This document shows positions 1 to 64,000 of a stretch of DNA of 64,000 nucleotides, in pieces (within the stretch, counting starts at the first letter, position 1; the number at the start of each line of letters is the position of its first letter). A program made the translations under genes and the position numbers. The DNA lies in contig NZ_CP019285.1 of the NCBI RefSeq assembly GCF_000226975.2, positions 3,224,001 through 3,288,000 on the forward strand. The letters are read 5' to 3'. A model generated the notes under the pieces. The model was not told the origin of the DNA. It worked only from the letters and a program-made list of their open reading frames with translations, and did no database searches. Source of the DNA: Halobiforma lacisalsi AJ5. GTDB lineage: Archaea > Halobacteriota > Halobacteria > Halobacteriales > Natrialbaceae.

Positions 1-717
1 CGAAACCGGTATCAAACGCGAGGGTGAGCAGGCGTGGATTTGGACGTTTCGGACGAGCGAGCACACGCTATACGCCGTAAGGGAGAGTCGTGGAAGTGAT
101 GTTCCCGCGGAAGTCCTCGGCGAGGACTTCCCGGGAACGGTCATCTGCGATGGGTGGACGGCGTATCCAGCGTTCAGCAGTAACCTTCAGCGGTGCTGGG
201 CACATCTTCTCCGAGAAGCTGAAGACGCTGCTAGTGACCACGAGGAGGCAGAACCCGTTTACCGGTATCTCAAGCAGATGTTCGTCGGTCTCCAGTCGTG
301 GCTGGAGACCGACCCGAGTCTTCGTGAGAGAGCACAGATGCACCGCTCATGCCAGAACGGGCTTAGATCGCTCGTGGGGCGGTCAGTAACCGACGAACCA
401 GTGGCAACACTACTCGGGAAAATCGAAGGAGGGATCGACCACTGGCTCACCTTCGTCGGTGAGCCAGCGGTCTCCCCGACGAACAACGCAGCTGAGAACG
501 CACTTCGTGAACCAGTCGTTCTCCGGAAAATCATCGGGACACTCCGTAACGATCGAGGTATGTTCGTTCACGAGACGATCTTGTCCCTGCTGGCGACATG
601 GCGCCAGCAGGGACGCAATCCCTACGAAGAACTTCGCCGAGTCGTCAACAACAATGAGATGATATCACGGGCTCACACTGAACCGGCTGTTGAGACTTCG
701 GGGTAAACACGTACCCT
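1..717 (+). mobile_element. IS66-type insertion sequence, right-hand part (left end outside window)
   Basis: The segment holds the 3' part of an IS66-family transposase gene and the right end of its element. The left end lies beyond the window. The right boundary is placed at about 707-718 because the minus-strand pilin frame stops looking like pilin there: after the typical ...IIDEG its last residues come from transposon DNA. The exact terminal repeat cannot be fixed without the other end. Confidence 0.75.
2..706 (+). CDS. IS66 family transposase, C-terminal 234 residues (5' truncated by window edge)
   Basis: This frame is open from the first bases, so the N-terminus is missing only because the window begins here. 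The translation has hallmarks of the IS66 DDE transposase: an ICDGWTAYP segment with the second catalytic aspartate, then a [11 protein letters not shown] helix, and near the C-terminus [14 protein letters not shown], which carries the catalytic glutamate. These enzymes catalyse cut-and-paste or copy-paste movement of the element. The visible part has no frameshift or stop, so the transposase could be functional. The gene runs head-on into a type IV pilin gene, which the element interrupts. Confidence 0.85.
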
Positions 718-938
718 TCATCAATTATCCGTACGGTCACTTCAGATCCAGATTCATCGAATTCAACCCCGGCATTGGCAGATTCGCTCAAATCGCCGAG
801 GTCGAGTACGAACGCGGCGATCACGGCAGCCAGAATCACTGTGATAGCTACCATCAGAATAACTCCAATCACCGGACTCACGGCCCGTTCTTCGTCCGAT
901 CCAACCAGTTTATCGCGGATTTTGCTTCCGTCGAACAT
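645..938 (-). pseudogene. Type IV pilin (Pilin_N/DUF1628), 3' end lost to IS66 insertion
   Basis: The predicted start is the ATG at 936-938, giving [13 protein letters not shown] followed by the typical haloarchaeal class III prepilin signal: charged SDEERA and then [18 protein letters not shown], a long hydrophobic assembly helix. PibD-type peptidase would cleave just before the helix, and the mature pilin would join surface pili or adhesion filaments. The coding sequence reads normally to about residue 70 ([13 protein letters not shown]) and then runs into IS66 DNA, ending with 18 unrelated residues. Haloarchaeal pilins of this family are usually about 130-170 residues, so roughly half of the globular domain is missing. 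It could be an inactivated gene or, less likely, a short pilin stub. Confidence 0.75.
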
Positions 939-1691
939 TGTTTTCACAGCACCACAGCCAGGGTCGCCGGAAGGCCTATGTCCCCGCACGTGGACATCGA
1001 ACCTGTGCGGGGATTGGGGGTCCAGGCATGACCACCCCGCCACACCTTCCCGCCACCCGTCGATTTTGGTGCTGGTAACAACCAGTTGACTACGAGTACA
1101 TATATTTACCTCATAGTGTATCTCATCGGTGAAAACGACTGTCCACGACGGTTTCAAATGTGAGAATTAGCCGGGTGTAGAACCACTACAGCACCGCCTT
1201 GAAGCTTCGCCGTCCAGTGGTTTTGCTCTCTCGACGAACTCGTGATCTCGTGCGGACTTCGCGCTGCGAGAACGCCCTTCGACCGGGCGCGAACCGCCGG
1301 TCACCACGTCGGAACCACACCGATCGAGGACGTCGAAGCTACCCTCGAGACGGGAGCCGATCGATCGATACTGTCGCGTGGCTACCACCTTCCCCGGCGA
1401 CGTTTCCGATCGGACGAAATTCATTTATCAGTAAGATTCAAGAATGGGCGAACGAATACCGGTACTAGGTTTGCCACGATCGATAGCTGTGCTCGGCTCC
1501 GCTTTACCGACTCGAGGACGGGACCGGCACGGTCTCCCCCCCACGGTACTCGAGCCCGTCGGCGTCGACCGGAGCCACAGCGATCGAATCGTGGAACGCT
1601 CGAGTTCGACGGGGAACCGGACTCGAGGCCGCGTATTTACAGCCGCGACGGAGGCCCGGTACCGACCGCGTAACGCGGGTGATCGGTCGGG
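939..1691. other. Gene-poor stretch upstream of the pilin
   Basis: About 750 bases have no frame I can support. Open frames here (for example 1199-1468, 1242-1673 and the long minus frame 1428-2078) have arginine/serine-rich compositions typical of GC-biased shadow reading. Bases 1081-1130 are locally AT-rich (tatatttacctcatagtgta) and could hold the pilin promoter, but no element can be assigned firmly. Confidence 0.4.
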
Positions 1692-1952
1692 ATGATCCAG
1701 TCGCTCGACGACTATTTTCCGACGCCGGTGACGAAGACGACGGTCTATCACGCGTTTCGGCTGGGACTCCAGTTGTACATCGGTGCCTTGCTGGTTGCCG
1801 GTGCCTACAGTCTCTTCTGGCTCGCCGAAGTCGCGGGGATCATTCCGGAGACGCTCCTTTCGACGATCTGGATCGCGATCGCCGTTATGGGGATGCTGTT
1901 GCTCGTGCTGTTGATTCCGCTGTTGTATACCTCGCGCTCGAACGAGCGCTGA
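1692..1952 (+). CDS. Small two-helix membrane protein of unknown function
   Basis: This 86-residue protein starts MIQSLDDYFPTP. It has two clear hydrophobic segments: residues about 28-47 (LYIGALLVAGAYSLFWLAEV) and 57-78 (a helix rich in Leu/Ile/Met), separated by the short loop AGIIPETLL. The tail is short and charged (SRSNER). This is a real membrane-protein pattern rather than a shadow frame. I do not recognise the family. The Nmad3-like gene follows about 90 bases downstream on the same strand, so they may be co-transcribed, but nothing ties their functions together. Confidence 0.65.
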   Translation: MIQSLDDYFPTPVTKTTVYHAFRLGLQLYIGALLVAGAYSLFWLAEVAGIIPETLLSTIWIAIAVMGMLLLVLLIPLLYTSRSNER

Positions 1953-2040
1953 GCGAGCTGGCCAACTACGCGTCGTCGACTCGAGACTCGGAGACCAGCT
2001 ATCGCCGGGTTTATCGCCGCACTCGCCACAGTAGGGAGTA

Positions 2041-2880
2041 ATGACGGTCGTCCTCGCTGGTGTCGGTGCGGACAGCACGAACCTCGGGGCCCTGGGACCG
2101 CTGTACGACGACGGACGCTTCGAATACGTTCCGATCCCGGAGAAGACCCGCGAAACGAGCGAGACGGAAACGCTCGGCTCGTGGGACCTGCGGGTCGACG
2201 ATCGAACCGCGGCCGATCTGACGTCCCGGATCGAACCGCAACCGGTCCGGGGCGGTACCGAGAGCGTCAGCGGCGCGGCTCTCGAGTCGTGGCCGCTTCA
2301 CCGCGACCCCAACTTCGAGGCGCTTACGTACGGCGAACACCGGACGAGCGGCTACGTCTCGCGGCTCCGGGAACTCGAGCCGGGCGACGTCGTCGGGTTC
2401 TACGCCGGCCTCCGCCGACCGGACGGCGACCGCGCCCACCGCTACCTGATCGGGTACTTTACCGTCGACTCGGTCGACGTCGTTACGCCGGAGACGCCGC
2501 CCGCCGATCGGGAGGCGATCTTAGCGTCCCATCCCGACAACGCCCACACGAAGCGTGCCCGCAATGGGGAACTCTACCTTACGGAGAAGACTGTGGTGTT
2601 CGTCGACGGCCGCGAACCGGGTGGACTCTTCGAGCGCGAGCCGGTCCGGCTCAGTGACTACTACGTCAAGCCGGGGAACGAGCGGGCGCAGTACTACCTC
2701 CGCGAGGGGATCGCCGACGACTGGGCGGTCACGGCGGGTGGCGACAACATGATGTACAAACCGGCGTACCGCTGTGACCTGACGGGAGCGGAGTTCGTCG
2801 ATCTGGTCGGGAGGCCGGGAGAGCGGCCCGTCGACGCGAGCGGCGTAGAGACGTCGGAACGGACGGAGACGGCACGGTAA
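2041..2880 (+). CDS. Conserved haloarchaeal protein, probably Nmad3-like
   Basis: A 279-residue soluble acidic protein. The N-terminus MTVVLAGVGADSTN...LYDDGRFEYVPIPE resembles the putative nucleotide-modification-associated domain 3 (Nmad3), whose members begin with a short beta strand, a G-x-D-S/T turn and a Y-x-P-I-P-E motif. The middle part (ELEPGDVVGFYAGLRRPDGDRAHRYLIGYFTVD) looks like a small beta-barrel with PUA/EVE flavour, and the C-terminus has DNMMYKPAYRCDLTGAEFVDL. In phages and mobile elements such domains accompany modified-base biosynthesis; here no base-modification gene is adjacent. The family assignment is by recalled motif similarity and is moderately sure. Function is unknown. 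Confidence 0.6.
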   Translation: MTVVLAGVGADSTNLGALGPLYDDGRFEYVPIPEKTRETSETETLGSWDLRVDDRTAADLTSRIEPQPVRGGTESVSGAALESWPLHRDPNFEALTYGEHRTSGYVSRLRELEPGDVVGFYAGLRRPDGDRAHRYLIGYFTVDSVDVVTPETPPADREAILASHPDNAHTKRARNGELYLTEKTVVFVDGREPGGLFEREPVRLSDYYVKPGNERAQYYLREGIADDWAVTAGGDNMMYKPAYRCDLTGAEFVDLVGRPGERPVDASGVETSERTETAR

Positions 2881-2943
2881 ATCGCCCCCCATATCCGACC
2901 GCAATCGATCGGTTTCTTGTGGTGAAAGGTCGAACCACCGGCA

Positions 2944-3534
2944 GTGACCGACGACCAGGACCCCGATTCGACGGCAGAGGACGGTTCCTCCCAAGACCTG
3001 TCCAGACACGACCGCGTGGATCGGCACCCGACGCCGGGGCGGCGCAACTCGCTTGCGTACTGGACGGACGCGAAACACCCGCTACGGGTCGCGATCAACT
3101 ACGTCTTCGTCTGGCTGGCCCGAATCGCGCCGAGTCTGCGGCTCCGACGGTGGTGTCTGCGCCGGATCGGCGTCACGGTCGGGCGGGGTGTCTCCTGGGG
3201 ACTCGAGGCCACGCCGGACGTGTTCTGGCCGGAGTTGATCACGCTCGAGGACGACGCCATCGTCGGCTACGACGCAACGTTGCTGTGTCACGAGTTCCTC
3301 CAGGAGGAGTACCGGACGGGCGAGGTCGTCGTCGGCGAACGGGCGATGATCGGCGCGGGGGCGATCGTCCTCCCGGGGGTCGAGATCGGTGCCGACGCGC
3401 GGGTGGCGGCGAACTCGCTTGTAACGCGAGACGTGGAACCGGGGACCACCGTCGCGGGTGTACCGGCGCGACCGATGGGGACCGACGACGACGCGCCGCC
3501 GGACGAAACCGAGAGCGACGAGAGCGACGCTTAG
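2944..3534 (+). CDS. Hexapeptide-repeat acyltransferase (LbH superfamily)
   Basis: A 196-residue protein that appears to start at a GTG at 2944. A disordered acidic N-terminus (about 40 residues) is followed by LRVAINYVFVWLARIAP, perhaps a membrane-associated helix. A left-handed beta-helix core comes next, with isoleucine/valine-led hexapeptides: GEVVVGERAMIGAGAIVLPG, VEIGADARVAANSLVTRDV and EPGTTVAGVPARPM. The last motif is typical of maltose/galactoside O-acetyltransferases and serine acetyltransferase-like enzymes, which use acetyl- or acyl-CoA. The substrate cannot be deduced. The acidic tail (about 20 residues) is typical of haloarchaea. No sugar-pathway gene is adjacent. Confidence 0.8.
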   Translation: MTDDQDPDSTAEDGSSQDLSRHDRVDRHPTPGRRNSLAYWTDAKHPLRVAINYVFVWLARIAPSLRLRRWCLRRIGVTVGRGVSWGLEATPDVFWPELITLEDDAIVGYDATLLCHEFLQEEYRTGEVVVGERAMIGAGAIVLPGVEIGADARVAANSLVTRDVEPGTTVAGVPARPMGTDDDAPPDETESDESDA

Positions 3535-3592
3535 GGGAAAGGAACAAAGAGGCGAACGAAACTCGAGTCGGTCCGGGGCTCGAGTACGATTT

Positions 3593-3655
3593 CGGTCGGG
3601 TCGAATCGGGTCGGGTCGGTCGGATCCGGCTCAGTCGGGTCCGGTGTGATCAGGT
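3593..3655. repeat. Short imperfect tandem repeat of a cgggtcg unit
   Basis: In the convergent gap between the acyltransferase and the NADH dehydrogenase, the 7-8-base unit cgggtcg/tcggtcg recurs about six times with small changes (tcgggtcgaa tcgggtcggg tcggtcgg and so on). It looks like slippage-derived simple sequence. No function is evident. Confidence 0.5.
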
Positions 3656-3688
3656 TCGGTATGTTTCCCGTATCGGTCTACGGGACGG

Positions 3689-4858
3689 CTACAGCGACGA
3701 CCAGGCCTTGCGGGCCTCGTTCCAGGAGGTGACGTCAGCGATCCAGCGGGCGGCGATCAGCTTCTTCAGGGTCTCGGCGGGAACGCCGCTGAAGGTATCG
3801 ACCGGCAGCGAGACACCGAATGCGGGCTTGACGTCGTGAGCGACGGCCTTGTCGCCAACGGAGACGACCGTCCCCTTGTCCTCATGTTCCCAGGTTTTGA
3901 GCGGGCGGTTCTCGATGGCACGGGCGATGTTCTCCCCGACGACTTCGGCGGCCTGCCAGGCGGCCTGGGCGGTCGGCGGTGCGGGCTGGTCGCCCTGGTC
4001 GACGATCGCCGAGTCGCCGACGGCAAAGACGCGTTCGTCGGAGGTCTGGAAGTTGGCTTCGGCAGTGACGCGGTTGTGCTCGTTCTCGAGGTCGACGTCG
4101 TCAAGGGCGTCCCGGCCCGTGATCCCCCCGGTCCAGACGAGCACGTCGTGTTCGAGCGGATCGCCCTCGTCGAACTCGATGTGGTCCTCGGTAGCCTCCG
4201 TGATCGGGTCGTCCGTGTGGATGTGGACACCCGCGTCCTCGAGGAGGTCACGCAGAGCCTGCTGGATCTCGGGATCGTTCCCGGGGAAGATCTCCTCGAG
4301 GGCTTCGACGAGGTGGATCTCGATCGGCGCGCGGTGGTTGTCGCGGAACTCGGCGATCTCGCCGGCGGTCTGGATGCCCGAGAGGCCGGCGCCGCCGATG
4401 ACGACCTGTGCGGGGTCGCCGCGGGTCGCTTCCTGGCTGGCTTCCTTGACGGCCTCGTGGATCTCGAGGGCGTCGTCGAGGCTCTTGAGCGTCAGAGAGT
4501 GCTCTTCGAGGCCGGGGATGCCGTAGAACGCGGTCTGGGTGCCAAGCGCGACGAGGACGTAGTCGTACTCGACGTCTTCGGCTCCGTCGAGTTCGACGAC
4601 TCGGTCGTCGACGTCGAGTCCGGTGACTTCGGCCTGGATGAATCGGGTCGACGGTGCGGCGATGTCGTCGACGGGGAAGGTGACGTCCGATCGGACTGAC
4701 GGATCCCGGATGACCCGATGGGACTCGTGGAGGACGAGGTGGTAGTCTACGTCGGCGATCCACGTTAGACGAGCGGAATCACCGAGTTCCGACTCGAGTT
4801 TCTTGATCGCGCCGGCCCCGGCGTATCCGGCACCGAGCACGACGACGTTCTCAGTCAT
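3689..4858 (-). CDS. NADH dehydrogenase-like FAD/NAD(P)-dependent oxidoreductase (NDH-2 family)
   Basis: A 389-residue two-dinucleotide-binding flavoprotein. The N-terminus MTENVVVLGAGYAGAGA is the FAD-binding GxGxxG fold. A second Rossmann fold with VVIGGAGLSGIQTAGEIAEF binds NAD(P)H, and RVFAVGDSAIVDQGDQ near residue 285 is the second FAD motif. The length and the AQAAWQAAEVVGENIARAI segment fit type II NADH:quinone dehydrogenases, which pass electrons from NADH to menaquinone on the inner face of the membrane without pumping ions. The ATG at 4856-4858 was preferred over the upstream GTG, since the latter adds only MWG. Sulfide:quinone reductase is the main alternative, but its conserved cysteines are not evident. 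Confidence 0.85.
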   Translation of the reverse strand: MTENVVVLGAGYAGAGAIKKLESELGDSARLTWIADVDYHLVLHESHRVIRDPSVRSDVTFPVDDIAAPSTRFIQAEVTGLDVDDRVVELDGAEDVEYDYVLVALGTQTAFYGIPGLEEHSLTLKSLDDALEIHEAVKEASQEATRGDPAQVVIGGAGLSGIQTAGEIAEFRDNHRAPIEIHLVEALEEIFPGNDPEIQQALRDLLEDAGVHIHTDDPITEATEDHIEFDEGDPLEHDVLVWTGGITGRDALDDVDLENEHNRVTAEANFQTSDERVFAVGDSAIVDQGDQPAPPTAQAAWQAAEVVGENIARAIENRPLKTWEHEDKGTVVSVGDKAVAHDVKPAFGVSLPVDTFSGVPAETLKKLIAARWIADVTSWNEARKAWSSL

Positions 4859-5046
4859 ACCCCACACTCTGAAACCCTATGATACAAAGGTGTTGGAACC
4901 GTTATCGGAGTGTTGAGTGTTGTCACCCGTCATACTCCGGGCCGGTAGCGAACGTGACTGCCTCGCGGTAGCAGGTCTGCATGTCGGGTAGTCGAGTGGA
5001 GACGAGACCGCGCGAGTTCGCGTGAGTTCGAACGACAATAGATTTA

Positions 5047-5066
5047 GGGTTAGACGGTTCTAAACC
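5047..5066. promoter_or_regulatory. Operator-like inverted repeat in front of the DtxR/MntR gene
   Basis: GGGTTAGA-cggt-TCTAAACC is an 8-4-8 inverted repeat with one mismatch. It ends six bases before the ATG, so it overlaps the expected start of a leaderless transcript. The same design, as a perfect palindrome, precedes the ZIP transporter at 5845-5864. This is consistent with the regulator binding its own promoter. DtxR/MntR proteins are known to bind short palindromes at transcription starts. Confidence 0.65.
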
Positions 5067-5072
5067 GAGTAC

Positions 5073-5753
5073 ATGATGCTGAGCGACGTGATGGAGGACT
5101 ATCTCAAAGCGATCTACCAGCTCCAGCGCGGGACGGACGACCGGATCAAGACGTCCGAGATCGCCGAGGAGCTGGACGTCACGTCGCCGACGGTCACCAG
5201 CATGGTAGACAAACTCGAGGAGCGCGGGCTCGTCGACCGCGAGAAATACCGCGGGGTCACGCTCACCGACGAGGGAGAGACCGTCGCGCTCGAGGTCGTC
5301 CGCCACCATCGACTGCTCGAGGCCTACCTCACCGAACATCTCGACTACGACTGGTCCGAGGTCCACGCCGAGGCCGACCGACTCGAACACCACATCAGCG
5401 AGGACTTCGAGGCTCGCGTCGCCGACGCGCTCGGCGAACCCGACGTCGATCCGCACGGCTCGCCGATCCCGAGCGCCGACCTCGAGCCGCCCGAACGGCC
5501 CGACGGCGAATCGATCGCTGAGTTCGAGGAGGGCGACACGGTCGTCGTCGAGGAGGTCGCCGACCGTGACGCCGAGATCCTCTCGTACCTGGCGGACCAC
5601 GGCGTCGAACCCGGCGTCGAACTCGAGATTCTCGAGGTTGCTCCGTTCGGAATGGTGACGGCCCGCTCGAGCGACGCCGACGAGCCCGTCTCCCTGCCCG
5701 ACCGGGTCGCACACCACGTCCGCGTCGCCCGTCCGCCGGAACTCGAGCAGTAG
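5073..5753 (+). CDS. Metal-dependent transcriptional regulator, DtxR/MntR family
   Basis: A 226-residue protein. The N-terminus MLSDVMEDYLKAIYQL plus the helix-turn-helix (KTSEIAEELDVTSPTVTSMVDKLEERGLV) is the family signature. The dimerisation/metal domain follows, with RHHRLLEAYL and EADRLEHHISEDFEARV supplying histidine and glutamate ligands. Residues about 155-222 (FEEGDTVVVEEV...GVELEILEVAPFGMVTAR) form the FeoA/SH3-like domain found in full-length DtxR and some archaeal members. Such regulators repress uptake genes when Mn(II) or Fe(II) is plentiful. The ZIP transporter gene follows downstream with its own copy of the palindrome. Whether it senses Mn or Fe cannot be read from the sequence. 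Confidence 0.88.
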   Translation: MMLSDVMEDYLKAIYQLQRGTDDRIKTSEIAEELDVTSPTVTSMVDKLEERGLVDREKYRGVTLTDEGETVALEVVRHHRLLEAYLTEHLDYDWSEVHAEADRLEHHISEDFEARVADALGEPDVDPHGSPIPSADLEPPERPDGESIAEFEEGDTVVVEEVADRDAEILSYLADHGVEPGVELEILEVAPFGMVTARSSDADEPVSLPDRVAHHVRVARPPELEQ

Positions 5754-5802
5754 AGTGCTCTCCGACCGTGGTTCCTGCTGTTTCTCGGTCGCCGAATCCA
5801 CG

Positions 5803-5820
5803 GGTTTAGATCGACTCTAA
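5803..5820. promoter_or_regulatory. Second, degenerate half-palindrome upstream of the ZIP gene
   Basis: GGTTTAGA-tcgac-TCTAA matches the operator halves seen at 5047 and 5845, but with a five-base spacer and a weaker right half. It could be an auxiliary site for the DtxR/MntR protein or chance; the similarity is limited. Confidence 0.35.
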
Positions 5821-5844
5821 CGGCAAGTCGCGTGAAAAGGAATA

Positions 5845-5864
5845 AGTTTAGAGTTATCTAAACT
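5845..5864. promoter_or_regulatory. Perfect operator-like palindrome upstream of the ZIP transporter
   Basis: AGTTTAGA-gtta-TCTAAACT is a perfect 8-4-8 inverted repeat, 52 bases before the ZIP start codon. It shares the TTAGA-N4-TCTAA core with the site in front of the adjacent regulator gene. The gene it precedes has a leader long enough for a Shine-Dalgarno site, so transcription probably starts near this palindrome. Confidence 0.7.
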
Positions 5865-5899
5865 ATGCGTGTGGGAGTACTATTGCTGTATGCTTCGAC

Positions 5900-5909
5900 G
5901 GAGGTGATC
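5900..5909 (+). promoter_or_regulatory. Strong Shine-Dalgarno sequence for the ZIP gene
   Basis: GGAGGTGATC is a full match to the anti-Shine-Dalgarno end of haloarchaeal 16S rRNA, 7 bases before the ATG at 5917. It decides the start and marks this as a leadered message, in contrast to the many leaderless genes around it. Confidence 0.75.
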
Positions 5910-5916
5910 GGGCCCG

Positions 5917-6849
5917 ATGCGTGATCGGTCGCTCCAGGATCTGCCGCGGTGGCTGCTCGCTATCGGTCCTCTCGTCGTCCTCGCGGTCGTGTTCGGACTC
6001 CTCTCCCTGACCTCCCCATTCGGAGATCTTTCGGCCGGCGAAGGCGCGACGACGCTCGAGATCGTTCGCGTGCTGACGGTGATCGGCTCGATCGCGGGGA
6101 TCGTCCCCGTCGCGATCGGGATGCTCTGGTTCCCGTTCATCCGGAACCTCCCGACCCGGTATCTCCACGGGTTCATGGCGCTGGCGGCGGGCGTCCTCGC
6201 GTTCATCGCCGTCGAGATGGTTGGTGACGTCGCCGACTACGCCGGCGAAGCGAGCAACACGCCAGTCGTGCTCGCGCTCGCGCTCGCCGGCATCGGGACC
6301 ACGTTCGCCGTCATGTACCTCGTCAGCCGGTGGCGCCAGCACGCGGCCGCGGGGGCCGAAAAGAGCGGTCTCGAGGTCGCGTATCTGGTCGCGTTCGCGC
6401 TCGGCCTCCACAGCGTTGGCGAGGGCCTGGGCATCGGCGTCGCGTACGTCCAGGGGAACACCTCCCTGCTCACGCTGCTCGTCCTGGCTTTCATCATGCA
6501 CAACGTGATGGAGGGGCCGACGGTCGTCGCCGCCGTTGCACGCGACCACGAGACGCCCCCACTGTGGCACTTCGCGGGGATGGGGTTGCTCGCCGGCGGG
6601 CCGGTCATCCTCGGCGGCTGGATCGGCAGCATCGCCCAGTCGGCCGCTCTCGCTGCCGTCTTCTTCGGGATGGCGATAGGCGCCGTCCTGCAGGTCCTCA
6701 TCGAGGTCGCCGAACTCATCCGGTTCGACGCGGAGGCCGTGATCACCCGCACCAACGCCGTCACCTTCTCGATGGGCTTTGCCCTGATGTTCCTCCTCGA
6801 GGACGTCCTCACCGCCGTCTTCCTCGAGGGATGGCTGGCTTCCGTCTGA
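5917..6849 (+). CDS. ZIP family divalent metal transporter
   Basis: A 310-residue integral membrane protein with about eight hydrophobic segments. The ZIP signature is clear: HSVGEGLGIG (His165, Glu169) in one helix and HNVMEGPTVV (His195, Glu199) in the next. These form the binuclear metal site of ZIP (SLC39/ZupT/GufA-like) carriers, which bring Zn, Mn or Fe into the cytoplasm. The loop between helices 3 and 4 is short, as in GufA-type members. It sits directly after a DtxR/MntR gene, and both share an operator-like palindrome, so manganese or iron uptake under that regulator is the simplest reading. Confidence 0.88.
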   Translation: MRDRSLQDLPRWLLAIGPLVVLAVVFGLLSLTSPFGDLSAGEGATTLEIVRVLTVIGSIAGIVPVAIGMLWFPFIRNLPTRYLHGFMALAAGVLAFIAVEMVGDVADYAGEASNTPVVLALALAGIGTTFAVMYLVSRWRQHAAAGAEKSGLEVAYLVAFALGLHSVGEGLGIGVAYVQGNTSLLTLLVLAFIMHNVMEGPTVVAAVARDHETPPLWHFAGMGLLAGGPVILGGWIGSIAQSAALAAVFFGMAIGAVLQVLIEVAELIRFDAEAVITRTNAVTFSMGFALMFLLEDVLTAVFLEGWLASV

Positions 6850-6955
6850 CGGCTTCCGAAATGCAGGCGGTCGTTCGACCGCCAAAGGAAACGCCTTAGA
6901 TTCCCCGGCACGAAGGACGAAATCCGGAAGAAAACGACCGGTCTCACCCGCCGGG

Positions 6956-6961
6956 TTTAAG
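6956..6961 (+). promoter_or_regulatory. TATA-like box of the winged-helix regulator gene
   Basis: TTTAAG lies 25-30 bases before the ATG at 6986, the spacing expected for an archaeal TATA box serving a leaderless message. The bases between (acgaataattcg) contain a small dyad, gaat-aattc. Confidence 0.5.
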
Positions 6962-6985
6962 GAATACAATTACGAATAATTCGCC

Positions 6986-7519
6986 ATGTCATCAATCGAA
7001 CTGACCCCGAGCCAGAAGAAGATCTTGCGCGCGTTGACGAACCTCCACAAGGAGTCTGAAGACGCCATCAAGGGCGAGGACATCGCCGAGCAGGTCGACC
7101 GGAACCCGGGGACGATCCGCAACCAGATGCAGAGTCTCAAGGCCCTCCAGCTCGTCGAGGGGGTACCCGGACCGAAAGGCGGCTACAAACCGACGGCCGC
7201 GGCCTACGAGGCCCTCGAGATCCAGCAGATGGACGATCCCGCTTCCGTCCCGATCGAACACGAGGGCGAGCCCGTCGAGGACGTCCTCGTCGAGGAAATC
7301 GATCTCTCGAGCGTCCACCACCCCGAGCTCTGTCGCGCCGAGGTCCATATGCAGGGATCGATGAGCGATATCTCCGAGGACGACGCCGTCACCGTCGGCC
7401 CGACGCCGCTCTCGAAGCTCGTCATCGACGGACGCGTCGACGGCAAGGACGACACGAACAACATCCTCATCCTCCGGATCGAGGATATGGTTGCCCCCGC
7501 GGAAGAGCCCGAGCACTGA
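6986..7519 (+). CDS. Winged helix-turn-helix transcriptional regulator (Rrf2/TrmB-like HTH)
   Basis: A 177-residue protein. Residues 5-70 (LTPSQKKILRALTNLHKES...KGEDIAEQVDRNPGTIRNQMQSLKALQLVEGVPGPKGGYKPTAAAYEAL) form a clear winged helix with a GPKGGY wing. The C-terminal 100 residues (HHPELCRAEVHMQGSMSDI...VDGKDDTNNILILRIEDM) look like a small ligand- or effector-binding beta domain that I do not recognise. Relatives are widespread in haloarchaea and are variously called Rrf2-family or HTH-CBS-like regulators; I see no CBS domain and no Fe-S cysteine cluster. The target is unknown. Confidence 0.7.
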   Translation: MSSIELTPSQKKILRALTNLHKESEDAIKGEDIAEQVDRNPGTIRNQMQSLKALQLVEGVPGPKGGYKPTAAAYEALEIQQMDDPASVPIEHEGEPVEDVLVEEIDLSSVHHPELCRAEVHMQGSMSDISEDDAVTVGPTPLSKLVIDGRVDGKDDTNNILILRIEDMVAPAEEPEH

Positions 7520-7823
7520 TCGGGTCTCGCGTTTCCACTCTCCACCTTTCTGCCGTTTTCCGTTCTTCGCCGGGCGGGTTGCCACTGCTCCGTCAGTCTC
7601 TACGGATTTCCGGTTTCTACACGTCCCGCTGTCTCCCGATTTCCCGCTCTCCCGCGCTCGACCCCTGACCCCTGACACCTGCCCCGAACGGTCCGACCGC
7701 CGCCGACTCGAGACGGACTCGAGTCGGATCCAGCGTGCCCACTGCTGAGAGAGCCGCGAACCTAACCGGGATCGACCGGCACGCTCGGTGAACGAAAACC
7801 GGGAGAAAACTCGAACGCGGCGG
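7520..7823. other. Convergent intergenic gap
   Basis: About 300 bases lie between the HTH gene and the end of gyrA. The strand downstream of the HTH gene is pyrimidine-rich (ctctccacctttctgccgtt), which may assist termination. No gene or strong hairpin is seen. Confidence 0.4.
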
Positions 7824-10328
7824 TTATTCGTCGTCGCCGTCGGCCGCTTCGGAACCGTTTTCATCCTCGACGGTGCCCGCAGGAATGACGTCGACGCTTG
7901 CGACGGCGTCCTCGTCTTCGACCTCCATCACGATTACGCCCATCGTGTTCCGACCGACCGTCGACACCTCGTCGACGCGAGTGCGGACGATCTGGCCGTC
8001 CTCGCTCATCAACACGAGGTGGTCGTCGGGAGAGACGGCCTTGATGGCGGTCACGGGGCCGTTCCGGCCCTCGGTCTTGATGTCGATCAGCCCCTTGCCG
8101 TAGCGGGACTGGGTGCTGTACTCCTCGAGCGGGGTTCGCTTGCCGTACCCGTTCCGGGTGACGGTAAGCAGCGCCTGGTCGTCGCCGTCATTGCCGTTGG
8201 CCGCGACCAGCCCAGCGACCGCGTCGTCGTCCTGGAGTTTGATCCCGTTGACACCGCGGGCGTTCCGTCCCATGGCGCGGACGTCGTCCTCGTCGAACCG
8301 GATCGTCATACCGCCCTCGGTCGCAATCACGAGGTCCTGCGAGCCGTCGGTGACCTCGACGTCGACGAGTTCGTCGCCTTCCTCTAAGTCGGCCGCGATG
8401 ATCCCGGTCGAGCGGATGTTGTCGAACTCCTCGCTGGCAGTCCGCTTGACGTAGCCGTTCCGGGTAGCCATCGTCACGAACTCGTCGCCCTCGAGGGCGT
8501 CGGTGTCGACGATGGCGGTGATGTCCTCGCCGTCGTCCAGATCGAGGATGTTGACCGCGGACTTGCCGCGTGCCGTCCGACCCATCTCGGGGATCTCGTA
8601 GGTCTTGAGCTGGTAAACCTGGCCCTGATTCGTAAAGCACAGGAGGTAGTCGTGGGTGTTCGCCCGGAAGACCGTGGCGACGCGGTCCTCGTCCTTGACG
8701 TCCGCGCCGATGATCCCCTTGCCGCCCCGACCCTGGGGGTCGAACGTCTCGATCGGCATGCGCTTGACGTAGTCGTCTTCGGTCATGACGACGACGACTT
8801 CCTCCTCGGGGATGAGGTCCTCGTGAGTGACGGTCCCTTCGTCCTCGACGATCGAGGTGCGGCGTTCGTCGTCGTACTCCGCTTTGACCTCCCGGAGTTC
8901 ATCCTTGATGACCTCGAGCAGTTCCTGCTCGCTCTCGAGGATCTCCGTCAGGCGCTCGATCTCGGCCTGGACCTCCTCGTACTCGTCCTCGATCTCGGCG
9001 GCCTCCATCGACGTGAGGCTACCGAGTTGCATACGGACGATGTGGTCGGCCTGATCCTGAGAGAAGCCGTAGGCGTCCTGCAGGGCCTCCTTCGCGTCGT
9101 CCCGGGTCTCGCTGTCCCGGATCAGTTCGACCACGTCCTCGGCGTTCTCGACGGCCTTCAGCCGGCCCTCGAGGATGTGGGCGCGGTCCTCGGCCTCGGC
9201 GAGGTCGTACTCGCTGCGTCGGCGGACGACCTCGCGGCGGTGGGCGACGTACTCCTCGAGCGTTTCCTTCAGCGAGAGTACCTGGGGCTGGCCGTCGACC
9301 AGCGCGAGGTTGATGACGCCGAAGGTACGCTCGAGGTGGTTCTCGAGCAGTCGGTTCTTGACGACCTCGGTGTTCGCACCGCGTTTGAGTTCGACGACGA
9401 TGCGGACGCCGTCGCGGTCGGACTCGTCGCGGAGGTCGGAGATCCCTTCGATCTCGCCCTCGTGGACATCCTCGGCGATGCGCTCGACCAGTCGGGCCTT
9501 GTTGGACTGGAAGGGGAGTTCGGTGATGACGATCCGCTCGCGCCCGTTCTTCCACTCCTCGACCTCGAACTCGGCGCGGACTCGGATGCGGCCGCGGCCG
9601 GTCTTGTACGCGGAGTAGATGGCGTCGCGGCCGACGATGTTCGCGCCGGTTGGGAAGTCCGGTCCCTTGACGTGCTCCATCAGGTCCTCGACGGTCGCGT
9701 CGGGGTTGTCGATCAACTCGATCGTCGCGTCGATGACCTCCCCGAGGTTGTGCGGCGGGATGTTGGTCGACATCCCGACGGCGATCCCCGAGGAGCCGTT
9801 CACCAGCAGGTTCGGGAACGCTGCGGGGAGGACGTCGGGCTCTTGCAAGCGGTCGTCGTAGTTCGCGGAGAAGTCGACGGTGTCCTTCTCGATGTCGGCG
9901 AGCAGTTCCTCGGAGATGGGCGACATCCGGGCCTCCGTGTACCGCTGGGCAGCGGCCGGGTCGCCGTCCATCGAGCCGAAGTTCCCCTGGCCGTCGACCA
10001 GCGGGTAACGCATCGAGAAGTCCTGGGCCATCCGGACCAGGGTATCGTAGATCGCGCTGTCGCCGTGGGGGTGGTAGTCACCCATCGTCTCCCCGACGAT
10101 CGAGGAGGACTTCCGGTGTGACGAACCGGAGGTCACGCCCATCTCGTGCATCGCGTACAGGATGCGGCGGTGGACGGGCTTCAGGCCGTCCTCGACGCGG
10201 GGGAGCGCACGACCCGCGATGACGGACATCGCGTAGTCGATGTAGCTCTGTTCCATCTCGTCCTCGATACGGACGTTCTCTACCGCTCGAGCGTCTACGT
10301 CTGTCGGATCGGGTACCTCTGAACTCAT
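7824..10328 (-). CDS. gyrA: DNA gyrase subunit A
   Basis: An 834-residue type IIA topoisomerase subunit. The breakage-reunion domain is complete. The QRDR-like helix reads [20 protein letters not shown], and the catalytic tyrosine is Tyr130 in [13 protein letters not shown]. The coiled-coil arm is around residues 360-490. The C-terminal beta-pinwheel domain starts with the GyrA box [11 protein letters not shown] near residue 525, followed by several YGKRT/GYVKRT-type blades. The protein ends in an acidic tail. With GyrB it forms the A2B2 enzyme that introduces negative supercoils. Its gene follows gyrB on the same strand, separated by a 226-base structured spacer. Confidence 0.97.
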
Positions 10329-10554
10329 GTCTTCATATGGTTCCGTCGGTTAGTTGTCAAGCACTGCGTCCGTGGAGCGGACGCTCGAACGGGCCGACGA
10401 CCGACCCGGAGAGCGCGGTGCGAAGCACCGCGGAAAGGCGAACGGTCGAAGGCCGTGAGCCGAGCGCAGCTTGCTGCGCGGAGGGAAGGGAGGAGTGCTT
10501 TTGATCGAAATTTTGCCGAGGGCCAGGGAAGCTGGCCCGCAGAGCAAAATTTCG
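10329..10554 (-). other. Structured spacer between gyrB and gyrA
   Basis: The 226-base gap is unusually rich in dyads. GGTGC-gaa-GCACC and CGCAGC-tt-GCTGCG are two small hairpins. A compound hairpin at 10507-10553 abuts the gyrB stop codon. The block has the look of the structured, repeated extragenic sequences that follow many haloarchaeal genes. No coding frame is supported. It may separate gyrB and gyrA expression or act as an RNA processing or termination site. Confidence 0.55.
10507..10553. terminator. Compound hairpin directly after the gyrB stop codon
   Basis: The outer arms GAAATTTTGC and GCAAAATTTC are perfectly complementary (10 bp). Inside them GGGCCAG-ggaag-CTGGCCC adds a 7-bp GC-rich stem. 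The gyrB stop is only one or two bases away. On the gyrB strand no run of T follows, so a simple intrinsic terminator is not certain; an RNase processing site or attenuator is as likely. Confidence 0.55.
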
Positions 10555-12489
10555 TTAGATGTCGATCCATTCGGCCTCCGGCGCGTTCTCCTTGATGAAC
10601 TGCTTGCGCGGCTCGACGGCGTCGCCCATCAGCACGGAGAACATCTTGTCCGCGGCGGCCGCGTCCTCGATCGTGATCTGCTTGAGGATGCGGTTCTCCG
10701 GATCCATCGTCGTATCCCAGAGCTGCTGGGGGTTCATCTCGCCGAGACCTTTGAACCGCTGGACCTGCGAGGGACTGCCGTTGCACTTCTCCTCGATGAT
10801 CTCGTCGCGTTCCTGTTCGGTCATCGCGTCGTAGGTGTCGCCGCGATACCGGATGCGGTACAGCGGCGGCTGGGTCGCATAGACGTAGCCGTTCTCGAGC
10901 AGCGGCCGCATGTGCCGGTAGAAGAACGTCAACAGCAGGGTGCGGATGTGGGCACCGTCGACGTCGGCGTCGGTCGCCATGATGATCTTCTCGTAGCGGA
11001 CGTCCTCGAGGTCGAACTCGTCGCCGATCCCCGCGCCGATCGCGGTGATCATGTTCCGGATCTCGTCGTTCTCGAGGATGCGGTCGAGCCGGTGTTTCTC
11101 GACGTTCAGGATCTTCCCCTTGATGGGGAGGACGGCCTGGAATTCGGGGTTTCGCGCCTGCTTTGCGCTCCCACCGGCGGAGTCACCCTCCGCGATGAAC
11201 AGTTCGGCCTCCCCGGGATCTTTCGTCTGGCAGTCGGCCAACTTGCCGGGAAGCGATGTCGACTCGAGGGCCGACTTCCGTCGGGTCAGCTCCTCGGCTT
11301 TTTGGGCGGCCTTGCGCGCCTTCGCGGCCTCGACCGCCTTGTTGATGATCGCTTCGGCGGTGTCGGGGTTCTCCTCGAAGTAGGTGCCGAGGCCCTCGTG
11401 CATGGCGCTCTCGACGATCCCTCGGACCTCCGAGTTCCCGAGTTTCGTCTTCGTCTGGCCCTCGAACTGCGGGTCGGGGTGTTTGATCGAGACGACGGCG
11501 GTCAACCCTTCGCGGATGTCCTCGCCCTTGAGGTTCTCGTCTAAGTCGCCGAGCAGGTCGTTCTCGTTGGCGTAGTCGTTGACGGTCCGCGTCAGGGCGG
11601 TTTTGAACCCGGTGAGGTGGGTGCCGCCCTCGCGGGTGTTGATGTTGTTCGCGAAGGCGTGGATCGAGCCCTGGAGCTCCTCGGTGGCCTGCATCGCCAC
11701 TTCGACCTGGATGTTCTGGGCCTCGTCTTCGAAGTAGATGACCTCCTCGTGCATCGCCGAGCGCGTCTCGTTCAGGTACTCGACGAACTCGCGGATGCCA
11801 CCCTCGTACTCGTACGTTTCCTCGATGATACCCTCCGCGTCGGCCGCCTCCTCGCGTTCGTCCCGCAGGGAGATGCGAACGCCGGAGTTCAGGAAGGCGA
11901 GTTCACGGAGCCGGTTCGACAGCGTCGAGAACGAGAAGTCGTCGGCCTCGAAGATGCTTTCGTCGGGCCAGAACCGGATCTCCGTGCCGGTCTCCTCGTC
12001 GCTCTCCATGTCGCGGACTCGCTCCATGTCGCCGACGGGTTCGCCGGCCTCGAACGCGTGCCGGTAGACGCCGCCGTCGCGTTTGACCTCGGCCTCGAGT
12101 CGCTCCGAGAGGGCGTTGACGACGCTGACGCCGACGCCGTGGAGCCCGCCGGAGACCTGGTAGGACTTGTTGTCGAACTTGCCGCCGGCGTGGAGAACCG
12201 TCAAAATGACCTCGAGCGCGGGGCGATCGTACTCTTCGTGCGTGTCGACGGGAATGCCTCGGCCGTCGTCCGCGACGCTCACCGACCGATCCTCGTGGAT
12301 GGTGACGGTGATATCGTCGCAGTGGCCGGCCAACGCCTCGTCGATCGAGTTGTCCACCACTTCGTAGACCAGATGGTGGAGCCCTCGAGAGTCGGTAGAG
12401 CCGATGTACATCGCCGGACGTTTTCGCACGGCTTCCAGGCCTTCGAGGACCTGGATCTGTCCAGCGCCGTACTCGCTTTCCTGGGACAT
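10555..12489 (-). CDS. gyrB: DNA gyrase subunit B
   Basis: A 644-residue GHKL-ATPase and TOPRIM protein. The N-terminal ATPase domain shows [17 protein letters not shown] (the Mg/ATP asparagine), [11 protein letters not shown] and [15 protein letters not shown]. The transducer domain follows. The TOPRIM region begins near residue 425 with [15 protein letters not shown] and contains [21 protein letters not shown], the DxDxD metal-binding motif. The C-terminal GyrA-binding part ends [16 protein letters not shown]...AEWIDI. The length is the normal short archaeal/Gram-positive-type GyrB. A TATA-like CTTTATTAG at about 12521-12529 (minus strand) lies about 35 bases before the start. Confidence 0.97.
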
Positions 12490-12520
12490 GAGAAACCTGC
12501 TTTCGGGTAGTGGACGACGC

Positions 12521-12529
12521 CTAATAAAG
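12521..12529 (-). promoter_or_regulatory. TATA-like box of gyrB
   Basis: On the minus strand CTTTATTAG lies about 35 bases before the gyrB ATG, consistent with an archaeal promoter and a leader of under ten bases. Confidence 0.5.
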
Positions 12530-12693
12530 CTTCACGTACGCGCGCGAGCGCGAGCGCGGTTCCCACCGAGGGCGAATAAATCGATTCCCCCTGCTATCGC
12601 CGGCCACTCTCGACGGGGTTCTACCCTCCCCGGCGGCTGAATACGCAATGAGAAGAGTCACGGACGCGGGTACGAACGACACGATAGCGGCCG

Positions 12694-13473
12694 ATGTTCG
12701 GACTCCCCTTCGACGCTCCGCTGGCGTTCCTGCTCGTTTCCATCGCCTTCCTTTCGGGGATCGGTATCACCACGATCGGTCCGGGTGGCATCTTCGTGAC
12801 CATCGCGCTCTACTCGCTGACGCCGCTTTCCTCGGGACAGGTCGCCGGCACCGCTCACGCGACCTTCGTCGCCACCGGCCTCGTCGGCAGTGCGGTGTAC
12901 CTCCGCTCCGGCGAGATGCGAACCGGCGAGGGGCGGGCGCTCGCGATCGTTCTCAGCCTCTCGAGCGTCCTGGGAGCGCTTACCGGCGCGTACGCGAACG
13001 CGTTCGTTCCGCGTGCAGTCTTCGGGGCCCTGCTCGGAACCGTATCGATGGCCGTCGGTGGGACCATCCTCTTCCGGGTTCGCCGGGGGTTCAGTCCGGT
13101 CTACGACCTCGAGATCGGGACGTCGACCGGACGGGTCACTCTCGGCGTGCTGGGGTTCGGACTCGGGGTCGCCAGCGGTCTGCTGGGCATCGGTGGCCCG
13201 GTTCTGGCCGTCCCGACGCTGGTTCTGGTCGGCGTTCCCATGCTACTCGCCGTCGCCGTCGCGCAGGTCCAGTCGATCTTCATCGCGGCGTTCGCGACGG
13301 CCGGCTACGCCCTCCAGAGCACGGTGTTGCTCTCCCTGGCGGTCGTCGTCGGGATACCGCTGTTGCTCGGTGTCGTCGTCGGCTGGAAAGTCGCTCACGC
13401 CGTCGATCCGAACCGATTGAAAGTCACACTCGGGTTCGTGATGCTGGGGGTCGGTCCGTACCTGGCGCTGTGA
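12694..13473 (+). CDS. TauE/SafE (TSUP) family membrane exporter
   Basis: A 259-residue polytopic protein with about eight hydrophobic helices in two similar halves. Each half carries the family's glycine/proline-rich segment: GIGITTIGPGGIFVTIALY at residues about 23-41 and GVASGLLGIGGPVLAVPTLV at about 150-169. TSUP proteins move sulfite, sulfonates or other organosulfur/organic anions across the cytoplasmic membrane. It is divergent from gyrB and followed after about 60 bases by a universal stress protein on the same strand. The substrate cannot be told. Confidence 0.85.
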   Translation: MFGLPFDAPLAFLLVSIAFLSGIGITTIGPGGIFVTIALYSLTPLSSGQVAGTAHATFVATGLVGSAVYLRSGEMRTGEGRALAIVLSLSSVLGALTGAYANAFVPRAVFGALLGTVSMAVGGTILFRVRRGFSPVYDLEIGTSTGRVTLGVLGFGLGVASGLLGIGGPVLAVPTLVLVGVPMLLAVAVAQVQSIFIAAFATAGYALQSTVLLSLAVVVGIPLLLGVVVGWKVAHAVDPNRLKVTLGFVMLGVGPYLAL

Positions 13474-13530
13474 GCGGCGTCGGCGATACAGGTACCAGAC
13501 TCAAGGCAGTCGGAGTGGAAAAACTGCCCG

Positions 13531-13953
13531 ATGGCACGCGTCCTCGTCCCGTTCGACGACTCCGATCCCGCTCGCGACGCCCTCGAGTACGCGTTCGAAC
13601 TCTTTCCCTGCGGCGAGTTCGTCGCGCTGACTGTCGTCGACACGTCGTCAGTTCCGTTCATCCCCAGCTCGTCGACCGACGACACCGACGACCAACTCGA
13701 GGAACTGCTCGGGGAAGCGAGCGAGCGACTGGAGACCGCGGGAGCGATCGCAGCCGAGCACGACCGGCCGCTCGAGACGGACGTGGCGATCGGGTCGCCG
13801 GCCCAGCAGATCATCGAGTGCGCCGAGGAAAACGACCTGGACCACGTGGTGATGGGGAGCCACGGCCGGTCGGGCGTCACGCGAATTCTGCTCGGGAGCG
13901 TCGCGGAAGTCGTCGTCAGGCACTCGTCGGTACCGGTAACGGTCGTTCGCTGA
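13531..13953 (+). CDS. Universal stress protein, UspA family
   Basis: A 140-residue single-domain protein. It starts MARVLVPFDDSDPARDALEYAF, the typical first strand and nucleotide-contacting aspartate. It contains VVMGSHGRSGVTRILLGSVAEVV, the ATP-binding G-2x-G-9x-G(S/T) motif, and ends RHSSVPVTVVR. Such proteins bind ATP and modulate stress responses. It lies close behind the TauE/SafE gene and may be co-expressed with it. Confidence 0.9.
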   Translation: MARVLVPFDDSDPARDALEYAFELFPCGEFVALTVVDTSSVPFIPSSSTDDTDDQLEELLGEASERLETAGAIAAEHDRPLETDVAIGSPAQQIIECAEENDLDHVVMGSHGRSGVTRILLGSVAEVVVRHSSVPVTVVR

Positions 13954-14026
13954 GCGACAGTGAGGCGACCTGCAGCGGCGGGCACCAGACTTGTCTCGGC
14001 TCGGCGTACAGCTTCGGTCGAGAACG

Positions 14027-14566
14027 ATGACCGGATCTGACTGGGATGCGAGCGAGCACGACCCGGACGCGAAACACGACGAGCGGAGTCACACCGACGA
14101 CCGCCGGACTGACCGGGACGTCATCGAGTACCGACCGAACCGCGAGCAGCGAGGGACGTTGCTCTCCGTAGCCGTCGTCCTCCTCGGCGTCGTGACGATC
14201 GCTGGAACGCTCGCGATCGACTTCGCCGAGAGTCACGCCTGGAACGCCGGCCTGATCGGTGTAGCACTTTGCGTCTTCGGCGCGTACAATTACTACCGGC
14301 GGGCGAACCAGGAACTCGGGAGCGTCGGCGTCGAGACGCTCGCCGCCATCGCAGGGCTGTGGCTCGTCGCGTCGCCGTTCCTGTTCGGCCCCGAAACCGG
14401 AACCGCGGGACCGGCCGCCGCCGGAACCGAGATCGGCGCCGGGTTCCTGCTGATCGTCGGCCTCCTTACGTTCGGCGTCGGCTCCTACAGCGCGGCGATT
14501 GCGCACAAGCGTCGGCGCGAGGCGGACGCTCGACCGACGGCGGTCTACGACCGGCGAGGTCAGTAA
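14027..14566 (+). CDS. SPW-repeat-like integral membrane protein
   Basis: 179 residues. An acidic, histidine-rich soluble N-terminus (about 45 residues) is followed by four hydrophobic helices: TLLSVAVVLLGVVTIAGTLA, AGLIGVALCVFGAYNYY, VETLAAIAGLWLVASPFLFG and AGFLLIVGLLTFGVGSYSAA. The GLWLVASPFLFG segment is the SPW-type repeat (small residue, Pro, Trp) seen in small bacterial and archaeal membrane proteins of unknown role. The ATG at 14027 was chosen over the upstream in-frame ATG at 13991 because it removes a basic stretch unlike the rest. Confidence 0.65.
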   Translation: MTGSDWDASEHDPDAKHDERSHTDDRRTDRDVIEYRPNREQRGTLLSVAVVLLGVVTIAGTLAIDFAESHAWNAGLIGVALCVFGAYNYYRRANQELGSVGVETLAAIAGLWLVASPFLFGPETGTAGPAAAGTEIGAGFLLIVGLLTFGVGSYSAAIAHKRRREADARPTAVYDRRGQ

Positions 14567-14630
14567 GAAGCGACATCGCAGTTGCCGGGCCAATCCCCTT
14601 GGTCACCGCTCCCAACGTACATCGTATCGG

Positions 14631-15881
14631 ATGTTCCCGTTCGTAGCGATCGCGATTGCGGTGGTCGTCGGCGTCGTCGTTCTCGAGGCCGTCTCCGCCG
14701 TGTCACTGAAGCGGATCCCCTCGGTCGCGACGGCGGAGTTTCCCGAAATCGACCGGGAGTTGCTCGAGAAGTTCAGCAGTTTCGACCCGGAACTCGGGTG
14801 GTGTCCCCAGCCGAACCGCGAGAAACAGAAAGACACCGGCGACCACCTGCCGGGCGAGGAGGTCCGGACCACGGTCACCTACTCGACCGACGACTACGGG
14901 AGCCGGATCTGTCCCGCCAGGGATCGGGACGAAAGCACGCTCCCGACGGTCTCGACGTACGGCGACTCGTACTGTTTCTGCCGCGAGGTCGACGACGACG
15001 AGACGTTCCAGCACTACATGGCGCGGGAACTGGACACCCACGTCGCCAACTACGGCGGCGGCAACTACGGACTCGACCAGGCGCTATTGCGCCTCGAGCG
15101 GAACTACCCCGAGGATCCCACCGACTACGTGTTCATGGTCGTCACCGCTTCCTCGATCGCCCGGATCCTCAGCGTCTGGAAACACTACCAGGAGTTCGGT
15201 AACGTCCTCGCAGTCAAACCCCGGTTCACCCTCGAGGACGGCGACCTCGAACGCATCGAGAGCCCGGTCGACGAGAAATCGGACTTGCTCGATCTCGAGT
15301 CGAACGCCGACTTCCTGCGGGAGCGGGACTTCCACTACGAGCACTGGTTTCGTCCTCACTTCGCGTCGCGCCCGTACGCGACGGACTTCCTCGACGACGC
15401 CGAGAAGGTGCGGTACGCGTTGCTCGAGGCCGGCATCGAGATCGAGAAGCGGCTCGAACGTCCGATTCCGGGGATCGACGTCGACCTCGACCGGGCGCAG
15501 ACCCGGTCAGCGCTGCGGATGGAACGGCCACGGGTCCGGTACCACGAACGGCTGTTCGACACCCACGAACCGCTGTTCGACGCACTGATCGGGCGGTTCG
15601 TCGACTACGCCGCCGAGCACGAGTTCGTCCCAGTGTTCGTGATGGTCCAGCAGCTCCGGTACGCCAAATACGAGGCCGAACACGGCCCCATCTACGGCGA
15701 CCTGCTCGAACGCCTCGACGATCGATACGACGCCCTCGAGACCGTCGACATGGCACGCCGGCTCTCGCCGGCCGACGAGGACGTGGAATCGCTGTACGTC
15801 GACCGCGGCGAAGGCGGTCACTACAGCCCGGCGACCAACCGAGCGGTCGCCGAGGTGCTGTCCGAAGTCGTCGACGAGTAA
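14631..15881 (+). CDS. Membrane-anchored SGNH/GDSL-like hydrolase
   Basis: 416 residues. It opens with one hydrophobic anchor (MFPFVAIAIAVVVGVVVLEA), so the rest is probably outside the cell. The SGNH fold markers are visible: VSTYGDSYCFC (block I, nucleophile Ser), HVANYGGGNYGLDQALLRL (block III-like glycine/asparagine), and near the end EGGHYSPATNRAVAEVL, where the catalytic histidine is preceded by Glu instead of the usual DxxH. Such enzymes act on carbohydrate or lipid esters, for example polysaccharide O-acetyl groups. The substrate is not known. The ATG at 14631 begins exactly at the anchor; the longer upstream frame is basic and unlikely. Confidence 0.7.
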   Translation: MFPFVAIAIAVVVGVVVLEAVSAVSLKRIPSVATAEFPEIDRELLEKFSSFDPELGWCPQPNREKQKDTGDHLPGEEVRTTVTYSTDDYGSRICPARDRDESTLPTVSTYGDSYCFCREVDDDETFQHYMARELDTHVANYGGGNYGLDQALLRLERNYPEDPTDYVFMVVTASSIARILSVWKHYQEFGNVLAVKPRFTLEDGDLERIESPVDEKSDLLDLESNADFLRERDFHYEHWFRPHFASRPYATDFLDDAEKVRYALLEAGIEIEKRLERPIPGIDVDLDRAQTRSALRMERPRVRYHERLFDTHEPLFDALIGRFVDYAAEHEFVPVFVMVQQLRYAKYEAEHGPIYGDLLERLDDRYDALETVDMARRLSPADEDVESLYVDRGEGGHYSPATNRAVAEVLSEVVDE

Positions 15882-15984
15882 CGGTGTTCGAGCCAACCAC
15901 TACTCTCCCTCGACATTCATGTTTTCCTAGTTACAAACTTATTAACTCCGCGAATGAAGAACCGTTATACAGAGGGATCCAACG

Positions 15985-16572
15985 ATGGCAATCGACCGGC
16001 GACCCGCGGAACAGACGCTCGATACGTCCCTGCTGGGACGAAACATCTCGCTGCGGTACTCGGACACCTGGCTGGCGTACTCGATTTTCGGCCTGCGGAT
16101 CGTGATGGCCTGGGTGTTCCTCCAGGCCGGCCTCGAGAAGTGGGCCGAAGGCGGCTGGGGTGATCCGCTGGCGTGGTCCTCGGCGGGCTTCCTGAACAAC
16201 GCCATCGCCGAGGCCAACCCGCTGTACGGGGTGTTCACCTGGTTCGCGGACTACGCCGCGATCGTCGACCCGCTGGTCGTCTTCGGGCAGGTCCTCATCG
16301 GGCTGGCGCTGCTTTTCGGCGTTTTCTTCCGGTTCGCCGCGCTGATGGGTGCGATCCAGATGCTGTTCTTCTGGACCGCCGCCTGGCAGGGCGGGCTCGC
16401 GGCCGGCTTCCCCGTCGAACACGGCTACTTCGTCGACAGTACGTTCGTCTACCTGCTGTTGCTGTTCGGCCTCGCCGCGTGGGGTGCGGGCCGCGTTATG
16501 GGCCTGGACGCGAGGCTCGAGAAGGCAGGAGTCGTTCGACGAAACCCCTGGCTGCGCTACCTGCTCGGCTAG
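15985..16572 (+). CDS. DoxX/DoxD family membrane protein
   Basis: 195 residues with four hydrophobic helices. The motif LRIVMAWVFLQAGLEKWAEGGW (helix 1) and WFADYAAIVDPLVVFGQVLIGLALLFGVFFRFAALMGAIQMLFFWTA (helices 2-3) match DoxX/DoxD proteins, small partners of quinone-linked oxidoreductases such as thiosulfate:quinone oxidoreductase. Its exact partner is unknown. The TATA-like cttattaac about 45 bases upstream may be its promoter. It converges on gshA with only two bases between the stop codons. Confidence 0.8.
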   Translation: MAIDRRPAEQTLDTSLLGRNISLRYSDTWLAYSIFGLRIVMAWVFLQAGLEKWAEGGWGDPLAWSSAGFLNNAIAEANPLYGVFTWFADYAAIVDPLVVFGQVLIGLALLFGVFFRFAALMGAIQMLFFWTAAWQGGLAAGFPVEHGYFVDSTFVYLLLLFGLAAWGAGRVMGLDARLEKAGVVRRNPWLRYLLG

Positions 16573-16574
16573 GG

Positions 16575-17657
16575 CTACTCCGCCTCCAGCAGTAGCGCCT
16601 CACAGAGTGCGTCCGGCCCCTCGTCCTCGAGGAGTCGTCGCTGCCTCTTAGCGCCTCTCTCGCGCTCGTAGACCTCCTTGATGCCGTCGATCCCCAGCCG
16701 TTCGCACTCCCGGTCGACGAGTTCGCCGAGGTCGACGGTCCCCTCGAGGTCGCGGTCGATCAGGGCGGCCTCCTGGCCATGGCGGATCGCCCGCCACTTG
16801 TTCTCGTCGAGCAGTTCCCGCCGGTGTCGACTCGGACTCGTGCCGTCCTCGTACTCCTCGGCCAGGGCCTCGACGAGCGCGTGGGAGTACTCGACGAACG
16901 CCATCACGACGTCGGGGTCGGCCTGGGCGTCCGGGGTTCGGATCTCGACGGACCCGTGGGAGGTGTGGGGGCGCACGTCGTACCAGAGTTCCCCGCGGTC
17001 GTTGATCGAGTCGGTCTCGAGCATCCGACGCTCGAACCGATCGAAGTCCTCGAAGTCCTCGAAGTAGGTCGGCATCCCGGTGTTCGGCAGTCCCTCGAAA
17101 ATCTTCGCGCGGGCCGACTGGAGTCCGGTGTCGAACCCGTTCCAGAACGGCGAGTTCGCCGACAGCGCGAGCATGATCGGGACGTACCACCGGAGTTCGT
17201 TCGAGATCCAGACGGCCTTGTCGGCGTCGTCGACGCCGACGTGGACGTGGAGGCCGGCGGTGGTGTTCCGGTGTTGGGGATACTGGATTCGGTCCAACTG
17301 GGAGCGATAGCGGGGTTTCTCGGCGTGCTCGAGTTCGCGCCACTTCGCGAGCGGGTGGAGACCGGCGGCAGCGATGTCGTAGCCGGCCTCGTGGGCGTGA
17401 TCGAGCAGCGCCTGTCGGATCTCGCGCAGGGCCTCGCGGGCGTTTCCGGGGTCCTCGATCAGCGGCGTCTGGGTCTCGATGACGAACTTGAACAGTTCGT
17501 GATCGAGGCGATCCTCGAGGATCTCGGGGGGATCGCGTTCGTAGACGAGTTCGTCGGTGCCGCTCGTCGGCCGACCGCGCTCGTCGACGACGAAACACTC
17601 CTCCTCGATCCCCAGCGTGCCCATGCGCGTGAACGAATCCGGCGACCCGCGTTCCAT
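16575..17657 (-). CDS. gshA: Glutamate-cysteine ligase (haloarchaeal GshA)
   Basis: 360 residues. The GCS2-type fold is recognised by [22 protein letters not shown] (ATP/glutamate loop), [29 protein letters not shown] and [20 protein letters not shown]. In Haloferax and Halobacterium this enzyme joins glutamate and cysteine to give gamma-glutamylcysteine, the main low-molecular-mass thiol of haloarchaea, which lack glutathione synthetase. Glutaredoxin-like genes (46.8 and 63.5 kb) and a VOC protein (62.5 kb) in this window may draw on the same thiol pool, but they are far apart. Confidence 0.9.
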
Positions 17658-17738
17658 CGTGTCCCCGTTTCGCCGCCGACAGTAAATACGGTTTGGAGTC
17701 GGAGCGTACGGCCGGAACCGCTCTCGTCGGTCGGTTGT

Positions 17739-18992
17739 CTACTCTTCCTCGGTCCCGGACTCCTCGAGCGCGTACACCGATCCGTCGCCGCTCCCGACGT
17801 ACACCGCGCCGTCGACGACCGCCGGCGAACTGGCCACCCAGTTCTCCCCGGAGAACTGCCAGCGCGTGTCGCCGGTCTCGGCCTCGAGCGCCGTGAGCGT
17901 GCCGTCCTCGTTGCCGACGTAGAGGGTGTCCCCGGCGAGGGCGGGGCTGCTCCGGACCTCGAAGAACCCGGTGTGGTACCAGTAGAACGACTCGGGACGG
18001 GGGTTTCCGTCCGCTGGCGCGTCGCCCGCTGCGGCCGAGACTGCGTACACTCTGGTATCGTAACTGCCGAAGAAGACGACACCGTCGGCGACCGCCGGGG
18101 AACTCGTCACCGACCCGTCGGTCGGGAACTCCCACCGAAGGTCGCCCGAGTCGGCCTCGAGGGCGTACAGGGAGTCGTCGTTGCTCCCGACGTAGACCGC
18201 GCCGTCGGCGGTCGTGGGTCGGCTCTGGATCCAGTCGTCGGTCTCGAACGCCCACTCTTCGTCGCCGGAGTCGGCGTCGACCGCGTACAGGTGGCCGTCC
18301 GTACTCCCGACGTAGGCCGTCCCGTCCGCGATCGCGGGCGCGCGCTGGATCGAGCCCGCGGTGTCGAAGGCCCACTCCTCCTCGCCCTCCTCGAGGGAGA
18401 ACGCGTACAGCGAGCCGTCGTTGCTCCCGACGTAGACCGTCCCGTCGACGATCGTCGGACTGCTCGCGACCATCTCGCCGGTCTGGAACGTCCACGCCTC
18501 GTCGCCGGAGTCGGCCGCGAGCGCGTAGATCGTCCCGTCGTGGCTCCCGACGACGACGGTACCGTCGGCGACCGCGGGGCTGCTCGAGACGTCGTCCCCG
18601 GTCCGGTAGGCCCACTCCTCGTCGCCGGAGTCGGCGCCGATCGCGTACAGGTGGCCGTCGCTGCTGCCGACGTAGACCAGCCCATCGAGGACCGCAGGGC
18701 TGCTGTAGACCGCGCTCTCGGTCGTGAACTCCCACCGGGTCTCGGCCCCGTCGATCGGGCCGGACGCCGCGGTGAAGCCGGTGTTTCCGGCGTCGAACTG
18801 GAAGGAGGGCCAGCCGTCCGGCGGCTCCTCGTCGTCGTCGGAGCCGTCGGACTCGAGGTCGAGGTCGAGGTCGGGGGACTCGTCGTCAGGGTTCGGGCTG
18901 TCGTCGGATTCGGCCGCACAGCCGGCCAGTCCGACGGTGCCGACGACCGCGGCCGTCCGCAGGAACCCGCGCCGAGCGCGTTCGTCTCTCAT
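17739..18992 (-). CDS. Exported PQQ-repeat beta-propeller lipoprotein
   Basis: 417 residues. The start at 18992 gives a twin-arginine signal (ARRGFLRTAAVVGTVGL) with lipobox LAGC, so it is probably exported folded and lipid-anchored. An acidic DPD/ESD-rich linker follows. Eight repeats of about 40 residues come next with the motif SSPAV-DG-VYVGS-DG-LYA-DADSGDEEW, the PQQ-like/BamB-type beta-propeller blade. The repeats are near-identical at DNA level too. No catalytic residues typical of quinoprotein dehydrogenases are evident, so binding or scaffolding is more likely than catalysis. An AT-rich cacatat box about 27 bases upstream fits a leaderless promoter and supports this start over the ATG at 19004. 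Confidence 0.85.
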   Translation of the reverse strand: MRDERARRGFLRTAAVVGTVGLAGCAAESDDSPNPDDESPDLDLDLESDGSDDDEEPPDGWPSFQFDAGNTGFTAASGPIDGAETRWEFTTESAVYSSPAVLDGLVYVGSSDGHLYAIGADSGDEEWAYRTGDDVSSSPAVADGTVVVGSHDGTIYALAADSGDEAWTFQTGEMVASSPTIVDGTVYVGSNDGSLYAFSLEEGEEEWAFDTAGSIQRAPAIADGTAYVGSTDGHLYAVDADSGDEEWAFETDDWIQSRPTTADGAVYVGSNDDSLYALEADSGDLRWEFPTDGSVTSSPAVADGVVFFGSYDTRVYAVSAAAGDAPADGNPRPESFYWYHTGFFEVRSSPALAGDTLYVGNEDGTLTALEAETGDTRWQFSGENWVASSPAVVDGAVYVGSGDGSVYALEESGTEEE

Positions 18993-19399
18993 GAACGGTC
19001 CCATTCGGCCCGCCTACATATGCTTCCTGCATCGGGCGGGCGAGCAGGGGCGGCCGCGACGGTCACCTTGTCGACGTCCTCGAAGTCGCCGTGACGGAGA
19101 CCTGGTAGTGGGCACGCGACCGCACTGACGAGGAGATCGACGCTGGCCCAAACGGAGAGTATGACCTCGGGAGGTGGCCGGCGTGACCGCGGTCCTTCCC
19201 GATACTGTCGACACACAGGTTTGTCGGAGATACGCCGGATTCTCGAGGCTGCGCCGGGCTATCGTTTCCCGACGACTGTCGGGACGTCTTCGCGTTCGTC
19301 TCTGGCGACTCGACAGTTTCACGGCCATGCATGTCTCCTCCCGGTGTCCCAAGATATCGATCAACATTGTGTCATATTTGGAAAGAATAATATTCGACT
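18993..19399. other. Intergenic region at the edge of an AT-rich pocket
   Basis: About 400 bases between divergent genes contain the two promoters: acatatg near 19016-19022 for the propeller gene and tcatatttgg near 19371 for the lipoprotein gene. Base composition shifts from GC-rich to AT-rich through this stretch. No gene is supported. Confidence 0.4.
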
Positions 19400-19897
19400 A
19401 TGGATCGGCGTAGAATGCTACTCGGAACTGCAACTGCTTTCATAGCGACGACTGCGGGTTGTAGTCAAACGGGCGAAAATAATGAAGACGAAGCGACTTC
19501 ACCCACTGACGCGGTTGAGCAGTACTTCCTAGCGCTGAGTGATGGGGACCGAGAGAGTGCAAATCAGTACACTCATCCGGATATCGAGTATTATCTTAAT
19601 AATAAGGACCATCCTTTGCTGAATGCAGAGGGGATCACAGTCAACGAAACGGAAGTAGTCGATATAGAGACGGGTGTTCGGTACATGTACGAAGACCCCG
19701 ATGAACATCCAATTGACGAATTCGTTGAAGAAGAGAAAGCCGCATTAGAATCGCTTCAGGATGAGTACGGATTTGATGACTACGCCTACGTTCGTCATGA
19801 CGCTGAAGCGGAAGGGCTCACGTTCAACTCAATCTATCTCCTGTTCGAGGATGATAAGTGGGTGATTTGGTCGGTGCCGACCGGTCTCCGTGAATAA
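19400..19897 (+). CDS. Small Tat-type lipoprotein of unknown function
   Basis: 165 residues. MDRRRMLLGTATAFIATTAGCSQ is a short twin-arginine-like signal with lipobox TAGC, so the mature protein starts at Cys21 and is membrane-anchored outside. The body (PTDAVEQYFLALSDGDRESANQYTHPDI...LLNAEGITVNETEVVDI...YLLFEDDKWVIWSVPTGLRE) resembles NTF2-like/DUF4878-type lipoproteins, which have a two-helix start and a beta sheet; I am only moderately sure of that. Codon use is far more AT-rich than in neighbours, which suggests recent acquisition. An IS701-like remnant begins nine bases after its stop. Confidence 0.75.
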   Translation: MDRRRMLLGTATAFIATTAGCSQTGENNEDEATSPTDAVEQYFLALSDGDRESANQYTHPDIEYYLNNKDHPLLNAEGITVNETEVVDIETGVRYMYEDPDEHPIDEFVEEEKAALESLQDEYGFDDYAYVRHDAEAEGLTFNSIYLLFEDDKWVIWSVPTGLRE

Positions 19898-19905
19898 ATT
19901 ATAAA

Positions 19906-20373
19906 CTCAGCTTTGCACGTTAGCCTCGGCGGTTGAGTGAACGCAGAGGTGATCGATCTCGGTCATGAGGTCATCGACGCCACGATCATTGTTGTCCCGA
20001 ACCTACGAGAGAAGGTTGTAGACGGCTTCCTTCAGGGAATGTTCGAGGTTCGCTCGAAGGCGTGTTTCACCGTGTTTTTGGAGTTCTTCGAGGCGTTCGT
20101 GGTTGGATTGCTGTTCGTCCCAGTCGTACTCGGTGAGGAACTTGTTGAGAGCGCGTTTGCTATTGGCTGGAAGGACTTCGCGCGCGATCCCCGCCACGGT
20201 CTTGTTGCTGGCCGCAACAAGACCTGTGGCGTAGGTTTTCGCGTAATGACGTTGTGCTGGCGACAGCGAGTCGAACTCGTCGAACACACGCACGCAGGAC
20301 AAGAAGTCCGTAATCGGCATCATCCGTCCTTGCCCCCCTACGTCATGCTCCTACTTCAACGTACAAAGCTAAG
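19906..20373. mobile_element. Internally deleted IS701-like insertion element (468 bp)
   Basis: The ends are inverted repeats: CTCAGCTTTGCACGTT at 19906-19921 and AACGTACAAAGCTAAG at 20358-20373 match at 14 of 16 positions when inverted. The element is flanked on both sides by TAAA (19902-19905 and 20374-20377), a 4-bp target duplication as expected for IS701. Inside is a fusion of the first and last parts of a transposase gene. It is thus a MITE-like deletion derivative that could still be moved by an intact relative. Confidence 0.75.
19907..20323 (-). pseudogene. IS701-like transposase remnant (internal deletion plus nonsense codon)
   Basis: The frame starts MMPITDFLSCVRVFDEFDSLSPAQRHYAKTYATGLVAASNKTVAGIAREVL, the typical N-terminus of haloarchaeal IS701-family transposases. 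After about 85 residues it jumps to what looks like the family's C-terminus (NLEHSLKEAVYNLLS-stop-VRDNNDRGVDD...CVHSTA). The join is in frame, and the internal TAG at 20003-20005 sits where tryptophan would be expected. The catalytic DDE core is therefore missing: a full gene is about 400 codons and this one 139. Confidence 0.75.
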
Positions 20374-21038
20374 TAAAGACGAATAACTGTGGCGCAAAGG
20401 AGTTCTTTGAGCCACGGTTGGTTGTGTACTAATCTAACGTAGTGAACAAATCGAAGAGTGATTTCTGTAATTCCGCTGTTCACTCACTCGGAAGTAGCCT
20501 TAGCACACCCACCCCGACGCCGTACCCCTATTCAACAGAGCAATTAATCTCACTGTCTGCTTGCTTGGTTGTAGACACACCTTCAGCAAGCAGACGTTCT
20601 AACTAAGCGGCTTTGTGAACTACTGATAATACGATATTATGGACTGGGATGACTACCAGAAATATGTACTACTGGGATGGATTCTTACTTCATAGGAGTC
20701 TGTTGAGCGGTTTATTATCCCTTCCATCAAGCAATAAATGCGGTCAGGAACAGTGACCGCACCCCGCCAGCCCACTAACTGGCACGAGATCTTACTCGTG
20801 CTTCCGTTCATCTCCACCGGTCGCACCCTTCTGCCGTCGTTCGATCCCTGAACGGTAGCGATCTGTATCAAGTGTCGCGCTGAGATTCTGGTTCGGTTAA
20901 ACAACCAGTGTCAGAGCTGCTACGGCGAACTCTAACGAGTCGAATGAGCGGTGTCCGAACGGTCCGTGAGTATGATTCAGCACAGCCAGAAGAGATACTA
21001 TATCGATGTATCGAGATAGGGAGTGGCGCTATTTCAGT
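20374..21038. other. AT-rich gene-poor segment with three consecutive hairpins
   Basis: No supported protein gene. The open frames 20653-20904 (minus) and 20908-21219 (plus) have unconvincing compositions. Three hairpins cluster at 20740-20854: GCGGTCA-N7-TGACCGC (20740-20760), GCACGAG-N6-CTCGTGC (20782-20801) and CGTTC-N7-GAACG (20838-20854). They might belong to a structured RNA or to the end of a lost mobile element. Confidence 0.4.
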
Positions 21039-21203
21039 TCAAACCATCGTGACCAGATATGCAAGCCACATCAGAAAGCCGATCCCTCCCATAGTAGCCA
21101 TCAGGCCCGAACTGACGACCGTCTCCTCTTCGTCGTACAATTTGTACCCACAGAAGACAGCGACAAGACCGAGTAGCGGAATAAGTACCCATGAGATAAT
21201 CAC
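21039..21203 (-). CDS. Possible small membrane protein (54 residues)
   Basis: A short frame with a GTG start at 21201-21203 encodes two hydrophobic stretches, VIISWVLIPLLGLVAVFCGY and SGLMATMGGIGFLMWLAYL, joined by the acidic turn KLYDEEETVVS, and ends at TGA. The composition is that of a two-helix membrane protein and not of a shadow frame. In-frame sequence continues upstream for 16 codons to a TAG, so it could also be the 3' remnant of a longer gene. I do not recognise it. Confidence 0.4.
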   Translation of the reverse strand: MIISWVLIPLLGLVAVFCGYKLYDEEETVVSSGLMATMGGIGFLMWLAYLVTMV

Positions 21204-21517
21204 CGACGCTCTTCCGTAGGAGATTGTTGATCCAGTTGCGTTTCTCGTCTATTTGATTGAGGTCCACGTGTAGAGCGGTCCTGTTCGATGACTCAGTTCA
21301 TCGCAATCAGCGCACGATCGCAAGAGGGCGCCCCATCAACAATGTGCTACACAAGAGCGCACAAGAATCAACGACGGTCTCTACAACCAGCCGTCAATGA
21401 CTGGAACCGTGGGTTCCTCGCTCAGACGCTCATACGTCTCCGCCGTCAGAGCACGTGAATGGAAATGCGAGTTCTGTGAGATGGACCTGACTATAGCGAT
21501 TCAATAGAGCCAGACCA
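21204..21517. other. Possible degraded gene with a CxxC motif
   Basis: On the plus strand a frame ending at 21507 reads ...LYNQPSMTGTVGSSL, RRSYVSAVRAREWKCEFCEMDL and then a stop. An ATG at 21397 would give a 36-residue product. The WKCEFC sequence looks like half of a zinc finger. It may be the tail of a broken gene; confidence is low. Confidence 0.25.
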
Positions 21518-22165
21518 TCACTCCCCGAGCGGTCGCGCGACGATCCCCAGGTGGTCCGCGTGGTGGGGCTCGAGACGTTCCTCCTCGAGGATTTCGTACC
21601 CCTCGGCGAGTTCCTCGCGGACGTCCGCGAAGACGTCCTCGGGGTCGCGGGTGACGTCCTCGCTGCGGGCCTTCACGGCAAGCAGGAGCCGCCCGTCGTC
21701 GGCGAGGAACCGCCGGTTCTCGAGGGCGACCCGGGCCTGTCCGCGGGTCGCAACGTCCTGGACGACGGCGTCGACGTCGGCTTCGACGACGTGGGCGTAG
21801 GTCTCGGGCTTTCGCGCGTCGGCAAGCAGCGGGAACAGCCGCGGCCGGGACTCGGCGGCCGACAGCAGGTCCCGCGCCGGGCGTGCGGCGAACTCGACGG
21901 CGTAGGTCGGCCCCGCGAAGTCCGCGACGTGGCTCACCGTCGTCCCGCTCGCGGCGCCCAGGTAGAGGACCGTCTCGTCGTCGCCGCCGGCGAGGTCGAC
22001 GTCCATCCCGAGTTCGAGCATCGCGCCGAGTTTCGACCGGTCGGGGTTCCAGGCGCGCCACTCCCGATCGGTCGGCTCGCCGTAGACGGGTTCGCCGCGG
22101 GTGGCGAGCCGTTCCGCGCCGTCGAACCGGCGGCGCTCGACGCCGTCCGGCAGGGCGTCAGTCAT
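21518..22165 (-). CDS. flpA: Fibrillarin-like rRNA/tRNA 2'-O-methyltransferase
   Basis: 215 residues. The start ATG at 22163-22165 gives MTDALPDGVERRRFDG. The family signature is complete: ATRGEPVYGEPTDREWRAWNPDRSKLGAMLELG, then the SAM-binding VLYLGAASGTTVSHVADFAGPTYAVEFAAR, and VDAVVQDVATRGQARVALENRRFLADDGRLLLAVKARS. With Nop5 and L7Ae it forms the C/D-box guide ribonucleoprotein that methylates ribose in rRNA and tRNA. Its start overlaps the end of the upstream nop5 frame by eight bases, so the two are translationally coupled. Confidence 0.95.
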   Translation of the reverse strand: MTDALPDGVERRRFDGAERLATRGEPVYGEPTDREWRAWNPDRSKLGAMLELGMDVDLAGGDDETVLYLGAASGTTVSHVADFAGPTYAVEFAARPARDLLSAAESRPRLFPLLADARKPETYAHVVEADVDAVVQDVATRGQARVALENRRFLADDGRLLLAVKARSEDVTRDPEDVFADVREELAEGYEILEEERLEPHHADHLGIVARPLGE

Positions 22166-23054
22166 CGCCCTCACCTCCCGTCGACGCGTCGTCGCCGTCC
22201 GCTCGCGCCCGGATCGTGTCGATTCGCTCCTCGAGTTCCGCGTCGAGTTCGGGCTTGCGCTCGCCCGAGTAGTGGTCGACCCGCGCGGCGATGGAGAGTT
22301 TGCCGGCCACGGCCCGCGCCGCGGAGCCGCGGTCCTCCGGGCGAGTTCCCCGGACCGCGTCGTGGACGTAGATGACTCCGTGTTTCGGCGACGGCGCGTG
22401 GCCCCGCAGGTGGGCGAACAGCGCGTCCTCGGCCCCGAGCACCTGGACCGTGCCGCTTGGTTTCTTCGCGAGTTCCTCGAGGCCGCCCGCCAGCGAGATC
22501 AGCCGCGCGGCGAGGACCGGGCCCGCGAGCGCGGCGAGATTGGGCGCGACGGTCGGCGTCTGGCGTTCGACGAACTCACGGAGGTCGTCTGCCTCGTCGG
22601 CCAGGTCCGCGACACGTTCGGCGAGCGAGCGGATCCGGTCCCCGCCGTCACCCGGGAGGTCGGCCTCGCTTCCGTCTCGAGCGGCCAGCTCCCGCGCGTA
22701 GTCGACGCCGGTTCCGACGTTCGGATCGACGGTGCCGCCCCACTCCGCGAGCCGCTCGGCGAGTTCGTTCGCCGTCCGCTCGCAGTCGTCCATCGCGCGC
22801 ACCGCGTGGACGAGTTGCCGGTCGTCGGCGGCTTCGCGCTCGGTCACCGCGGCGCGGGTCGCCGCGGTCGTCGCCTCCTTCAGGGCGTCGTAGTACTCCT
22901 CCTCGTCGGCGGCGAACTCCCTCTCGACGGCCAGCGCGGGCCAGTTCCGGGGCTCGTCGGCGGAACCGTCCCGGACGGCCTCGGCGGCCGACTCGGGGTC
23001 ATCCGGATCGGCCTCGGAGAACCAGCCCGCGTCCGCGGGATCGGTCGTGGTCAT
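22158..23054 (-). CDS. nop5: Nop5/Nop56-Nop58 family C/D RNP core protein
   Basis: 298 residues, starting MTTTDPADAGWFSEADPDD. It has an N-terminal fibrillarin-binding domain, a coiled coil around residues 105-190 (ANELAERLAEWG...LAERVADLADEADDLREFVERQ), and the Nop domain with TVAPNLAALAGPVLAARLISLAGGLEELAKKPSGTVQVLGAEDALFAHLRGHAPSPKHGVIYVHDAVRG. This matches Nop5, the scaffold joining fibrillarin and L7Ae on C/D guide RNAs. The tail is short and lacks the lysine-rich extension of eukaryotic Nop58. It forms an operon with flpA. Confidence 0.93.
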   Translation of the reverse strand: MTTTDPADAGWFSEADPDDPESAAEAVRDGSADEPRNWPALAVEREFAADEEEYYDALKEATTAATRAAVTEREAADDRQLVHAVRAMDDCERTANELAERLAEWGGTVDPNVGTGVDYARELAARDGSEADLPGDGGDRIRSLAERVADLADEADDLREFVERQTPTVAPNLAALAGPVLAARLISLAGGLEELAKKPSGTVQVLGAEDALFAHLRGHAPSPKHGVIYVHDAVRGTRPEDRGSAARAVAGKLSIAARVDHYSGERKPELDAELEERIDTIRARADGDDASTGGEGDD

Positions 23055-23224
23055 TGCCGGGGAGTAGTCGCTCCGGTTGTATATGCGTTCTCGAAGCGAT
23101 CCGCGGCCGGCTTTCCGGCCGGAGAACGGGGGCGGACCGACTCGGTCGCTCGAGAACCGCACCCGGCGCTGCGCGGCAGTCGTGAACGGCCTCGAAAGTG
23201 CGAAGAACGGACGACGGGGTCGGT

Positions 23225-25528
23225 TCAGCGACCGAACAGTCGCTCCCACAGCGAGCGGCCCGTCGGTCGCTCGGCCAGGATCACCGAGCGGTCGACCTCG
23301 TTGATCACGTCGTAGGCGAGCGACCCGCGCAGGAGCCGCGAGAGCAGCCCCCGCTCGGTCGCACCGATGACGATCAGCGAGTGGTCCTCGGCGGCCTCGG
23401 CGATCGCCCCCTCGACGTCGCCGGACTCGTCGATCAGGATCGCGGCGTCCTCGAGGCCGTGGTCCGCGGCCCACTCGGTCAGGAACCGTTCACCCTCGGC
23501 GCGTTCGTCCTCGTCGACGACGTGCAACAGCGTGATCTCGGAGCCGAGCTGGTCGCGCATGTCGCGGGCGACTTCGGCGCTCAAGTCCGAATCTGGACCG
23601 CCGGCCGTCGGGACGAGCACGCGGTCGGTCTCCAGCCCCTGGTCGTCGAACACGAGGAAGTCACAGGGCAGGTCGTGGGTGAGTTCGTCGAGCGGACTCT
23701 CGACGCGGCCGGCCGACCACGCGCGGCCGGGCCCCCAGCCCATGACCACGGTGTCCGCGTTCTCTCGACGGGCGACGTCGAAGATCTCCTCGACGGATCG
23801 GTGTGAGACCACCGTCTTGACGTCGACGGGGACGTCGAGCGTCTCCGTTCTCTCACGGACCCGTTCCATCAACTGCTGGGACTCCTCGTCGATCCGCTGG
23901 ATGTGCTCGGAGCCCTCCTCGAGGGGCGTCTGGTCCGGGACCTCGACGATGTGGACGGCTTCGACGGCCCCGTCGTTGGCCTTGGCGATCACGCTCGCCA
24001 GCGACAACAGCGAGGACTCGGTGCGCGGGTTCGACACCGGGACGACGACCGTATGCTCCGCGTTCCCGGACGGACGAGCCGCGTTCGCGGCCGAGACCGC
24101 CAGGTCGGGCATCTCCTCGGAGCGGGAGAGAATGTAATTGCTCAGGACGCCTTCCCGATCGGTCTCGTGACGGGCGTAGACCCCGTACCAGAGCACCGCG
24201 CCGACGACGAACACGAGGCTGAGCGCGATCTCGATCTCTTTCATGAAGCCGATCAGCCCGAGCGAGAAGACCATCCCGAGGATCGGCGTGATCGGGTACA
24301 GCGGGACGGTGAAGTCGGGATCGTACTCCGGAACGTCGGCCTCACGGAACACGATCAGCGCGGCGTTGATGAGCGCGTAGACGACCAGATGCAGGATGCT
24401 CGCGGCCTTCGACAGCACCTCGAGGTCGTTCCCGAGGACGACGATGAAAAGCAGGATCATCCCGCCGGTGACCGCGATCGAGCGGTACGGCGTCGCGAAC
24501 CGCGGGTGGATCTCGTTGAGCCACGCGGTGACGATCTTGTCCCGGCCCATCGCGAAGTTGATCCGGGCCGACGCGAGGATGGATGCGTTCGCGCTCGAGG
24601 CGGTCGCCAGCAGTGCGCCGAGCGTGATCGAGGTCACGCCGATTACGCCGAGGTTCCCGGAGAAAATGATCTCGGCGGCGTCGGACATCGGCGTCTGATC
24701 GCTGATCGAGTCGTAGGGGATGATGCCGACGAGCAACCCGACGATGATCGCGTAGATGACGGTCGCGATGGCGACGCTACCGACGATGGCGATCGGGAGG
24801 TTCCGACCGGGATTTTTCAGTTCCTCGCCGACCGTCGCGATCTTCGCGTACCCGAGGAAGGAGACGAAGACGAGAGCGGTTCCGGGCAGGATCTCGCCGT
24901 AGCCCAGCGGCGCGACGGTGTCGTCGACCATCACGGTGCCCCAGTCGAACGAGAAGAACCCGAGCAGGGAGAAGGCGGTGAGGATCGTCAGCAACAGCGC
25001 GACGATTGCGGTCTGGACGCCGCCGGTCTCTTTCGCACCCATGTAGTTGACCCCGACGAACGCGAGGCCCGCTACGAACGCGCCGACCTGTACCTCCGAG
25101 AGAACGAGCGGGCCGAGCGCGATCGTCGGCAGGACGGCGATCTCGCCGACCACCGGGAGCGAAACGACGACGTCCCCGAGGAAGGTCGCGAGGTAGCCGC
25201 CGAACCCGATGCAGTAGAAGGCGCTGGCGAAGGCGAGCCCCATCCAGTCACCCATTCCGGAGATCGATCCGAACAGGGGACCGAGCGCGCGGTTGATATA
25301 GTAGTATGCACCCCCGGCTTTGGGCATCGCCGTCCCCAGTTCGCTCACCGAGAGCGCGTTGATCATCGCGATCAATCCACCGATGACGAACGAGAGGACG
25401 ACGACCGGCCCCGCTTCCTGGGCCGCGACGCCGGGCAGAACGAAGATCCCCGCGCCGATCATCGTCCCGATACCGATCGCGAGGGCCGAGATCAGCCCCA
25501 GGTCCTTGGCGAGTTCCTCGTCACTCAT
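23225..25528 (-). CDS. Amino acid permease (APC family) fused to UspA domains
   Basis: 767 residues. The first ~440 residues are a 12-helix APC transporter, beginning LGLISALAIGIGTMIGAGIFVLPG (the conserved GIGxMIGAGIF substrate-binding helix 1) and including PKAGGAYYYINRALG. The remaining ~300 residues are soluble. They contain two UspA-like domains: one from AEHTVVVPVSNPRTESSLL with DTVVMGWGPGRAWSAGRVESPLD, and a second from DRVLVPTAGGPDSDLSAEVA with LIVIGATERGLLSRLLRGSLAYDV. USP fusions are common in haloarchaeal cation/amino-acid transporters and probably sense ATP or AMP to control uptake. The substrate is not evident. Confidence 0.9.
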   Translation of the reverse strand: MSDEELAKDLGLISALAIGIGTMIGAGIFVLPGVAAQEAGPVVVLSFVIGGLIAMINALSVSELGTAMPKAGGAYYYINRALGPLFGSISGMGDWMGLAFASAFYCIGFGGYLATFLGDVVVSLPVVGEIAVLPTIALGPLVLSEVQVGAFVAGLAFVGVNYMGAKETGGVQTAIVALLLTILTAFSLLGFFSFDWGTVMVDDTVAPLGYGEILPGTALVFVSFLGYAKIATVGEELKNPGRNLPIAIVGSVAIATVIYAIIVGLLVGIIPYDSISDQTPMSDAAEIIFSGNLGVIGVTSITLGALLATASSANASILASARINFAMGRDKIVTAWLNEIHPRFATPYRSIAVTGGMILLFIVVLGNDLEVLSKAASILHLVVYALINAALIVFREADVPEYDPDFTVPLYPITPILGMVFSLGLIGFMKEIEIALSLVFVVGAVLWYGVYARHETDREGVLSNYILSRSEEMPDLAVSAANAARPSGNAEHTVVVPVSNPRTESSLLSLASVIAKANDGAVEAVHIVEVPDQTPLEEGSEHIQRIDEESQQLMERVRERTETLDVPVDVKTVVSHRSVEEIFDVARRENADTVVMGWGPGRAWSAGRVESPLDELTHDLPCDFLVFDDQGLETDRVLVPTAGGPDSDLSAEVARDMRDQLGSEITLLHVVDEDERAEGERFLTEWAADHGLEDAAILIDESGDVEGAIAEAAEDHSLIVIGATERGLLSRLLRGSLAYDVINEVDRSVILAERPTGRSLWERLFGR

Positions 25529-26109
25529 GCTATCCTCTGTGTCTGTTTTCCCTGGAAGAGCGTTCGTAAATCAGTTATCATTAGTGGGTAGTCGTTTCGC
25601 GTAATAACGAAACGCGGCGTACGAGGTGTCGTTCGTCGGCGTTTCTGCTTTGTCAGTTCCTACGTCGAACGGCGGGTTCAAACACTTGTTGATTCGAAAA
25701 AGACCCTGTCTCTGAGTTCGGAAGGCAGAACGAGAGGGGTGCCAAACTGTTGTGGCGCAATTTAGCCTGCGCTGTGGATTCGGACGAGTCCGTTCGAGCT
25801 TATGTATCTCTCCGATATTATTAAGTTGAGGTCTTGATCAGTAGCTAGGTATATGTGCCGAACTTCGGAAACGAAACTCTCTTTCCCTGCTCTGCTCTCT
25901 ACACGACCCAACCGCGGAGACTCTCTCGAAAGTCTCGAAAGCGCGCTTTCGAAGCGGACTCTCGGATTGACGGACGGCAGAAACCACGGACTTGGGGTCA
26001 TGAAACCCGAGACGGGACACGCGAACGCGACAGGTAAGCGGACGACGACCACTATCACGATGACTCGGAAATCAACGCTTACGGATCATCGAATCGGCGG
26101 AGGAAAACG
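25529..26109. other. 581-base divergent intergenic region
   Basis: This region separates the APC-USP gene and trkA, which are transcribed apart. It contains AT-rich promoter-like patches (tatctctccgatattattaag near 25804-25825) and a perfect 18-base palindrome TCGAAAGCGCGCTTTCGA at 25935-25952. A short plus-strand frame at 25853-26119 reads as serine/arginine/threonine-rich low-information sequence and overlaps the trkA start, so it is not called. Confidence 0.45.
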
Positions 26110-27444
26110 ATGCGCGTAGTCATCGTCGGGGCCGGGGAAGTCGGTCGGACTATCGCCCACAACCTCGAGGAGTCCCACGACGTGGTCGTCGTCGACCGCG
26201 ACCCGGACGTCGTCGAGGAACTGACCTACTCCAGGGACGTCCTCTCGATCCAGGGCGACGGTACCGAACTGGGAACGCTCGAGGAGGCCGACGTCGAACG
26301 GGCCGACCTCGTCATCGCCTGTACGGACAACGACGAAGCGAACGTCGTCATCTGTGGAGCAACCAAAACCGTCAGCGACGCGTTCACGATCGCCCGCGTG
26401 CGCCGCCGAACCCTGCTCGAGACCTGGGAGGGATCCCAGGGGGCGTTCGGCGTCGACTTCATGGTCTGTACGGACCTGTTGACGGCGCGAGCGATCGTCC
26501 GGATCTCCGACCTGCCCGCGACCCAGGACGTCGACACGTTCGTCGGCGGACTGGTCAGGATGGCGGAGTTCGAGGTCTGTCCGGAAAGTCCGGTTGCCGG
26601 ATCGACGGTGAGCGACGCCGACCGGTACGACTCGCTGACGTTCGCAGGGGTCTTCCGGGACGACGAGATGATCGTCGCGACCGGGGATACGGTGTTGCAG
26701 GCAGGTGATCGGATCGTCGTCATCGGGAGTACCAGTTCCGTCGCCGACTTCGCCAGAGACGTGGCTGCACCGACGAGCGAGGAGGGCAACGAGGTCGTGG
26801 TCGTGGGCGGCGGCGAGGTCGGCTACCAGACCGCCCGGGAGTTCGAGGACCACGGCTACCGGCCCCGGCTGATCGAACGGGACCACGAGCGGGCCCGAGA
26901 AGTCGCCGAGGCCTTGCCGAACACGATGGTGATGGAGAGCGACGGGACCGACGCGGAGTTTCTCATACGCGAGCACGTCGACGAGGCGGATCTCGTCGTC
27001 GCTGCGCTCGACAGCGACGAGAAGAACCTGCTCGTCTCGCTGCTGGCCGAACGCATCGGCGTCGAGCGGACCGTGGCAGTCATCGAGAACCGCGAGTACG
27101 TCGACCTCTTCGAAACCGTCGGCGTCGACGTCGCGGTCAACCCTCGCGAGGAAACCGCCGAGGAGATCGTCCGCTTTACCCGCGCCGATCACACCGAGAA
27201 AGTCGCCATGCTCGAGCACGACCGGGCCGAGGTCATCGAGTTCGAGGTCAACGGCGACGGGGTCCTCTCCGGCAAGCCGATCGTCGACGCGATGCGGTCG
27301 CTTCCCGATGGGGTCGTCATCGGAGCGATCTCCCGTCAAGGCGAACTGATTACCCCCCGTGGCGAGACGGTCGTCCAGCCGGGCGATCACGTCGTCGTGT
27401 TCGTCGATTCGGCAGTCATCGACGATGTAATCGAGGCGATCTGA
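26110..27444 (+). CDS. trkA: Trk potassium uptake NAD-binding regulatory protein TrkA
   Basis: 444 residues made of two RCK units. Each has a Rossmann TrkA_N domain (MRVVIVGAGEVGRTIAHNLEESHDVVVVDRD at 1-31 and NEVVVVGGGEVGYQTAREFEDHGY near 233) and a TrkA_C domain (FEVCPESPVAGSTVSDADRYDSLTFAGVFR and IEFEVNGDGVLSGKPIVDAMRSLPDGVVIGAI). It binds NAD(H) or nucleotides on the cytoplasmic face and gates TrkH. A GGAGG Shine-Dalgarno lies nine bases before the ATG. The trkH start codon follows its stop directly, so the two are a tight operon. Confidence 0.95.
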   Translation: MRVVIVGAGEVGRTIAHNLEESHDVVVVDRDPDVVEELTYSRDVLSIQGDGTELGTLEEADVERADLVIACTDNDEANVVICGATKTVSDAFTIARVRRRTLLETWEGSQGAFGVDFMVCTDLLTARAIVRISDLPATQDVDTFVGGLVRMAEFEVCPESPVAGSTVSDADRYDSLTFAGVFRDDEMIVATGDTVLQAGDRIVVIGSTSSVADFARDVAAPTSEEGNEVVVVGGGEVGYQTAREFEDHGYRPRLIERDHERAREVAEALPNTMVMESDGTDAEFLIREHVDEADLVVAALDSDEKNLLVSLLAERIGVERTVAVIENREYVDLFETVGVDVAVNPREETAEEIVRFTRADHTEKVAMLEHDRAEVIEFEVNGDGVLSGKPIVDAMRSLPDGVVIGAISRQGELITPRGETVVQPGDHVVVFVDSAVIDDVIEAI

Positions 27445-28980
27445 ATGCGACGGAGGTTACACGTCGACTGGCGGGCAGGGCTGAGTCTCGTCGGAACGCT
27501 ACTGGCGTTCCTTTCGCTCGCGTTCGTCGTCCCCATCCTGGTCGCGCTCGTTTACGGCGGCGAGGACCTCTGGGTATTCGTCGCATCGATGGCCATCACC
27601 GCCACGTTCGGTCTCCTCCTTCGTAAACTCGATCCCGAGCCCGATCCGGGCGCTCGAGAGGCGTTTCTCGTCGTCGCCTTGACCTGGCTGTTCGCGGCGA
27701 TCTTCGGTGCGCTTCCGTACGTCCTTGCGGGGGACGGAACGGTTGCACATCCGATCAACGCCATCTTCGAGAGCATGAGCGGCTTCACGACGACGGGGGC
27801 GACGGTGATGGGCGATATCTCCTTCGACACTCACTCCAGGGCGATGCTGATGTGGCGACAGCTTTCCCAGTGGCTAGGCGGAATGGGAATCATCGTCCTC
27901 GCGGTCGCGATCCTCTCCCAGATGGCTGTCGGTGGTGCCGAACTGATGCGAGCCGAGACGCCGGGGCCGGGCGTCTCGAAGCTCACGCCCCACATCGCCG
28001 AAACGGCCCGCGTGCTCTGGATCGCCTACGTCGCGCTCACGGTAATCTATATTCTGTTGCTGTACGCGGTCAACCTGCTTGGCTACGCACCGAACATGGA
28101 TCTCTACAACGCCATTGCTCACGGGTTCACGACCCTCCCGACCGGCGGGTTCTCTCCGGAAGCCCGCAGTATCGAGGCGTTCTCGCCACTGGTTCAATGG
28201 CTCGTCATCCCGTTCATGTTCGCGGCCGGGGTCAACTTCGTGCTGTGGTGGCACGTCATCTCCGGCGACGCCAGGGCCTTGCTCCAGGACAACGAGTTCC
28301 GACTCTACCTCGGCTCGGTGTCCGTTCTCACGATCGTGGGGACGATCATGCTCTTTTTCTCCGCCCTCGAGACGCCCCAGACGGGCCAGATCGGCGGACA
28401 AATCGAGCGGTCGGCACGCTACGCAGCCTTCCAGATCGCCTCACTGACGAATTCGACGGGGTACGCGAACATGGACTTCGACGCCTGGAACGGCCCGGGC
28501 AAGGGGCTGTTGTTGTTCGCGATGTTCATCGGCGGTTCGACGGGATCGACCGGTGGCGGGGTCAAGATCCTCCGGTGGCTGGTGATCCTGAAGACGCTCA
28601 GGCGGGAGGTGTTCACGACGATCCACCCCGAAGCCGTCCGACCGGTCCGGATGAACGGTCGGGTTCTCGAGGAAGAGGCAGTCCGAGGAATATACGCCTT
28701 CACGCTGCTGTACCTCGTGCTCTTTTTCGTCGGCGTTGCGCTGTTCGCCGCGGACGCGGCCCGCGTCGGGTTCGATCTCCACCTGCTCGACGTCATCAGC
28801 GCATCGATCGCGACGCTCGGGAACATCGGACCGGGCCTGGGAACGATTACCGGACCGATGGGCGGGTACGTCGACTTCCCCACGAGTTCAAAACTGCTGA
28901 TGATCCTCTACATGTGGATCGGCCGCCTCGAGATATTCCCGGTGCTCGTCCTGCTGACGAAGGCGTACTGGACGGATTGA
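27445..28980 (+). CDS. trkH: Trk potassium transporter membrane subunit TrkH
   Basis: 511 residues, about ten transmembrane helices with four pore segments. The filter-like turns include ESMSGFTTTGATVM, AHGFTTLPTGGFS, TNSTGYANMDF and ATLGNIGPGLG. FIGGSTGSTGGGVKILR is the conserved intramembrane-loop region of TrkH/KtrB. It moves K+ into the cell, which is crucial for salt-in osmoadaptation in haloarchaea. It begins on the base after the trkA stop codon. Confidence 0.95.
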   Translation: MRRRLHVDWRAGLSLVGTLLAFLSLAFVVPILVALVYGGEDLWVFVASMAITATFGLLLRKLDPEPDPGAREAFLVVALTWLFAAIFGALPYVLAGDGTVAHPINAIFESMSGFTTTGATVMGDISFDTHSRAMLMWRQLSQWLGGMGIIVLAVAILSQMAVGGAELMRAETPGPGVSKLTPHIAETARVLWIAYVALTVIYILLLYAVNLLGYAPNMDLYNAIAHGFTTLPTGGFSPEARSIEAFSPLVQWLVIPFMFAAGVNFVLWWHVISGDARALLQDNEFRLYLGSVSVLTIVGTIMLFFSALETPQTGQIGGQIERSARYAAFQIASLTNSTGYANMDFDAWNGPGKGLLLFAMFIGGSTGSTGGGVKILRWLVILKTLRREVFTTIHPEAVRPVRMNGRVLEEEAVRGIYAFTLLYLVLFFVGVALFAADAARVGFDLHLLDVISASIATLGNIGPGLGTITGPMGGYVDFPTSSKLLMILYMWIGRLEIFPVLVLLTKAYWTD

Positions 28981-29095
28981 TGGCCGTTGTGCCGTTTCCG
29001 CTCGGCGTTACGTTTCGACTGTGTTTCTCCCTTTTCTTCGAGTCCGAGAGACGAGGCCGAAGCGATCGCTGAACCGTCGGTCCGCAGTACGGCGA

Positions 29096-30733
29096 TTACC
29101 TGGCGAGCTTGATGAACTCGTTGACAGCCGTGTCGCTCCCCGTGACCACGAGCGTGTCGTCGCGTCGAACCCGAAACTCGGGGCCGGGGTTGGTCACCAG
29201 GTCGCCGTTTCGCTCGACGGCAACGACCGTCGCACCGGTACGTTCGCGGATCGCCGCCCCCTCGAGCGTTCGACCGGCAAGGTCGGGCGCGGACGTACGG
29301 ATGATCTCGAACTGCGTCTCCGGCGAGAGTACTTCCTCGTCCTCGAGCAGCACCGTCGAGAGCATCCGTCCCGTGACCGTCGACAGCGCGAGCACGTACT
29401 CCGCGCCGGCCCGGTAGAGCTTCCCCGTGTTCTCGATCTCGTTGGCCCTGGCGATGACCTCGGTCTCGGGTGTGATCCGCTCGAGGACGACCGTCGTGTA
29501 CATCGTTTCCGTATCGTCGTCGAGCGCCAGCACGACGATGTCGGCGTCCTTGATCTCTGCGTCCAGTAGCGTGGTCGGATCCGTGATGTCCCCGACCACG
29601 TCGACGCCCGACCCGTTTTTCTCGGTATCGACCACCGTGTGAGGGAGCCCGGCCTCGTCCAGCGCCGTGGCGACGCTTCGTCCAACGATCCCGTGGCCGG
29701 CGACGACGACCCGTTCCTGCCCGTCACGCAGCCCGTTCGGGGCGATCGTTCGGGACGTAACCTCCTCGAGTTCCTCGTGGCTGCCGGCGACCAGCAGGAT
29801 CGTGTTCCCCTCGATCCGCATGTCGGGCTCCGGCGTCGGGACGAACTCGCCGTTCGACCACGCGCCGATGATCGTCGCGCCGATCCGGTCCCGGAGTCCG
29901 GCCTCGGCGATCGTTTTCCCCGCGAGGTCGCTGTCCCCTTTCACCACGAGTTCCGAGAGTTCGAAGTCGTCGCCGATCTCGATCGTGTCCCGGAGCTCCC
30001 GGGTGATGGACAGTGTCACTTTCTCCGCGAGGCTGTGGCCGAGCACCTGCCGGGGCCGGATCACGTGATCGGCGCCGGCGTACCGGTGGTAAACCGCGTC
30101 TTCTCTGCTTTCGGCGATGCTTACGATGTCGATGTCGTCCCCGAACTCCCTGACCGTCAGGATGACCGAGACGGACCGCTCGTCCGAGACGTCGGCGACT
30201 ACCGCCCGGGCCGAGTCGAGGTTGGCCCGCTCGAACGTCTCTTCGAGTTCGGGGTCGCCGAGGATCGCCTCGATCCCCTCGTCGTTCAGTTCGAGCACGA
30301 CGTCCGGATCCTCCTCGACGATCACGTACGGCACGTCCGCGGCCTCGAGTTCCGACCGAAGGACGTCCTCGCGCGGGGAGTACGAACAGATGATGACGTG
30401 GTCGGTGAGTTCGGTTTCCATCGCGGGACGGTCAGCGATCGCCTCCTGGAACAGGGGAAGGACGAAGATCGGCAGTGCCAGAAACACGAGGAGCACGCCG
30501 GTGAGGTTCATCCCGACGACGAACAGGTTCATCGCCGTACTGTTCCAGTGGTCGGTGTGGCCGCCGAAGCCTGCGGTCGTGAAGGCCTCGATGACGACCT
30601 GTAACGAGTCCGCGAGCGAGGTCTGGTGGCCTTCGAACACGAGCAACGCCCACTGGTATGCCACGGTGTACAACGCCACCAGCCCCACGACGAACGCCGT
30701 CGCCAGCACGATCCGCCGTCGCCATTCGATCAT
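29096..30733 (-). CDS. Potassium channel with two cytoplasmic RCK domain pairs
   Basis: 545 residues. The N-terminus is a 2-helix channel: TM1 (IVLATAFVVGLVALYTVAY), pore helix (LADSLQVVIEAF), filter TTAGFG at residues 52-57, and TM2 (NLFVVGMNLTGVLLVFLALPIF). The filter departs from canonical TVGYG. Two RCK units follow: TrkA_N (HVIICSYSPREDVLRSEL...; the glycine motif is altered to CSYSPRE), TrkA_C (DDFELSELVVKGDSDLAGKTI), a second TrkA_N (RVVVAGHGIVGRSVATALDE) and TrkA_C (FEIIRTSAPDLAGRTL). The architecture is like MthK/GsuK. It converges on trkH with a gap of about 115 bases, putting K+ uptake and a K+ channel side by side. Confidence 0.88.
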   Translation of the reverse strand: MIEWRRRIVLATAFVVGLVALYTVAYQWALLVFEGHQTSLADSLQVVIEAFTTAGFGGHTDHWNSTAMNLFVVGMNLTGVLLVFLALPIFVLPLFQEAIADRPAMETELTDHVIICSYSPREDVLRSELEAADVPYVIVEEDPDVVLELNDEGIEAILGDPELEETFERANLDSARAVVADVSDERSVSVILTVREFGDDIDIVSIAESREDAVYHRYAGADHVIRPRQVLGHSLAEKVTLSITRELRDTIEIGDDFELSELVVKGDSDLAGKTIAEAGLRDRIGATIIGAWSNGEFVPTPEPDMRIEGNTILLVAGSHEELEEVTSRTIAPNGLRDGQERVVVAGHGIVGRSVATALDEAGLPHTVVDTEKNGSGVDVVGDITDPTTLLDAEIKDADIVVLALDDDTETMYTTVVLERITPETEVIARANEIENTGKLYRAGAEYVLALSTVTGRMLSTVLLEDEEVLSPETQFEIIRTSAPDLAGRTLEGAAIRERTGATVVAVERNGDLVTNPGPEFRVRRDDTLVVTGSDTAVNEFIKLAR

Positions 30734-30850
30734 CGGTGATATCTGTGGTTTGCCGGCCGCCGTTTTGGGTGTTACTGGTCCGAACGGAATATTTCAGGTG
30801 GGACCCGAACTCGCCGACCGGTCTCTCGAGTCCGGGACCGCCGCGCCGCC

Positions 30851-33271
30851 TCACCCGGCCACACGCTCCCACACCACCAGCGTCGGCGGCAACACGACCA
30901 CCGCCATCAGGAACGAGTAGATGACGCTGATCGACATCAGGAGTCCGAACTGGCCGAGCAGCGGAGTGATCGCCAGAATCAGCGACGCCGAGCCGCCGAG
31001 GGTCGTCAGCATCGACCCCGTGAGTGCGCCACCGGTCCCACGCAGCGTCGTCAGGAGCGACTCGTAGGCGTCCCCACACTCGTTGTACTCGTCGATGAAG
31101 CGGTGAGTGACGTGGACAGAGTAGGCGACGCCGACACCGATCGTGAGCGACAGCACCGTTCCCGTCAGCGCGTTCAGGGGAAGGTCGAGTATCGGCATGG
31201 TCCCGGCAAGCACTGCAACCGTCACCACGATAGGAAACATGTTCGCAATCCCTAGCGACGCACGCCCCTCGAGTACGTGGTAGATGAGCATCAGGAACAC
31301 CAGGGTGAACACGAGCGCCAGCGCGAGGCTGAACAGCGACGAGTCCAGGATCACCTTCGAGGTTTCGTGGAAGACGACGATATCGCCGGTCGGTGTGGTA
31401 TCCAGTCGGAAGTCGGCCGCCAGTTCCCGGGCGTCTTCCGTGACTTCGGCCTGGGTGGCGTCGGCCTCGACGGTGTAGATGACCCGCATACTGCGCTGAT
31501 CTTCGGTAATGTACTCGAGTGCGTCGTCACGGGCGTCCGATTCGAGGAGGCGATCGAGGACGTACCCGACGTTGCGATCGGGGACGCCGTTGCCGTCGAT
31601 ATCGTTGGCCTCGAGCAGGCGAGCGAACTCGTCGTCGTTCTCCGCGTGGTCGTGCATCACGTCGACGATGCTGTTGCTCTCGGCCCGGCCATTCTCGGTG
31701 ACGATCGTCGACGGCGGATCGTTCCCGGCGCGGTGGACGGACTCCAGGGCGTGATCCTCGTGTATCGGCCCTTCGACGTAGATCGTCACCTCGTCGTCCT
31801 CGCCGCTCTCGAAGGTGTCCTCGAGGTAGTTGATCGTCGCGGTGACGGTGTACTCTTCGGGCGCCAGGGGTTCGGGCATCGTCTCGGCGTAGCCGGGCAG
31901 TTCCTCGGCCGGGAGGAAATCCTCCTCCTCGAAGGTGGTATCGACGGTCGTTGCGTACGCACCGGTTCCAGCGGTCACCACCAGGGCGACGAGTACCATC
32001 GCGATCGGTGCCCGCCGCCCCACGTGTGCACCGACGGGGAGGACTCGCCCGAGCAGCGAATCTTCGGAGCCAAGCGGTGAAGAGCCGAACTCGCGGATAC
32101 CGTACGCGTCTCGCAGTTGATCGAGATACACCTTCGCCGCCGGCAGGAAGATGCCGAAGATAAAGAACGTAAAGATGATCCCGATGCTTGCGACGAACCC
32201 GAACTCGCGGATCGGTTCGAGGTCGCTGGTGACGTTCGCGCCGAAGCCGATGACGGTCGTTCCAGTGACGATGAAGAACGCGATGAGTAACTGCGTGGCG
32301 GCGGTATCCATCCCCTCTTCGATCCCGGCACCGTCGACGCGCTCTTCCCGGTACCGGTTGACGGCGTGAATCCCGAAGTCGATCCCGACCGCGAGCAACA
32401 GGGGCGGGATCGCGATCATCACCATCGAGAACGGGATGCCGGCGTGCCCGGTGAATCCGAACGTCCAGATCACCGCCATGACGAGCGAGACGAGCCCCAG
32501 TACCACGTCGAACGGGTCACGATAGGCCGTAATCAGGAACGCGAGGATCAACACGATGACCACCGGCACGATGATCGCCATCGAGTCCGAAATCACGTTC
32601 TCGAACTCGGTGTCCAGGATGCCGTTCCCGAAGGTAACGATGTTGCCGTCCATCGACTCGACGGTGCTACGGACCCGGTACTGGATCGCCTGTTCGTCGA
32701 CGTCGCTCTCGTGAGTGACGACCGCGATGGTCGCCGATGCCTCGGGTTCGGCGGGACTGAAGTCTTCGCTCAGTGAGGCCGCAAACTCCGGGTTGTCCCC
32801 CAGTTCTCTGACCGTTTCTCTGACCTGGGCGTCGGTCGCCCCTTCGAGCGTTCTGATCTGTTCTTCCCTGGTGTCGGCCGTGGGATCGATCGACCGGGCG
32901 ACCCCTTCCGCGACGCTCGAGCTCTCCGTGACGCGGTGTTCCTCGCTTTCCTCGAGGTAGTGTTGGATCTCGAGCATCCGGAGTAAAGCGTCCCGTGTGA
33001 GGACGTTCTCACCGCGGTGGATGAGCTGTGTCGTCGGCGCGTCCTCCTCGAACGGCGGCTCGAACTCCTCGTTAACCTGGTCCTGGGCGTTCTGCGCGTC
33101 GATTCCGTCAGTGAACGCGTTCAACCCGGCGTCCATTTCGATCGCACTGAGTCCGCCAGCAAACAGCGCAGTAACGAGGAGGAAGACGACGATGACCGTT
33201 CGCGGACGATCGATAATCCAGTGGTTGATCGTCCCCAGTACCCGTTCGACGGACTCCGGTTGGTCGGACAT
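30851..33271 (-). CDS. RND superfamily transporter, MMPL type
   Basis: 806 residues in two homologous halves. Each half has one helix, a large external domain (about 200 residues), then a five-helix bundle. The first bundle reads VISDSMAIIVPVVIVLILAFLI...IPPLLLAVGIDFGIHAVNRYREE and the second FPIVVTVAVLAGTMPI...VLSLTIGVGVAYSVHVTHRFIDEY. The xxGxxFxIHxxNRY/xxGVxYSVHVTHRF segments are the proton-relay helix of MMPL/HpnN-like exporters. It starts six bases after the stop of the exported COG1361-like protein gene and so is its operon partner. The cargo is unknown; lipids or hydrophobic compounds are typical for MMPL. Confidence 0.88.
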   Translation of the reverse strand: MSDQPESVERVLGTINHWIIDRPRTVIVVFLLVTALFAGGLSAIEMDAGLNAFTDGIDAQNAQDQVNEEFEPPFEEDAPTTQLIHRGENVLTRDALLRMLEIQHYLEESEEHRVTESSSVAEGVARSIDPTADTREEQIRTLEGATDAQVRETVRELGDNPEFAASLSEDFSPAEPEASATIAVVTHESDVDEQAIQYRVRSTVESMDGNIVTFGNGILDTEFENVISDSMAIIVPVVIVLILAFLITAYRDPFDVVLGLVSLVMAVIWTFGFTGHAGIPFSMVMIAIPPLLLAVGIDFGIHAVNRYREERVDGAGIEEGMDTAATQLLIAFFIVTGTTVIGFGANVTSDLEPIREFGFVASIGIIFTFFIFGIFLPAAKVYLDQLRDAYGIREFGSSPLGSEDSLLGRVLPVGAHVGRRAPIAMVLVALVVTAGTGAYATTVDTTFEEEDFLPAEELPGYAETMPEPLAPEEYTVTATINYLEDTFESGEDDEVTIYVEGPIHEDHALESVHRAGNDPPSTIVTENGRAESNSIVDVMHDHAENDDEFARLLEANDIDGNGVPDRNVGYVLDRLLESDARDDALEYITEDQRSMRVIYTVEADATQAEVTEDARELAADFRLDTTPTGDIVVFHETSKVILDSSLFSLALALVFTLVFLMLIYHVLEGRASLGIANMFPIVVTVAVLAGTMPILDLPLNALTGTVLSLTIGVGVAYSVHVTHRFIDEYNECGDAYESLLTTLRGTGGALTGSMLTTLGGSASLILAITPLLGQFGLLMSISVIYSFLMAVVVLPPTLVVWERVAG

Positions 33272-33277
33272 CGCTCG

Positions 33278-35356
33278 TTAGCGGTCGGCGTTGGATTCGG
33301 TGCCGGAATCGGCGGGCTGTTCCTCGGAGTCGTCGGCATCGGTTTCGTCGTACTCGAGTCGTTCCCCGGTCGGGCCGGTCCGTTCGACGGAGGGATCGGA
33401 TGCGTCTTCGGGTTCATCGGTGTCGGCCGGCCAGACGTCGGAGTCCGATTCCACGTCGTCAGTCTCGTCGTAGCCGAACGCCGATTCGGCGGCGTCGGTT
33501 CCGGGTGTTTCGACCTGGCTGTGGCCGCCGTAGCCGGTTCGGGTCCCGCTCTCGGCCCCCGAGCCTCCGCTCTCGTCTTCCCCGAGCCGCTTTGCGATCG
33601 GTCCAGGGAGTTCGAGGTCCCCGATCCGCCCGAGCACCGGCACGCCCTCGAGGGCGGCGGCGATCCGGGCGCGGAACCACCAGCAGACCGCCACGACACC
33701 GCCGAGGAGCCCAACCGCGGCGAGGATGGCCTGGGTGGAGATCCCCTCCTCGGGCTCGACCACCTCGAGCGGGATCCGGTACGTGTCGGTCAACTGCGAG
33801 TTGGAGCGCTCGTCGTCGTATCGGAAGTCCATTCGCAGCGGGTAGGTCTGCGGGGTCGCGTCGTCGCTGACTTCGACCTCGAAGGTGACCGTCGCCGACT
33901 CGCCGGGTTCGAGCGACGGGATGAACCCCTCGTCGTCGTGGTTGTCGAGCGGATCGTTCGTGTAGAGTTTCGCCTCGATATCAGTGAGCGTCTCCGACTT
34001 CGTGTTCGTCACCTGTAGCGAGATTTCCTGCGTTTCCCCCACCTTCTGGGTGGCGTTGAGCACATCGACGTCGAACTCGTCGCGCTCGGGTGCGACCTCG
34101 AGCGGGAGGTCGACCGGCTCTTGCGTCGTTCGAACGTCGTCGTGGATATTACGGTACCTGACGTTTGCTTCCATCACCCGCGGACCGGGCTCGGCTTCCC
34201 CGCCGATGCCGACCCGGAACTCGAACGGTGCCGTTTCGCCGGGTTGCAGGTCGCCGACGGCATACTGGGTCTCGCGCGGGTAGACGTTCGATCCGCTGCC
34301 GAGTCCCTCCTCGAGGTTCGGGACGATCCCCTCTTCTCCGTCGTCGACGACGAGAACGGTGTCGTTGACCGGTTTCGGACCGTCGTTGACGATCGTTCCT
34401 TCGATCGTCCCGTCCTCGCCGACGTAGAGGTCGGTCTCGAGGTTTTCGACGGCGAACTGCTGTTCGGGTGCGGTCTCGGCACCGACACGCACCTCACGGG
34501 AGGTCCGATCGACCCCCTCGCCGTCGCGGAAGTCGACGGTCACGGAGACGGGGTACGTCCGCGCGACCGCGTCGGCATCGACGTCCATCGCTGCCTGTAC
34601 CGTCGCGGTTTCGTTGATCTCCCAGTCGCCGACGTACTCCGTGCTGCCGGACGTCTGGAGGTCCGATCCCTCGCTCGTCGGGGCGACCGGCTGGAGCGCC
34701 GCCCCGCCAGCCGGCCCTGTCTGGGACCCCGATTCGTCGGCCGCCGGGGTGATCGTCTGGACGTTCTGGTCCGGCGACTCGAACTGGACGACGGCGTCGC
34801 TCGCGTTCTCGACGCCCGTATTGTTCAGTTCCAGAGTGACCAGTCCTCGGTCACCGACGACGAGGCCGGAGCGAACGTCGACGGCCTCGAACCGCGCTCG
34901 CTCTTCGACGACGATCGTGACAGTCTCGGTGTCGGTGCTGCTGTCGTCCTCGCCGTGTGTGTACTCGATCTCGGCCTCGAGCTCGTACGTCCCGGCCTCG
35001 GCGTCCTCGTCGACGGCGATCGTGAACGACTCGGACAGCAGCGTCTGGGCCGACATCGTCGGAACCGGTGTCTCGTTGGTTTTCACATCGACCGGTGCGT
35101 CCGTTTCGTTGAGTTCGACCGTCACGTCGCGCGCCTCGGTCGGCGGCGGATCACCGACGTCGCTATCGTCCTCGTACGGCGAGGCGGCGTTGCGAATCTC
35201 CAGTTGGAGGGTCGTCTCCTCGCCCGGTGCGACGATGTTTTCCGTGAGGTAAACGTCGAAATCGGGCTCGTCGGAGGCTGAGACCAACGCCGTCATCGGT
35301 GAGCCGACCAGCAGTAGTAGAACGAAACTGAGGGCGACTATACGAGTCCGTCTCAT
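33278..35356 (-). CDS. Exported COG1361-like (S-layer-type, CARDB-rich) membrane-anchored protein
   Basis: 692 residues. The start at 35356 gives MRRTRIVALSFVLLLLVGSP and a Sec signal ending near ALVSAS. The large extracellular part repeats immunoglobulin/CARDB-like units (NIVAPGEETTLQLEIRNA, GLVVGDRGLVTLELNNTG, LYVGEDGTIEGTIVNDGPKPV, QKVGETQEISLQVTNTKSETL), each built around V-G-E followed by a beta sandwich and N-x-G/N-x-K. A single helix near residues 555-575 (ILAAVGLLGGVVAVCWWF) anchors it, followed by a very acidic cytoplasmic tail of about 110 residues. It precedes the MMPL transporter by six bases and is probably its extracytoplasmic partner, taking the role of the periplasmic adaptor. 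Confidence 0.82.
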   Translation of the reverse strand: MRRTRIVALSFVLLLLVGSPMTALVSASDEPDFDVYLTENIVAPGEETTLQLEIRNAASPYEDDSDVGDPPPTEARDVTVELNETDAPVDVKTNETPVPTMSAQTLLSESFTIAVDEDAEAGTYELEAEIEYTHGEDDSSTDTETVTIVVEERARFEAVDVRSGLVVGDRGLVTLELNNTGVENASDAVVQFESPDQNVQTITPAADESGSQTGPAGGAALQPVAPTSEGSDLQTSGSTEYVGDWEINETATVQAAMDVDADAVARTYPVSVTVDFRDGEGVDRTSREVRVGAETAPEQQFAVENLETDLYVGEDGTIEGTIVNDGPKPVNDTVLVVDDGEEGIVPNLEEGLGSGSNVYPRETQYAVGDLQPGETAPFEFRVGIGGEAEPGPRVMEANVRYRNIHDDVRTTQEPVDLPLEVAPERDEFDVDVLNATQKVGETQEISLQVTNTKSETLTDIEAKLYTNDPLDNHDDEGFIPSLEPGESATVTFEVEVSDDATPQTYPLRMDFRYDDERSNSQLTDTYRIPLEVVEPEEGISTQAILAAVGLLGGVVAVCWWFRARIAAALEGVPVLGRIGDLELPGPIAKRLGEDESGGSGAESGTRTGYGGHSQVETPGTDAAESAFGYDETDDVESDSDVWPADTDEPEDASDPSVERTGPTGERLEYDETDADDSEEQPADSGTESNADR

Positions 35357-35404
35357 CACGTGACTGTATTGGCAGCCCACGTATCAACCTTTCTATTACA
35401 AACC

Positions 35405-35414
35405 ACAAGCTTGT
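35405..35414. promoter_or_regulatory. Palindrome between divergent promoters of the MMPL module and TrmB gene
   Basis: ACAAGCTTGT is a 10-base palindrome inside the 83-base divergent spacer. It lies close to the TATA-like TTTGTAATAG serving the minus-strand operon, and before the TrmB-type gene. It is a candidate operator for the regulator; the evidence is only its position and symmetry. Confidence 0.35.
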
Positions 35415-35439
35415 TGTTTCTTTCTCCGGTAAGTCCAGT

Positions 35440-36255
35440 ATGGACGATCACACCGATCTACTGGCCGAACTCGGCCTTTCGAACTACGAGGCGCGGGCCT
35501 ACGTCGTGCTCGCGGGCAACGGTCCGATGACGGCGGACCAAGTCGCCGACGAGTCCGACGTTCCACGCGGGCGGGTCTACGACGTTCTCAACTCGCTGGT
35601 CGATCGGTCGCTCGCGAGAGCCGACGACGGTCGCCCCCGAACGTACGTCCACGTCGAGCCCGAGGAGGCGGTCGCCCGGCTCAAGGAACGACGGCTCGAG
35701 GAACTCGAGGAAGAACGGACAGCGTACGAACGAACGGCGGCGTCAGCGTCCGACGCGCTCTCGGGAATCACGGACGGCGACGACGCGGAGGGGTTCACGA
35801 CGAGCGCGCTCCACGAGGAGGCGGCCCGCGATCTGTTGCTCGAGCGGTTCGCCGCGGTCGACGATTCCATCCGGATCGCCGCGGCGACGGTCGACGTCAG
35901 CCCGGCACTCGAGGCGGCGTTCGCCGATCGGCTCCGGAATCTCCTCGACCTGGGCGTCTCGATCCGACTGCTGGTGACCGAGATCGACCAGGCCGAGGAT
36001 CGAGTCACGGACTTGCTCGAGGCCGGCATGGAGATCCGACGGGCCGACAGCGTCCCGGAACGGCGGTTCATCGTCCTGGACGACGCGGAGGCCTGTCTCG
36101 AGGTCGTCAACCCGGCCGCGCCTGACGAGTTGCTGGCGGTCGTCAACTTCCGGGAGGACGATACGGCCCGCGAACTCGCGGCGAGTTTCGACGAACTCTG
36201 GGCCGACGCCGAAGCGTGGGAGCCGACCGAACGCGACGAAGCAACCGGAGAGTAG
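35440..36255 (+). CDS. TrmB family transcriptional regulator
   Basis: 271 residues. The N-terminal winged helix reads LLAELGLSNYEARAYVVLAGNGPMTADQVADESDVPRGRVYDVLNSLVDRSL, the classic TrmB/PF01978 start. A coiled linker follows (ARLKERRLEELEEERTAYERTAA), then a C-terminal PLD-like/TrmB_C domain (AARDLLLERFAAVDDSIRIAAATVDVSPALEAAF...LGVSIRLLVTEIDQAE). It is divergent from the exported-protein/MMPL operon with an 83-base shared promoter region, so it probably regulates that operon. Confidence 0.88.
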   Translation: MDDHTDLLAELGLSNYEARAYVVLAGNGPMTADQVADESDVPRGRVYDVLNSLVDRSLARADDGRPRTYVHVEPEEAVARLKERRLEELEEERTAYERTAASASDALSGITDGDDAEGFTTSALHEEAARDLLLERFAAVDDSIRIAAATVDVSPALEAAFADRLRNLLDLGVSIRLLVTEIDQAEDRVTDLLEAGMEIRRADSVPERRFIVLDDAEACLEVVNPAAPDELLAVVNFREDDTARELAASFDELWADAEAWEPTERDEATGE

Positions 36256-36294
36256 GGCGACGGACCGATTCAGACGGATCCCCGTACCGAGTTA

Positions 36295-36329
36295 CCGGCG
36301 CAACCGCGTCCGGGTCACGGTTGCGCCGG
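36295..36329. terminator. Bidirectional hairpin between convergent TrmB and DUF63 genes
   Basis: CCGGCGCAACC (36295-36305) and GGTTGCGCCGG (36319-36329) are perfect 11-base inverted arms around a 13-base loop. It sits between two converging stop codons, so it can terminate or stabilise both messages. No T-run is seen. Confidence 0.55.
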
Positions 36330-36351
36330 AACTGACGGACAGTACCCCGTA

Positions 36352-37476
36352 TCAGACGCCGAACGTGGCCCGCAGCATGTCACGGGTACCGGGACCGAGC
36401 CCGACCGCGACGACCGTGATCATCAGCAGGATGGCGTAGCGCGGACTCTCCTCGAATATCTCCTCGTTGAAGATCCAGACGACGAAGACTGCGGCTGCGA
36501 GTTTGACGAGCAGGAACGGCCAGGCCGCCCCCGTCACCTCGGCGATTTCGGCCGGCAGAATCGAGGCAGTGAGGTCGACGATGGCCTCGTTGACCGGGTG
36601 CTTGGGCGCGAGGTTCCGATCGTGGCCGAAGGCGGTCGCCCAGTCGAGTCCGATTACGTTCGCGACGCCGTCGACCGCGTGCGCCCAGATGACGATCGCA
36701 CCCATGAACCGGGTGCCGCGGTTGATCTCGGGTGCGAAGCGTTCGATCGCCGTCCAGGTGAGCCACGTCGCGAGGGTCGCGACCGCGAGCGTCGTCAACA
36801 GCAGGTATGGGTAGAAGGTGGCGTACTCTTCGGTCGCCGCGGTGACTCCGAGGTAGCCGACGGTCAGGGTCAGCAATGCGGTGCCGATGCCGAACAGCGG
36901 GTACTCGTACCCCGATACGTAGTCGTTCCGGTCGAGCCAGACCGAACCGACGACCGCGAACAGCGTCACGAGGAAGACAGTGAAGTAGATCAGCGGGCTG
37001 ATCAGGAAGCCGACCCAGGGGAGATCGATCGCGAGTTCGCCGGTGTAGCGGAACGCGGCGACGTTCGTGTCCTCGACGACGCGGAGCGCCCCGCCGAACA
37101 GCATGAACGGGAACAGTCCGTAGAAGCCCGCACGGTAGCGTTCGATCTCGAGACGCTTGATGAGGAAGACGACGCCGATGACGGCCAGTACCAGCGTCGG
37201 GATGTAGCCGGCGTAGGAGACGAACGTATAGCCGGGTTCGGCGGTCGGCCCCGCGCCGGAGGCTTCACCACAGGGGACCTGTTCGCCGCCGGCCCAGGCG
37301 ACGCAGCTCCAGCCGTGGGCGTCGGCGACAACGGGGCCCCAGTAGTACTGCCAGATGATGTCGACGTACACCCGCTGTGGAAAGCGGGCGGCGAGCAGAA
37401 TCACCGCGGACGCGAGGACGAGAACGGCTGCGGCCCAGACGCGCTCGGGCCCGTACCGCTCGACGGACTCGTACAT
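36352..37476 (-). CDS. DUF63 family membrane protein
   Basis: 374 residues with about nine hydrophobic helices. Conserved DUF63 features are visible: [45 protein letters not shown], and [27 protein letters not shown]. The family is archaeal, integral to the membrane and of unknown function; the histidine/aspartate pairs within helices (AHAVDG, RVVEDT) suggest an enzyme acting in or at the membrane. It stands alone, convergent with the TrmB gene. Confidence 0.85.
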
Positions 37477-37808
37477 ATCCGATATCCGTCGGGGCGCCCG
37501 CTTACCGTTTCCGATTTCTCCGGACGTCTCCCCGTTTCGTGTCCCGTCCCCTGCGGAATCGGACCGCTCGAGGCGACTACCGTCCGCAGCGGGACCTATC
37601 GGCTGGCGTATTTCCCCGACTGGGTTTTGCTGGCGTCCCCCGTTGACGCCGGTGTTACCCGCTTACATTGATGTTCGCGAACCGATATATTTGTGCGGCA
37701 ACGATGTGCGGGTGCAATGATCGACCGACTCTCGATGCACGAAGCACACGACGACCGCTACCGCCTTCGGACGCGACTCCGGGGGGTTGGGGCGGAGGTG
37801 GGGAACTG

Positions 37809-38225
37809 ATGTTCGAATCCGCGCTCGCGGACGTCGCGTTTCTGGGTGCCCGTCTGATCTTCGGCGGCATCCTCGCGTTCATGGGGGTGAACAACCTGGT
37901 CGACGCCGAGTCGATGATCGGGTACGCCGAGTTCAAGGGGCTACCGGCCCCGCGACTCCTGGTGCCGCTCAGCGGCGGCACGCTGATCTTCGGCGGCGTC
38001 TCGGTTGTCCTCGGCGTCGTTCCTGCCCTCGGGGCCGGTGCACTCGCCGTCTTCCTCCTCGCATCGGCGCTGACCATGCACGACTTCTGGTCGCTCGAGG
38101 GCGAGGAGGCCCAAAACGAGTTGAACCACTTCCTGAAGAACGTCTTCGGGGCCGGCGGCGCGCTGGCCTTCCTCGCGGTGGCCAACGCGACCTGGCCGTA
38201 CGCGCTCAACGTGACGGCCCTGTAG
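37809..38225 (+). CDS. DoxX family membrane protein
   Basis: 138 residues starting MFESALADVAFLGARLIFGGILAFMGVNNLVDAESM, with four hydrophobic helices and the DoxX-type segment AEFKGLPAPRLLVPLSGGTLIFGGVSVVLG. The ATG at 37809 was chosen; the frame is open further upstream to 37668 but that part does not look like protein. The partner oxidoreductase is not apparent. It converges with the IMPase-like gene, six bases between stop codons. Confidence 0.8.
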   Translation: MFESALADVAFLGARLIFGGILAFMGVNNLVDAESMIGYAEFKGLPAPRLLVPLSGGTLIFGGVSVVLGVVPALGAGALAVFLLASALTMHDFWSLEGEEAQNELNHFLKNVFGAGGALAFLAVANATWPYALNVTAL

Positions 38226-38231
38226 AACTCG

Positions 38232-39044
38232 TCAGTCGTCGGCCTCGATCTCGATCTCGATCTCGTTGGCCGCCTCGAGCAACTCGTCGTGGATCCCGCC
38301 GTTCGAGGCCACGAGCCCGTGGCTGTCGTGTCGCCAGCGGTTCCCCTCGAGGTCGGTGACGACGCCGCCGGCCTCCCGGATCATCGCGACGCCGGCGACC
38401 GTGTCCCACGGGTTCGCCTGTTTGTTGGTGACGACGCCCTCGAGCCCCCCGGCGGCGACCAGCGCGAGCTCGAACTGGGCGCAGCCGAACCGGCGGACGT
38501 CGCCGAACCGCTCGACGAGCGCACGGGCAGCCCGGCCGTACTCGCCGCGGTGGTCGAAATCCCACCAGAAGGTCGGACAGGTCGTCGCCATATCGGGGTC
38601 CTCGTAGTCGCTGACCGACAGTTTTCGTCCGTTGCGGAACGCGCCCTCGGGGCCGACGCGGTAGGTGTCCCCGAGCGCGGGGAAGACGTTCGCCCCGGCG
38701 ACGGGTTCGCCGTCGACGACTGCCGCGACGGCCGTTCCGAACGCCCGGATGCCGGCGACGTAGTTGTTCGTCCCGTCGATGGGGTCGACGATCCAGGACG
38801 GCCCGTCCTCCGGGACGGCCTTCAGTTCCTCGTCTTCCTCGCCGACGATCGGGTCGTCGGGGAACGCCGCGCGAATCGTCTCGACGACGCGCTCCTGGGC
38901 CTCGCGATCGGCCTGGGTGACGACGTCGGTCTTGCCGTCTTTCGTGGCGATGTCGAGGCTGCCGCGAAAAGAATCGGCGGCGACCTCGGCACCGGCTTCG
39001 GCCGCTTCGAGGGCGACGGATGCACGATCCGATTGCTCGCTCAT
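38232..39044 (-). CDS. Inositol monophosphatase family protein
   Basis: 270 residues. The metal-dependent phosphatase motifs are present: PIVGEEDEEL (Glu ligand), WIVDPIDGTNNYVAGI (the DPIDGT motif) and ANPWDTVAGVAMIREAGGVVTDLEG (the WDxxAG motif). Archaeal members hydrolyse inositol-1-phosphate and/or fructose-1,6-bisphosphate, so it could serve gluconeogenesis or lipid headgroup synthesis. The two cannot be separated by sequence here. Confidence 0.88.
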   Translation of the reverse strand: MSEQSDRASVALEAAEAGAEVAADSFRGSLDIATKDGKTDVVTQADREAQERVVETIRAAFPDDPIVGEEDEELKAVPEDGPSWIVDPIDGTNNYVAGIRAFGTAVAAVVDGEPVAGANVFPALGDTYRVGPEGAFRNGRKLSVSDYEDPDMATTCPTFWWDFDHRGEYGRAARALVERFGDVRRFGCAQFELALVAAGGLEGVVTNKQANPWDTVAGVAMIREAGGVVTDLEGNRWRHDSHGLVASNGGIHDELLEAANEIEIEIEADD

Positions 39045-39154
39045 TGCCGAAGGATCACTCCGGCGGCGAAAAGGTGTAGCGATTCGTGACGATCAGGGCT
39101 CGGCCCTCGGCCTTCGGCCCGATTCGCGTCCGCCCGGCGTCGGGCATCGACCGA

Positions 39155-39940
39155 TCAACAGTCGCGCTCGAGGCGCAGGTCCGCGACCGGGTCGCCGACC
39201 GGCCCGTCGACCGTCACCGGCTGCTCGACGTGATACAGCCGCACCGTCTCCGGTTCGCCGTCGGAGGTGGAATCGTCCGCCACCCGGCGACAGCGGTAGT
39301 CGGCCAGGGGCTCGTAGTGAGCGTCGCCGCCGTAGCGCAGGTCGGTACCGTACCGCTTCCAGAGGACCGAAGGGTAGGTGTCCGCGGCGTCGGGCGGGCG
39401 GTCGATCTCACCGCTCTCGTCCGTGAGCGTCCCGACCGTCTCGCCGCCCTCGAGGTCGGCTTCCCAGGCGTACCACCAGGAGGCGTCGGGCGGATTCGGC
39501 GCGAAGAACGACCAGCTTGCCTCCTCGATCTCGTCGACGTCGGTCGGGGAGTCGACGAACCCCGCGCCGGCCAGTTGCCAGGTAACGACGGCGACGAGGA
39601 AACAGACGAGGACGACCGAGGCCGCAACGCGTCCCAGCCGGCGGACGGTCGTCCGGGCCGGAACGTCCCTTCTCCCCACCGGAACCGACGGCAACGCAGC
39701 GCGCTCTACGGCGAGGTGCCGGGAGCCGATCGACTCCCCGACGGCCCGCGGATCCCGACCGCCCTTAGTTTTCAGCGCCGCCTCGAGGCGGTCCCAGATC
39801 CGCGGTGGCAAGAACAGCAACAGGGCCGCCACCATGACGAAGGGGAACGCGCCGAGTCGCATCGTCGCGGCAAGCCCCAGTTCACAGCCGACGAACGCGA
39901 ACGCGAGTGCGGCCCGGAGTCGGTCGGTAAAGACGAGCAA
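39155..39940 (-). pseudogene. HTTM-domain protein, C-terminal part (gene split by insertion element)
   Basis: This frame begins with TTG at 39938-39940 inside the target duplication and encodes LLVFTDRLRAALAFAFVGCELGLAATMRLGAFPFVMVAALLLFLP, then a soluble domain with WSFFAPNPPDASWWYAWEADLEGG and KRYGTDLRYGG. It is the missing second half of the gene at 41053-41874. HTTM (vitamin K-dependent gamma-carboxylase-like, horizontally transferred transmembrane) proteins carry several helices and then this C-terminal region. Joining the two halves at the target duplication gives one uninterrupted frame of 528 residues. Confidence 0.85.
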
Positions 39941-39941
39941 C
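39932..39941. repeat. Target-site duplication, left copy (GACGAGCAAC)
   Basis: The ten bases GACGAGCAAC directly abut the left terminal repeat of the ISH8-like element and are repeated exactly at 41065-41074. A 10-base duplication is typical of ISH8-type IS4 insertion sequences. Confidence 0.9.
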
Positions 39942-40013
39942 CATCTGTTCTAGTTTAGCGACGGGGTGAAGCAGGATCTCAGCAGAGACTATACCAAATT
40001 GGAGTGGACTGGC

Positions 40014-40997
40014 TCAGGAGAGTGGGTCGCTGGAACAGGCAGTCACGGATTCGTCGTGTGATACCTTTGAGGCGGCGCACTCACGGCTGTGAGTGCGTCG
40101 CCGTTCCAGAGCTGCCGCTATTGAGACAGGGGGGCGGAACGTTCGGGGCGGGCTGGTGGACGACCCTCGCTTTCGCTCGAACGAGAGGGTAATGCGAACA
40201 TCGATTTCCTGTCGCTGCAGGTCGTCAAGGACGTCCTGCAGCGACTCTCCTTCGAGCGGGATACTGTTGCCCCGCCACGTCCGGAGCTCTTCGACGATCT
40301 CGAAGTTTGCGTCGTCCTTCACACGGGAGACGAACCAGCCGTTATTCTGGTCAATGCGGTCGAACAACCAGAAGTCGTAGAAGCCGAGATCAAGCAGGAT
40401 AAGTGCGCCAGCTACCCACTCGCCGGTGGGTAGCTGGCTCCGTTCTTGGGTTTTAGCGTCAGTTGTCTGGTACCGTGCCGGAAGGCCAGTTGAGAGTGAT
40501 TCTGTTAGGTGAAGTTTCAGACCAGCCTGATCGTCACCGGTTGCAGCGTACACATCTGCAGCATCTTGATAGAGAGACACAATGCTCCCATCGACGATGA
40601 GGACGTCTCGAAACCGTTCGAGACGTCCGCTAAGGTCGGCACTTCTGGTATCGAGATTCTCGATGGCGTCATCGAGAATCTCTCGAAGGAGTGCAACGAA
40701 CGGTGGAGAGAACCACCCGTGGAAGGTTGCATAGGAGAGTTCGTCACAGTCAGCCATCTCGACGAATCGTTCGAGAAAGGCCTGAATAGATCGGTCTGAT
40801 CCAGCAGCGAAGCCGAGTGAAAGCGTGTAGAACAGCGCAACAGCGTCGAATTTCCGTTCACGCTCTACGAGATTCGTTGCGCGAGCGCGCTCGCGCAACT
40901 CATCGGAGGGAAACGCTCTTTGAATCCGATCAACAATCACTGAATCCGGTGGGGAGTAGGTCACACTATCCACCGGATTTCTCTGACTGGTAGTCAC
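40014..40997 (-). pseudogene. ISH8-like IS4 family transposase, missing the catalytic glutamate region
   Basis: 327 residues. The N-terminal part is typical of haloarchaeal ISH8 transposases (VDRIQRAFPSDELRERARAT, FDAVALFYTLSLGFAAGSDRS). The first catalytic Asp is in DVLIVDGSIVSLYQDAAD and the second in LILLDLGFYDFWLFDRIDQN. After about residue 275 (ITLSFERKRG) the frame jumps to PPRTFRPPVSIAAALERRR and ends. The YREK-type motif with the third catalytic residue, expected roughly 100 residues further on, is absent, so the enzyme is almost certainly dead. The join keeps an open frame, which suggests an in-frame internal deletion. Confidence 0.8.
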
Positions 40998-41028
40998 AAC
41001 GATATCTAGTCAGACGGCGCTACACTCT

Positions 41029-41064
41029 GCTAAACTAGAACGAATGGCTAAACTAGAACGAATG
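41029..41064. repeat. Tandem duplication of the right terminal inverted repeat
   Basis: The 18-base unit GCTAAACTAGAACGAATG occurs twice, head to tail, with no base between. Only the outer copy abuts the target duplication. It may come from slippage or nested one-ended transposition. Confidence 0.85.
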
Positions 41065-41874
41065 GACGAGCAACAGGACCGAGCCACAGAGCAGGGCGAC
41101 CCAGGACCAGTTCGCGACGACCAGCGTCGTCCCCAGTTTCGCCACCCAGGGGCCGAGCCAGACGACGTACTGCTCGAGGTGGAAGATACGTGGCGTCGCC
41201 GTCCCGTCCATCCAGGCCTCGCTCTGGAACTTGACCGCGCCGTTGATCGCGTAGATGACGACGAAGTGAACGAGGATCGTCGCGGTGGCGACCGAGAGCA
41301 CGCGGTCGTCGTCGGTCCCGGGTCCGTCCTCCGTCGCGTCTTCGGCGCGTCGCACCGCGTCGACCGACCATCGTACGCCGAGCGGGAGGAACGGTCCCAG
41401 CACGAGCAGCGACAACAGGATCGTATCGCCACCGTTCAACACCAGCGGGTTCCGGGCGTGCAGCGACGCAAGCAGGATCGCGGAACCGGCCGTCGCGCTC
41501 CGGGTCCGGTAGCCGACGGTCAGCGAGAGCGCGGCGACGGCGGCGACCCCGAGCAGGAGGTACTGGAACCACGCGTCGCCGGACAGTGCGTGCAACGACG
41601 CGGATTCGAACGGCGGGTACAGCGTCGCCAGCGTCGACCGCGGGAACACCCCGGCGTCGGTGTAGAAGGCCCGTACGCCCGGGAGACGCACCAAAAGCAG
41701 ATCACCGAGTACAACCAGGCCGACGGCGATCCGGAACGCCGCGAGTGCCCGGGGATCGATCCCGAATCGCGGCGCGAGGAGGGCTCTCGCGGCACGGCGG
41801 AGTGACCCGCTGGTGGCCGTTCCATCGGCTCGGTCGCGGTCGTCCCGATCGTCGGTCGCTGCTGTGGAGGGCAT
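41053..41874 (-). pseudogene. HTTM-domain protein, N-terminal part (gene split by insertion element)
   Basis: The frame encodes 270 native residues and ends four codons inside the insertion. After an acidic linker, RFGIDPRALAAFRIAVGLVVLGDLLLVRLPGVRAFYTDAGVFPR is the characteristic start of the HTTM domain. Four or more helices follow (LLLGVAAVAALSLTVGYRTR, ILLASLHARNPLVLNGGDTILLSLLVLGPFLPLGVRW). The conserved NGGD and GAVKFQSEAWMDG segments are also present. HTTM proteins are distant relatives of vitamin K-dependent gamma-glutamyl carboxylase; their archaeal role is unknown. The C-terminal half continues at 39155-39940. Confidence 0.87.
41065..41074. repeat. Target-site duplication, right copy (GACGAGCAAC)
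   Basis: Exact second copy of the ten bases at 39932-39941, abutting the outer right terminal repeat. Confidence 0.9.
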
Positions 41875-42195
41875 TCCGTCGTACTCCGCTCGTGAGGACG
41901 TCGTTCGCGTCCCGAGTCGGTAGCGGGGTTTTCAGCCGTCGTATAAGTGTTTTGTCCTCTTCACGCGACGGCGAGAGACGGGGCCGTCACTCTCGACGGG
42001 GGATCGGGTTCTCGAGAATGTTGCGAGGGAAGATCGCGTCGTGCTGATCTTCCGCATCTTTCCGGCGCGTTCGCGCCGCATGCGATGCGAGGGGAGGGAA
42101 TCGAACTACCTCCGGGAACCTGCGTTTCGCGCAGAGCTCCGGCGTCGTTCGATCCCTCCTGCATCTCACTCAGTGCGATTTGCACTTCGTTGCGA
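41875..42195. other. Gap with a partial copy of the tRNA 3' end
   Basis: About 320 bases contain no protein gene. The only recognisable part is the 26-base repeat at 42081-42106, a copy of the 3' end and downstream flank of the neighbouring tRNA-Leu. The rest is unremarkable GC-rich sequence with small dyads (for example GGCGCG-ttc-CGCGCC near 42064). Confidence 0.5.
42081..42106 (-). repeat. Direct-repeat copy of the tRNA-Leu 3' end (attachment-like)
   Basis: The 26 bases TGCGATGCGAGGGGAGGGAA+TCGAAC at 42081-42106 are identical to 42191-42216, which cover the T-loop, acceptor 3' strand and downstream flank of the tRNA. Duplicated tRNA 3' ends are the usual scar of tRNA-integrating elements. 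The copies are 110 bases apart, too close for an intact element. Confidence 0.6.
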
Positions 42196-42278
42196 TGCGA
42201 GGGGAGGGAATCGAACCCACGAACGTCTACACGAGCGGATCTTGAGTCCGCCGCCGTTGACCGCTTGGCTACCCTCGC
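42196..42278 (-). tRNA. tRNA-Leu (anticodon CAA)
   Basis: The 83-base minus-strand gene has acceptor arms GCGAGGG/CCCTCGC with discriminator A, D arm GCCAAGCGGTCAACGGC, and anticodon arm GCGGA-CTCAAGA-TCCGC with CAA in the loop. A long variable arm (TCGTGTAGACG), typical of a leucine tRNA, is followed by T loop TTCGATT. No CCA is encoded and no intron is seen. The T stem GTGGG/CCCTC has a T-T mismatch at its second pair, which is unusual. The 3' 20 bases recur at 42081-42106. Confidence 0.9.
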
Positions 42279-42484
42279 ACGCAATCGTCCGTACGACCGT
42301 GTCGTTTGAATAGTCTGCGATTTTCCTCGTCTCTCGACGCGAGGGTCGCCCCCTCTTCCGGTCCGGCAGGGGTGGCATCGAGTCCCAGTCGGTGGCCCGC
42401 GTCCGTTCGGGTCGCTATCGTACACCACCCGATCGAGGCGCTCGAAGGCCGCTCGAAGAAACGACCGGTCGGTCTCGAGCGGCT

Positions 42485-42616
42485 TCAGACCGAGGGCGAC
42501 TGCTCGATCGTGTCCTGTGAGTACAGCGTCTCGCAGTTCGGGCAGCGGTAGCCGCCGTCGACGTGTTCGTAGAGACGGTTCCCGCAGTTCTCACACCGCC
42601 CGTACGGATGGTTCAT
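42485..42616 (-). CDS. Small zinc-ribbon protein (43 residues)
   Basis: A micro-protein starting at the ATG 42614-42616: MNHPYGRCENCGNRLYEHVD, then GGYRCPNCETLYSQDTIEQS, ending PSV. It has two CxxC pairs (CENC and CPNC) spaced 15 residues apart, the arrangement of a zinc ribbon. Haloarchaea encode many such one- and two-finger micro-proteins, several affecting motility, biofilm or stress, but individual targets are mostly unknown. Too short to be picked up in most gene calls. It lies downstream of the tRNA on the same strand reading direction, separate from its neighbours. Confidence 0.8.
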   Translation of the reverse strand: MNHPYGRCENCGNRLYEHVDGGYRCPNCETLYSQDTIEQSPSV

Positions 42617-42815
42617 CTATCTCGGGAAACGGTCCACAGGCGAATAAGGCCTTGCCTGACACTGTGTATGCACTATATACGGGGGCCGACTACACCGGCG
42701 ACGTTCCGATGACTGCCCGCCGCATAGCCGAAATATCTCGTTGATTGTCGCGTTGCCCGTCGGTTTTCCGCGGTGCGCCGAACGGTATACCCGTCCTCGA
42801 GTCCAATACGGAACC

Positions 42816-43310
42816 ATGACCGACCACACGGCGGACCCGACCGTCGATCCGCCGCCGGACCGCAGCGATCCGCCGACCGGCTGGCTCGAGTCCGAGGGCC
42901 GCTGGAAACACGCGACGCTCCGGCGGGCGACGGTCCACGGCGTCCGCCTGTTCAACGCCGGCGACTATCACGAGAGCCACGACTGTTTCGAGGACGAGTG
43001 GTACAACTACGGTCGCGGCCGAACCGAGAGCGCTTTCCTCCACGGAATGGTCCAGGTCGCCGCCGGCGCGTACAAACACAACGACTTCGAAGACGACGAC
43101 GGGATGCGATCGCTGTTCCGGACGGCGCTGCAGTACCTCCGTGGGACGCCCGCCGACTACTACGGGGTCGACGTCCTCGACGTCCGGACGGCCGTCTCGA
43201 ACGCCCTCGAGGATCCGTCTTACCTCGACGGGTGGCAGATCCGTCTCGACGCCGAGTACCCGACGGCGCGACAGGTCGACCGCGAGTACGCAGCGTCACT
43301 CGATGACTGA
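42816..43310 (+). CDS. DUF309 domain-containing protein
   Basis: 164 residues, start [15 protein letters not shown]. The DUF309 core is clear: [27 protein letters not shown] with the conserved FNxGxYHExHDxxExxW motif, then [21 protein letters not shown]. The family adopts an all-helical fold, with the His/Glu cluster perhaps binding metal. Its function is unknown. The ATG at 42816 is preferred to the in-frame upstream ATG at 42741, which adds 25 residues not conserved in the family. Confidence 0.85.
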
Positions 43311-43382
43311 CGGGCGCACGGTGATATCGACCGGAACCGCGAGACCGAACCGTGTCGCCTTTGGGCCTTCGGATCCTCCTGT

Positions 43383-44186
43383 ATGTTGATGAGAGTCGCA
43401 CAGATCGGGTCGGGGACGCCGGAAATCGCGGTCCTCGCCGGCGTTCACGGCGACGAACCCTGCGGCGTCCGCGCGGTCGAACGGTTACTCGAGGAGCGGC
43501 CGACCGTCCAACGCCCCGTCAAACTCGTCGTCGCAAACGAGAACGCCCTCGAGCGACGCGTCCGATTCGTCGACGAGGACCTCAACCGGGTCTTCCCCGG
43601 CGATCCCGACGCGGAGACCCACGAGCGACGGCTCGCCCACCGCCTCGTCGAGGAACTCGAGGGCTGTCTCACGTTCTCGATGCACTCGACCCAGAGCTAC
43701 GCGGATCCGTTCGCGATCGTCGATGGCGTCGACGAGACCGCGGCGAGACTGTGTCCGCAACTCCCGGTGACGGCGATGGTCGAGACGGAGAACTTCGCCG
43801 AGGGGCGGTTGATGACCGAGATCGACACGATCGAGGTCGAGTGTGGACAGCAGGGGTCGGAGTCGGCCGCCCAGAACGCGAACCGGCTGATGCGGGCGTT
43901 TCTCACCGCCGTCGGCGTGCTGCCCGGCGACACCGTCTCGCGTGATCTGCCAGTCTTCCGGCTCACCGACGTCGTGCCCAAGGAACCGGCCGACACCTAC
44001 GAGGTATTCGTCGAGAACTTCACCGAAGTCGAGGCCGGAGCCCCGTTCGCGGCGGCCGACGGGAACGAACAGGTCGCCGACGAGTCGTTCTACCCCGTAC
44101 TGATGTCACCCTACGGCTACCGGGACGTCTTCGGCTACGCCGCCGAGAAACTCGAGGTTCTCGAGTCGCCGGCGGCAGCCGATTGA
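43383..44186 (+). CDS. Succinylglutamate desuccinylase/aspartoacylase (AstE/AspA) family protein
   Basis: 267 residues. The zinc-site motif EIAVLAGVHGDEPCG supplies His and Glu; the third ligand is probably in TFSMHSTQSYADP. VVANENALERRVRFVDEDLNRVFPGD is the conserved substrate/arginine segment, and TIEVECGQQG near residue 155 holds the catalytic glutamate. These M14-type amidohydrolases release an acyl group from N-acyl amino acids. The preferred substrate is unclear; the C-terminus (FTEVEAGAPFAAADG...FYPVLMSPYGY) is a small beta-barrel domain as in the family. It precedes deoxyhypusine synthase by 80 bases. Confidence 0.85.
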   Translation: MLMRVAQIGSGTPEIAVLAGVHGDEPCGVRAVERLLEERPTVQRPVKLVVANENALERRVRFVDEDLNRVFPGDPDAETHERRLAHRLVEELEGCLTFSMHSTQSYADPFAIVDGVDETAARLCPQLPVTAMVETENFAEGRLMTEIDTIEVECGQQGSESAAQNANRLMRAFLTAVGVLPGDTVSRDLPVFRLTDVVPKEPADTYEVFVENFTEVEAGAPFAAADGNEQVADESFYPVLMSPYGYRDVFGYAAEKLEVLESPAAAD

Positions 44187-44268
44187 CTCCGGCCGACTGG
44201 ACTGGGTAAGCGGCGCATACCGGACGGCTAACACGTAGCTTAAACCGTTCCTCTTCCTGGTGTCGTGT

Positions 44269-45252
44269 ATGACCGACGATTCGTCCCGCGACCACGTCGT
44301 TCCGGGTAGCGACGAAGACCTGGAGACGGCGGACGTTCGCGGCCACGACTTCCGTGGCGACGTCGACCTGTCGTCGCTGCTCGAGTCCTACGAGACGACC
44401 GGCTTCCAGGCGACCCACCTCGCCGAAGCGATCGACGTCGTCGACCGGATGCAGGAGGAGGAGGCGACGATCTACCTCACGCTGACCTCGAATATCGTCT
44501 CCTCGGGGCTGCGCGAGGTCGTCGCCGCGCTCGTCCGCGACGGCTACGTCGACGTCGTCATCACTACCTCGGGGTCGCTGACCGAGGACGTCATCAAGAC
44601 CGCCAAACCGTTCAAGATGGGCGAATGGGACGCCGACGAGGTCGAACTCCGGGAACGCGGAATCAACCGGCTCGGCAACATCTTCGTTCCCTCGGACCGG
44701 TACGTCTGGCTCGAGGAGTACCTCTATGAGTTCTTCGACGACTTCTTCGCCGAGGAGTCGATCCGCACGCCGACCGAGTTCGCCCGCGAACTCGGCGCGA
44801 CCCTCGAGGACGAGGATTCGGTGCTCAAGCAGGCCGCGGACAACGACGTGCCGGTCTACTGTCCGGCGCTGACCGACGCCGAGGTCGGGAACTTCCTCTA
44901 CTACTACCGGCAGCGACAGGACACGGACTCGGACATCGGCATCGAGATCTTAGACGACTACGAGAAGCTAATCGAGGACGGCATGCTCGCGGACACGACG
45001 GGTCTGATCGCCGTCGGCGGCGGCGTGCCGAAACACCACGCCATCATGACGAACCTCTTCCGCGGCGGCGCGGACTACGCCGTCTACATCTCGACGGGAA
45101 TGGAAGGCGACGGCTCGCTGTCGGGCGCGCCGCCGAACGAGGCCGTCTCGTGGGGCAAGATCAAGGACGACACCGAGACGAACTACGCCCAGGTCGAGGC
45201 CGAGGCGACGCTGGTCTTCCCGCTGCTCGTGGCAGAAGCGTTCTACAACTGA
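44269..45252 (+). CDS. dys: Deoxyhypusine synthase
   Basis: 327 residues. The NAD-binding motifs LTLTSNIVSSGLREVVAALVRDGYVDVVITTSGSLTEDVIKT and GLIAVGGGVPKHHAIMTNLFRGGADYAVYIS match the family. The catalytic lysine is in AVSWGKIKDD (about residue 297). The enzyme transfers the aminobutyl group of spermidine (or agmatine in haloarchaea, according to earlier work) to a lysine of translation factor aIF5A, the first step of hypusine formation. The ATG at 44269 was used; the GTG at 44260 would add only three residues. Confidence 0.95.
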   Translation: MTDDSSRDHVVPGSDEDLETADVRGHDFRGDVDLSSLLESYETTGFQATHLAEAIDVVDRMQEEEATIYLTLTSNIVSSGLREVVAALVRDGYVDVVITTSGSLTEDVIKTAKPFKMGEWDADEVELRERGINRLGNIFVPSDRYVWLEEYLYEFFDDFFAEESIRTPTEFARELGATLEDEDSVLKQAADNDVPVYCPALTDAEVGNFLYYYRQRQDTDSDIGIEILDDYEKLIEDGMLADTTGLIAVGGGVPKHHAIMTNLFRGGADYAVYISTGMEGDGSLSGAPPNEAVSWGKIKDDTETNYAQVEAEATLVFPLLVAEAFYN

Positions 45253-45326
45253 TTTCGCTCTCGACGCATCACCCGCGTCGAGGACAAAGACACTCACTTC
45301 TCCGGTCCAAAGAGCGGACCACAGCC

Positions 45327-46691
45327 ATGTCCCCCACGCGCCGTCGACTGCTCTCCGCGGTCGGCCCGATCTCGGTCTCCGTCGCCATCGCCGGCTGTCT
45401 CGATGGATTCGGTGGCGACTCGCTCGAGTTGACCACCCCCGAAGAGGCGCCCGGAGACGACTGGACCGAACCCGACTGGCGACCCGCCGACGGAACGCCG
45501 ACCGAGGACGACGTCGACGCGACGACCGCCGTCGCCGATCTCGAGGTGCCCTGGGACCTCGCGTTCGCGGGCGAGGATGCTTTCCTCACCGAACGCGACG
45601 GGGGACTGCGGCGGTTCGACGCCGCCGACCTCGCGACCGGGGAAGAACTCGCGCCCGAGGACGGCGAGGTCGTCCTCGAGGCGGGCGACCTGCCGGACCG
45701 CGCCGCACCGGGGGAGGGCGGCACCCTCGGCGTCGCCGTCCACCCCGACTACCCGGAGTCGGCGGTCGCGTTCGTCTCCTACACCGTCGACGACGGCGGG
45801 TTCGAGAACCGCGTCGTCCGGTGTGATCTCGAGGGGGACGACCCCGACTCCGATCCCGACCCCGAACCCACGCCGATCCTCGAGGGGATCCCGGGCGCGA
45901 CGACACACAACGGCGGCCGGATCACGTTCGGCCCCGACAGTCATCTGTGGGTGACGACGGGCGACGCCCAGGAGCCGGCGCTCGCGCAGGATCCCGGCTC
46001 GCTTGCGGGAAGCGTCCTTCGGCTCACGCCCGGCGGCGATCCCGCGCCCGGGAACCCCGACTGGGGAGCCGACGGCGACGACCGGATCTACACGCTCGGC
46101 CATCGGAACCCCCAGGGGATCGACTTCACGCCCGAGGGAGCGCCGGTGATCGCCGAGCACGGCCCGGCCGCTCGAGACGAGGTATCCGTACTGCGACCGG
46201 GCGGGAACTACGGCTGGCCCATCGTCCGTGGCGGCCCGAACGATTCCGAGTACGGGAGTTACGACGACGAGGATCACGACGCTGCGACGCCGCCGGTGCT
46301 CAACACCGGGCCGGACGAGACGTGGGCCCCGTCGGGGCTGGCGTTCTACGCTGACGGTGCGGTCGGTCCGTGGGAGAATCACGTACTCGTCTGTGGGCTG
46401 GCCTCGGAGACGCTGTACGCGGTCGCCTTGCGTCCGGGAGACGGGAACGGGAACGGGAGCGGCGATTCAACCGGCGAGGAGGGCCACCCCCACCCCGCCG
46501 ACCTCCCGTGGCTCGACGACCGCCTCGAGGCGACCGTCACTCCCCTGTTCGAGGGAAGGTACGGCCGCCTCCGCCACGTCGAACCCGGGCCGGACGGCTC
46601 ACTGTACCTGCTGACGTCGAACCTGGACGGCCGCGCTGGCGGCGAGTTTCCCCGAAGCGGCGACGACCGCGTCGTTCGGCTCGAGCCGTAA
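45327..46691 (+). CDS. PQQ-dependent sugar (glucose/aldose) dehydrogenase-like protein, exported
   Basis: 454 residues. MSPTRRRLLSAVGPISVSVAIAGCLDG is a twin-arginine signal with lipobox IAGC, so the protein is exported and lipid-anchored. The body is a GDH-type beta propeller: DLEVPWDLAFAGEDAFLTERDGGLRRF, GGTLGVAVHPDY, ATTHNGGRITFGPDSHLWVTTGD, HRNPQGIDFTPEGAPVIAEHGP, and GLAFYADGAVGPWENHVLV. The family oxidises aldoses with PQQ as cofactor. Haloarchaea lack complete PQQ synthesis as far as I know, so the true cofactor and substrate are uncertain. A glycine/asparagine-rich insert lies near residue 370. Confidence 0.85.
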   Translation: MSPTRRRLLSAVGPISVSVAIAGCLDGFGGDSLELTTPEEAPGDDWTEPDWRPADGTPTEDDVDATTAVADLEVPWDLAFAGEDAFLTERDGGLRRFDAADLATGEELAPEDGEVVLEAGDLPDRAAPGEGGTLGVAVHPDYPESAVAFVSYTVDDGGFENRVVRCDLEGDDPDSDPDPEPTPILEGIPGATTHNGGRITFGPDSHLWVTTGDAQEPALAQDPGSLAGSVLRLTPGGDPAPGNPDWGADGDDRIYTLGHRNPQGIDFTPEGAPVIAEHGPAARDEVSVLRPGGNYGWPIVRGGPNDSEYGSYDDEDHDAATPPVLNTGPDETWAPSGLAFYADGAVGPWENHVLVCGLASETLYAVALRPGDGNGNGSGDSTGEEGHPHPADLPWLDDRLEATVTPLFEGRYGRLRHVEPGPDGSLYLLTSNLDGRAGGEFPRSGDDRVVRLEP

Positions 46692-46768
46692 CGTAACGTA
46701 ACCCGTTTCAGTTACTTCCGCGGGGTGGTGACGCAAGGCCTATCCCGTTCACTGCCGTACGACGGGAC

Positions 46769-47113
46769 ATGGAATTCCCACCGAACCAGGGACTCGACCA
46801 GGAGGAGGTCAACGAGCAGGTCGCCGAGGCGCTCGAGGACAACGAGGTCGTCCTCTTCATGAAGGGGACCGAACTCATGCCCCAGTGTGGCTACTCGCGA
46901 AAGGCGCTCGGGCTCATCGACCAGCACCGCGACGAGTTCGAGACGGTCGACGTCCTCGAGTCGCTAGACGAGTTCCGCGTCGCGCTCGAGGACCACAGCG
47001 GCTGGGAGACCATCCCGCAGACGTTCGTCGACGGGGAGTTCGTCGGTGGCTCGGACGTTCTCGAGGAACTCGAGGAACGCGGCGAACTGGCCGAGACGCT
47101 CAACGCGGAGTAA
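46769..47113 (+). CDS. Monothiol glutaredoxin (Grx4-like)
   Basis: 114 residues. VVLFMKGTELMPQCGYSRKALGLI shows the monothiol active site CGYS (canonical CGFS) at Cys40; TIPQTFVDGEFVGGSDVLEEL shows the cis-proline and the GG/SD thiol-binding loop. Such proteins carry or insert [2Fe-2S] clusters and use small thiols; in haloarchaea the thiol is gamma-glutamylcysteine. It has its own upstream region and no cluster-assembly genes nearby. Confidence 0.93.
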   Translation: MEFPPNQGLDQEEVNEQVAEALEDNEVVLFMKGTELMPQCGYSRKALGLIDQHRDEFETVDVLESLDEFRVALEDHSGWETIPQTFVDGEFVGGSDVLEELEERGELAETLNAE

Positions 47114-47250
47114 GTTCCCTCCCCGTTCACCGGGACGAAGCGTAGCCGGGACTTGAATTTGTCCGTACTGGTATTTCACGCAGTTAATAGCAGATCATAT
47201 AAGTCACCCGGGCGTACTAGCGAGCAAGAACCCTCGCCGTACTCCCCACT

Positions 47251-47832
47251 ATGTCAACTGAGGAATCCAGACACGTATATCGGTTGCATTCGACGCTCGA
47301 ACTACCCCTCGAGGACCTTCGGGACCACATCGAGGAGGCAAAATACCCCGACGGTATCGACGACGTCGAGATCACACGGCGGAACAACACCCTGATTCTC
47401 AAGGCTGTCGCCGAGGATCAGTCCGTCAGCAAGTACACGCCGACCGCCCAGCTCAAGGCCAGCGTCACGGAGAACCGCGTCTACGAGGAGGATCCGGACG
47501 AGCGCCGACAGTCCTTCAGCTGGGACGAGGAAGAGGAAGAGGAGATCGAGTCCGAACTCGTCGAGTTCGCGGCGTTCAAGGGCGACCGGGAGACGGTCCT
47601 CCAGAACTCGCTGCTGCAGTATGAGATGTTTCTCGTCCTCTGTGAGATCGCCGAGGCAGCCGAGAAGGGAACGCTGACTGCCATTTCGGAGCGCAACGGC
47701 GACCTCGAGGCGACCCGGATCGTCGAGGGCGAGCCCCGGCCGGCCGACATCGAAGTCGTCGAGGGGCCGCGCGACCACGGCTCCGGCGAGACGGGCGTCA
47801 ACTGGCGGGATAACAAGTTCATCAGCGACTGA
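47251..47832 (+). CDS. Conserved haloarchaeal protein of unknown function
   Basis: 193 residues, soluble, very acidic. The N-terminal 60 residues (HVYRLHSTLELPLEDLRDHIEEAKYPDGIDDVEITRRNNTLILKAVAEDQ) look like a small alpha/beta domain. A glutamate run (WDEEEEEEIESELVEF) follows, then a helix pair (LLQYEMFLVLCEIAEAAEKGTLTAIS). I recall this as a haloarchaea-specific family but can give no activity. A TATA-like catataag about 55 bases upstream may drive it. Confidence 0.75.
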   Translation: MSTEESRHVYRLHSTLELPLEDLRDHIEEAKYPDGIDDVEITRRNNTLILKAVAEDQSVSKYTPTAQLKASVTENRVYEEDPDERRQSFSWDEEEEEEIESELVEFAAFKGDRETVLQNSLLQYEMFLVLCEIAEAAEKGTLTAISERNGDLEATRIVEGEPRPADIEVVEGPRDHGSGETGVNWRDNKFISD

Positions 47833-48135
47833 TCGGATACGTATTCGAACTCACGACTGGTGGTTCCGAACCTCCGGATAGAGGCAGCTACTAGTAAACT
47901 CCTTCGTACGGATCTGGTCTCGTCTGGTCTGGGTTTGAGGAGCGAGCAGGATACGGTCACACGACCGTCCCGATCTGTGAGATCGTCCGGGCGACGCAGG
48001 GAGGAACGATTCGTCCCGACGATCGGACACAGGAAACGGGAGTGGTCGGATCGTACTTTGACTCGAGTAAGGACGCCCGCAGTGTATTCATCACGAAGAA
48101 CCTGCGATATATACTCGATCGATGGAAAGGTGGCG
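47833..48135. other. AT-rich convergent gap
   Basis: About 300 bases between converging genes. Several short plus-strand frames have no convincing composition. A modest dyad is visible, but no RNA gene or mobile element can be supported. Composition shifts here from GC-rich to AT-rich as the propeller/PH pair is entered. Confidence 0.4.
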
Positions 48136-48789
48136 CTACACTTGTTCGCGAATTCTATCGGCGAAACTCGTAGACATCTCCATGTTTCGCATTACGATTT
48201 CGAGGGCACCACCACCGCCACCGCTTGCAACCCGTATATTGCCTAGGCCTACTAACGCTTCTGTAATCGACTTTCGTTCTTCTACCCCTCGAACCTTATC
48301 GAGGGGTACTTCTTGCCGAATAAGGGATATGAGACGATACTCCCGCACAATTCGCTGGTTCGTTAGATAGTATGTCGTGAGACTATTCGCCCAGTATATC
48401 TGTAATCCAGTGGAGAAGAAGTAGAGTCCAGTGAGAAGGGTTACTGTCGGGTAAATATACGGAACCATCGTGAAAAACATCAGGTACGTGGTAGCTGCGA
48501 GCAGCGGAAGGCCGATGCACACTTTCACCAGTGCAACACGCTGAGTCGGGTGACGTTTGTCGATGAGTTCTTCACCGTCTCGCATCGTCGGGGATTTCGG
48601 GGCCGCCACCACGTGGACGTACATCCCCATTGCGAGAACGAATACGCCAAACAGCACGAACGGGACGGCGAGAAGCGATGGGAAATCGATATCTGCCCAA
48701 TACAGATACGCGCCAGCGCCCAAGAACGGTAACCCGAGCAGCGCACTCCAGAGAGCGGGTTTTCCTCGAGCCACGTTACTTCCCCCCAA
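48136..48789 (-). CDS. Membrane protein with PH (bPH2/DUF304) domain
   Basis: 217 residues. Four hydrophobic helices in two hairpins (ALLGLPFLGAGAYLYWADI, VLFGVFVLAMGMYVHVV, VCIGLPLLAATTYLMFFT and YPTVTLLTGLYFFS) precede a C-terminal PH-like domain (NSLTTYYLTNQRIVREYRLISLIRQEVPLDKVRGVEERKSITEALVGLGNIRVASGG). The Y-L-T-N-x-R-I and SLIRxEVPLDKVRGV motifs are those of bacterial PH2/YdbT-like proteins, found in membrane stress proteins. Its start overlaps the end of the propeller gene by 14 bases, so the two are coupled. AT-richer than most of the window. Confidence 0.82.
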   Translation of the reverse strand: MGGSNVARGKPALWSALLGLPFLGAGAYLYWADIDFPSLLAVPFVLFGVFVLAMGMYVHVVAAPKSPTMRDGEELIDKRHPTQRVALVKVCIGLPLLAATTYLMFFTMVPYIYPTVTLLTGLYFFSTGLQIYWANSLTTYYLTNQRIVREYRLISLIRQEVPLDKVRGVEERKSITEALVGLGNIRVASGGGGGALEIVMRNMEMSTSFADRIREQV

Positions 48790-50236
48790 TCATCGAATGG
48801 AGTACCCCGATCACGGAGAGTGCAAACCCCCCGACGGTCAGTAAGAACGGGTCGCTGAGCATGCCGAACTGTTCGTCATTTCCGTTCGAAAGGAAGCCAC
48901 GCTGCACGGGTTCTTCAGTTGCGCTAGTGCTCGGCTCACTACTCTCGGAAGATCGTTCGGTTTCGGACGAACTCGAGGACGAAGAGGTGTCCCCGGACGT
49001 GGACGACGAGGTATCTTCAGACGGGGACGACGAGGAATCTTCGGACGAGGGTGGTTGCAACTCAGTTATCCTCTCTTTCAGTTGCTCGTTAGAAATCGCA
49101 TACATACTCGCGTCCCAGTTCCCTACCAGAACCGCACCGTCGACGACAGCCGGAGGCGAACTAATGAAGTCGCCCCGGGGGTATCGCCAGATATCCTCGC
49201 CGGACTCGATATCGATTGCCCGTAGATCCCCATCGGTGATGAAGACGACACCGTCAGCAACTGCGGGGGATGCGCGGACGTTATTCCTCTTCTCAGATAT
49301 TTTTGCCTCCCATTCAACCGATCCACTCGACCGATCGATAGCGTAAAAGCCGGAACCCGTTTCACCACCGGCGAAAACCAACTCTTCCGAAACTGCAGGA
49401 GAGGTATACAACTCCTGATCGAGGTTGGTAGTCCATCTGGGTGATCCATCCGCGGTATCCAGTGCGAAGAGATCGCCAGCGTCCGTCCCGATGTAAACTG
49501 TTCCGTCAGCTACAGCCGGCGGGGCTCTAACTTCATCACCGACGTCGGATTTCCAAACGACGGACCCGTCGTCCGAGTTCAAAGCATACATCGTCCCTCC
49601 AGTACTGCCGACGTAGACCGTCCCATCGACGACCGCGAGGCCGGAGTCGAAAAAGTAGTCCTCGGAAAATTCCCAGATTTCGTCCCCCGACTCCGCATCC
49701 ATCGCAGTCACTCCATTGGCTACGGCGTACACTCGACCGTCGGAAACCTCGACTGGCGTCGTAATCTCTGAACCTGCATTTCGCTTCCAGTCGACTTTTC
49801 CCGTCGTCGTATCGAGCGAAAATACCTGCCCGCTCTTCGATCCCAGATAAACCGATCCATCAGCCACGGCCGGTGTTGGTACGTCGTCTGGGATATCCCC
49901 TAGCTCTTCGCTCAACCTCGTGCGCCATCTTTCTTGCCCGCTCGATGCTTCGACACCCAACACCTCTCCTCCAAAGGTACCGAAGTACACCATCCCGTCC
50001 GCCACTGCAGGTCCCGAAGGAAAGTCAGGGAATTCGTCGAACCTCCACAGTTCGCTGATATTCTCCTTCGGTACACGAGCGCTCGAATTGTAGCCCGTAT
50101 TCCCATCGTCTCCCCCGAAGGATCGCCAATCTATGCCCGATTCGTCCTCGTTAGCGACGACGGACGTCGGATATATTGCTGCTCCGAATAGGAGCGTTCC
50201 CCCTGTCGTAATGGCTGCTCTTCGGCTTAGTCCCAT
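48776..50236 (-). CDS. Exported PQQ-repeat beta-propeller protein with C-terminal membrane anchor
   Basis: 486 residues. MGLSRRAAITTGGTLLFGAAIYPTSVVA is a Tat signal (SRRAAIT) with an Ala-type cleavage site rather than a lipobox. Eight blades of about 40 residues follow with SPAVADGTVYVGS and LDTADGSPRWTT motifs. A serine/glutamate-rich stalk (about 50 residues, SSSSPSEDTSSSTSGDTSSS and on) leads to a single C-terminal helix (DPFLLTVGGFALSVIGVLHS). The domain is thus displayed outside and anchored at its C-terminus, unlike the lipoprotein propeller at 17739. It is followed directly by the PH-domain gene. A hairpin AGGGACA-N6-TGTCCCT lies just upstream of its start. Confidence 0.85.
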   Translation of the reverse strand: MGLSRRAAITTGGTLLFGAAIYPTSVVANEDESGIDWRSFGGDDGNTGYNSSARVPKENISELWRFDEFPDFPSGPAVADGMVYFGTFGGEVLGVEASSGQERWRTRLSEELGDIPDDVPTPAVADGSVYLGSKSGQVFSLDTTTGKVDWKRNAGSEITTPVEVSDGRVYAVANGVTAMDAESGDEIWEFSEDYFFDSGLAVVDGTVYVGSTGGTMYALNSDDGSVVWKSDVGDEVRAPPAVADGTVYIGTDAGDLFALDTADGSPRWTTNLDQELYTSPAVSEELVFAGGETGSGFYAIDRSSGSVEWEAKISEKRNNVRASPAVADGVVFITDGDLRAIDIESGEDIWRYPRGDFISSPPAVVDGAVLVGNWDASMYAISNEQLKERITELQPPSSEDSSSSPSEDTSSSTSGDTSSSSSSSETERSSESSEPSTSATEEPVQRGFLSNGNDEQFGMLSDPFLLTVGGFALSVIGVLHSMIGGK

Positions 50237-50550
50237 TCTGTAGGGACATGGTAGTGTCCCTGAATAAAACTTTTTGGCAAATCTGACTGTTTCGATGAAT
50301 TAGTATACCGTCTTTAGTCGGGTTTTCGGCACTGTCGGGCTAGTATTCGCTCTATCCTGGGCCAAGGAATCGAACCGACCGAGCGTGAGTGCGGGCAATA
50401 TCGGGACGAACAATCGGAGTCCGACGGTCGACTACGTTTCAGTCCCTCGGATACTCCGAGTTCGATTATCCCTTTCTCGTCGACACGAGCAGCCAACCGG
50501 AAACGTTGACTTCGCCACTCACAGCAGACGGGAGCCAGTCCACTGGTCGC
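50237..50550. other. Gap upstream of the propeller gene
   Basis: Apart from the promoter/hairpin at its edge, no gene is seen in this 314-base gap. A short T-arm-like string (ggaatcgaacc near 50368) does not fold into a tRNA. Confidence 0.4.
50242..50261. promoter_or_regulatory. Hairpin and TATA-like box upstream of the propeller/PH operon
   Basis: AGGGACA-tggtag-TGTCCCT is a perfect 7-base inverted repeat 5 bases before the start codon. TTTTATT lies just beyond it on the minus strand (about 50263-50270), at the distance of a TATA box. The dyad would overlap the transcription start and could be an operator or leader hairpin. Confidence 0.4.
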
Positions 50551-50871
50551 TTATTCCGATCGCAGCGCGCTCACGACGGCCTCGGCGATCGCATCACCCA
50601 CCCGCTCCGGCGTTCCGGTGACGTTCCACCGGTAGTCGCCGTCCCGAGTCACGCCCACACACTCGAGGAAGTCGCGTCGATCCAGTTCCAGGAGCAGCGT
50701 CTCGAGCAGGTCCTCGTCGGGCGGGTTGCCGAGCCACTCCTGGAGGGTCGTGGCGAGTTGTGTGGTGGTTACGACGATCGGACCGGCCGAGGAGGCGTCA
50801 GCGTCGTCGGACTCGATCGCGGTGGGGGACTGTAGACCGGGTGACGGGGGCGAGGGCGGTTGCTCGGTCAT
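50551..50871 (-). CDS. Small hypothetical protein with a winged-helix-like core
   Basis: 106 residues. A proline/serine-rich N-terminus (MTEQPPSPPSPGLQSP) is followed by VVTTTQLATTLQEWLGNPPDEDLLETLLLELDRRDFLECVGVTRDGDYRWNVTGTPERVGDAIAEAVVSALRSE. The helix-helix-helix-wing pattern (LLLELDRRDFLECVGVTRDGDYRW) suggests a degenerate winged helix, but this is only an impression. The composition is good for a haloarchaeal gene. Function unknown. Confidence 0.55.
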   Translation of the reverse strand: MTEQPPSPPSPGLQSPTAIESDDADASSAGPIVVTTTQLATTLQEWLGNPPDEDLLETLLLELDRRDFLECVGVTRDGDYRWNVTGTPERVGDAIAEAVVSALRSE

Positions 50872-51409
50872 ATCGATCGATTCGTCGGGGACGATGACGG
50901 ATCACCGTTCGCGTTAATCACGACCTCCTTGAAGTTCGGTCACCGTACATGGACGGAAACCGGCCGCAAACCGTCGCCGGCGTGGACGGCCGCGAACGGC
51001 CGGCGCGAGTAGCGGCCCGATTCGGGACGGAAGGCGGTTCCTGTTCGGACTCCTCCGTTTTCGGGGAGTTCGGAACGGTTTCCTTTCCGAACTGTATCGT
51101 TTCGATAGGCGTTCGGGCCGTGACCTGAAACCCTCGGTTCGAGCCGTATCACGGTCGAATTCGGAGTTCTTGGACGCTATAGTCCGACAGAACGGCGCTG
51201 CACGAGGTAGCGCGCTGATAACGATATGCCGGCCGCTGGAACGACGGGTACATGCTCTCCGAGGTGAACGTCAGTCGACGGGAGTGGTCCCTCCGCGCGA
51301 TGCCCGCGGGCGCAACTCTAACTCGCTTCGCCCGCCCGCTTGCGTTTCTCGTCGGATCGATCGTCCCGGACGTTCGAACCCACCGACCCGCGGTCGCGGA
51401 GGTGAACTG
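50872..51409. other. Gap upstream of wecB
   Basis: About 540 bases; the frame leading into wecB is open from 51170 but its first 80 residues are arginine-rich and unlike any epimerase, so it is taken as leader. The small frame at 50940-51152 is not supported. A strong GGAGGTGA Shine-Dalgarno (51397-51404) ends the region. Confidence 0.4.
51397..51404 (+). promoter_or_regulatory. Shine-Dalgarno sequence of wecB
   Basis: GGAGGTGA sits five bases before the ATG at 51410 and matches the 16S rRNA 3' end. It fixes the wecB start against the longer upstream open frame. Confidence 0.7.
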
Positions 51410-52546
51410 ATGCGCGTCTGTTCGATCGTCGGAGCCCGTCCCCAGTTCGTCAAGGCCGCGGTCGTCTCCAGAAAGCTCCGCGACGTCGGCGAGGAGGTGC
51501 TGGTCCACACCGGGCAACACTACGACGAGGAGATGTCCGACGTCTTCTTCGAGGAACTCGACATCCCCGAGCCCGACTACAACCTGGGGGTCCAGTCGGA
51601 CACCCACGGACGCCAGACCGCGAAGATGATCGCCGCACTCGAGCCCGTATTGGAGGAGGTCTCCCCGGACGCACTCCTGCTGTACGGCGACACGAACTCG
51701 ACGCTTGCGGGGGCGATCGTCGGCGCGAAACGCGACGTCGCGGTCGCCCACGTCGAGGCGGGCCTCCGGAGCGACGACCGGGAGATGCCCGAAGAGATCA
51801 ACCGGATCATGACCGACCACGCCTCGGAACTGTGTTTCGCCCCGAGCGAGGCGGCCGTCCGGAACCTCGCCCAGGAGGGGATCTCCGAGGGCGTCTACTG
51901 GACCGGCGACGTGATGTACGACGCCCTGCTCGAGGCCCGCGAGCGGTCACAGGAGGCCTCGACGATCCTCGAGAATCTCGGCCTCGAGAACGGCGAGTTC
52001 GTCCTGGCGACGGTCCACCGGCAGCGCAACACCGACGTCAGGGAGAACCTCGAGTCGATCGTCTCGGCGCTTGCCGACGCGCCGCTGCCGGTCGTCTTCC
52101 CGGCGCATCCGCGGACCGTCGAACGGCTCCGCGAGTACGGGCTCTGGGAGCGGACGACCGACGCGCTCGAGGTGATCGAACCGCAGGGGTATCTCGACTT
52201 CGTCCGGTTGCTCGACGCGGCCGAGCGGATCGCGACGGACTCGGGCGGCGTCCAGAAGGAGGCGTTTTTCCTCGAGACGCGGTGTATCACGCTGCGGTCC
52301 GAGACCGAGTGGGTCGAGACGGTCGACGCGGGCTGGAACCGGCTCGTCGGCTCCGACGCCGACCGGATTCGGGACGCGCTCGCGACCGACTGGGATCCCG
52401 ACTCACATCCCAGGCCCTACGGCGATGGGCTGGCGAGTCGACGGATCGTTACGCTACTCCGGCGGGAAATCGACGGTGAGGTCGAGGTCGAGGACGTCGA
52501 GATCGACGAACCGACTCGGGGAATCGAAGCGGTGCCACTGGACTGA
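51410..52546 (+). CDS. wecB: UDP-N-acetylglucosamine 2-epimerase (non-hydrolysing)
   Basis: 378 residues. The GT-B-like fold motifs are present: MRVCSIVGARPQFVKAAVVSRKL, LVHTGQHYDEEMSDVFFEELDI, LLLYGDTNSTLAGAIVGAKR, VAVAHVEAGLRSDDREMPEEINRIMTDHAS, and ATDSGGVQKEAFFLETRCITLRSETEWVET. It interconverts UDP-GlcNAc and UDP-ManNAc, giving precursors for surface glycans and N-linked glycosylation. No other glycan gene is adjacent. Confidence 0.94.
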   Translation: MRVCSIVGARPQFVKAAVVSRKLRDVGEEVLVHTGQHYDEEMSDVFFEELDIPEPDYNLGVQSDTHGRQTAKMIAALEPVLEEVSPDALLLYGDTNSTLAGAIVGAKRDVAVAHVEAGLRSDDREMPEEINRIMTDHASELCFAPSEAAVRNLAQEGISEGVYWTGDVMYDALLEARERSQEASTILENLGLENGEFVLATVHRQRNTDVRENLESIVSALADAPLPVVFPAHPRTVERLREYGLWERTTDALEVIEPQGYLDFVRLLDAAERIATDSGGVQKEAFFLETRCITLRSETEWVETVDAGWNRLVGSDADRIRDALATDWDPDSHPRPYGDGLASRRIVTLLRREIDGEVEVEDVEIDEPTRGIEAVPLD

Positions 52547-52667
52547 GCGACAGGCCGGGTGATCGGCGGGGTCGGCGGAGTCAGCGGAGACTCCGTGCCC
52601 GTACCGGCGGGTCTCCCGTCCCTGGCTTCCGACAGAGGTTTCCGGTCCCCAAAAGGGTTTTACCGAG

Positions 52668-52685
52668 GTAATTATATCTAATTAC
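52668..52685. promoter_or_regulatory. Inverted repeat at the start of the PAPS-reductase-family gene
   Basis: GTAATTA-tatc-TAATTAC is a perfect 7-4-7 inverted repeat ending three bases before the ATG. A TATA-like ttttacc lies at about 52658-52664, 25-30 bases before the ATG, so the dyad covers the expected transcription start of a leaderless message. It has the placement of a repressor operator. Confidence 0.55.
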
Positions 52686-52688
52686 ACG

Positions 52689-53660
52689 ATGTCAGCAAAC
52701 TTCCCCGAGTACGTCGACGTCGACTACGACGAGGGCGACGGCGAAGATCCGGAGGACTACCCGCACATTCAGGACAAGATCGAGAAGGCCATCGAGGTCA
52801 CCCGGGAGGGACTAGAGGAGTACGAGAACCCCGCGGTCATGTGGACCGGTGGCAAGGACTCGACGCTCACGCTGTACTTCATCAAGGAGGTCGCGGACCG
52901 GTTCGACCTCGAGGTTCCCCCGGCGGTCTTCATCGACCACTACCAGCACTTCGACGGGATCCACGACTTCGTCGACCACTGGGCCGACGAGTGGGACCTC
53001 GAGGTCATCTACGCGCGCAACGAGGACGTCGGCGGATACGTCGACGAACACGGCCTCGAACCCGGCGACGAGATCGACATTTCCGAACTCTCCGATCACA
53101 ACCAACACCACGTCCGGGAGATCCTCGAGTACGAGGAGGACACGTTCCCGTTCCTGCTCGACACCTACGTCGGCAACCACCTGTTGAAGACGGTCGCGCT
53201 CAACGACGCCCTGGAGGAGTACGACATCGACGGCGTCATCTCCGGCGTCCGCTGGGACGAACAGGAGGCTCGCGCCGACGAGACGTTCTTCTCGCCGCGC
53301 CACGACCCCGACATCTACCCGCCCCACGACCGGGTGCAGCCCATCCTCCAGTTCGACGAGGCCGCCGTCTGGGACGCCTTCTGGAACTTCGTCGTCCCGG
53401 ACACCGTCGAGGAGTTCCCGGAAGAGGGGTACGTCCCGGAGGCCGACGACGACCTCCCCGAGGGTGTCACGCAGGAAGACGTCCCGATTTCGCCGAAATA
53501 CTTCGCCGGCTTCCGCTCGCTCGGCAGCGAAGTCAGCACGGAGAAAAGCGACGAGGACCCCGCCTGGCTCCAGGACCTCGAGGGGACGACCGAACGTGCG
53601 GGTCGCGCCCAGGACAAGGAGGACCTCATGGAGCGACTGCGCGACCTCGGCTACATGTGA
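52689..53660 (+). CDS. PAPS reductase/ATP-pyrophosphatase family protein (CysH-like)
   Basis: 323 residues. The adenosine-binding loop is MWTGGKDSTLTLYF (residues 51-64, variant of SGGKDS). The segment GVISGVRWDEQEARADETFF is the characteristic R-x-x-x-S/R loop of PAPS reductase-like N-type ATP-PPases, and PILQFDEAAVWDAFWNF follows it. Members reduce (phospho)adenylyl sulfate or sulfurylate other substrates. The C-terminal catalytic ECGLH cysteine of assimilatory CysH is not seen, so the actual reaction may differ; some haloarchaeal members act in sulfur transfer. Confidence 0.8.
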   Translation: MSANFPEYVDVDYDEGDGEDPEDYPHIQDKIEKAIEVTREGLEEYENPAVMWTGGKDSTLTLYFIKEVADRFDLEVPPAVFIDHYQHFDGIHDFVDHWADEWDLEVIYARNEDVGGYVDEHGLEPGDEIDISELSDHNQHHVREILEYEEDTFPFLLDTYVGNHLLKTVALNDALEEYDIDGVISGVRWDEQEARADETFFSPRHDPDIYPPHDRVQPILQFDEAAVWDAFWNFVVPDTVEEFPEEGYVPEADDDLPEGVTQEDVPISPKYFAGFRSLGSEVSTEKSDEDPAWLQDLEGTTERAGRAQDKEDLMERLRDLGYM

Positions 53661-53855
53661 GGTAGCGATCGAAACGCGGGCGGTTTCGGTCGGGTCGGTT
53701 CCGTTCTCCCGGTCGGCGACACCAGTATTGCCCGTTTTCGCCTCGTTCCGGCGGCCCTGTGAGACGACCGAAAGGTAAGGGGGTCGAAGCGACGCGCGCG
53801 AACGGGTTTACATGTCGGCCTGCGACTATAATATCGATCCGTGTGATTCCCAGGT

Positions 53856-55787
53856 ATGGCCGAACGAATCGCCGACACGCGGATCGATAGCGCGAGGCGA
53901 GCGGTAGGGTACGGCGGGGATGCAAAGCGGCAGTTCGATACAGTCACGCCGGATGAACAACCGGAACTCGAGATCGGAACCGACGACGTCGAGTCGATGT
54001 ACTCGAGTTCTATCGGGGCGGACGCGGTCGCAGACCAGACCGCGCTCCTCTCGTCCGTCCTCGAGTCCGAGGCTGGGATCGATCGGGAACGGCGTATTGC
54101 CCACGTCGCTGGAACGCAGGCGAGCCAGGGGGCTCCACCCTCGGAATTCGTCGCCAGCTACGGGGCGGTCGTCGACGGCCTCGTTGACGAGGCGTTCGAC
54201 GCGCTCGAGGCAGGCGTCTCCCCGTCGGAAGCGCGCGAGGCGCTCCGGTCCGGGCTGCGGGCGACGCTGGTCGACCTACAGGTCGGGGCCGACGCGTTTG
54301 CCGACGAGGGCGTCGAAAGCGAGGTTCCGCTCGCGGACGTCTTCGAGGCGATCCCCTACCCGGCGTTTCTCATCGCCGACGATCACACCGTACTGGCGTA
54401 CAACGACCCCCTCAATCGCCTCCTCGGCCTCGACGAGGGCCACCGGGAGTTCCTCGGGGACGACAACCGGGAGACCATCGCTGCAGCCACGTACACCGAC
54501 GGCCGTCGCCACCGGAGCCTCGTCGACAAGGTCGCCGAGAACCCGCGCGACGCGGAGGACCACTGGGACGTCGAGCGCGTCGACGAGGAGTACGGGTACG
54601 CCGACCGGATCGTCTACGAGGACACGAGCGTCACCAAGGACAAGCAGGGCCGGGAGACGCACATCTCGTTCCTCGCGATGCCGCTGTTCGATGAGGACGG
54701 CGACCTCGAGGCCGTCCTGGAACTCGTCGAGGACCGCAGCGAGGAGATTCTCCACGAGCGGGCCGTCACGGAACTGATCGGCGAGGTGACCGACACGCTC
54801 GGGCGGGTCGGGGAGGGCGATCTGTCGGCTCGCGCGACCTTCGAGGACGAGCACGACGTCGTCAACCCGGCCCTGCTCGAACTCACCGACGACGTCAACG
54901 AGATGGCCGAAAACTTCCAGTCGCTGGTCGAACGCGTCGACGACCGTACGCGGGAACTCGAGGGGTCCATCGAGCGCGCCGCCGAGTCGGCGTACCGCAT
55001 CGACGAGCAGGTCGCCGACCAGAACGACTCGCTGGAGGCGGTCGCCGACGAGATCAGCGATTTCTCGGCGACGATGGAGGAGGTCGCCGCCTCCTCCGAC
55101 GGGGTCGTCGAGGCGGCCGAGGACGCCCTCGAGGAGGCCGACAGCGGGGTCGAGGCGGGTGAAGACGCCCGCGAGGTGACCGACGACTTGGTCGAGACCA
55201 GCGAGGACCTGTTCGAGACCGTCGAGCAACTCGACGAGTACATGGAGGAGATCGACGCGGTCGTCGAACTGATCGACGACATCGCCGACCAGACCAACCT
55301 GCTGGCGATCAACGCCAACATCGAGGCGGCCAAGGCCGACGAGACGGGCGCGAGTTTCGCGGTCGTCGCGAACGAGGTGAAGACCCTCGCCACGGAGACC
55401 CAGGGTCACACCGAGGAGATCGCAGACCAGATCCAGCTCGTCCGCGAACAGGCCGACGAGACAGTCGAGGGGGTCGAAACCGCCCGCGAGCGGATCGAGG
55501 ACGTTGACGCCGAGATCGAGAACGCCCTCGAGTCGTTCCGGGAAATCTCCAGACAGGCCGAGTCCGCCGCGACCGGCATCGAGGAAGTCGCCGACGCCAA
55601 CGACGACCAGGCCACGACCGTCGAGGAGGTCGCGGCCACCGTCGAGGACCTCCGCTCGAGTTCGGACGCCGTGCGGGAGACGACCCAGGAGATCGTCGGC
55701 GAGACCGAACAGCAGGAGGCCGCGGTCGAGGAACTCGCGGAGAACGTGCGGGAACTCTCGAACTCGAGCGGCGATCGAGAAGCGTAG
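53856..55787 (+). CDS. Soluble methyl-accepting chemotaxis transducer with PAS domain
   Basis: 643 residues and no transmembrane helix. Residues 1-150 are a helical sensor domain with [66 protein letters not shown]. It resembles a globin-coupled sensor in outline, but I see no proximal histidine. A PAS domain covers about 165-290 ([23 protein letters not shown]). A HAMP-like region follows, then the signalling coiled coil whose tip is [42 protein letters not shown] (about 465-510). It would signal to CheA/CheW in the cytoplasm. No che genes are nearby. Confidence 0.88.
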
Positions 55788-55860
55788 TCGATCGGCGTCT
55801 CGGACTCGAACACGCACCTCACGCGCTCGAGGACGGTCAGGGTCGATTCGACCGGCTCTC

Positions 55861-56052
55861 TCAGTTTGTCGCGCGGTACTCGCCGTGTTTGACACCGAGT
55901 GCGAGCATGACGAGGCCGAAGATGGCCATCGACGGCGTGACCATCATCAGGATGGTTTCGGTGGTCATCATCGGTGCTCCGATCAGACCGAGGGTGCCGA
56001 GCGCAACGATCGCGACAAAGACGCCTGCGGTGGTCTTCAGGTCGAAGTCCAT
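55861..56052 (-). CDS. Small two-helix membrane protein
   Basis: 63 residues starting MDFDLKTTAGVFVAIVALGTLGLIGAP, with two hydrophobic stretches (GVFVAIVALGTLGLIGAP and ETILMMVTPSMAIFGLVMLALGV) and the basic end KHGEYRATN. The ATG at 56052 was taken; the TTG two codons earlier is also in frame. Family not recognised; similar short membrane proteins are common in haloarchaea. Confidence 0.65.
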   Translation of the reverse strand: MDFDLKTTAGVFVAIVALGTLGLIGAPMMTTETILMMVTPSMAIFGLVMLALGVKHGEYRATN

Positions 56053-56116
56053 ACGCAAGGTTAGGAGTAGCTTCCCTTATGTTTCCCGAAACCGGGGGCC
56101 GGTTCGTCGGCGTGTC

Positions 56117-56887
56117 CTACTCCGAGGGACGAACCAGATTCGCCAGCGCGACGACGATTCCAAGGAACCAGCCAAGCGGGAACGAGATGCCGACCCACAT
56201 CCCCGCGTAGGCCGCGCCCTCGAGTTCGAAGTTCGCCCAGAGGAACTCGTTGATCCCGCCGATCGACAGCGGGTTCTCGAGCAGCCAGACGGCGAAGGCA
56301 TAGCTAGGCTCGAGCACGTGCGGTTCCAGAGCGGGCGTCACCAGGGCGGCGACGACCGGCGGCAGGAACAGCGAGGTCATCGCGAAGGGGTAGGCCAGGA
56401 CGACGGTGAGTGCGCGGCCGCCGAACTTCGCACAGGCCGCGGCGAGTGCAGTCGAGACGACCGCGACGCCGCTTGCCGCCGCGACGGCGATGACCGACGC
56501 GATCGGAATGTCGATCTGTTCCATGTAGGACATCACGCCCCAGGCGAGGGTCAGCAGTCCCCAGCCGACCAGCGCGACCACGGTTACGCCGACGATACCG
56601 AGACGGGTCCGGGTCGAGTCGAGTTTCGCCGCGTAGTAACGGGTGGCGAGGCCGACGACCGTCAGCGGATACAGAACGAGGAGACCGATCGTACCGAGGG
56701 TACTCCAGGCGTAGTAGGCGATCTTCTGTGGCAGCGTTTCCGGTTCCCATTTGCCCATGACGGAGTGGCCGCGGCCACGCTGCCTGGGAAAGACGAGTTC
56801 CATCCAGGCCCCGTGTAACCGCCGTAAGTCGGTCTTGACCGCACCGACTATCCCACCACCGCCACGGCTCCGCGTGCGGGTGGACAT
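56117..56887 (-). CDS. Polytopic membrane protein of unknown function
   Basis: 256 residues (start MSTRTRSRGGGGI at 56887; an ATG nine bases upstream is possible). A basic N-terminus with WMELVFPRQRGRGHSVMGKWEPETLP is followed by about five hydrophobic segments, including YYAWSTLGTIGLLVLYPLTVVGLATRYYA and AGMWVGISFPLGWFLGIVVALANLVRPSE. TTTAC on the minus strand lies about 30 bases from 56887, which fits a leaderless promoter and supports this start. I do not recognise the family. It stands apart, divergent from the aldo/keto reductase only in name, since both run on the minus strand with about 100 bases between. Confidence 0.65.
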   Translation of the reverse strand: MSTRTRSRGGGGIVGAVKTDLRRLHGAWMELVFPRQRGRGHSVMGKWEPETLPQKIAYYAWSTLGTIGLLVLYPLTVVGLATRYYAAKLDSTRTRLGIVGVTVVALVGWGLLTLAWGVMSYMEQIDIPIASVIAVAAASGVAVVSTALAAACAKFGGRALTVVLAYPFAMTSLFLPPVVAALVTPALEPHVLEPSYAFAVWLLENPLSIGGINEFLWANFELEGAAYAGMWVGISFPLGWFLGIVVALANLVRPSE

Positions 56888-56995
56888 ACCCAACATGAAA
56901 TACCGGCGTACCGTAAACTTTCCTTCTCTTTCATCGCCGCCTACAGGTTACTCAATCGAGGATAAGACGATATTATCTCTGGCTGCGGTCAGCCG

Positions 56996-57835
<840 letters not shown>

Positions 57836-57901
57836 GTTCGCACGAAGGGAGAGAGGAGGAAAGTGGGTTTGGGTTGCGGACAGCGAGACGGTATTTCGGG
57901 A

Positions 57902-59365
57902 TTACTCCCGATCGTCGCCGCCCTCCCCGGCTCCGCCCTCGAATTCGTACAGCCGGTCCCACGGTCGCTCCCGTTCCAGGGCGGCACTCGCCGCGAGCAC
58001 CGTCCCGTCCTCGAACCGGCGACCGACGAGCTGGATGCCGACGGGATAGCCCCGTTCCGTCAGGCCAGCGGGTGCGGAGGCGGCCGGGTGGCCAGTCCAG
58101 TTGAACGGCCACGCGAGCGACCAGTCCCAGGCGGCGACGCCGGGGTCCTCGCGGAGGCCGACGCCGACCCGCGAAAGCGTCGGCGTGACGAGGACATCGT
58201 ACTCCGCGAGCACGTCCTGGACCGCATCGAAGACGTCCGTCCTGACGGGTTCGGTTCGTGCGAGGTCCGCGGGGCCGTACTCCTCGCCCGTGCGGATCAT
58301 CTCGAGGAGGCTGTCCGGCACCTCGTCCTCGTGCTCCCGGAGGTCGATGCCGGCGGACTCCTCGAGGGTCGTCGCCGCCCGGAGCATCGCCGTCGTGAAC
58401 GTCGGTTCGACGGCCTCCCCCAGCTCGGCCATCGAGTAGCCGTGGTCGACCCGCACCTCCTCGACCGTCGCGCCCGCGGCTTCGAACGCCCCGAGAGCGT
58501 CCTCGGCGACGGCCCGGACGTCGTCCTCGACGGGGAACGCCTCGAGGTCGGGACTGTAAGCGATCCGGAGCTCCGACGCCGGACGCTCGAGGGCAGCGAA
58601 CGGATCGATGTCGACGGGAACGCTTCGCGGATCGGCGGGGTCGGGACCAGCCATCGTCGACAGCGCCAGCGCGGCGTCCTCGACGCTTCTGGTCAGGGGC
58701 CCCTTCGTGACGTTGTGGGTTGACCGCCCGAACGCGCTCGGCCGGCCGTCGTCGGGGACCAGCCCGAACGTGGGTTTGAACCCGTAGACGCCACAGCAGG
58801 CGGCCGGAATGCGGATCGAGCCGCCGGCGTCACTGCCGGTCGCGATCGGGACCATCCCGGCTGCGACGGCCGCGGCCGACCCGCCGGAGGAGCCGCCGGC
58901 GTTCAGGTCGGTGTCGATCGGCGACGCCGTCGGGCCGACGACGTCGTTGATGGTCGTTCCCTTGTGGCCGAACGGTGGCGTGTTCGTCTTCCCGACGACG
59001 ATCGCGCCCGCGTCCTCGAGTCGCTCGACGATCGCCGCCGTCCGTTCCGCGACGTGGTCGGCGAACAGCGCCGAACCGAACGTGTGCCGAACCCCCTCTT
59101 TCAGCCCGCCGAGGTCCTTCAGCGCGATGGGGACGCCGTGCAGCGGGCCGACGGCCTCGCCCCGTTCCAGCGCCCGATCGGCCTCCGCAGCGGCCTCGAG
59201 CGCCCGCTCCCCGGTGACAGTCACGAACGCGTCGATCTCGTCGTCGCGTTCGCGGATGCGCTCGAGGTGGGCCTCGACGGCCTCGGTTGCAGTGATCTCG
59301 CGTCGTCGGATCCGGTCGGCGAGTTCGGTCGCTGACAACGCCGTGAGGGGCCTCTCGCGTGACAC
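57902..59365 (-). CDS. Amidase signature family enzyme
   Basis: 487 residues. The Ser-cisSer-Lys triad is visible: Lys83 in IALKDL, cis-Ser159 in [13 protein letters not shown] and nucleophile Ser183 in [12 protein letters not shown]. The family includes GatA, malonamidase and various amide hydrolases. GatA itself is normally next to gatB/C and has a different N-terminus, so this is more probably a catabolic amidase than part of the tRNA amidotransferase. It precedes the aldo/keto reductase gene. Confidence 0.9.
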
Positions 59366-59438
59366 GATATCGGCCCGTTGGTCCCGTGGGATATAAGCGT
59401 CCCTGATGTTTCACCGGCGGCCGAAACGCCGCGGGCCG

Positions 59439-60815
59439 TCAGTACTTCGGCGCCGCGCCCGTGATCTCGTAGAGGCGATCCATCACGGAATCGCGCTCCG
59501 CTCGCCAGGCGTCGAACCCGTCGGGACTCGAGGGGTAGCTGTCGTAGACGTCCTTGAGCGAGGTGGCGGTCCGCTGGACCCTGTACAGTTCGTAGATCAC
59601 GTCCCAGTGGCCGACCGTCCGGAGCAGGGTCTTGAGTTTGAGTCCCAGGCCCATCTCGGCGGTCCCGGTTTTGCCGATCGCGTCGATCAGTTGCTGGCCA
59701 GGGATGGCGGTGACGACGGAGACCAGTTCCTCGAGGTCGTGGGCGGTCCCGAAGATGTTGTAACAGTCCATCGCGGCGAACCGTTTCCCGAAGCCGGTCT
59801 GGACGCGCTCGTTGTAGGGCCACAGGGCGGCCTCGCTCACGTCGCCGTCGGCGATGGCCTCCGTGGCGACCTCGGCGGCCCAGTGGCCGGCCTTCGCCGC
59901 GCCCGGGATGCCGCCGCCGGTACAGGGGTTGACGTGGGCTGCGGCGTCGCCGACCGCGACGAATCCGGGATGGACGGCGGAGTCGAGGGGGCGGCGCGTC
60001 GGCAGTGCCGCGCCGAGTTTGTCCGTCACCGTCGCGTCGGCAAACTCCGCGCGGTTCGTCAGGTCCGCCCTCAGCGCGTCGACGAGGTGCATCGGCTCCT
60101 CGCTCATCTGGAACCCCAGGCCGGCGTTGATCTCCGTCGCGGAGCGCGGGAAATACCACAGGTATCCTAGCTCCTCGGTCGGCTTGAACACGAGCGCGTC
60201 CGCCCAGTCGACTGGCTCGGGCACCTCGAGTACCTCACGGTAGGCCGAACAGAACTGCGAGTAGTCGATGTTAGTATCGAACGTCGAACCCGTCAGGTCG
60301 GCCCGGTCCTGCAGCACCGACAGCGCGCCCGCGGCGTCGACGACGACCTCGGCCTCGTACTCGATCGGATCGCCGTCACGGACGGCGACGACGCCCTCGA
60401 CGCGCTCGTCCGGCTGGATCACGTCGTTGACAACGGTCTCGTAGTGGATCTCCGCGCCGGCGCGTTCGGTCTCGTCGAGCAGCACCTGGCCGTACTGCCA
60501 GCGGTCGACGACGGCCCCCGACTCGCCGAAGGGAATCTCGAGGGTCTCGCCCGTCCGTGGGTTCTCGAAGATGCCGCGGGTGATCGAGCGGTTCGTGAAC
60601 GACTCCTCCTTGAGCCGTTCGCGGTCGATCACGTCCGGGAAGGTGCTCTTTCCCTTGATACCGTCCCCGCAGGCGATGTGACCGGCTTCCGCCTCGGTTT
60701 TCCGCTCGAGGAGGGCGACATCGAGTCCGTTACGGGCCGCGGTCGCCGCCGCGAAACAGCCGGCGGTTCCGCCGCCGACGACCACGACGTCTCGAGCGTC
60801 CGTCTCCGTAGTCAT
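59439..60815 (-). CDS. Geranylgeranyl reductase family flavoprotein
   Basis: 458 residues. VVVVGGGTAGCFAAATAARNGLDVALLERK is the FAD-binding start; HIACGDGIKGKSTFP carries the C-G-D motif typical of digeranylgeranylglycerophospholipid reductases; PTRRPLDSAVHPGFVAVGDAAAHVNPCTGGGIPGAAKAG is the second FAD motif. The enzyme saturates the isoprenoid chains of archaeal membrane lipids, using a reduced flavin. Haloarchaea have several paralogues and this one may act on other prenyl chains such as menaquinone side chains. Confidence 0.9.
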   Translation of the reverse strand: MTTETDARDVVVVGGGTAGCFAAATAARNGLDVALLERKTEAEAGHIACGDGIKGKSTFPDVIDRERLKEESFTNRSITRGIFENPRTGETLEIPFGESGAVVDRWQYGQVLLDETERAGAEIHYETVVNDVIQPDERVEGVVAVRDGDPIEYEAEVVVDAAGALSVLQDRADLTGSTFDTNIDYSQFCSAYREVLEVPEPVDWADALVFKPTEELGYLWYFPRSATEINAGLGFQMSEEPMHLVDALRADLTNRAEFADATVTDKLGAALPTRRPLDSAVHPGFVAVGDAAAHVNPCTGGGIPGAAKAGHWAAEVATEAIADGDVSEAALWPYNERVQTGFGKRFAAMDCYNIFGTAHDLEELVSVVTAIPGQQLIDAIGKTGTAEMGLGLKLKTLLRTVGHWDVIYELYRVQRTATSLKDVYDSYPSSPDGFDAWRAERDSVMDRLYEITGAAPKY

Positions 60816-61035
60816 TTCTCATCGGTCGGGACGAAACGGGGAATAAAAAATTCGTTGAAAGTGTTTTGATGGTGATCTGACGACGAAATCGATGTTGGAG
60901 GGCAATACGCCGCCGTTCCGTCGCCGGTAACCGATACGGAGTCCCGGGAATCCTCGGGTCGGTCCCCGTTTCGCGGCCGACGCCGCGGGCGAGCCTTCGA
61001 AACCCACAAGCGCCGTCCCCCCGAACCGCCACCCG

Positions 61036-61944
61036 ATGGAGCCACTCGAGCGGTATCGACCGATCGTCGACGACTTCGAGGCGTTTCTGGCGGCCTGTCG
61101 GCGGCCGCTGGGGACCGCCGTCCGCGTCAATACTATCAAGACCTCGGTCGAGCGAGCGACCGCCACCCTCGAGGAGGAAGGCGTCGAGTTCGATCAGGCC
61201 GACTGGAACCCGCGGGTGTTGCGCCTCGAGACGGATTCGCCGGGGGCGACCTGGGCCTCGTTCCACGGGTTTACCCACGGCCAGGAGGAGGTCTCGGCCG
61301 TTCCGCCGGTCGTCCTCGATCCCCAGCCCGGCGAGCGCGTCTGGGACGCCTGCGCCGCCCCGGGCGGGAAGGCGACCCAGATCGCGGCGCTGATGGACGA
61401 CGAGGGGACGGTGGTCGCCAACGACAGCAACCTCGGGCGAATCTCGGCGCTCCGGTTCAACGCCGAACGGCTGGGAGCGACGAACCTCGCCGTGACCAAC
61501 GCCGACGCGCGCAACTACTCGCTCGCGCCGTTCTCGTTCGACGAGTTCGACCGCGCGCTGGTCGACGCACCCTGTTCCTGCGAGGGGACGATCCGGAAGA
61601 ACCCCGACGCGCTCGAGAACTGGTCGGAGGACCACATCGCCTCCGTCTCGGGCATCCAGAAGGGAATTCTCCGCCGGGCCGTCCAGGCCACCACGGCGGG
61701 CGGCACCGTCGTCTACTCGACCTGTACCTTCGCCCCGGAGGAGAACGAGGCGGTCGTCCAGCACGTCCTCGAGGAGGAGAACTGCCGCGTCGTCGAGTTC
61801 GACCTCGGACTCGAGCACGCGCCCGGCCTCACCGAGTGGGACGGCGAGGAGTTCGACGAGAGCCTCGAGCGGGCGGACAGGATCTACCCGCACCACAACG
61901 ATACGGGCGGGTTCTTCGTGGCGAAACTGGAGGTGACAGCATGA
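61036..61944 (+). CDS. RNA m5C methyltransferase, NOL1/NOP2/Sun (NSUN) family
   Basis: 302 residues. SAM-binding signature VWDACAAPGGKATQIAALM, motif IV with the first cysteine in RALVDAPCSCEGTIRKNPDAL, and motif VI with the catalytic cysteine in VVYSTCTFAPEENEAVV. It methylates cytosine C5 in tRNA or rRNA. Its last bases overlap the start of a PUA-like gene through an ATGA sequence, so the recognition domain that is often fused to such enzymes seems to be a separate subunit here. Confidence 0.92.
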   Translation: MEPLERYRPIVDDFEAFLAACRRPLGTAVRVNTIKTSVERATATLEEEGVEFDQADWNPRVLRLETDSPGATWASFHGFTHGQEEVSAVPPVVLDPQPGERVWDACAAPGGKATQIAALMDDEGTVVANDSNLGRISALRFNAERLGATNLAVTNADARNYSLAPFSFDEFDRALVDAPCSCEGTIRKNPDALENWSEDHIASVSGIQKGILRRAVQATTAGGTVVYSTCTFAPEENEAVVQHVLEEENCRVVEFDLGLEHAPGLTEWDGEEFDESLERADRIYPHHNDTGGFFVAKLEVTA

Positions 61945-62540
61945 GGGACGGAGGCGACGGACGCGACGGACGCGACGGAGGCGACCCTCTCGAGAAAAAC
62001 GACGGCCAGCGGTTCGATCGACTCCCCGAAACGCCCGCCGACCGCACCGTCGAGGGCCGGGTCAGCCGCGAGAAAGTACTCGAGTACTTCGCGGACCGGT
62101 TCGCGATCCCGCCGGAGACCTTCGACGGGCACACGTTCTGGGAGAAGGGCGCGGGCAAGATCTGGATCTACGGCGGCGAGGCACCGACGCCGGTCGAGAT
62201 CGAGGCGATCGGGATGACCTGCCTGCGGACCCGCCAGGAACACTGGAAGCCGACGACGGACTTCGTCCAGCGGTTCGGCCGCCACGCCGACGAATGTGTG
62301 ATCGAACTCGATCGCGAACGCGCACGCCGATTCGCCGCCGGCGAGGACCAGGAACTCGAGTGGGACGGCGACTGGGGGTACCTGATCGCGGCCCACGAGG
62401 TCGGAGCGGGGTCGAAGGGCGAACGGAGTGGCGACGGTGAACCCGTCGACCGGGACGCCCTCGAGCCGCTCGGCATCGGCCTATACGTCCACGGCGAGTT
62501 GCGGTCGATGGTGCCGAAGGGTCGACAGCGGGACCTCTAG
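61941..62540 (+). CDS. PUA-like partner protein of the NSUN methyltransferase
   Basis: 199 residues. The start ATG at 61941 overlaps the methyltransferase stop codon (ATGA), so translation is coupled. A low-complexity GDGRDG-rich N-terminus is followed by a small domain: VLEYFADRFAIPPETFDGHTFWEKGAGKIWIYGG, EAIGMTCLRTRQEHWKPTTDFVQRFGRHADECVIELDRERARRFAAGEDQEL and LGIGLYVHGELRSMVPKGRQRDL. The end motif (LGxGLYVxGELRSMVPKGRQ) resembles the PUA/FMU-associated C-terminal domain of RsmF- and NSUN-type enzymes and Nip7-like proteins, which bind RNA. Assignment is by pattern; no assay is known to me. Confidence 0.7.
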   Translation: MRDGGDGRDGRDGGDPLEKNDGQRFDRLPETPADRTVEGRVSREKVLEYFADRFAIPPETFDGHTFWEKGAGKIWIYGGEAPTPVEIEAIGMTCLRTRQEHWKPTTDFVQRFGRHADECVIELDRERARRFAAGEDQELEWDGDWGYLIAAHEVGAGSKGERSGDGEPVDRDALEPLGIGLYVHGELRSMVPKGRQRDL

Positions 62541-62544
62541 CTGA

Positions 62545-63483
62545 CTACGTCGACAGCGCCGGTAGCGACGCCTCGATTCGCTCTCGCCGATCCTCGAGCC
62601 ACTCCGGCAGGACCAGGCTCTCGCCGAGGGCCTCGAGGTCTTCGTCGACGGTGTACCCCGGCTCCGCGGTTGCGAACTCGAAGAGGACGTTCTCGTACTC
62701 CCGGACGTAGATCGACTCGAACCACTTCCGGTCGATGACCTCCGTCGGGCGCAGTCCGCGGTCGATCAGGAACTCCCGCCACCCCTCTTGCGCCTCGCGG
62801 TCGATCCGGTAGGCGACGTGGTGGACGGTGCCCGCTCCCGGGAGGCCCCGGGGAGCCTGTGGCTCCGCCCGGACGTCGACGACGTACCCCAGGTCGCCGT
62901 CGGTCTCGTAGCGCAGTCGGGTCCCGTCCGCCGAACGGTCCGCCTGCCGGTAGCCCATCCCCGTGAGCAGGTCCGTCGTCGGTTCGGTGCCGGTCAGCGA
63001 CAGCGTCACGCCGAAGAAACCCCGGATCGCGTGGGCGTGTGCGACGGGGCTCTCCGGCAGGTTCGGTTCGGGAGCGTCGGGACGGGCGACCAGTTCCAGC
63101 GGGAGGCCGTCCGGATCGCTGAACGGGAGGACGTCGTCGCCGAAGCGGTCGACGACCTCGCCGGGCTCCGTGCCGGCCTCCTCGAGGCGCTCGCGCCAGT
63201 ACTCGAGCGACCCCGAGGGGACCAGAAACGAGACGGCCGCGACCTGTCCCGTCCCGACCCGGCCGGAGCCCGCCTCGGGATAGGGGAAGAGGGTCATGCT
63301 CGTTCCCGGCCGGCCCTCGTGGTCGGCGTAGAAGAGGTGGTAGACGTCCGTGTCGTCCTGGTTGACGCTTCGCTTGACGAGCCGCAGGCCGAGGGTGTCG
63401 GCGTAGAAGTCGTGTGTCCGCTGGGGATCGCTCGCGACAGCCGTGACGTGATGGATGCCGGGCGTGGAGAGGTTCATAGTCAT
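62545..63483 (-). CDS. VOC superfamily (glyoxalase/ring-cleaving dioxygenase-like) protein
   Basis: 312 residues containing two VOC modules in tandem (STPGIHHVTAVASDPQRTHDFYADTLGLRLVKRSVNQDD and AIRGFFGVTLSLTGTEPTTDLLTGMGYR). Metal ligands expected are His11/His12, the histidine in GAGTVHHVAYRIDRE and Glu in VLFEFATAEPG. The annotation ring-cleaving dioxygenase is common for this architecture, but a glyoxalase or other role is possible. It converges on the PUA-like gene with four bases between and lies 55 bases downstream of the glutaredoxin-like gene on the same strand, so the two may be co-transcribed. Confidence 0.85.
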   Translation of the reverse strand: MTMNLSTPGIHHVTAVASDPQRTHDFYADTLGLRLVKRSVNQDDTDVYHLFYADHEGRPGTSMTLFPYPEAGSGRVGTGQVAAVSFLVPSGSLEYWRERLEEAGTEPGEVVDRFGDDVLPFSDPDGLPLELVARPDAPEPNLPESPVAHAHAIRGFFGVTLSLTGTEPTTDLLTGMGYRQADRSADGTRLRYETDGDLGYVVDVRAEPQAPRGLPGAGTVHHVAYRIDREAQEGWREFLIDRGLRPTEVIDRKWFESIYVREYENVLFEFATAEPGYTVDEDLEALGESLVLPEWLEDRRERIEASLPALST

Positions 63484-63538
63484 AGTATCCGTACGCGCTC
63501 GAGCCGGATAACGTTCGATCGCCCTCCCTACTGAACCG

Positions 63539-63802
63539 CTACGCGTAGTGGTCCTCGAGGTAGTCGACGATCGCCTCGCTCTCGTAGCGGGTCTCCTCTC
63601 GGGCGGTATCGACGAGGAACGGGATCGAGTCCTCGCCGCCGATCGCGGTCAGTTGGGCGTGGGCCTGCCCGTTGAGCACGTCCCCGCCCTCGTCCCCTGT
63701 CAGTCGCGGGTTGTGGACGACGTAGGAGACGCCGAGTTCGGTGAGTTTCTCGCGCACCTCGGTGCTGTGCGGGCAGCCTTCAGCCTGGTAGAGCTCGAGC
63801 AT
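63539..63802 (-). CDS. Glutaredoxin/GST N-terminal-like thiol protein
   Basis: 87 residues with the thioredoxin fold of a glutaredoxin: MLELYQAEGCPHSTEVREKLTELGVSYVVHN has the active site CPHS (Cys10), and SIPFLVDTAREETRYESEAIVDYLEDHYA has the cis-proline and the GST-N-type ESEAIVDYLE end. It may reduce mixed disulfides using gamma-glutamylcysteine. The VOC gene follows it on the same strand after 55 bases, a thiol-linked pairing seen for glyoxalase systems. Confidence 0.87.
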   Translation of the reverse strand: MLELYQAEGCPHSTEVREKLTELGVSYVVHNPRLTGDEGGDVLNGQAHAQLTAIGGEDSIPFLVDTAREETRYESEAIVDYLEDHYA

Positions 63803-64000
63803 CGATCACCGTACGTCGCGGGCGGCCCTACGCGTTCGACAGGCAGGTGAAACACGGTCCGATGAGTTTCACTGTCCAGCGATGGGGAGAACTGTTTCGA
63901 CGGCAAGACCGAGGGGACCGACACGGCGACCGGCAGTCGAAACATATGTTCCATTACATTTTGTTGGCAATCTCCTCGATGGCAATGACCAACCGATGGA

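Follow-up and report, generated by a model that had tools for sequence, protein, structure and literature searches.

Locus organization

The window analyzed here is a 64,000-nt stretch of the Halobiforma lacisalsi AJ5 genome (contig NZ_CP019285.1 of assembly GCF_000226975.2, positions 3,224,001 to 3,288,000, forward strand), and all feature coordinates are positions within it. It encodes a predicted RND-type pump, an exported protein built of immunoglobulin (Ig)-like repeats, referred to below as the partner, and a divergent regulator. The features are listed from the pump to the regulator.

30851–33271, minus strand: RND/MMPL pump, HAE3-like, 806 aa (PF03176, 109 bits in two stretches)
33278–35356, minus strand: exported Ig-repeat partner (COG1361/NEW3-CARDB), 692 aa (conserved ATG; PF10633 and CARDB matches)
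33281–33676, minus strand: cytoplasmic tail of the partner, residues 561–692, predicted disordered (pLDDT mostly below 50)
33677–33736, minus strand: C-terminal transmembrane (TM) helix of the partner, residues 541–560 (topology prediction and structure model)
33752–35266, minus strand: partner ectodomain, about residues 31–535, four Ig-like beta-sandwich domains (structure model) with seven N-glycosylation sequons
35276–35356, minus strand: putative N-terminal signal of the partner, about residues 1–27 (hydrophobic segment 6–24 in the near-identical protein of locus L012; DSSP helix 3–17)
35400–35419, no strand: putative operator, the 20-bp palindrome AAACCACAAGCTTGTTGTTT (conserved, genome-unique site)
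35440–36255, plus strand: divergent TrmB-family regulator with a DUF7436 C-terminal domain (PF01978 and DUF7436 matches)

An earlier note, made from the sequence alone, had described an MMPL/RND pump, an exported and anchored Ig/CARDB protein 6 bp away, a divergent TrmB and a palindrome between them, and this anatomy was confirmed throughout; the gap between the partner stop and the pump start is exactly 6 bp (33272–33277). For the partner we used the ATG that is conserved in orthologs and set aside an alternative GTG at 35380, which would add 8 codons. A scan of the locus for promoters and terminators returned nothing, as expected for bacterial-type models applied to an archaeal host.

Two flanking genes were considered as parts of the system and rejected. 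The TrkA-like gene at 29096–30733 is not downstream of the pump in most relatives, and the DUF63 membrane-protein gene (36352–37476, minus strand), convergent after the TrmB gene, is conserved at that position in Natrialbaceae only.

The pump

The pump contains two MMPL halves (PF03176) and a 12-TM RND fold, which place it in the MMPL/RND superfamily. Its best NCBIfam match is HAE3 (TIGR00921), at 232.9 bits over two stretches against a curated cut-off of 351.9; the shorter RND proteins found beside other partners (see below) are nearer to HAE3, reaching 319 bits. An AF2 model of the pump (pLDDT 84.9) has its best PDB fold matches in MmpL5/MmpS5, NPC1L1, MmpL4 and HpnN. Three ionizable TM residues, D298 and H302 in TM4 and H720 in TM10, are invariant across 85 pump homologs. 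Position 716 in TM10 is Asp in 45 of these pumps and Ala in the other 40, including that of the window, so proton coupling may differ between pumps. The counterpart in Halobiforma haloterrestris is 98% identical, and about 143 of 194 Halobacteriales genomes harbor a close pump (best E-value <1e-200).

The exported partner and its tail

Pfam matches of the partner are to NEW3 (PF10633, 53 bits) and CARDB (31 bits), and database annotations of such proteins read “COG1361 S-layer family.” An AF2 model based on 44 homologs comprises four well-predicted Ig-like domains (about residues 31–535), a TM helix (541–560) and a disordered tail, in agreement with the published description of the Haloferax volcanii protein HVO_A0466. 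The PF10633/CARDB match falls on the membrane-proximal Ig domain, which is the best-conserved region of the protein. Partners keep this domain but differ in how many outer domains they have, giving total lengths of 420 to 1520 aa. Partners of 900–1520 aa, with extra Ig-like repeats and an unchanged membrane-proximal domain, occur at L066–L069, L077, L079, L083 and L127. Fold matches of the partner are other Ig or macroglobulin (MG) chains, and whole-chain TM-scores are low.

The acidic tail of 110 residues ascribed to the partner was borne out (33 D/E vs. 7 K/R/H). Because it follows the C-terminal TM segment, it is assigned by predicted topology to the cytoplasmic side; an R-rich flank directly after the TM and the location of all seven sequons in the ectodomain agree with this. 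Tails of 80–139 aa are confined to the window’s Natrialbaceae clade, and elsewhere they are mostly 3–29 aa, which led us to reject the tail as a defining part of the system. Being both clade-specific and cytoplasmic, it is no general part of an envelope adaptor.

A long, acidic, disordered tail on the cytoplasmic side could point to a sensor or receptor, in which the Ig chain binds an outside ligand and the tail passes a signal to the pump or gates it. We consider this improbable, as no signaling domain was found in the partner or its aligned relatives, and the near-complete absence of the tail from homologs outside the window’s clade means that sensing through it cannot be the general function.

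Conservation of the pump–partner pair

We analyzed 92 pump loci, consisting of 80 fetched regions and loci from further searches. At nearly all clade loci, the gene for an exported, C-terminally anchored protein of 420–1520 aa stops no more than about 50 bp from the start of the pump gene. An independent profile count covered 59 haloarchaeal genomes, 40 of which carry a total of 61 clade pumps. The partner lies directly upstream on the same strand for 55 of the 61; it is present in 40 of 40 pump genomes, vs. a strong match in 1 of 19 pumpless genomes, where it adjoins a different RND. Among the six lone clade pumps, five have no partner in the fetched flank, and at L155 the partner is about 4 kb away, past an S-layer gene.

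Pump and partner distances are correlated (Mantel r 0.59; permuted maximum 0.13), with the qualification that permutation leaves the shared species tree in place. Better evidence of co-inheritance is thus given by paralogous pairs within one genome, which stay in their own clades for pump and partner alike. Taken together, the comparisons support a conserved pair whose members were inherited together. The earlier note would have abandoned its proposal had gene order not been conserved or had the exported protein been found mostly without the pump, and for the pair neither outcome was seen. The sampled genomes are related to one another, so that adjacency of functionally unconnected genes, through chance or shared ancestry, might be suspected. 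It is very improbable here: the pairing persists across the order and in paralogous copies, and in other classes of the phylum it has arisen anew with different kinds of exporter.

The window genome has a second partner–pump pair, L021 (G000:C1:2199000-2214000, 5778–10344 and 10922–13630), whose pump is 43% identical to that of the window. It adjoins an S-layer-type glycoprotein gene with PGF-CTERM and GlmS/nucleotidyltransferase-like genes, and has no TrmB gene.

Regulator and putative operator

The regulator contains a TrmB helix-turn-helix domain (PF01978, 74.9 bits vs. a cut-off of 25.6) followed by DUF7436 (72 bits). It is not an equivalog of the characterized TrmB, TrmBL1 or TrmBL2, against which it scores 45–61 bits where NCBIfam cut-offs are 500–650. 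The palindrome at 35400–35419 is symmetric at 18 of 20 positions and is the sole site at up to two mismatches in the 4.38-Mb genome. All 12 Natrialbaceae loci examined carry AAACAACAAGCTTGTGGTTT or a close variant of it, starting exactly 63 bp upstream of the partner ATG, and a looser form, AAACAAC..GTTGTGGTTT, is found at three more divergent-TrmB loci. Since the palindrome precedes the TrmB start codon by about 20 bp, autoregulation through this putative operator is likely.

Conservation of the full three-gene order across haloarchaea, which the earlier note had put forward as a check, was found within the window’s clade; elsewhere the pair is accompanied by a divergent TetR, a downstream TrmB, or neither nearby. 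Across the 92 pump loci we counted 17 with a divergent TrmB, 22 with a divergent TetR and about 40 without an adjacent TrmB or TetR, with a downstream TrmB at 9 clade loci; all of these counts are approximate, as distance thresholds were applied to rough ORF starts. A divergent TrmB, at 17 of 92 loci, was therefore dropped as a constant part of the system. TetR is the usual regulator type of RND pumps, and its frequent presence fits an exporter. The order divergent TrmB, partner, RND recurs at five related loci of one other family of the phylum (L191, L193, L194, L195 and L202).

Partner relatives beside other exporters

Haloarchaeal genomes yielded 26 partner matches that are not beside a clade pump, and 20 of these loci were fetched. 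A shorter HAE3-like RND adjoins the partner at 8 of the 20, and an ABC ATPase with an ABC-2 permease at 9 (5 in same-strand tandem, 4 divergent). Outside haloarchaea, among 19 readable loci, 12 have an HAE3-like RND and one has an MFS exporter with a PadR gene (L206); a GPI-type isomerase gene is the neighbor at five, and at the remaining locus there is no clear partner gene. Partner and exporter genes often share an overlapping stop and start. Counting against an exporter subunit, partner genes without an adjacent exporter were found at L137, L138 and L198, besides the isomerase loci. A tree of 104 partners implies at least six switches of exporter kind, with starred branches alone forcing two each for the ABC group and the short-RND group. 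This count carries caveats: the tree was built quickly, the matches were gathered with a profile made from RND partners, some of the ABC branches are long, and MFS is represented by one case.

At L192, L196, L197, L201 and L203 a partner-like gene lies beside a GPI-type (cupin) glucose-6-phosphate isomerase gene with no exporter. Four of these five loci have a divergent TrmB; the isomerase was identified by Pfam for L192 and by similar N-termini for the rest.

The partner might instead be a structural, S-layer-associated stalk that is merely co-expressed with the pump, the pair maintaining the envelope, e.g., by moving lipids or S-layer components, and not forming one transporter. The RND relatives HpnN and MmpL3 move lipids, and the “S-layer family” annotation of the partners favors an envelope role. 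In a plain count that includes L021, about 10 of the 92 loci have an S-layer-type glycoprotein gene no more than about 8 kb from the pump, and so does L155, where it sits between pump and partner (S-layer-type genes near pumps: L078, L098, L088, L110, L111, L112, L114, L116, L121, L134 and L155). NCBIfam confirms three of these as S-layer genes, with L098 exceeding the HVO_2072-family cut-off. These genes are nevertheless close to a minority of pumps only, and no lipid-biosynthesis genes recur beside the pair. Since the partner family also accompanies ABC-2 and MFS exporters, a transporter subunit is the better fit, and the stalk is left as an unlikely, though the strongest, alternative.

With partner relatives beside several exporter kinds and at least six switches in the tree, an adaptor-like or MmpS-like role is our best reading of the partner. 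A more general proposal can be advanced tentatively, as possible but short of probable: exported Ig-repeat proteins of the COG1361/NEW3 type may be a general extracytoplasmic subunit of archaeal exporters, repeatedly recruited by RND, ABC-2 and MFS systems, a functional counterpart of bacterial adaptors with an unrelated fold and a length adjustable to the S-layer space.

Comparison with known systems

The earlier note knew of no characterized example of such a pair, which does not hold: Sailer et al. (2024; PMC11349517) reported HVO_A0466/HVO_A0467 from Haloferax volcanii and 21 genomes, with proteomics and a pump-gene deletion, and suggested a functional interaction. The window pump is 49.6% identical over 99% of its length to a Haloferax alexandrinus pump that contains both published HVO_A0467 peptides, and the partners of these two are 31% identical. 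By sequence, the window pair is a member of the HVO_A0466/HVO_A0467-type RND pairs; like its namesake it consists of a secreted Ig-fold protein with a C-terminal TM, encoded directly upstream of an RND permease. The Haloferax partner is a substrate of Sec and is N-glycosylated (PMC11349517, PMC8241124). The two loci differ in that the Haloferax pair has a 1-bp overlap, a divergent TetR and no long tail, in contrast to the 6-bp gap, the divergent TrmB with its private operator and the acidic cytoplasmic tail of >100 aa in the window. The pair is thus real and conserved but of a kind already described, and what our results add is evidence suggesting that the partner family serves exporters as a modular subunit. 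New relative to the 2024 report are partner relatives beside a second RND subfamily, beside ABC-2 exporters and once beside an MFS exporter. Our search of open-licence literature found no report of the partner with ABC-2 or MFS exporters, of the operator, of the regulator swaps or of the clade-only tail, and a literature search for COG1361 with COG1033 did not find the pairing.

The system could also be dedicated to siderophore export, the role proposed for HVO_A0467. HVO_A0467 was the most induced protein in iron starvation (44-fold up), with docking to schizokinen (PMC11349517), and MmpL4/5 with MmpS4/5 export siderophores (PMC12501195). The deletion strain was viable and had no iron-starvation phenotype (PMC11349517), the window pump is just 50% identical to the Haloferax pump with a local TrmB, not TetR, and no siderophore gene families recur among the neighbors of the pair. 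We consider such a specialization quite unlikely for the window.

MmpS with MmpL is the closest working parallel of the pair, by functional resemblance and not homology. MmpS is a single-TM, Ig-like accessory protein encoded in the same operon as MmpL; trimer assembly and efflux depend on it (PMC12501195, PMC12803245). As in MmpS5–MmpL5 and MmpS4–MmpL4, the window combines an MMPL-type pump, a single-TM Ig-like (beta-sandwich) accessory protein and an adjacent regulator gene (in mycobacteria, the repressor Rv0678), and an MmpL5/MmpS5 entry is the top PDB fold match of its pump. The differences are that MmpS (~15 kDa) has a single Ig-like domain after its TM, as against about four Ig domains and a C-terminal TM in the archaeal partner, and that the coiled-coil domain of MmpL4/5 is lacking in the window pump. 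The MmpS family is absent from the Pfam matches of the partner and 43 aligned relatives.

The other parallel is with AcrA, MacA and EmrA, where one accessory family serves RND, ABC and MFS exporters from a gene beside the exporter. The suggestion in the earlier note that the partner stands in place of a periplasmic adaptor holds insofar as members of one family are found next to RND pumps of two subfamilies, ABC-2 exporters and a single MFS exporter; it fails for the adaptor (MFP) domains themselves. Unlike the bacterial proteins, the partner is an Ig chain only, of unrelated fold, in archaea that have no outer membrane. No alpha-hairpin, lipoyl or beta-barrel adaptor domain was found in sequence searches with the partner or among its 50 listed PDB fold matches, and identification as an MFP-family adaptor was rejected. 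The partner is a member of neither the MmpS nor the bacterial adaptor families, and the likeness to both is a parallel only.

Proposed mechanism

We somewhat favor a reading of the locus as a two-part, proton-driven exporter with its own TrmB switch. The pump would take its substrate from the membrane or cytoplasm and release it on the outer face; candidates are a hydrophobic or amphiphilic compound, from the family, or a siderophore, from the Haloferax precedent. The partner, predicted to be a Sec-exported chain of four Ig domains, would be anchored beside the pump by its one C-terminal helix. Its membrane-proximal Ig domain and helix may dock on the pump and so assemble or steady it, and the outer Ig domains may extend into the space under the S-layer and guide substrate outward. 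The partner would then do for the pump what MmpS does for MmpL or an adaptor for AcrB, though with a chain of unrelated fold. By binding the palindrome, TrmB would repress its own gene as well as the pair, until a ligand frees it from the DNA.

To our knowledge, how exporters work in one-membrane cells with an S-layer is poorly known. If one Ig-chain family serves RND, ABC and MFS exporters, archaea possess a counterpart to the bacterial adaptors, and the label “S-layer family” would at present cover many transporter subunits. The window’s clade offers a compact test case, with a single pump, partner, regulator and operator in the genome.

RND pumps without a partner

The possibility that every haloarchaeal RND pump is paired was rejected, as more distant RND subfamilies have no partner. 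Some partnerless paralogs (L024, 7269–10559, minus strand; L173; L168) have a coiled-coil insert in the first outer domain, which is possibly an alternative to the Ig chain. The coiled coil of L024, at residues 117–201 and 280–333, recalls that of MmpL5. TrmB-type regulators also adjoin partnerless haloarchaeal RND pumps, downstream at L024, L164, L166, L167 and L173 and divergent at L171 and L172, so the association of TrmB with RND is a wider pairing.
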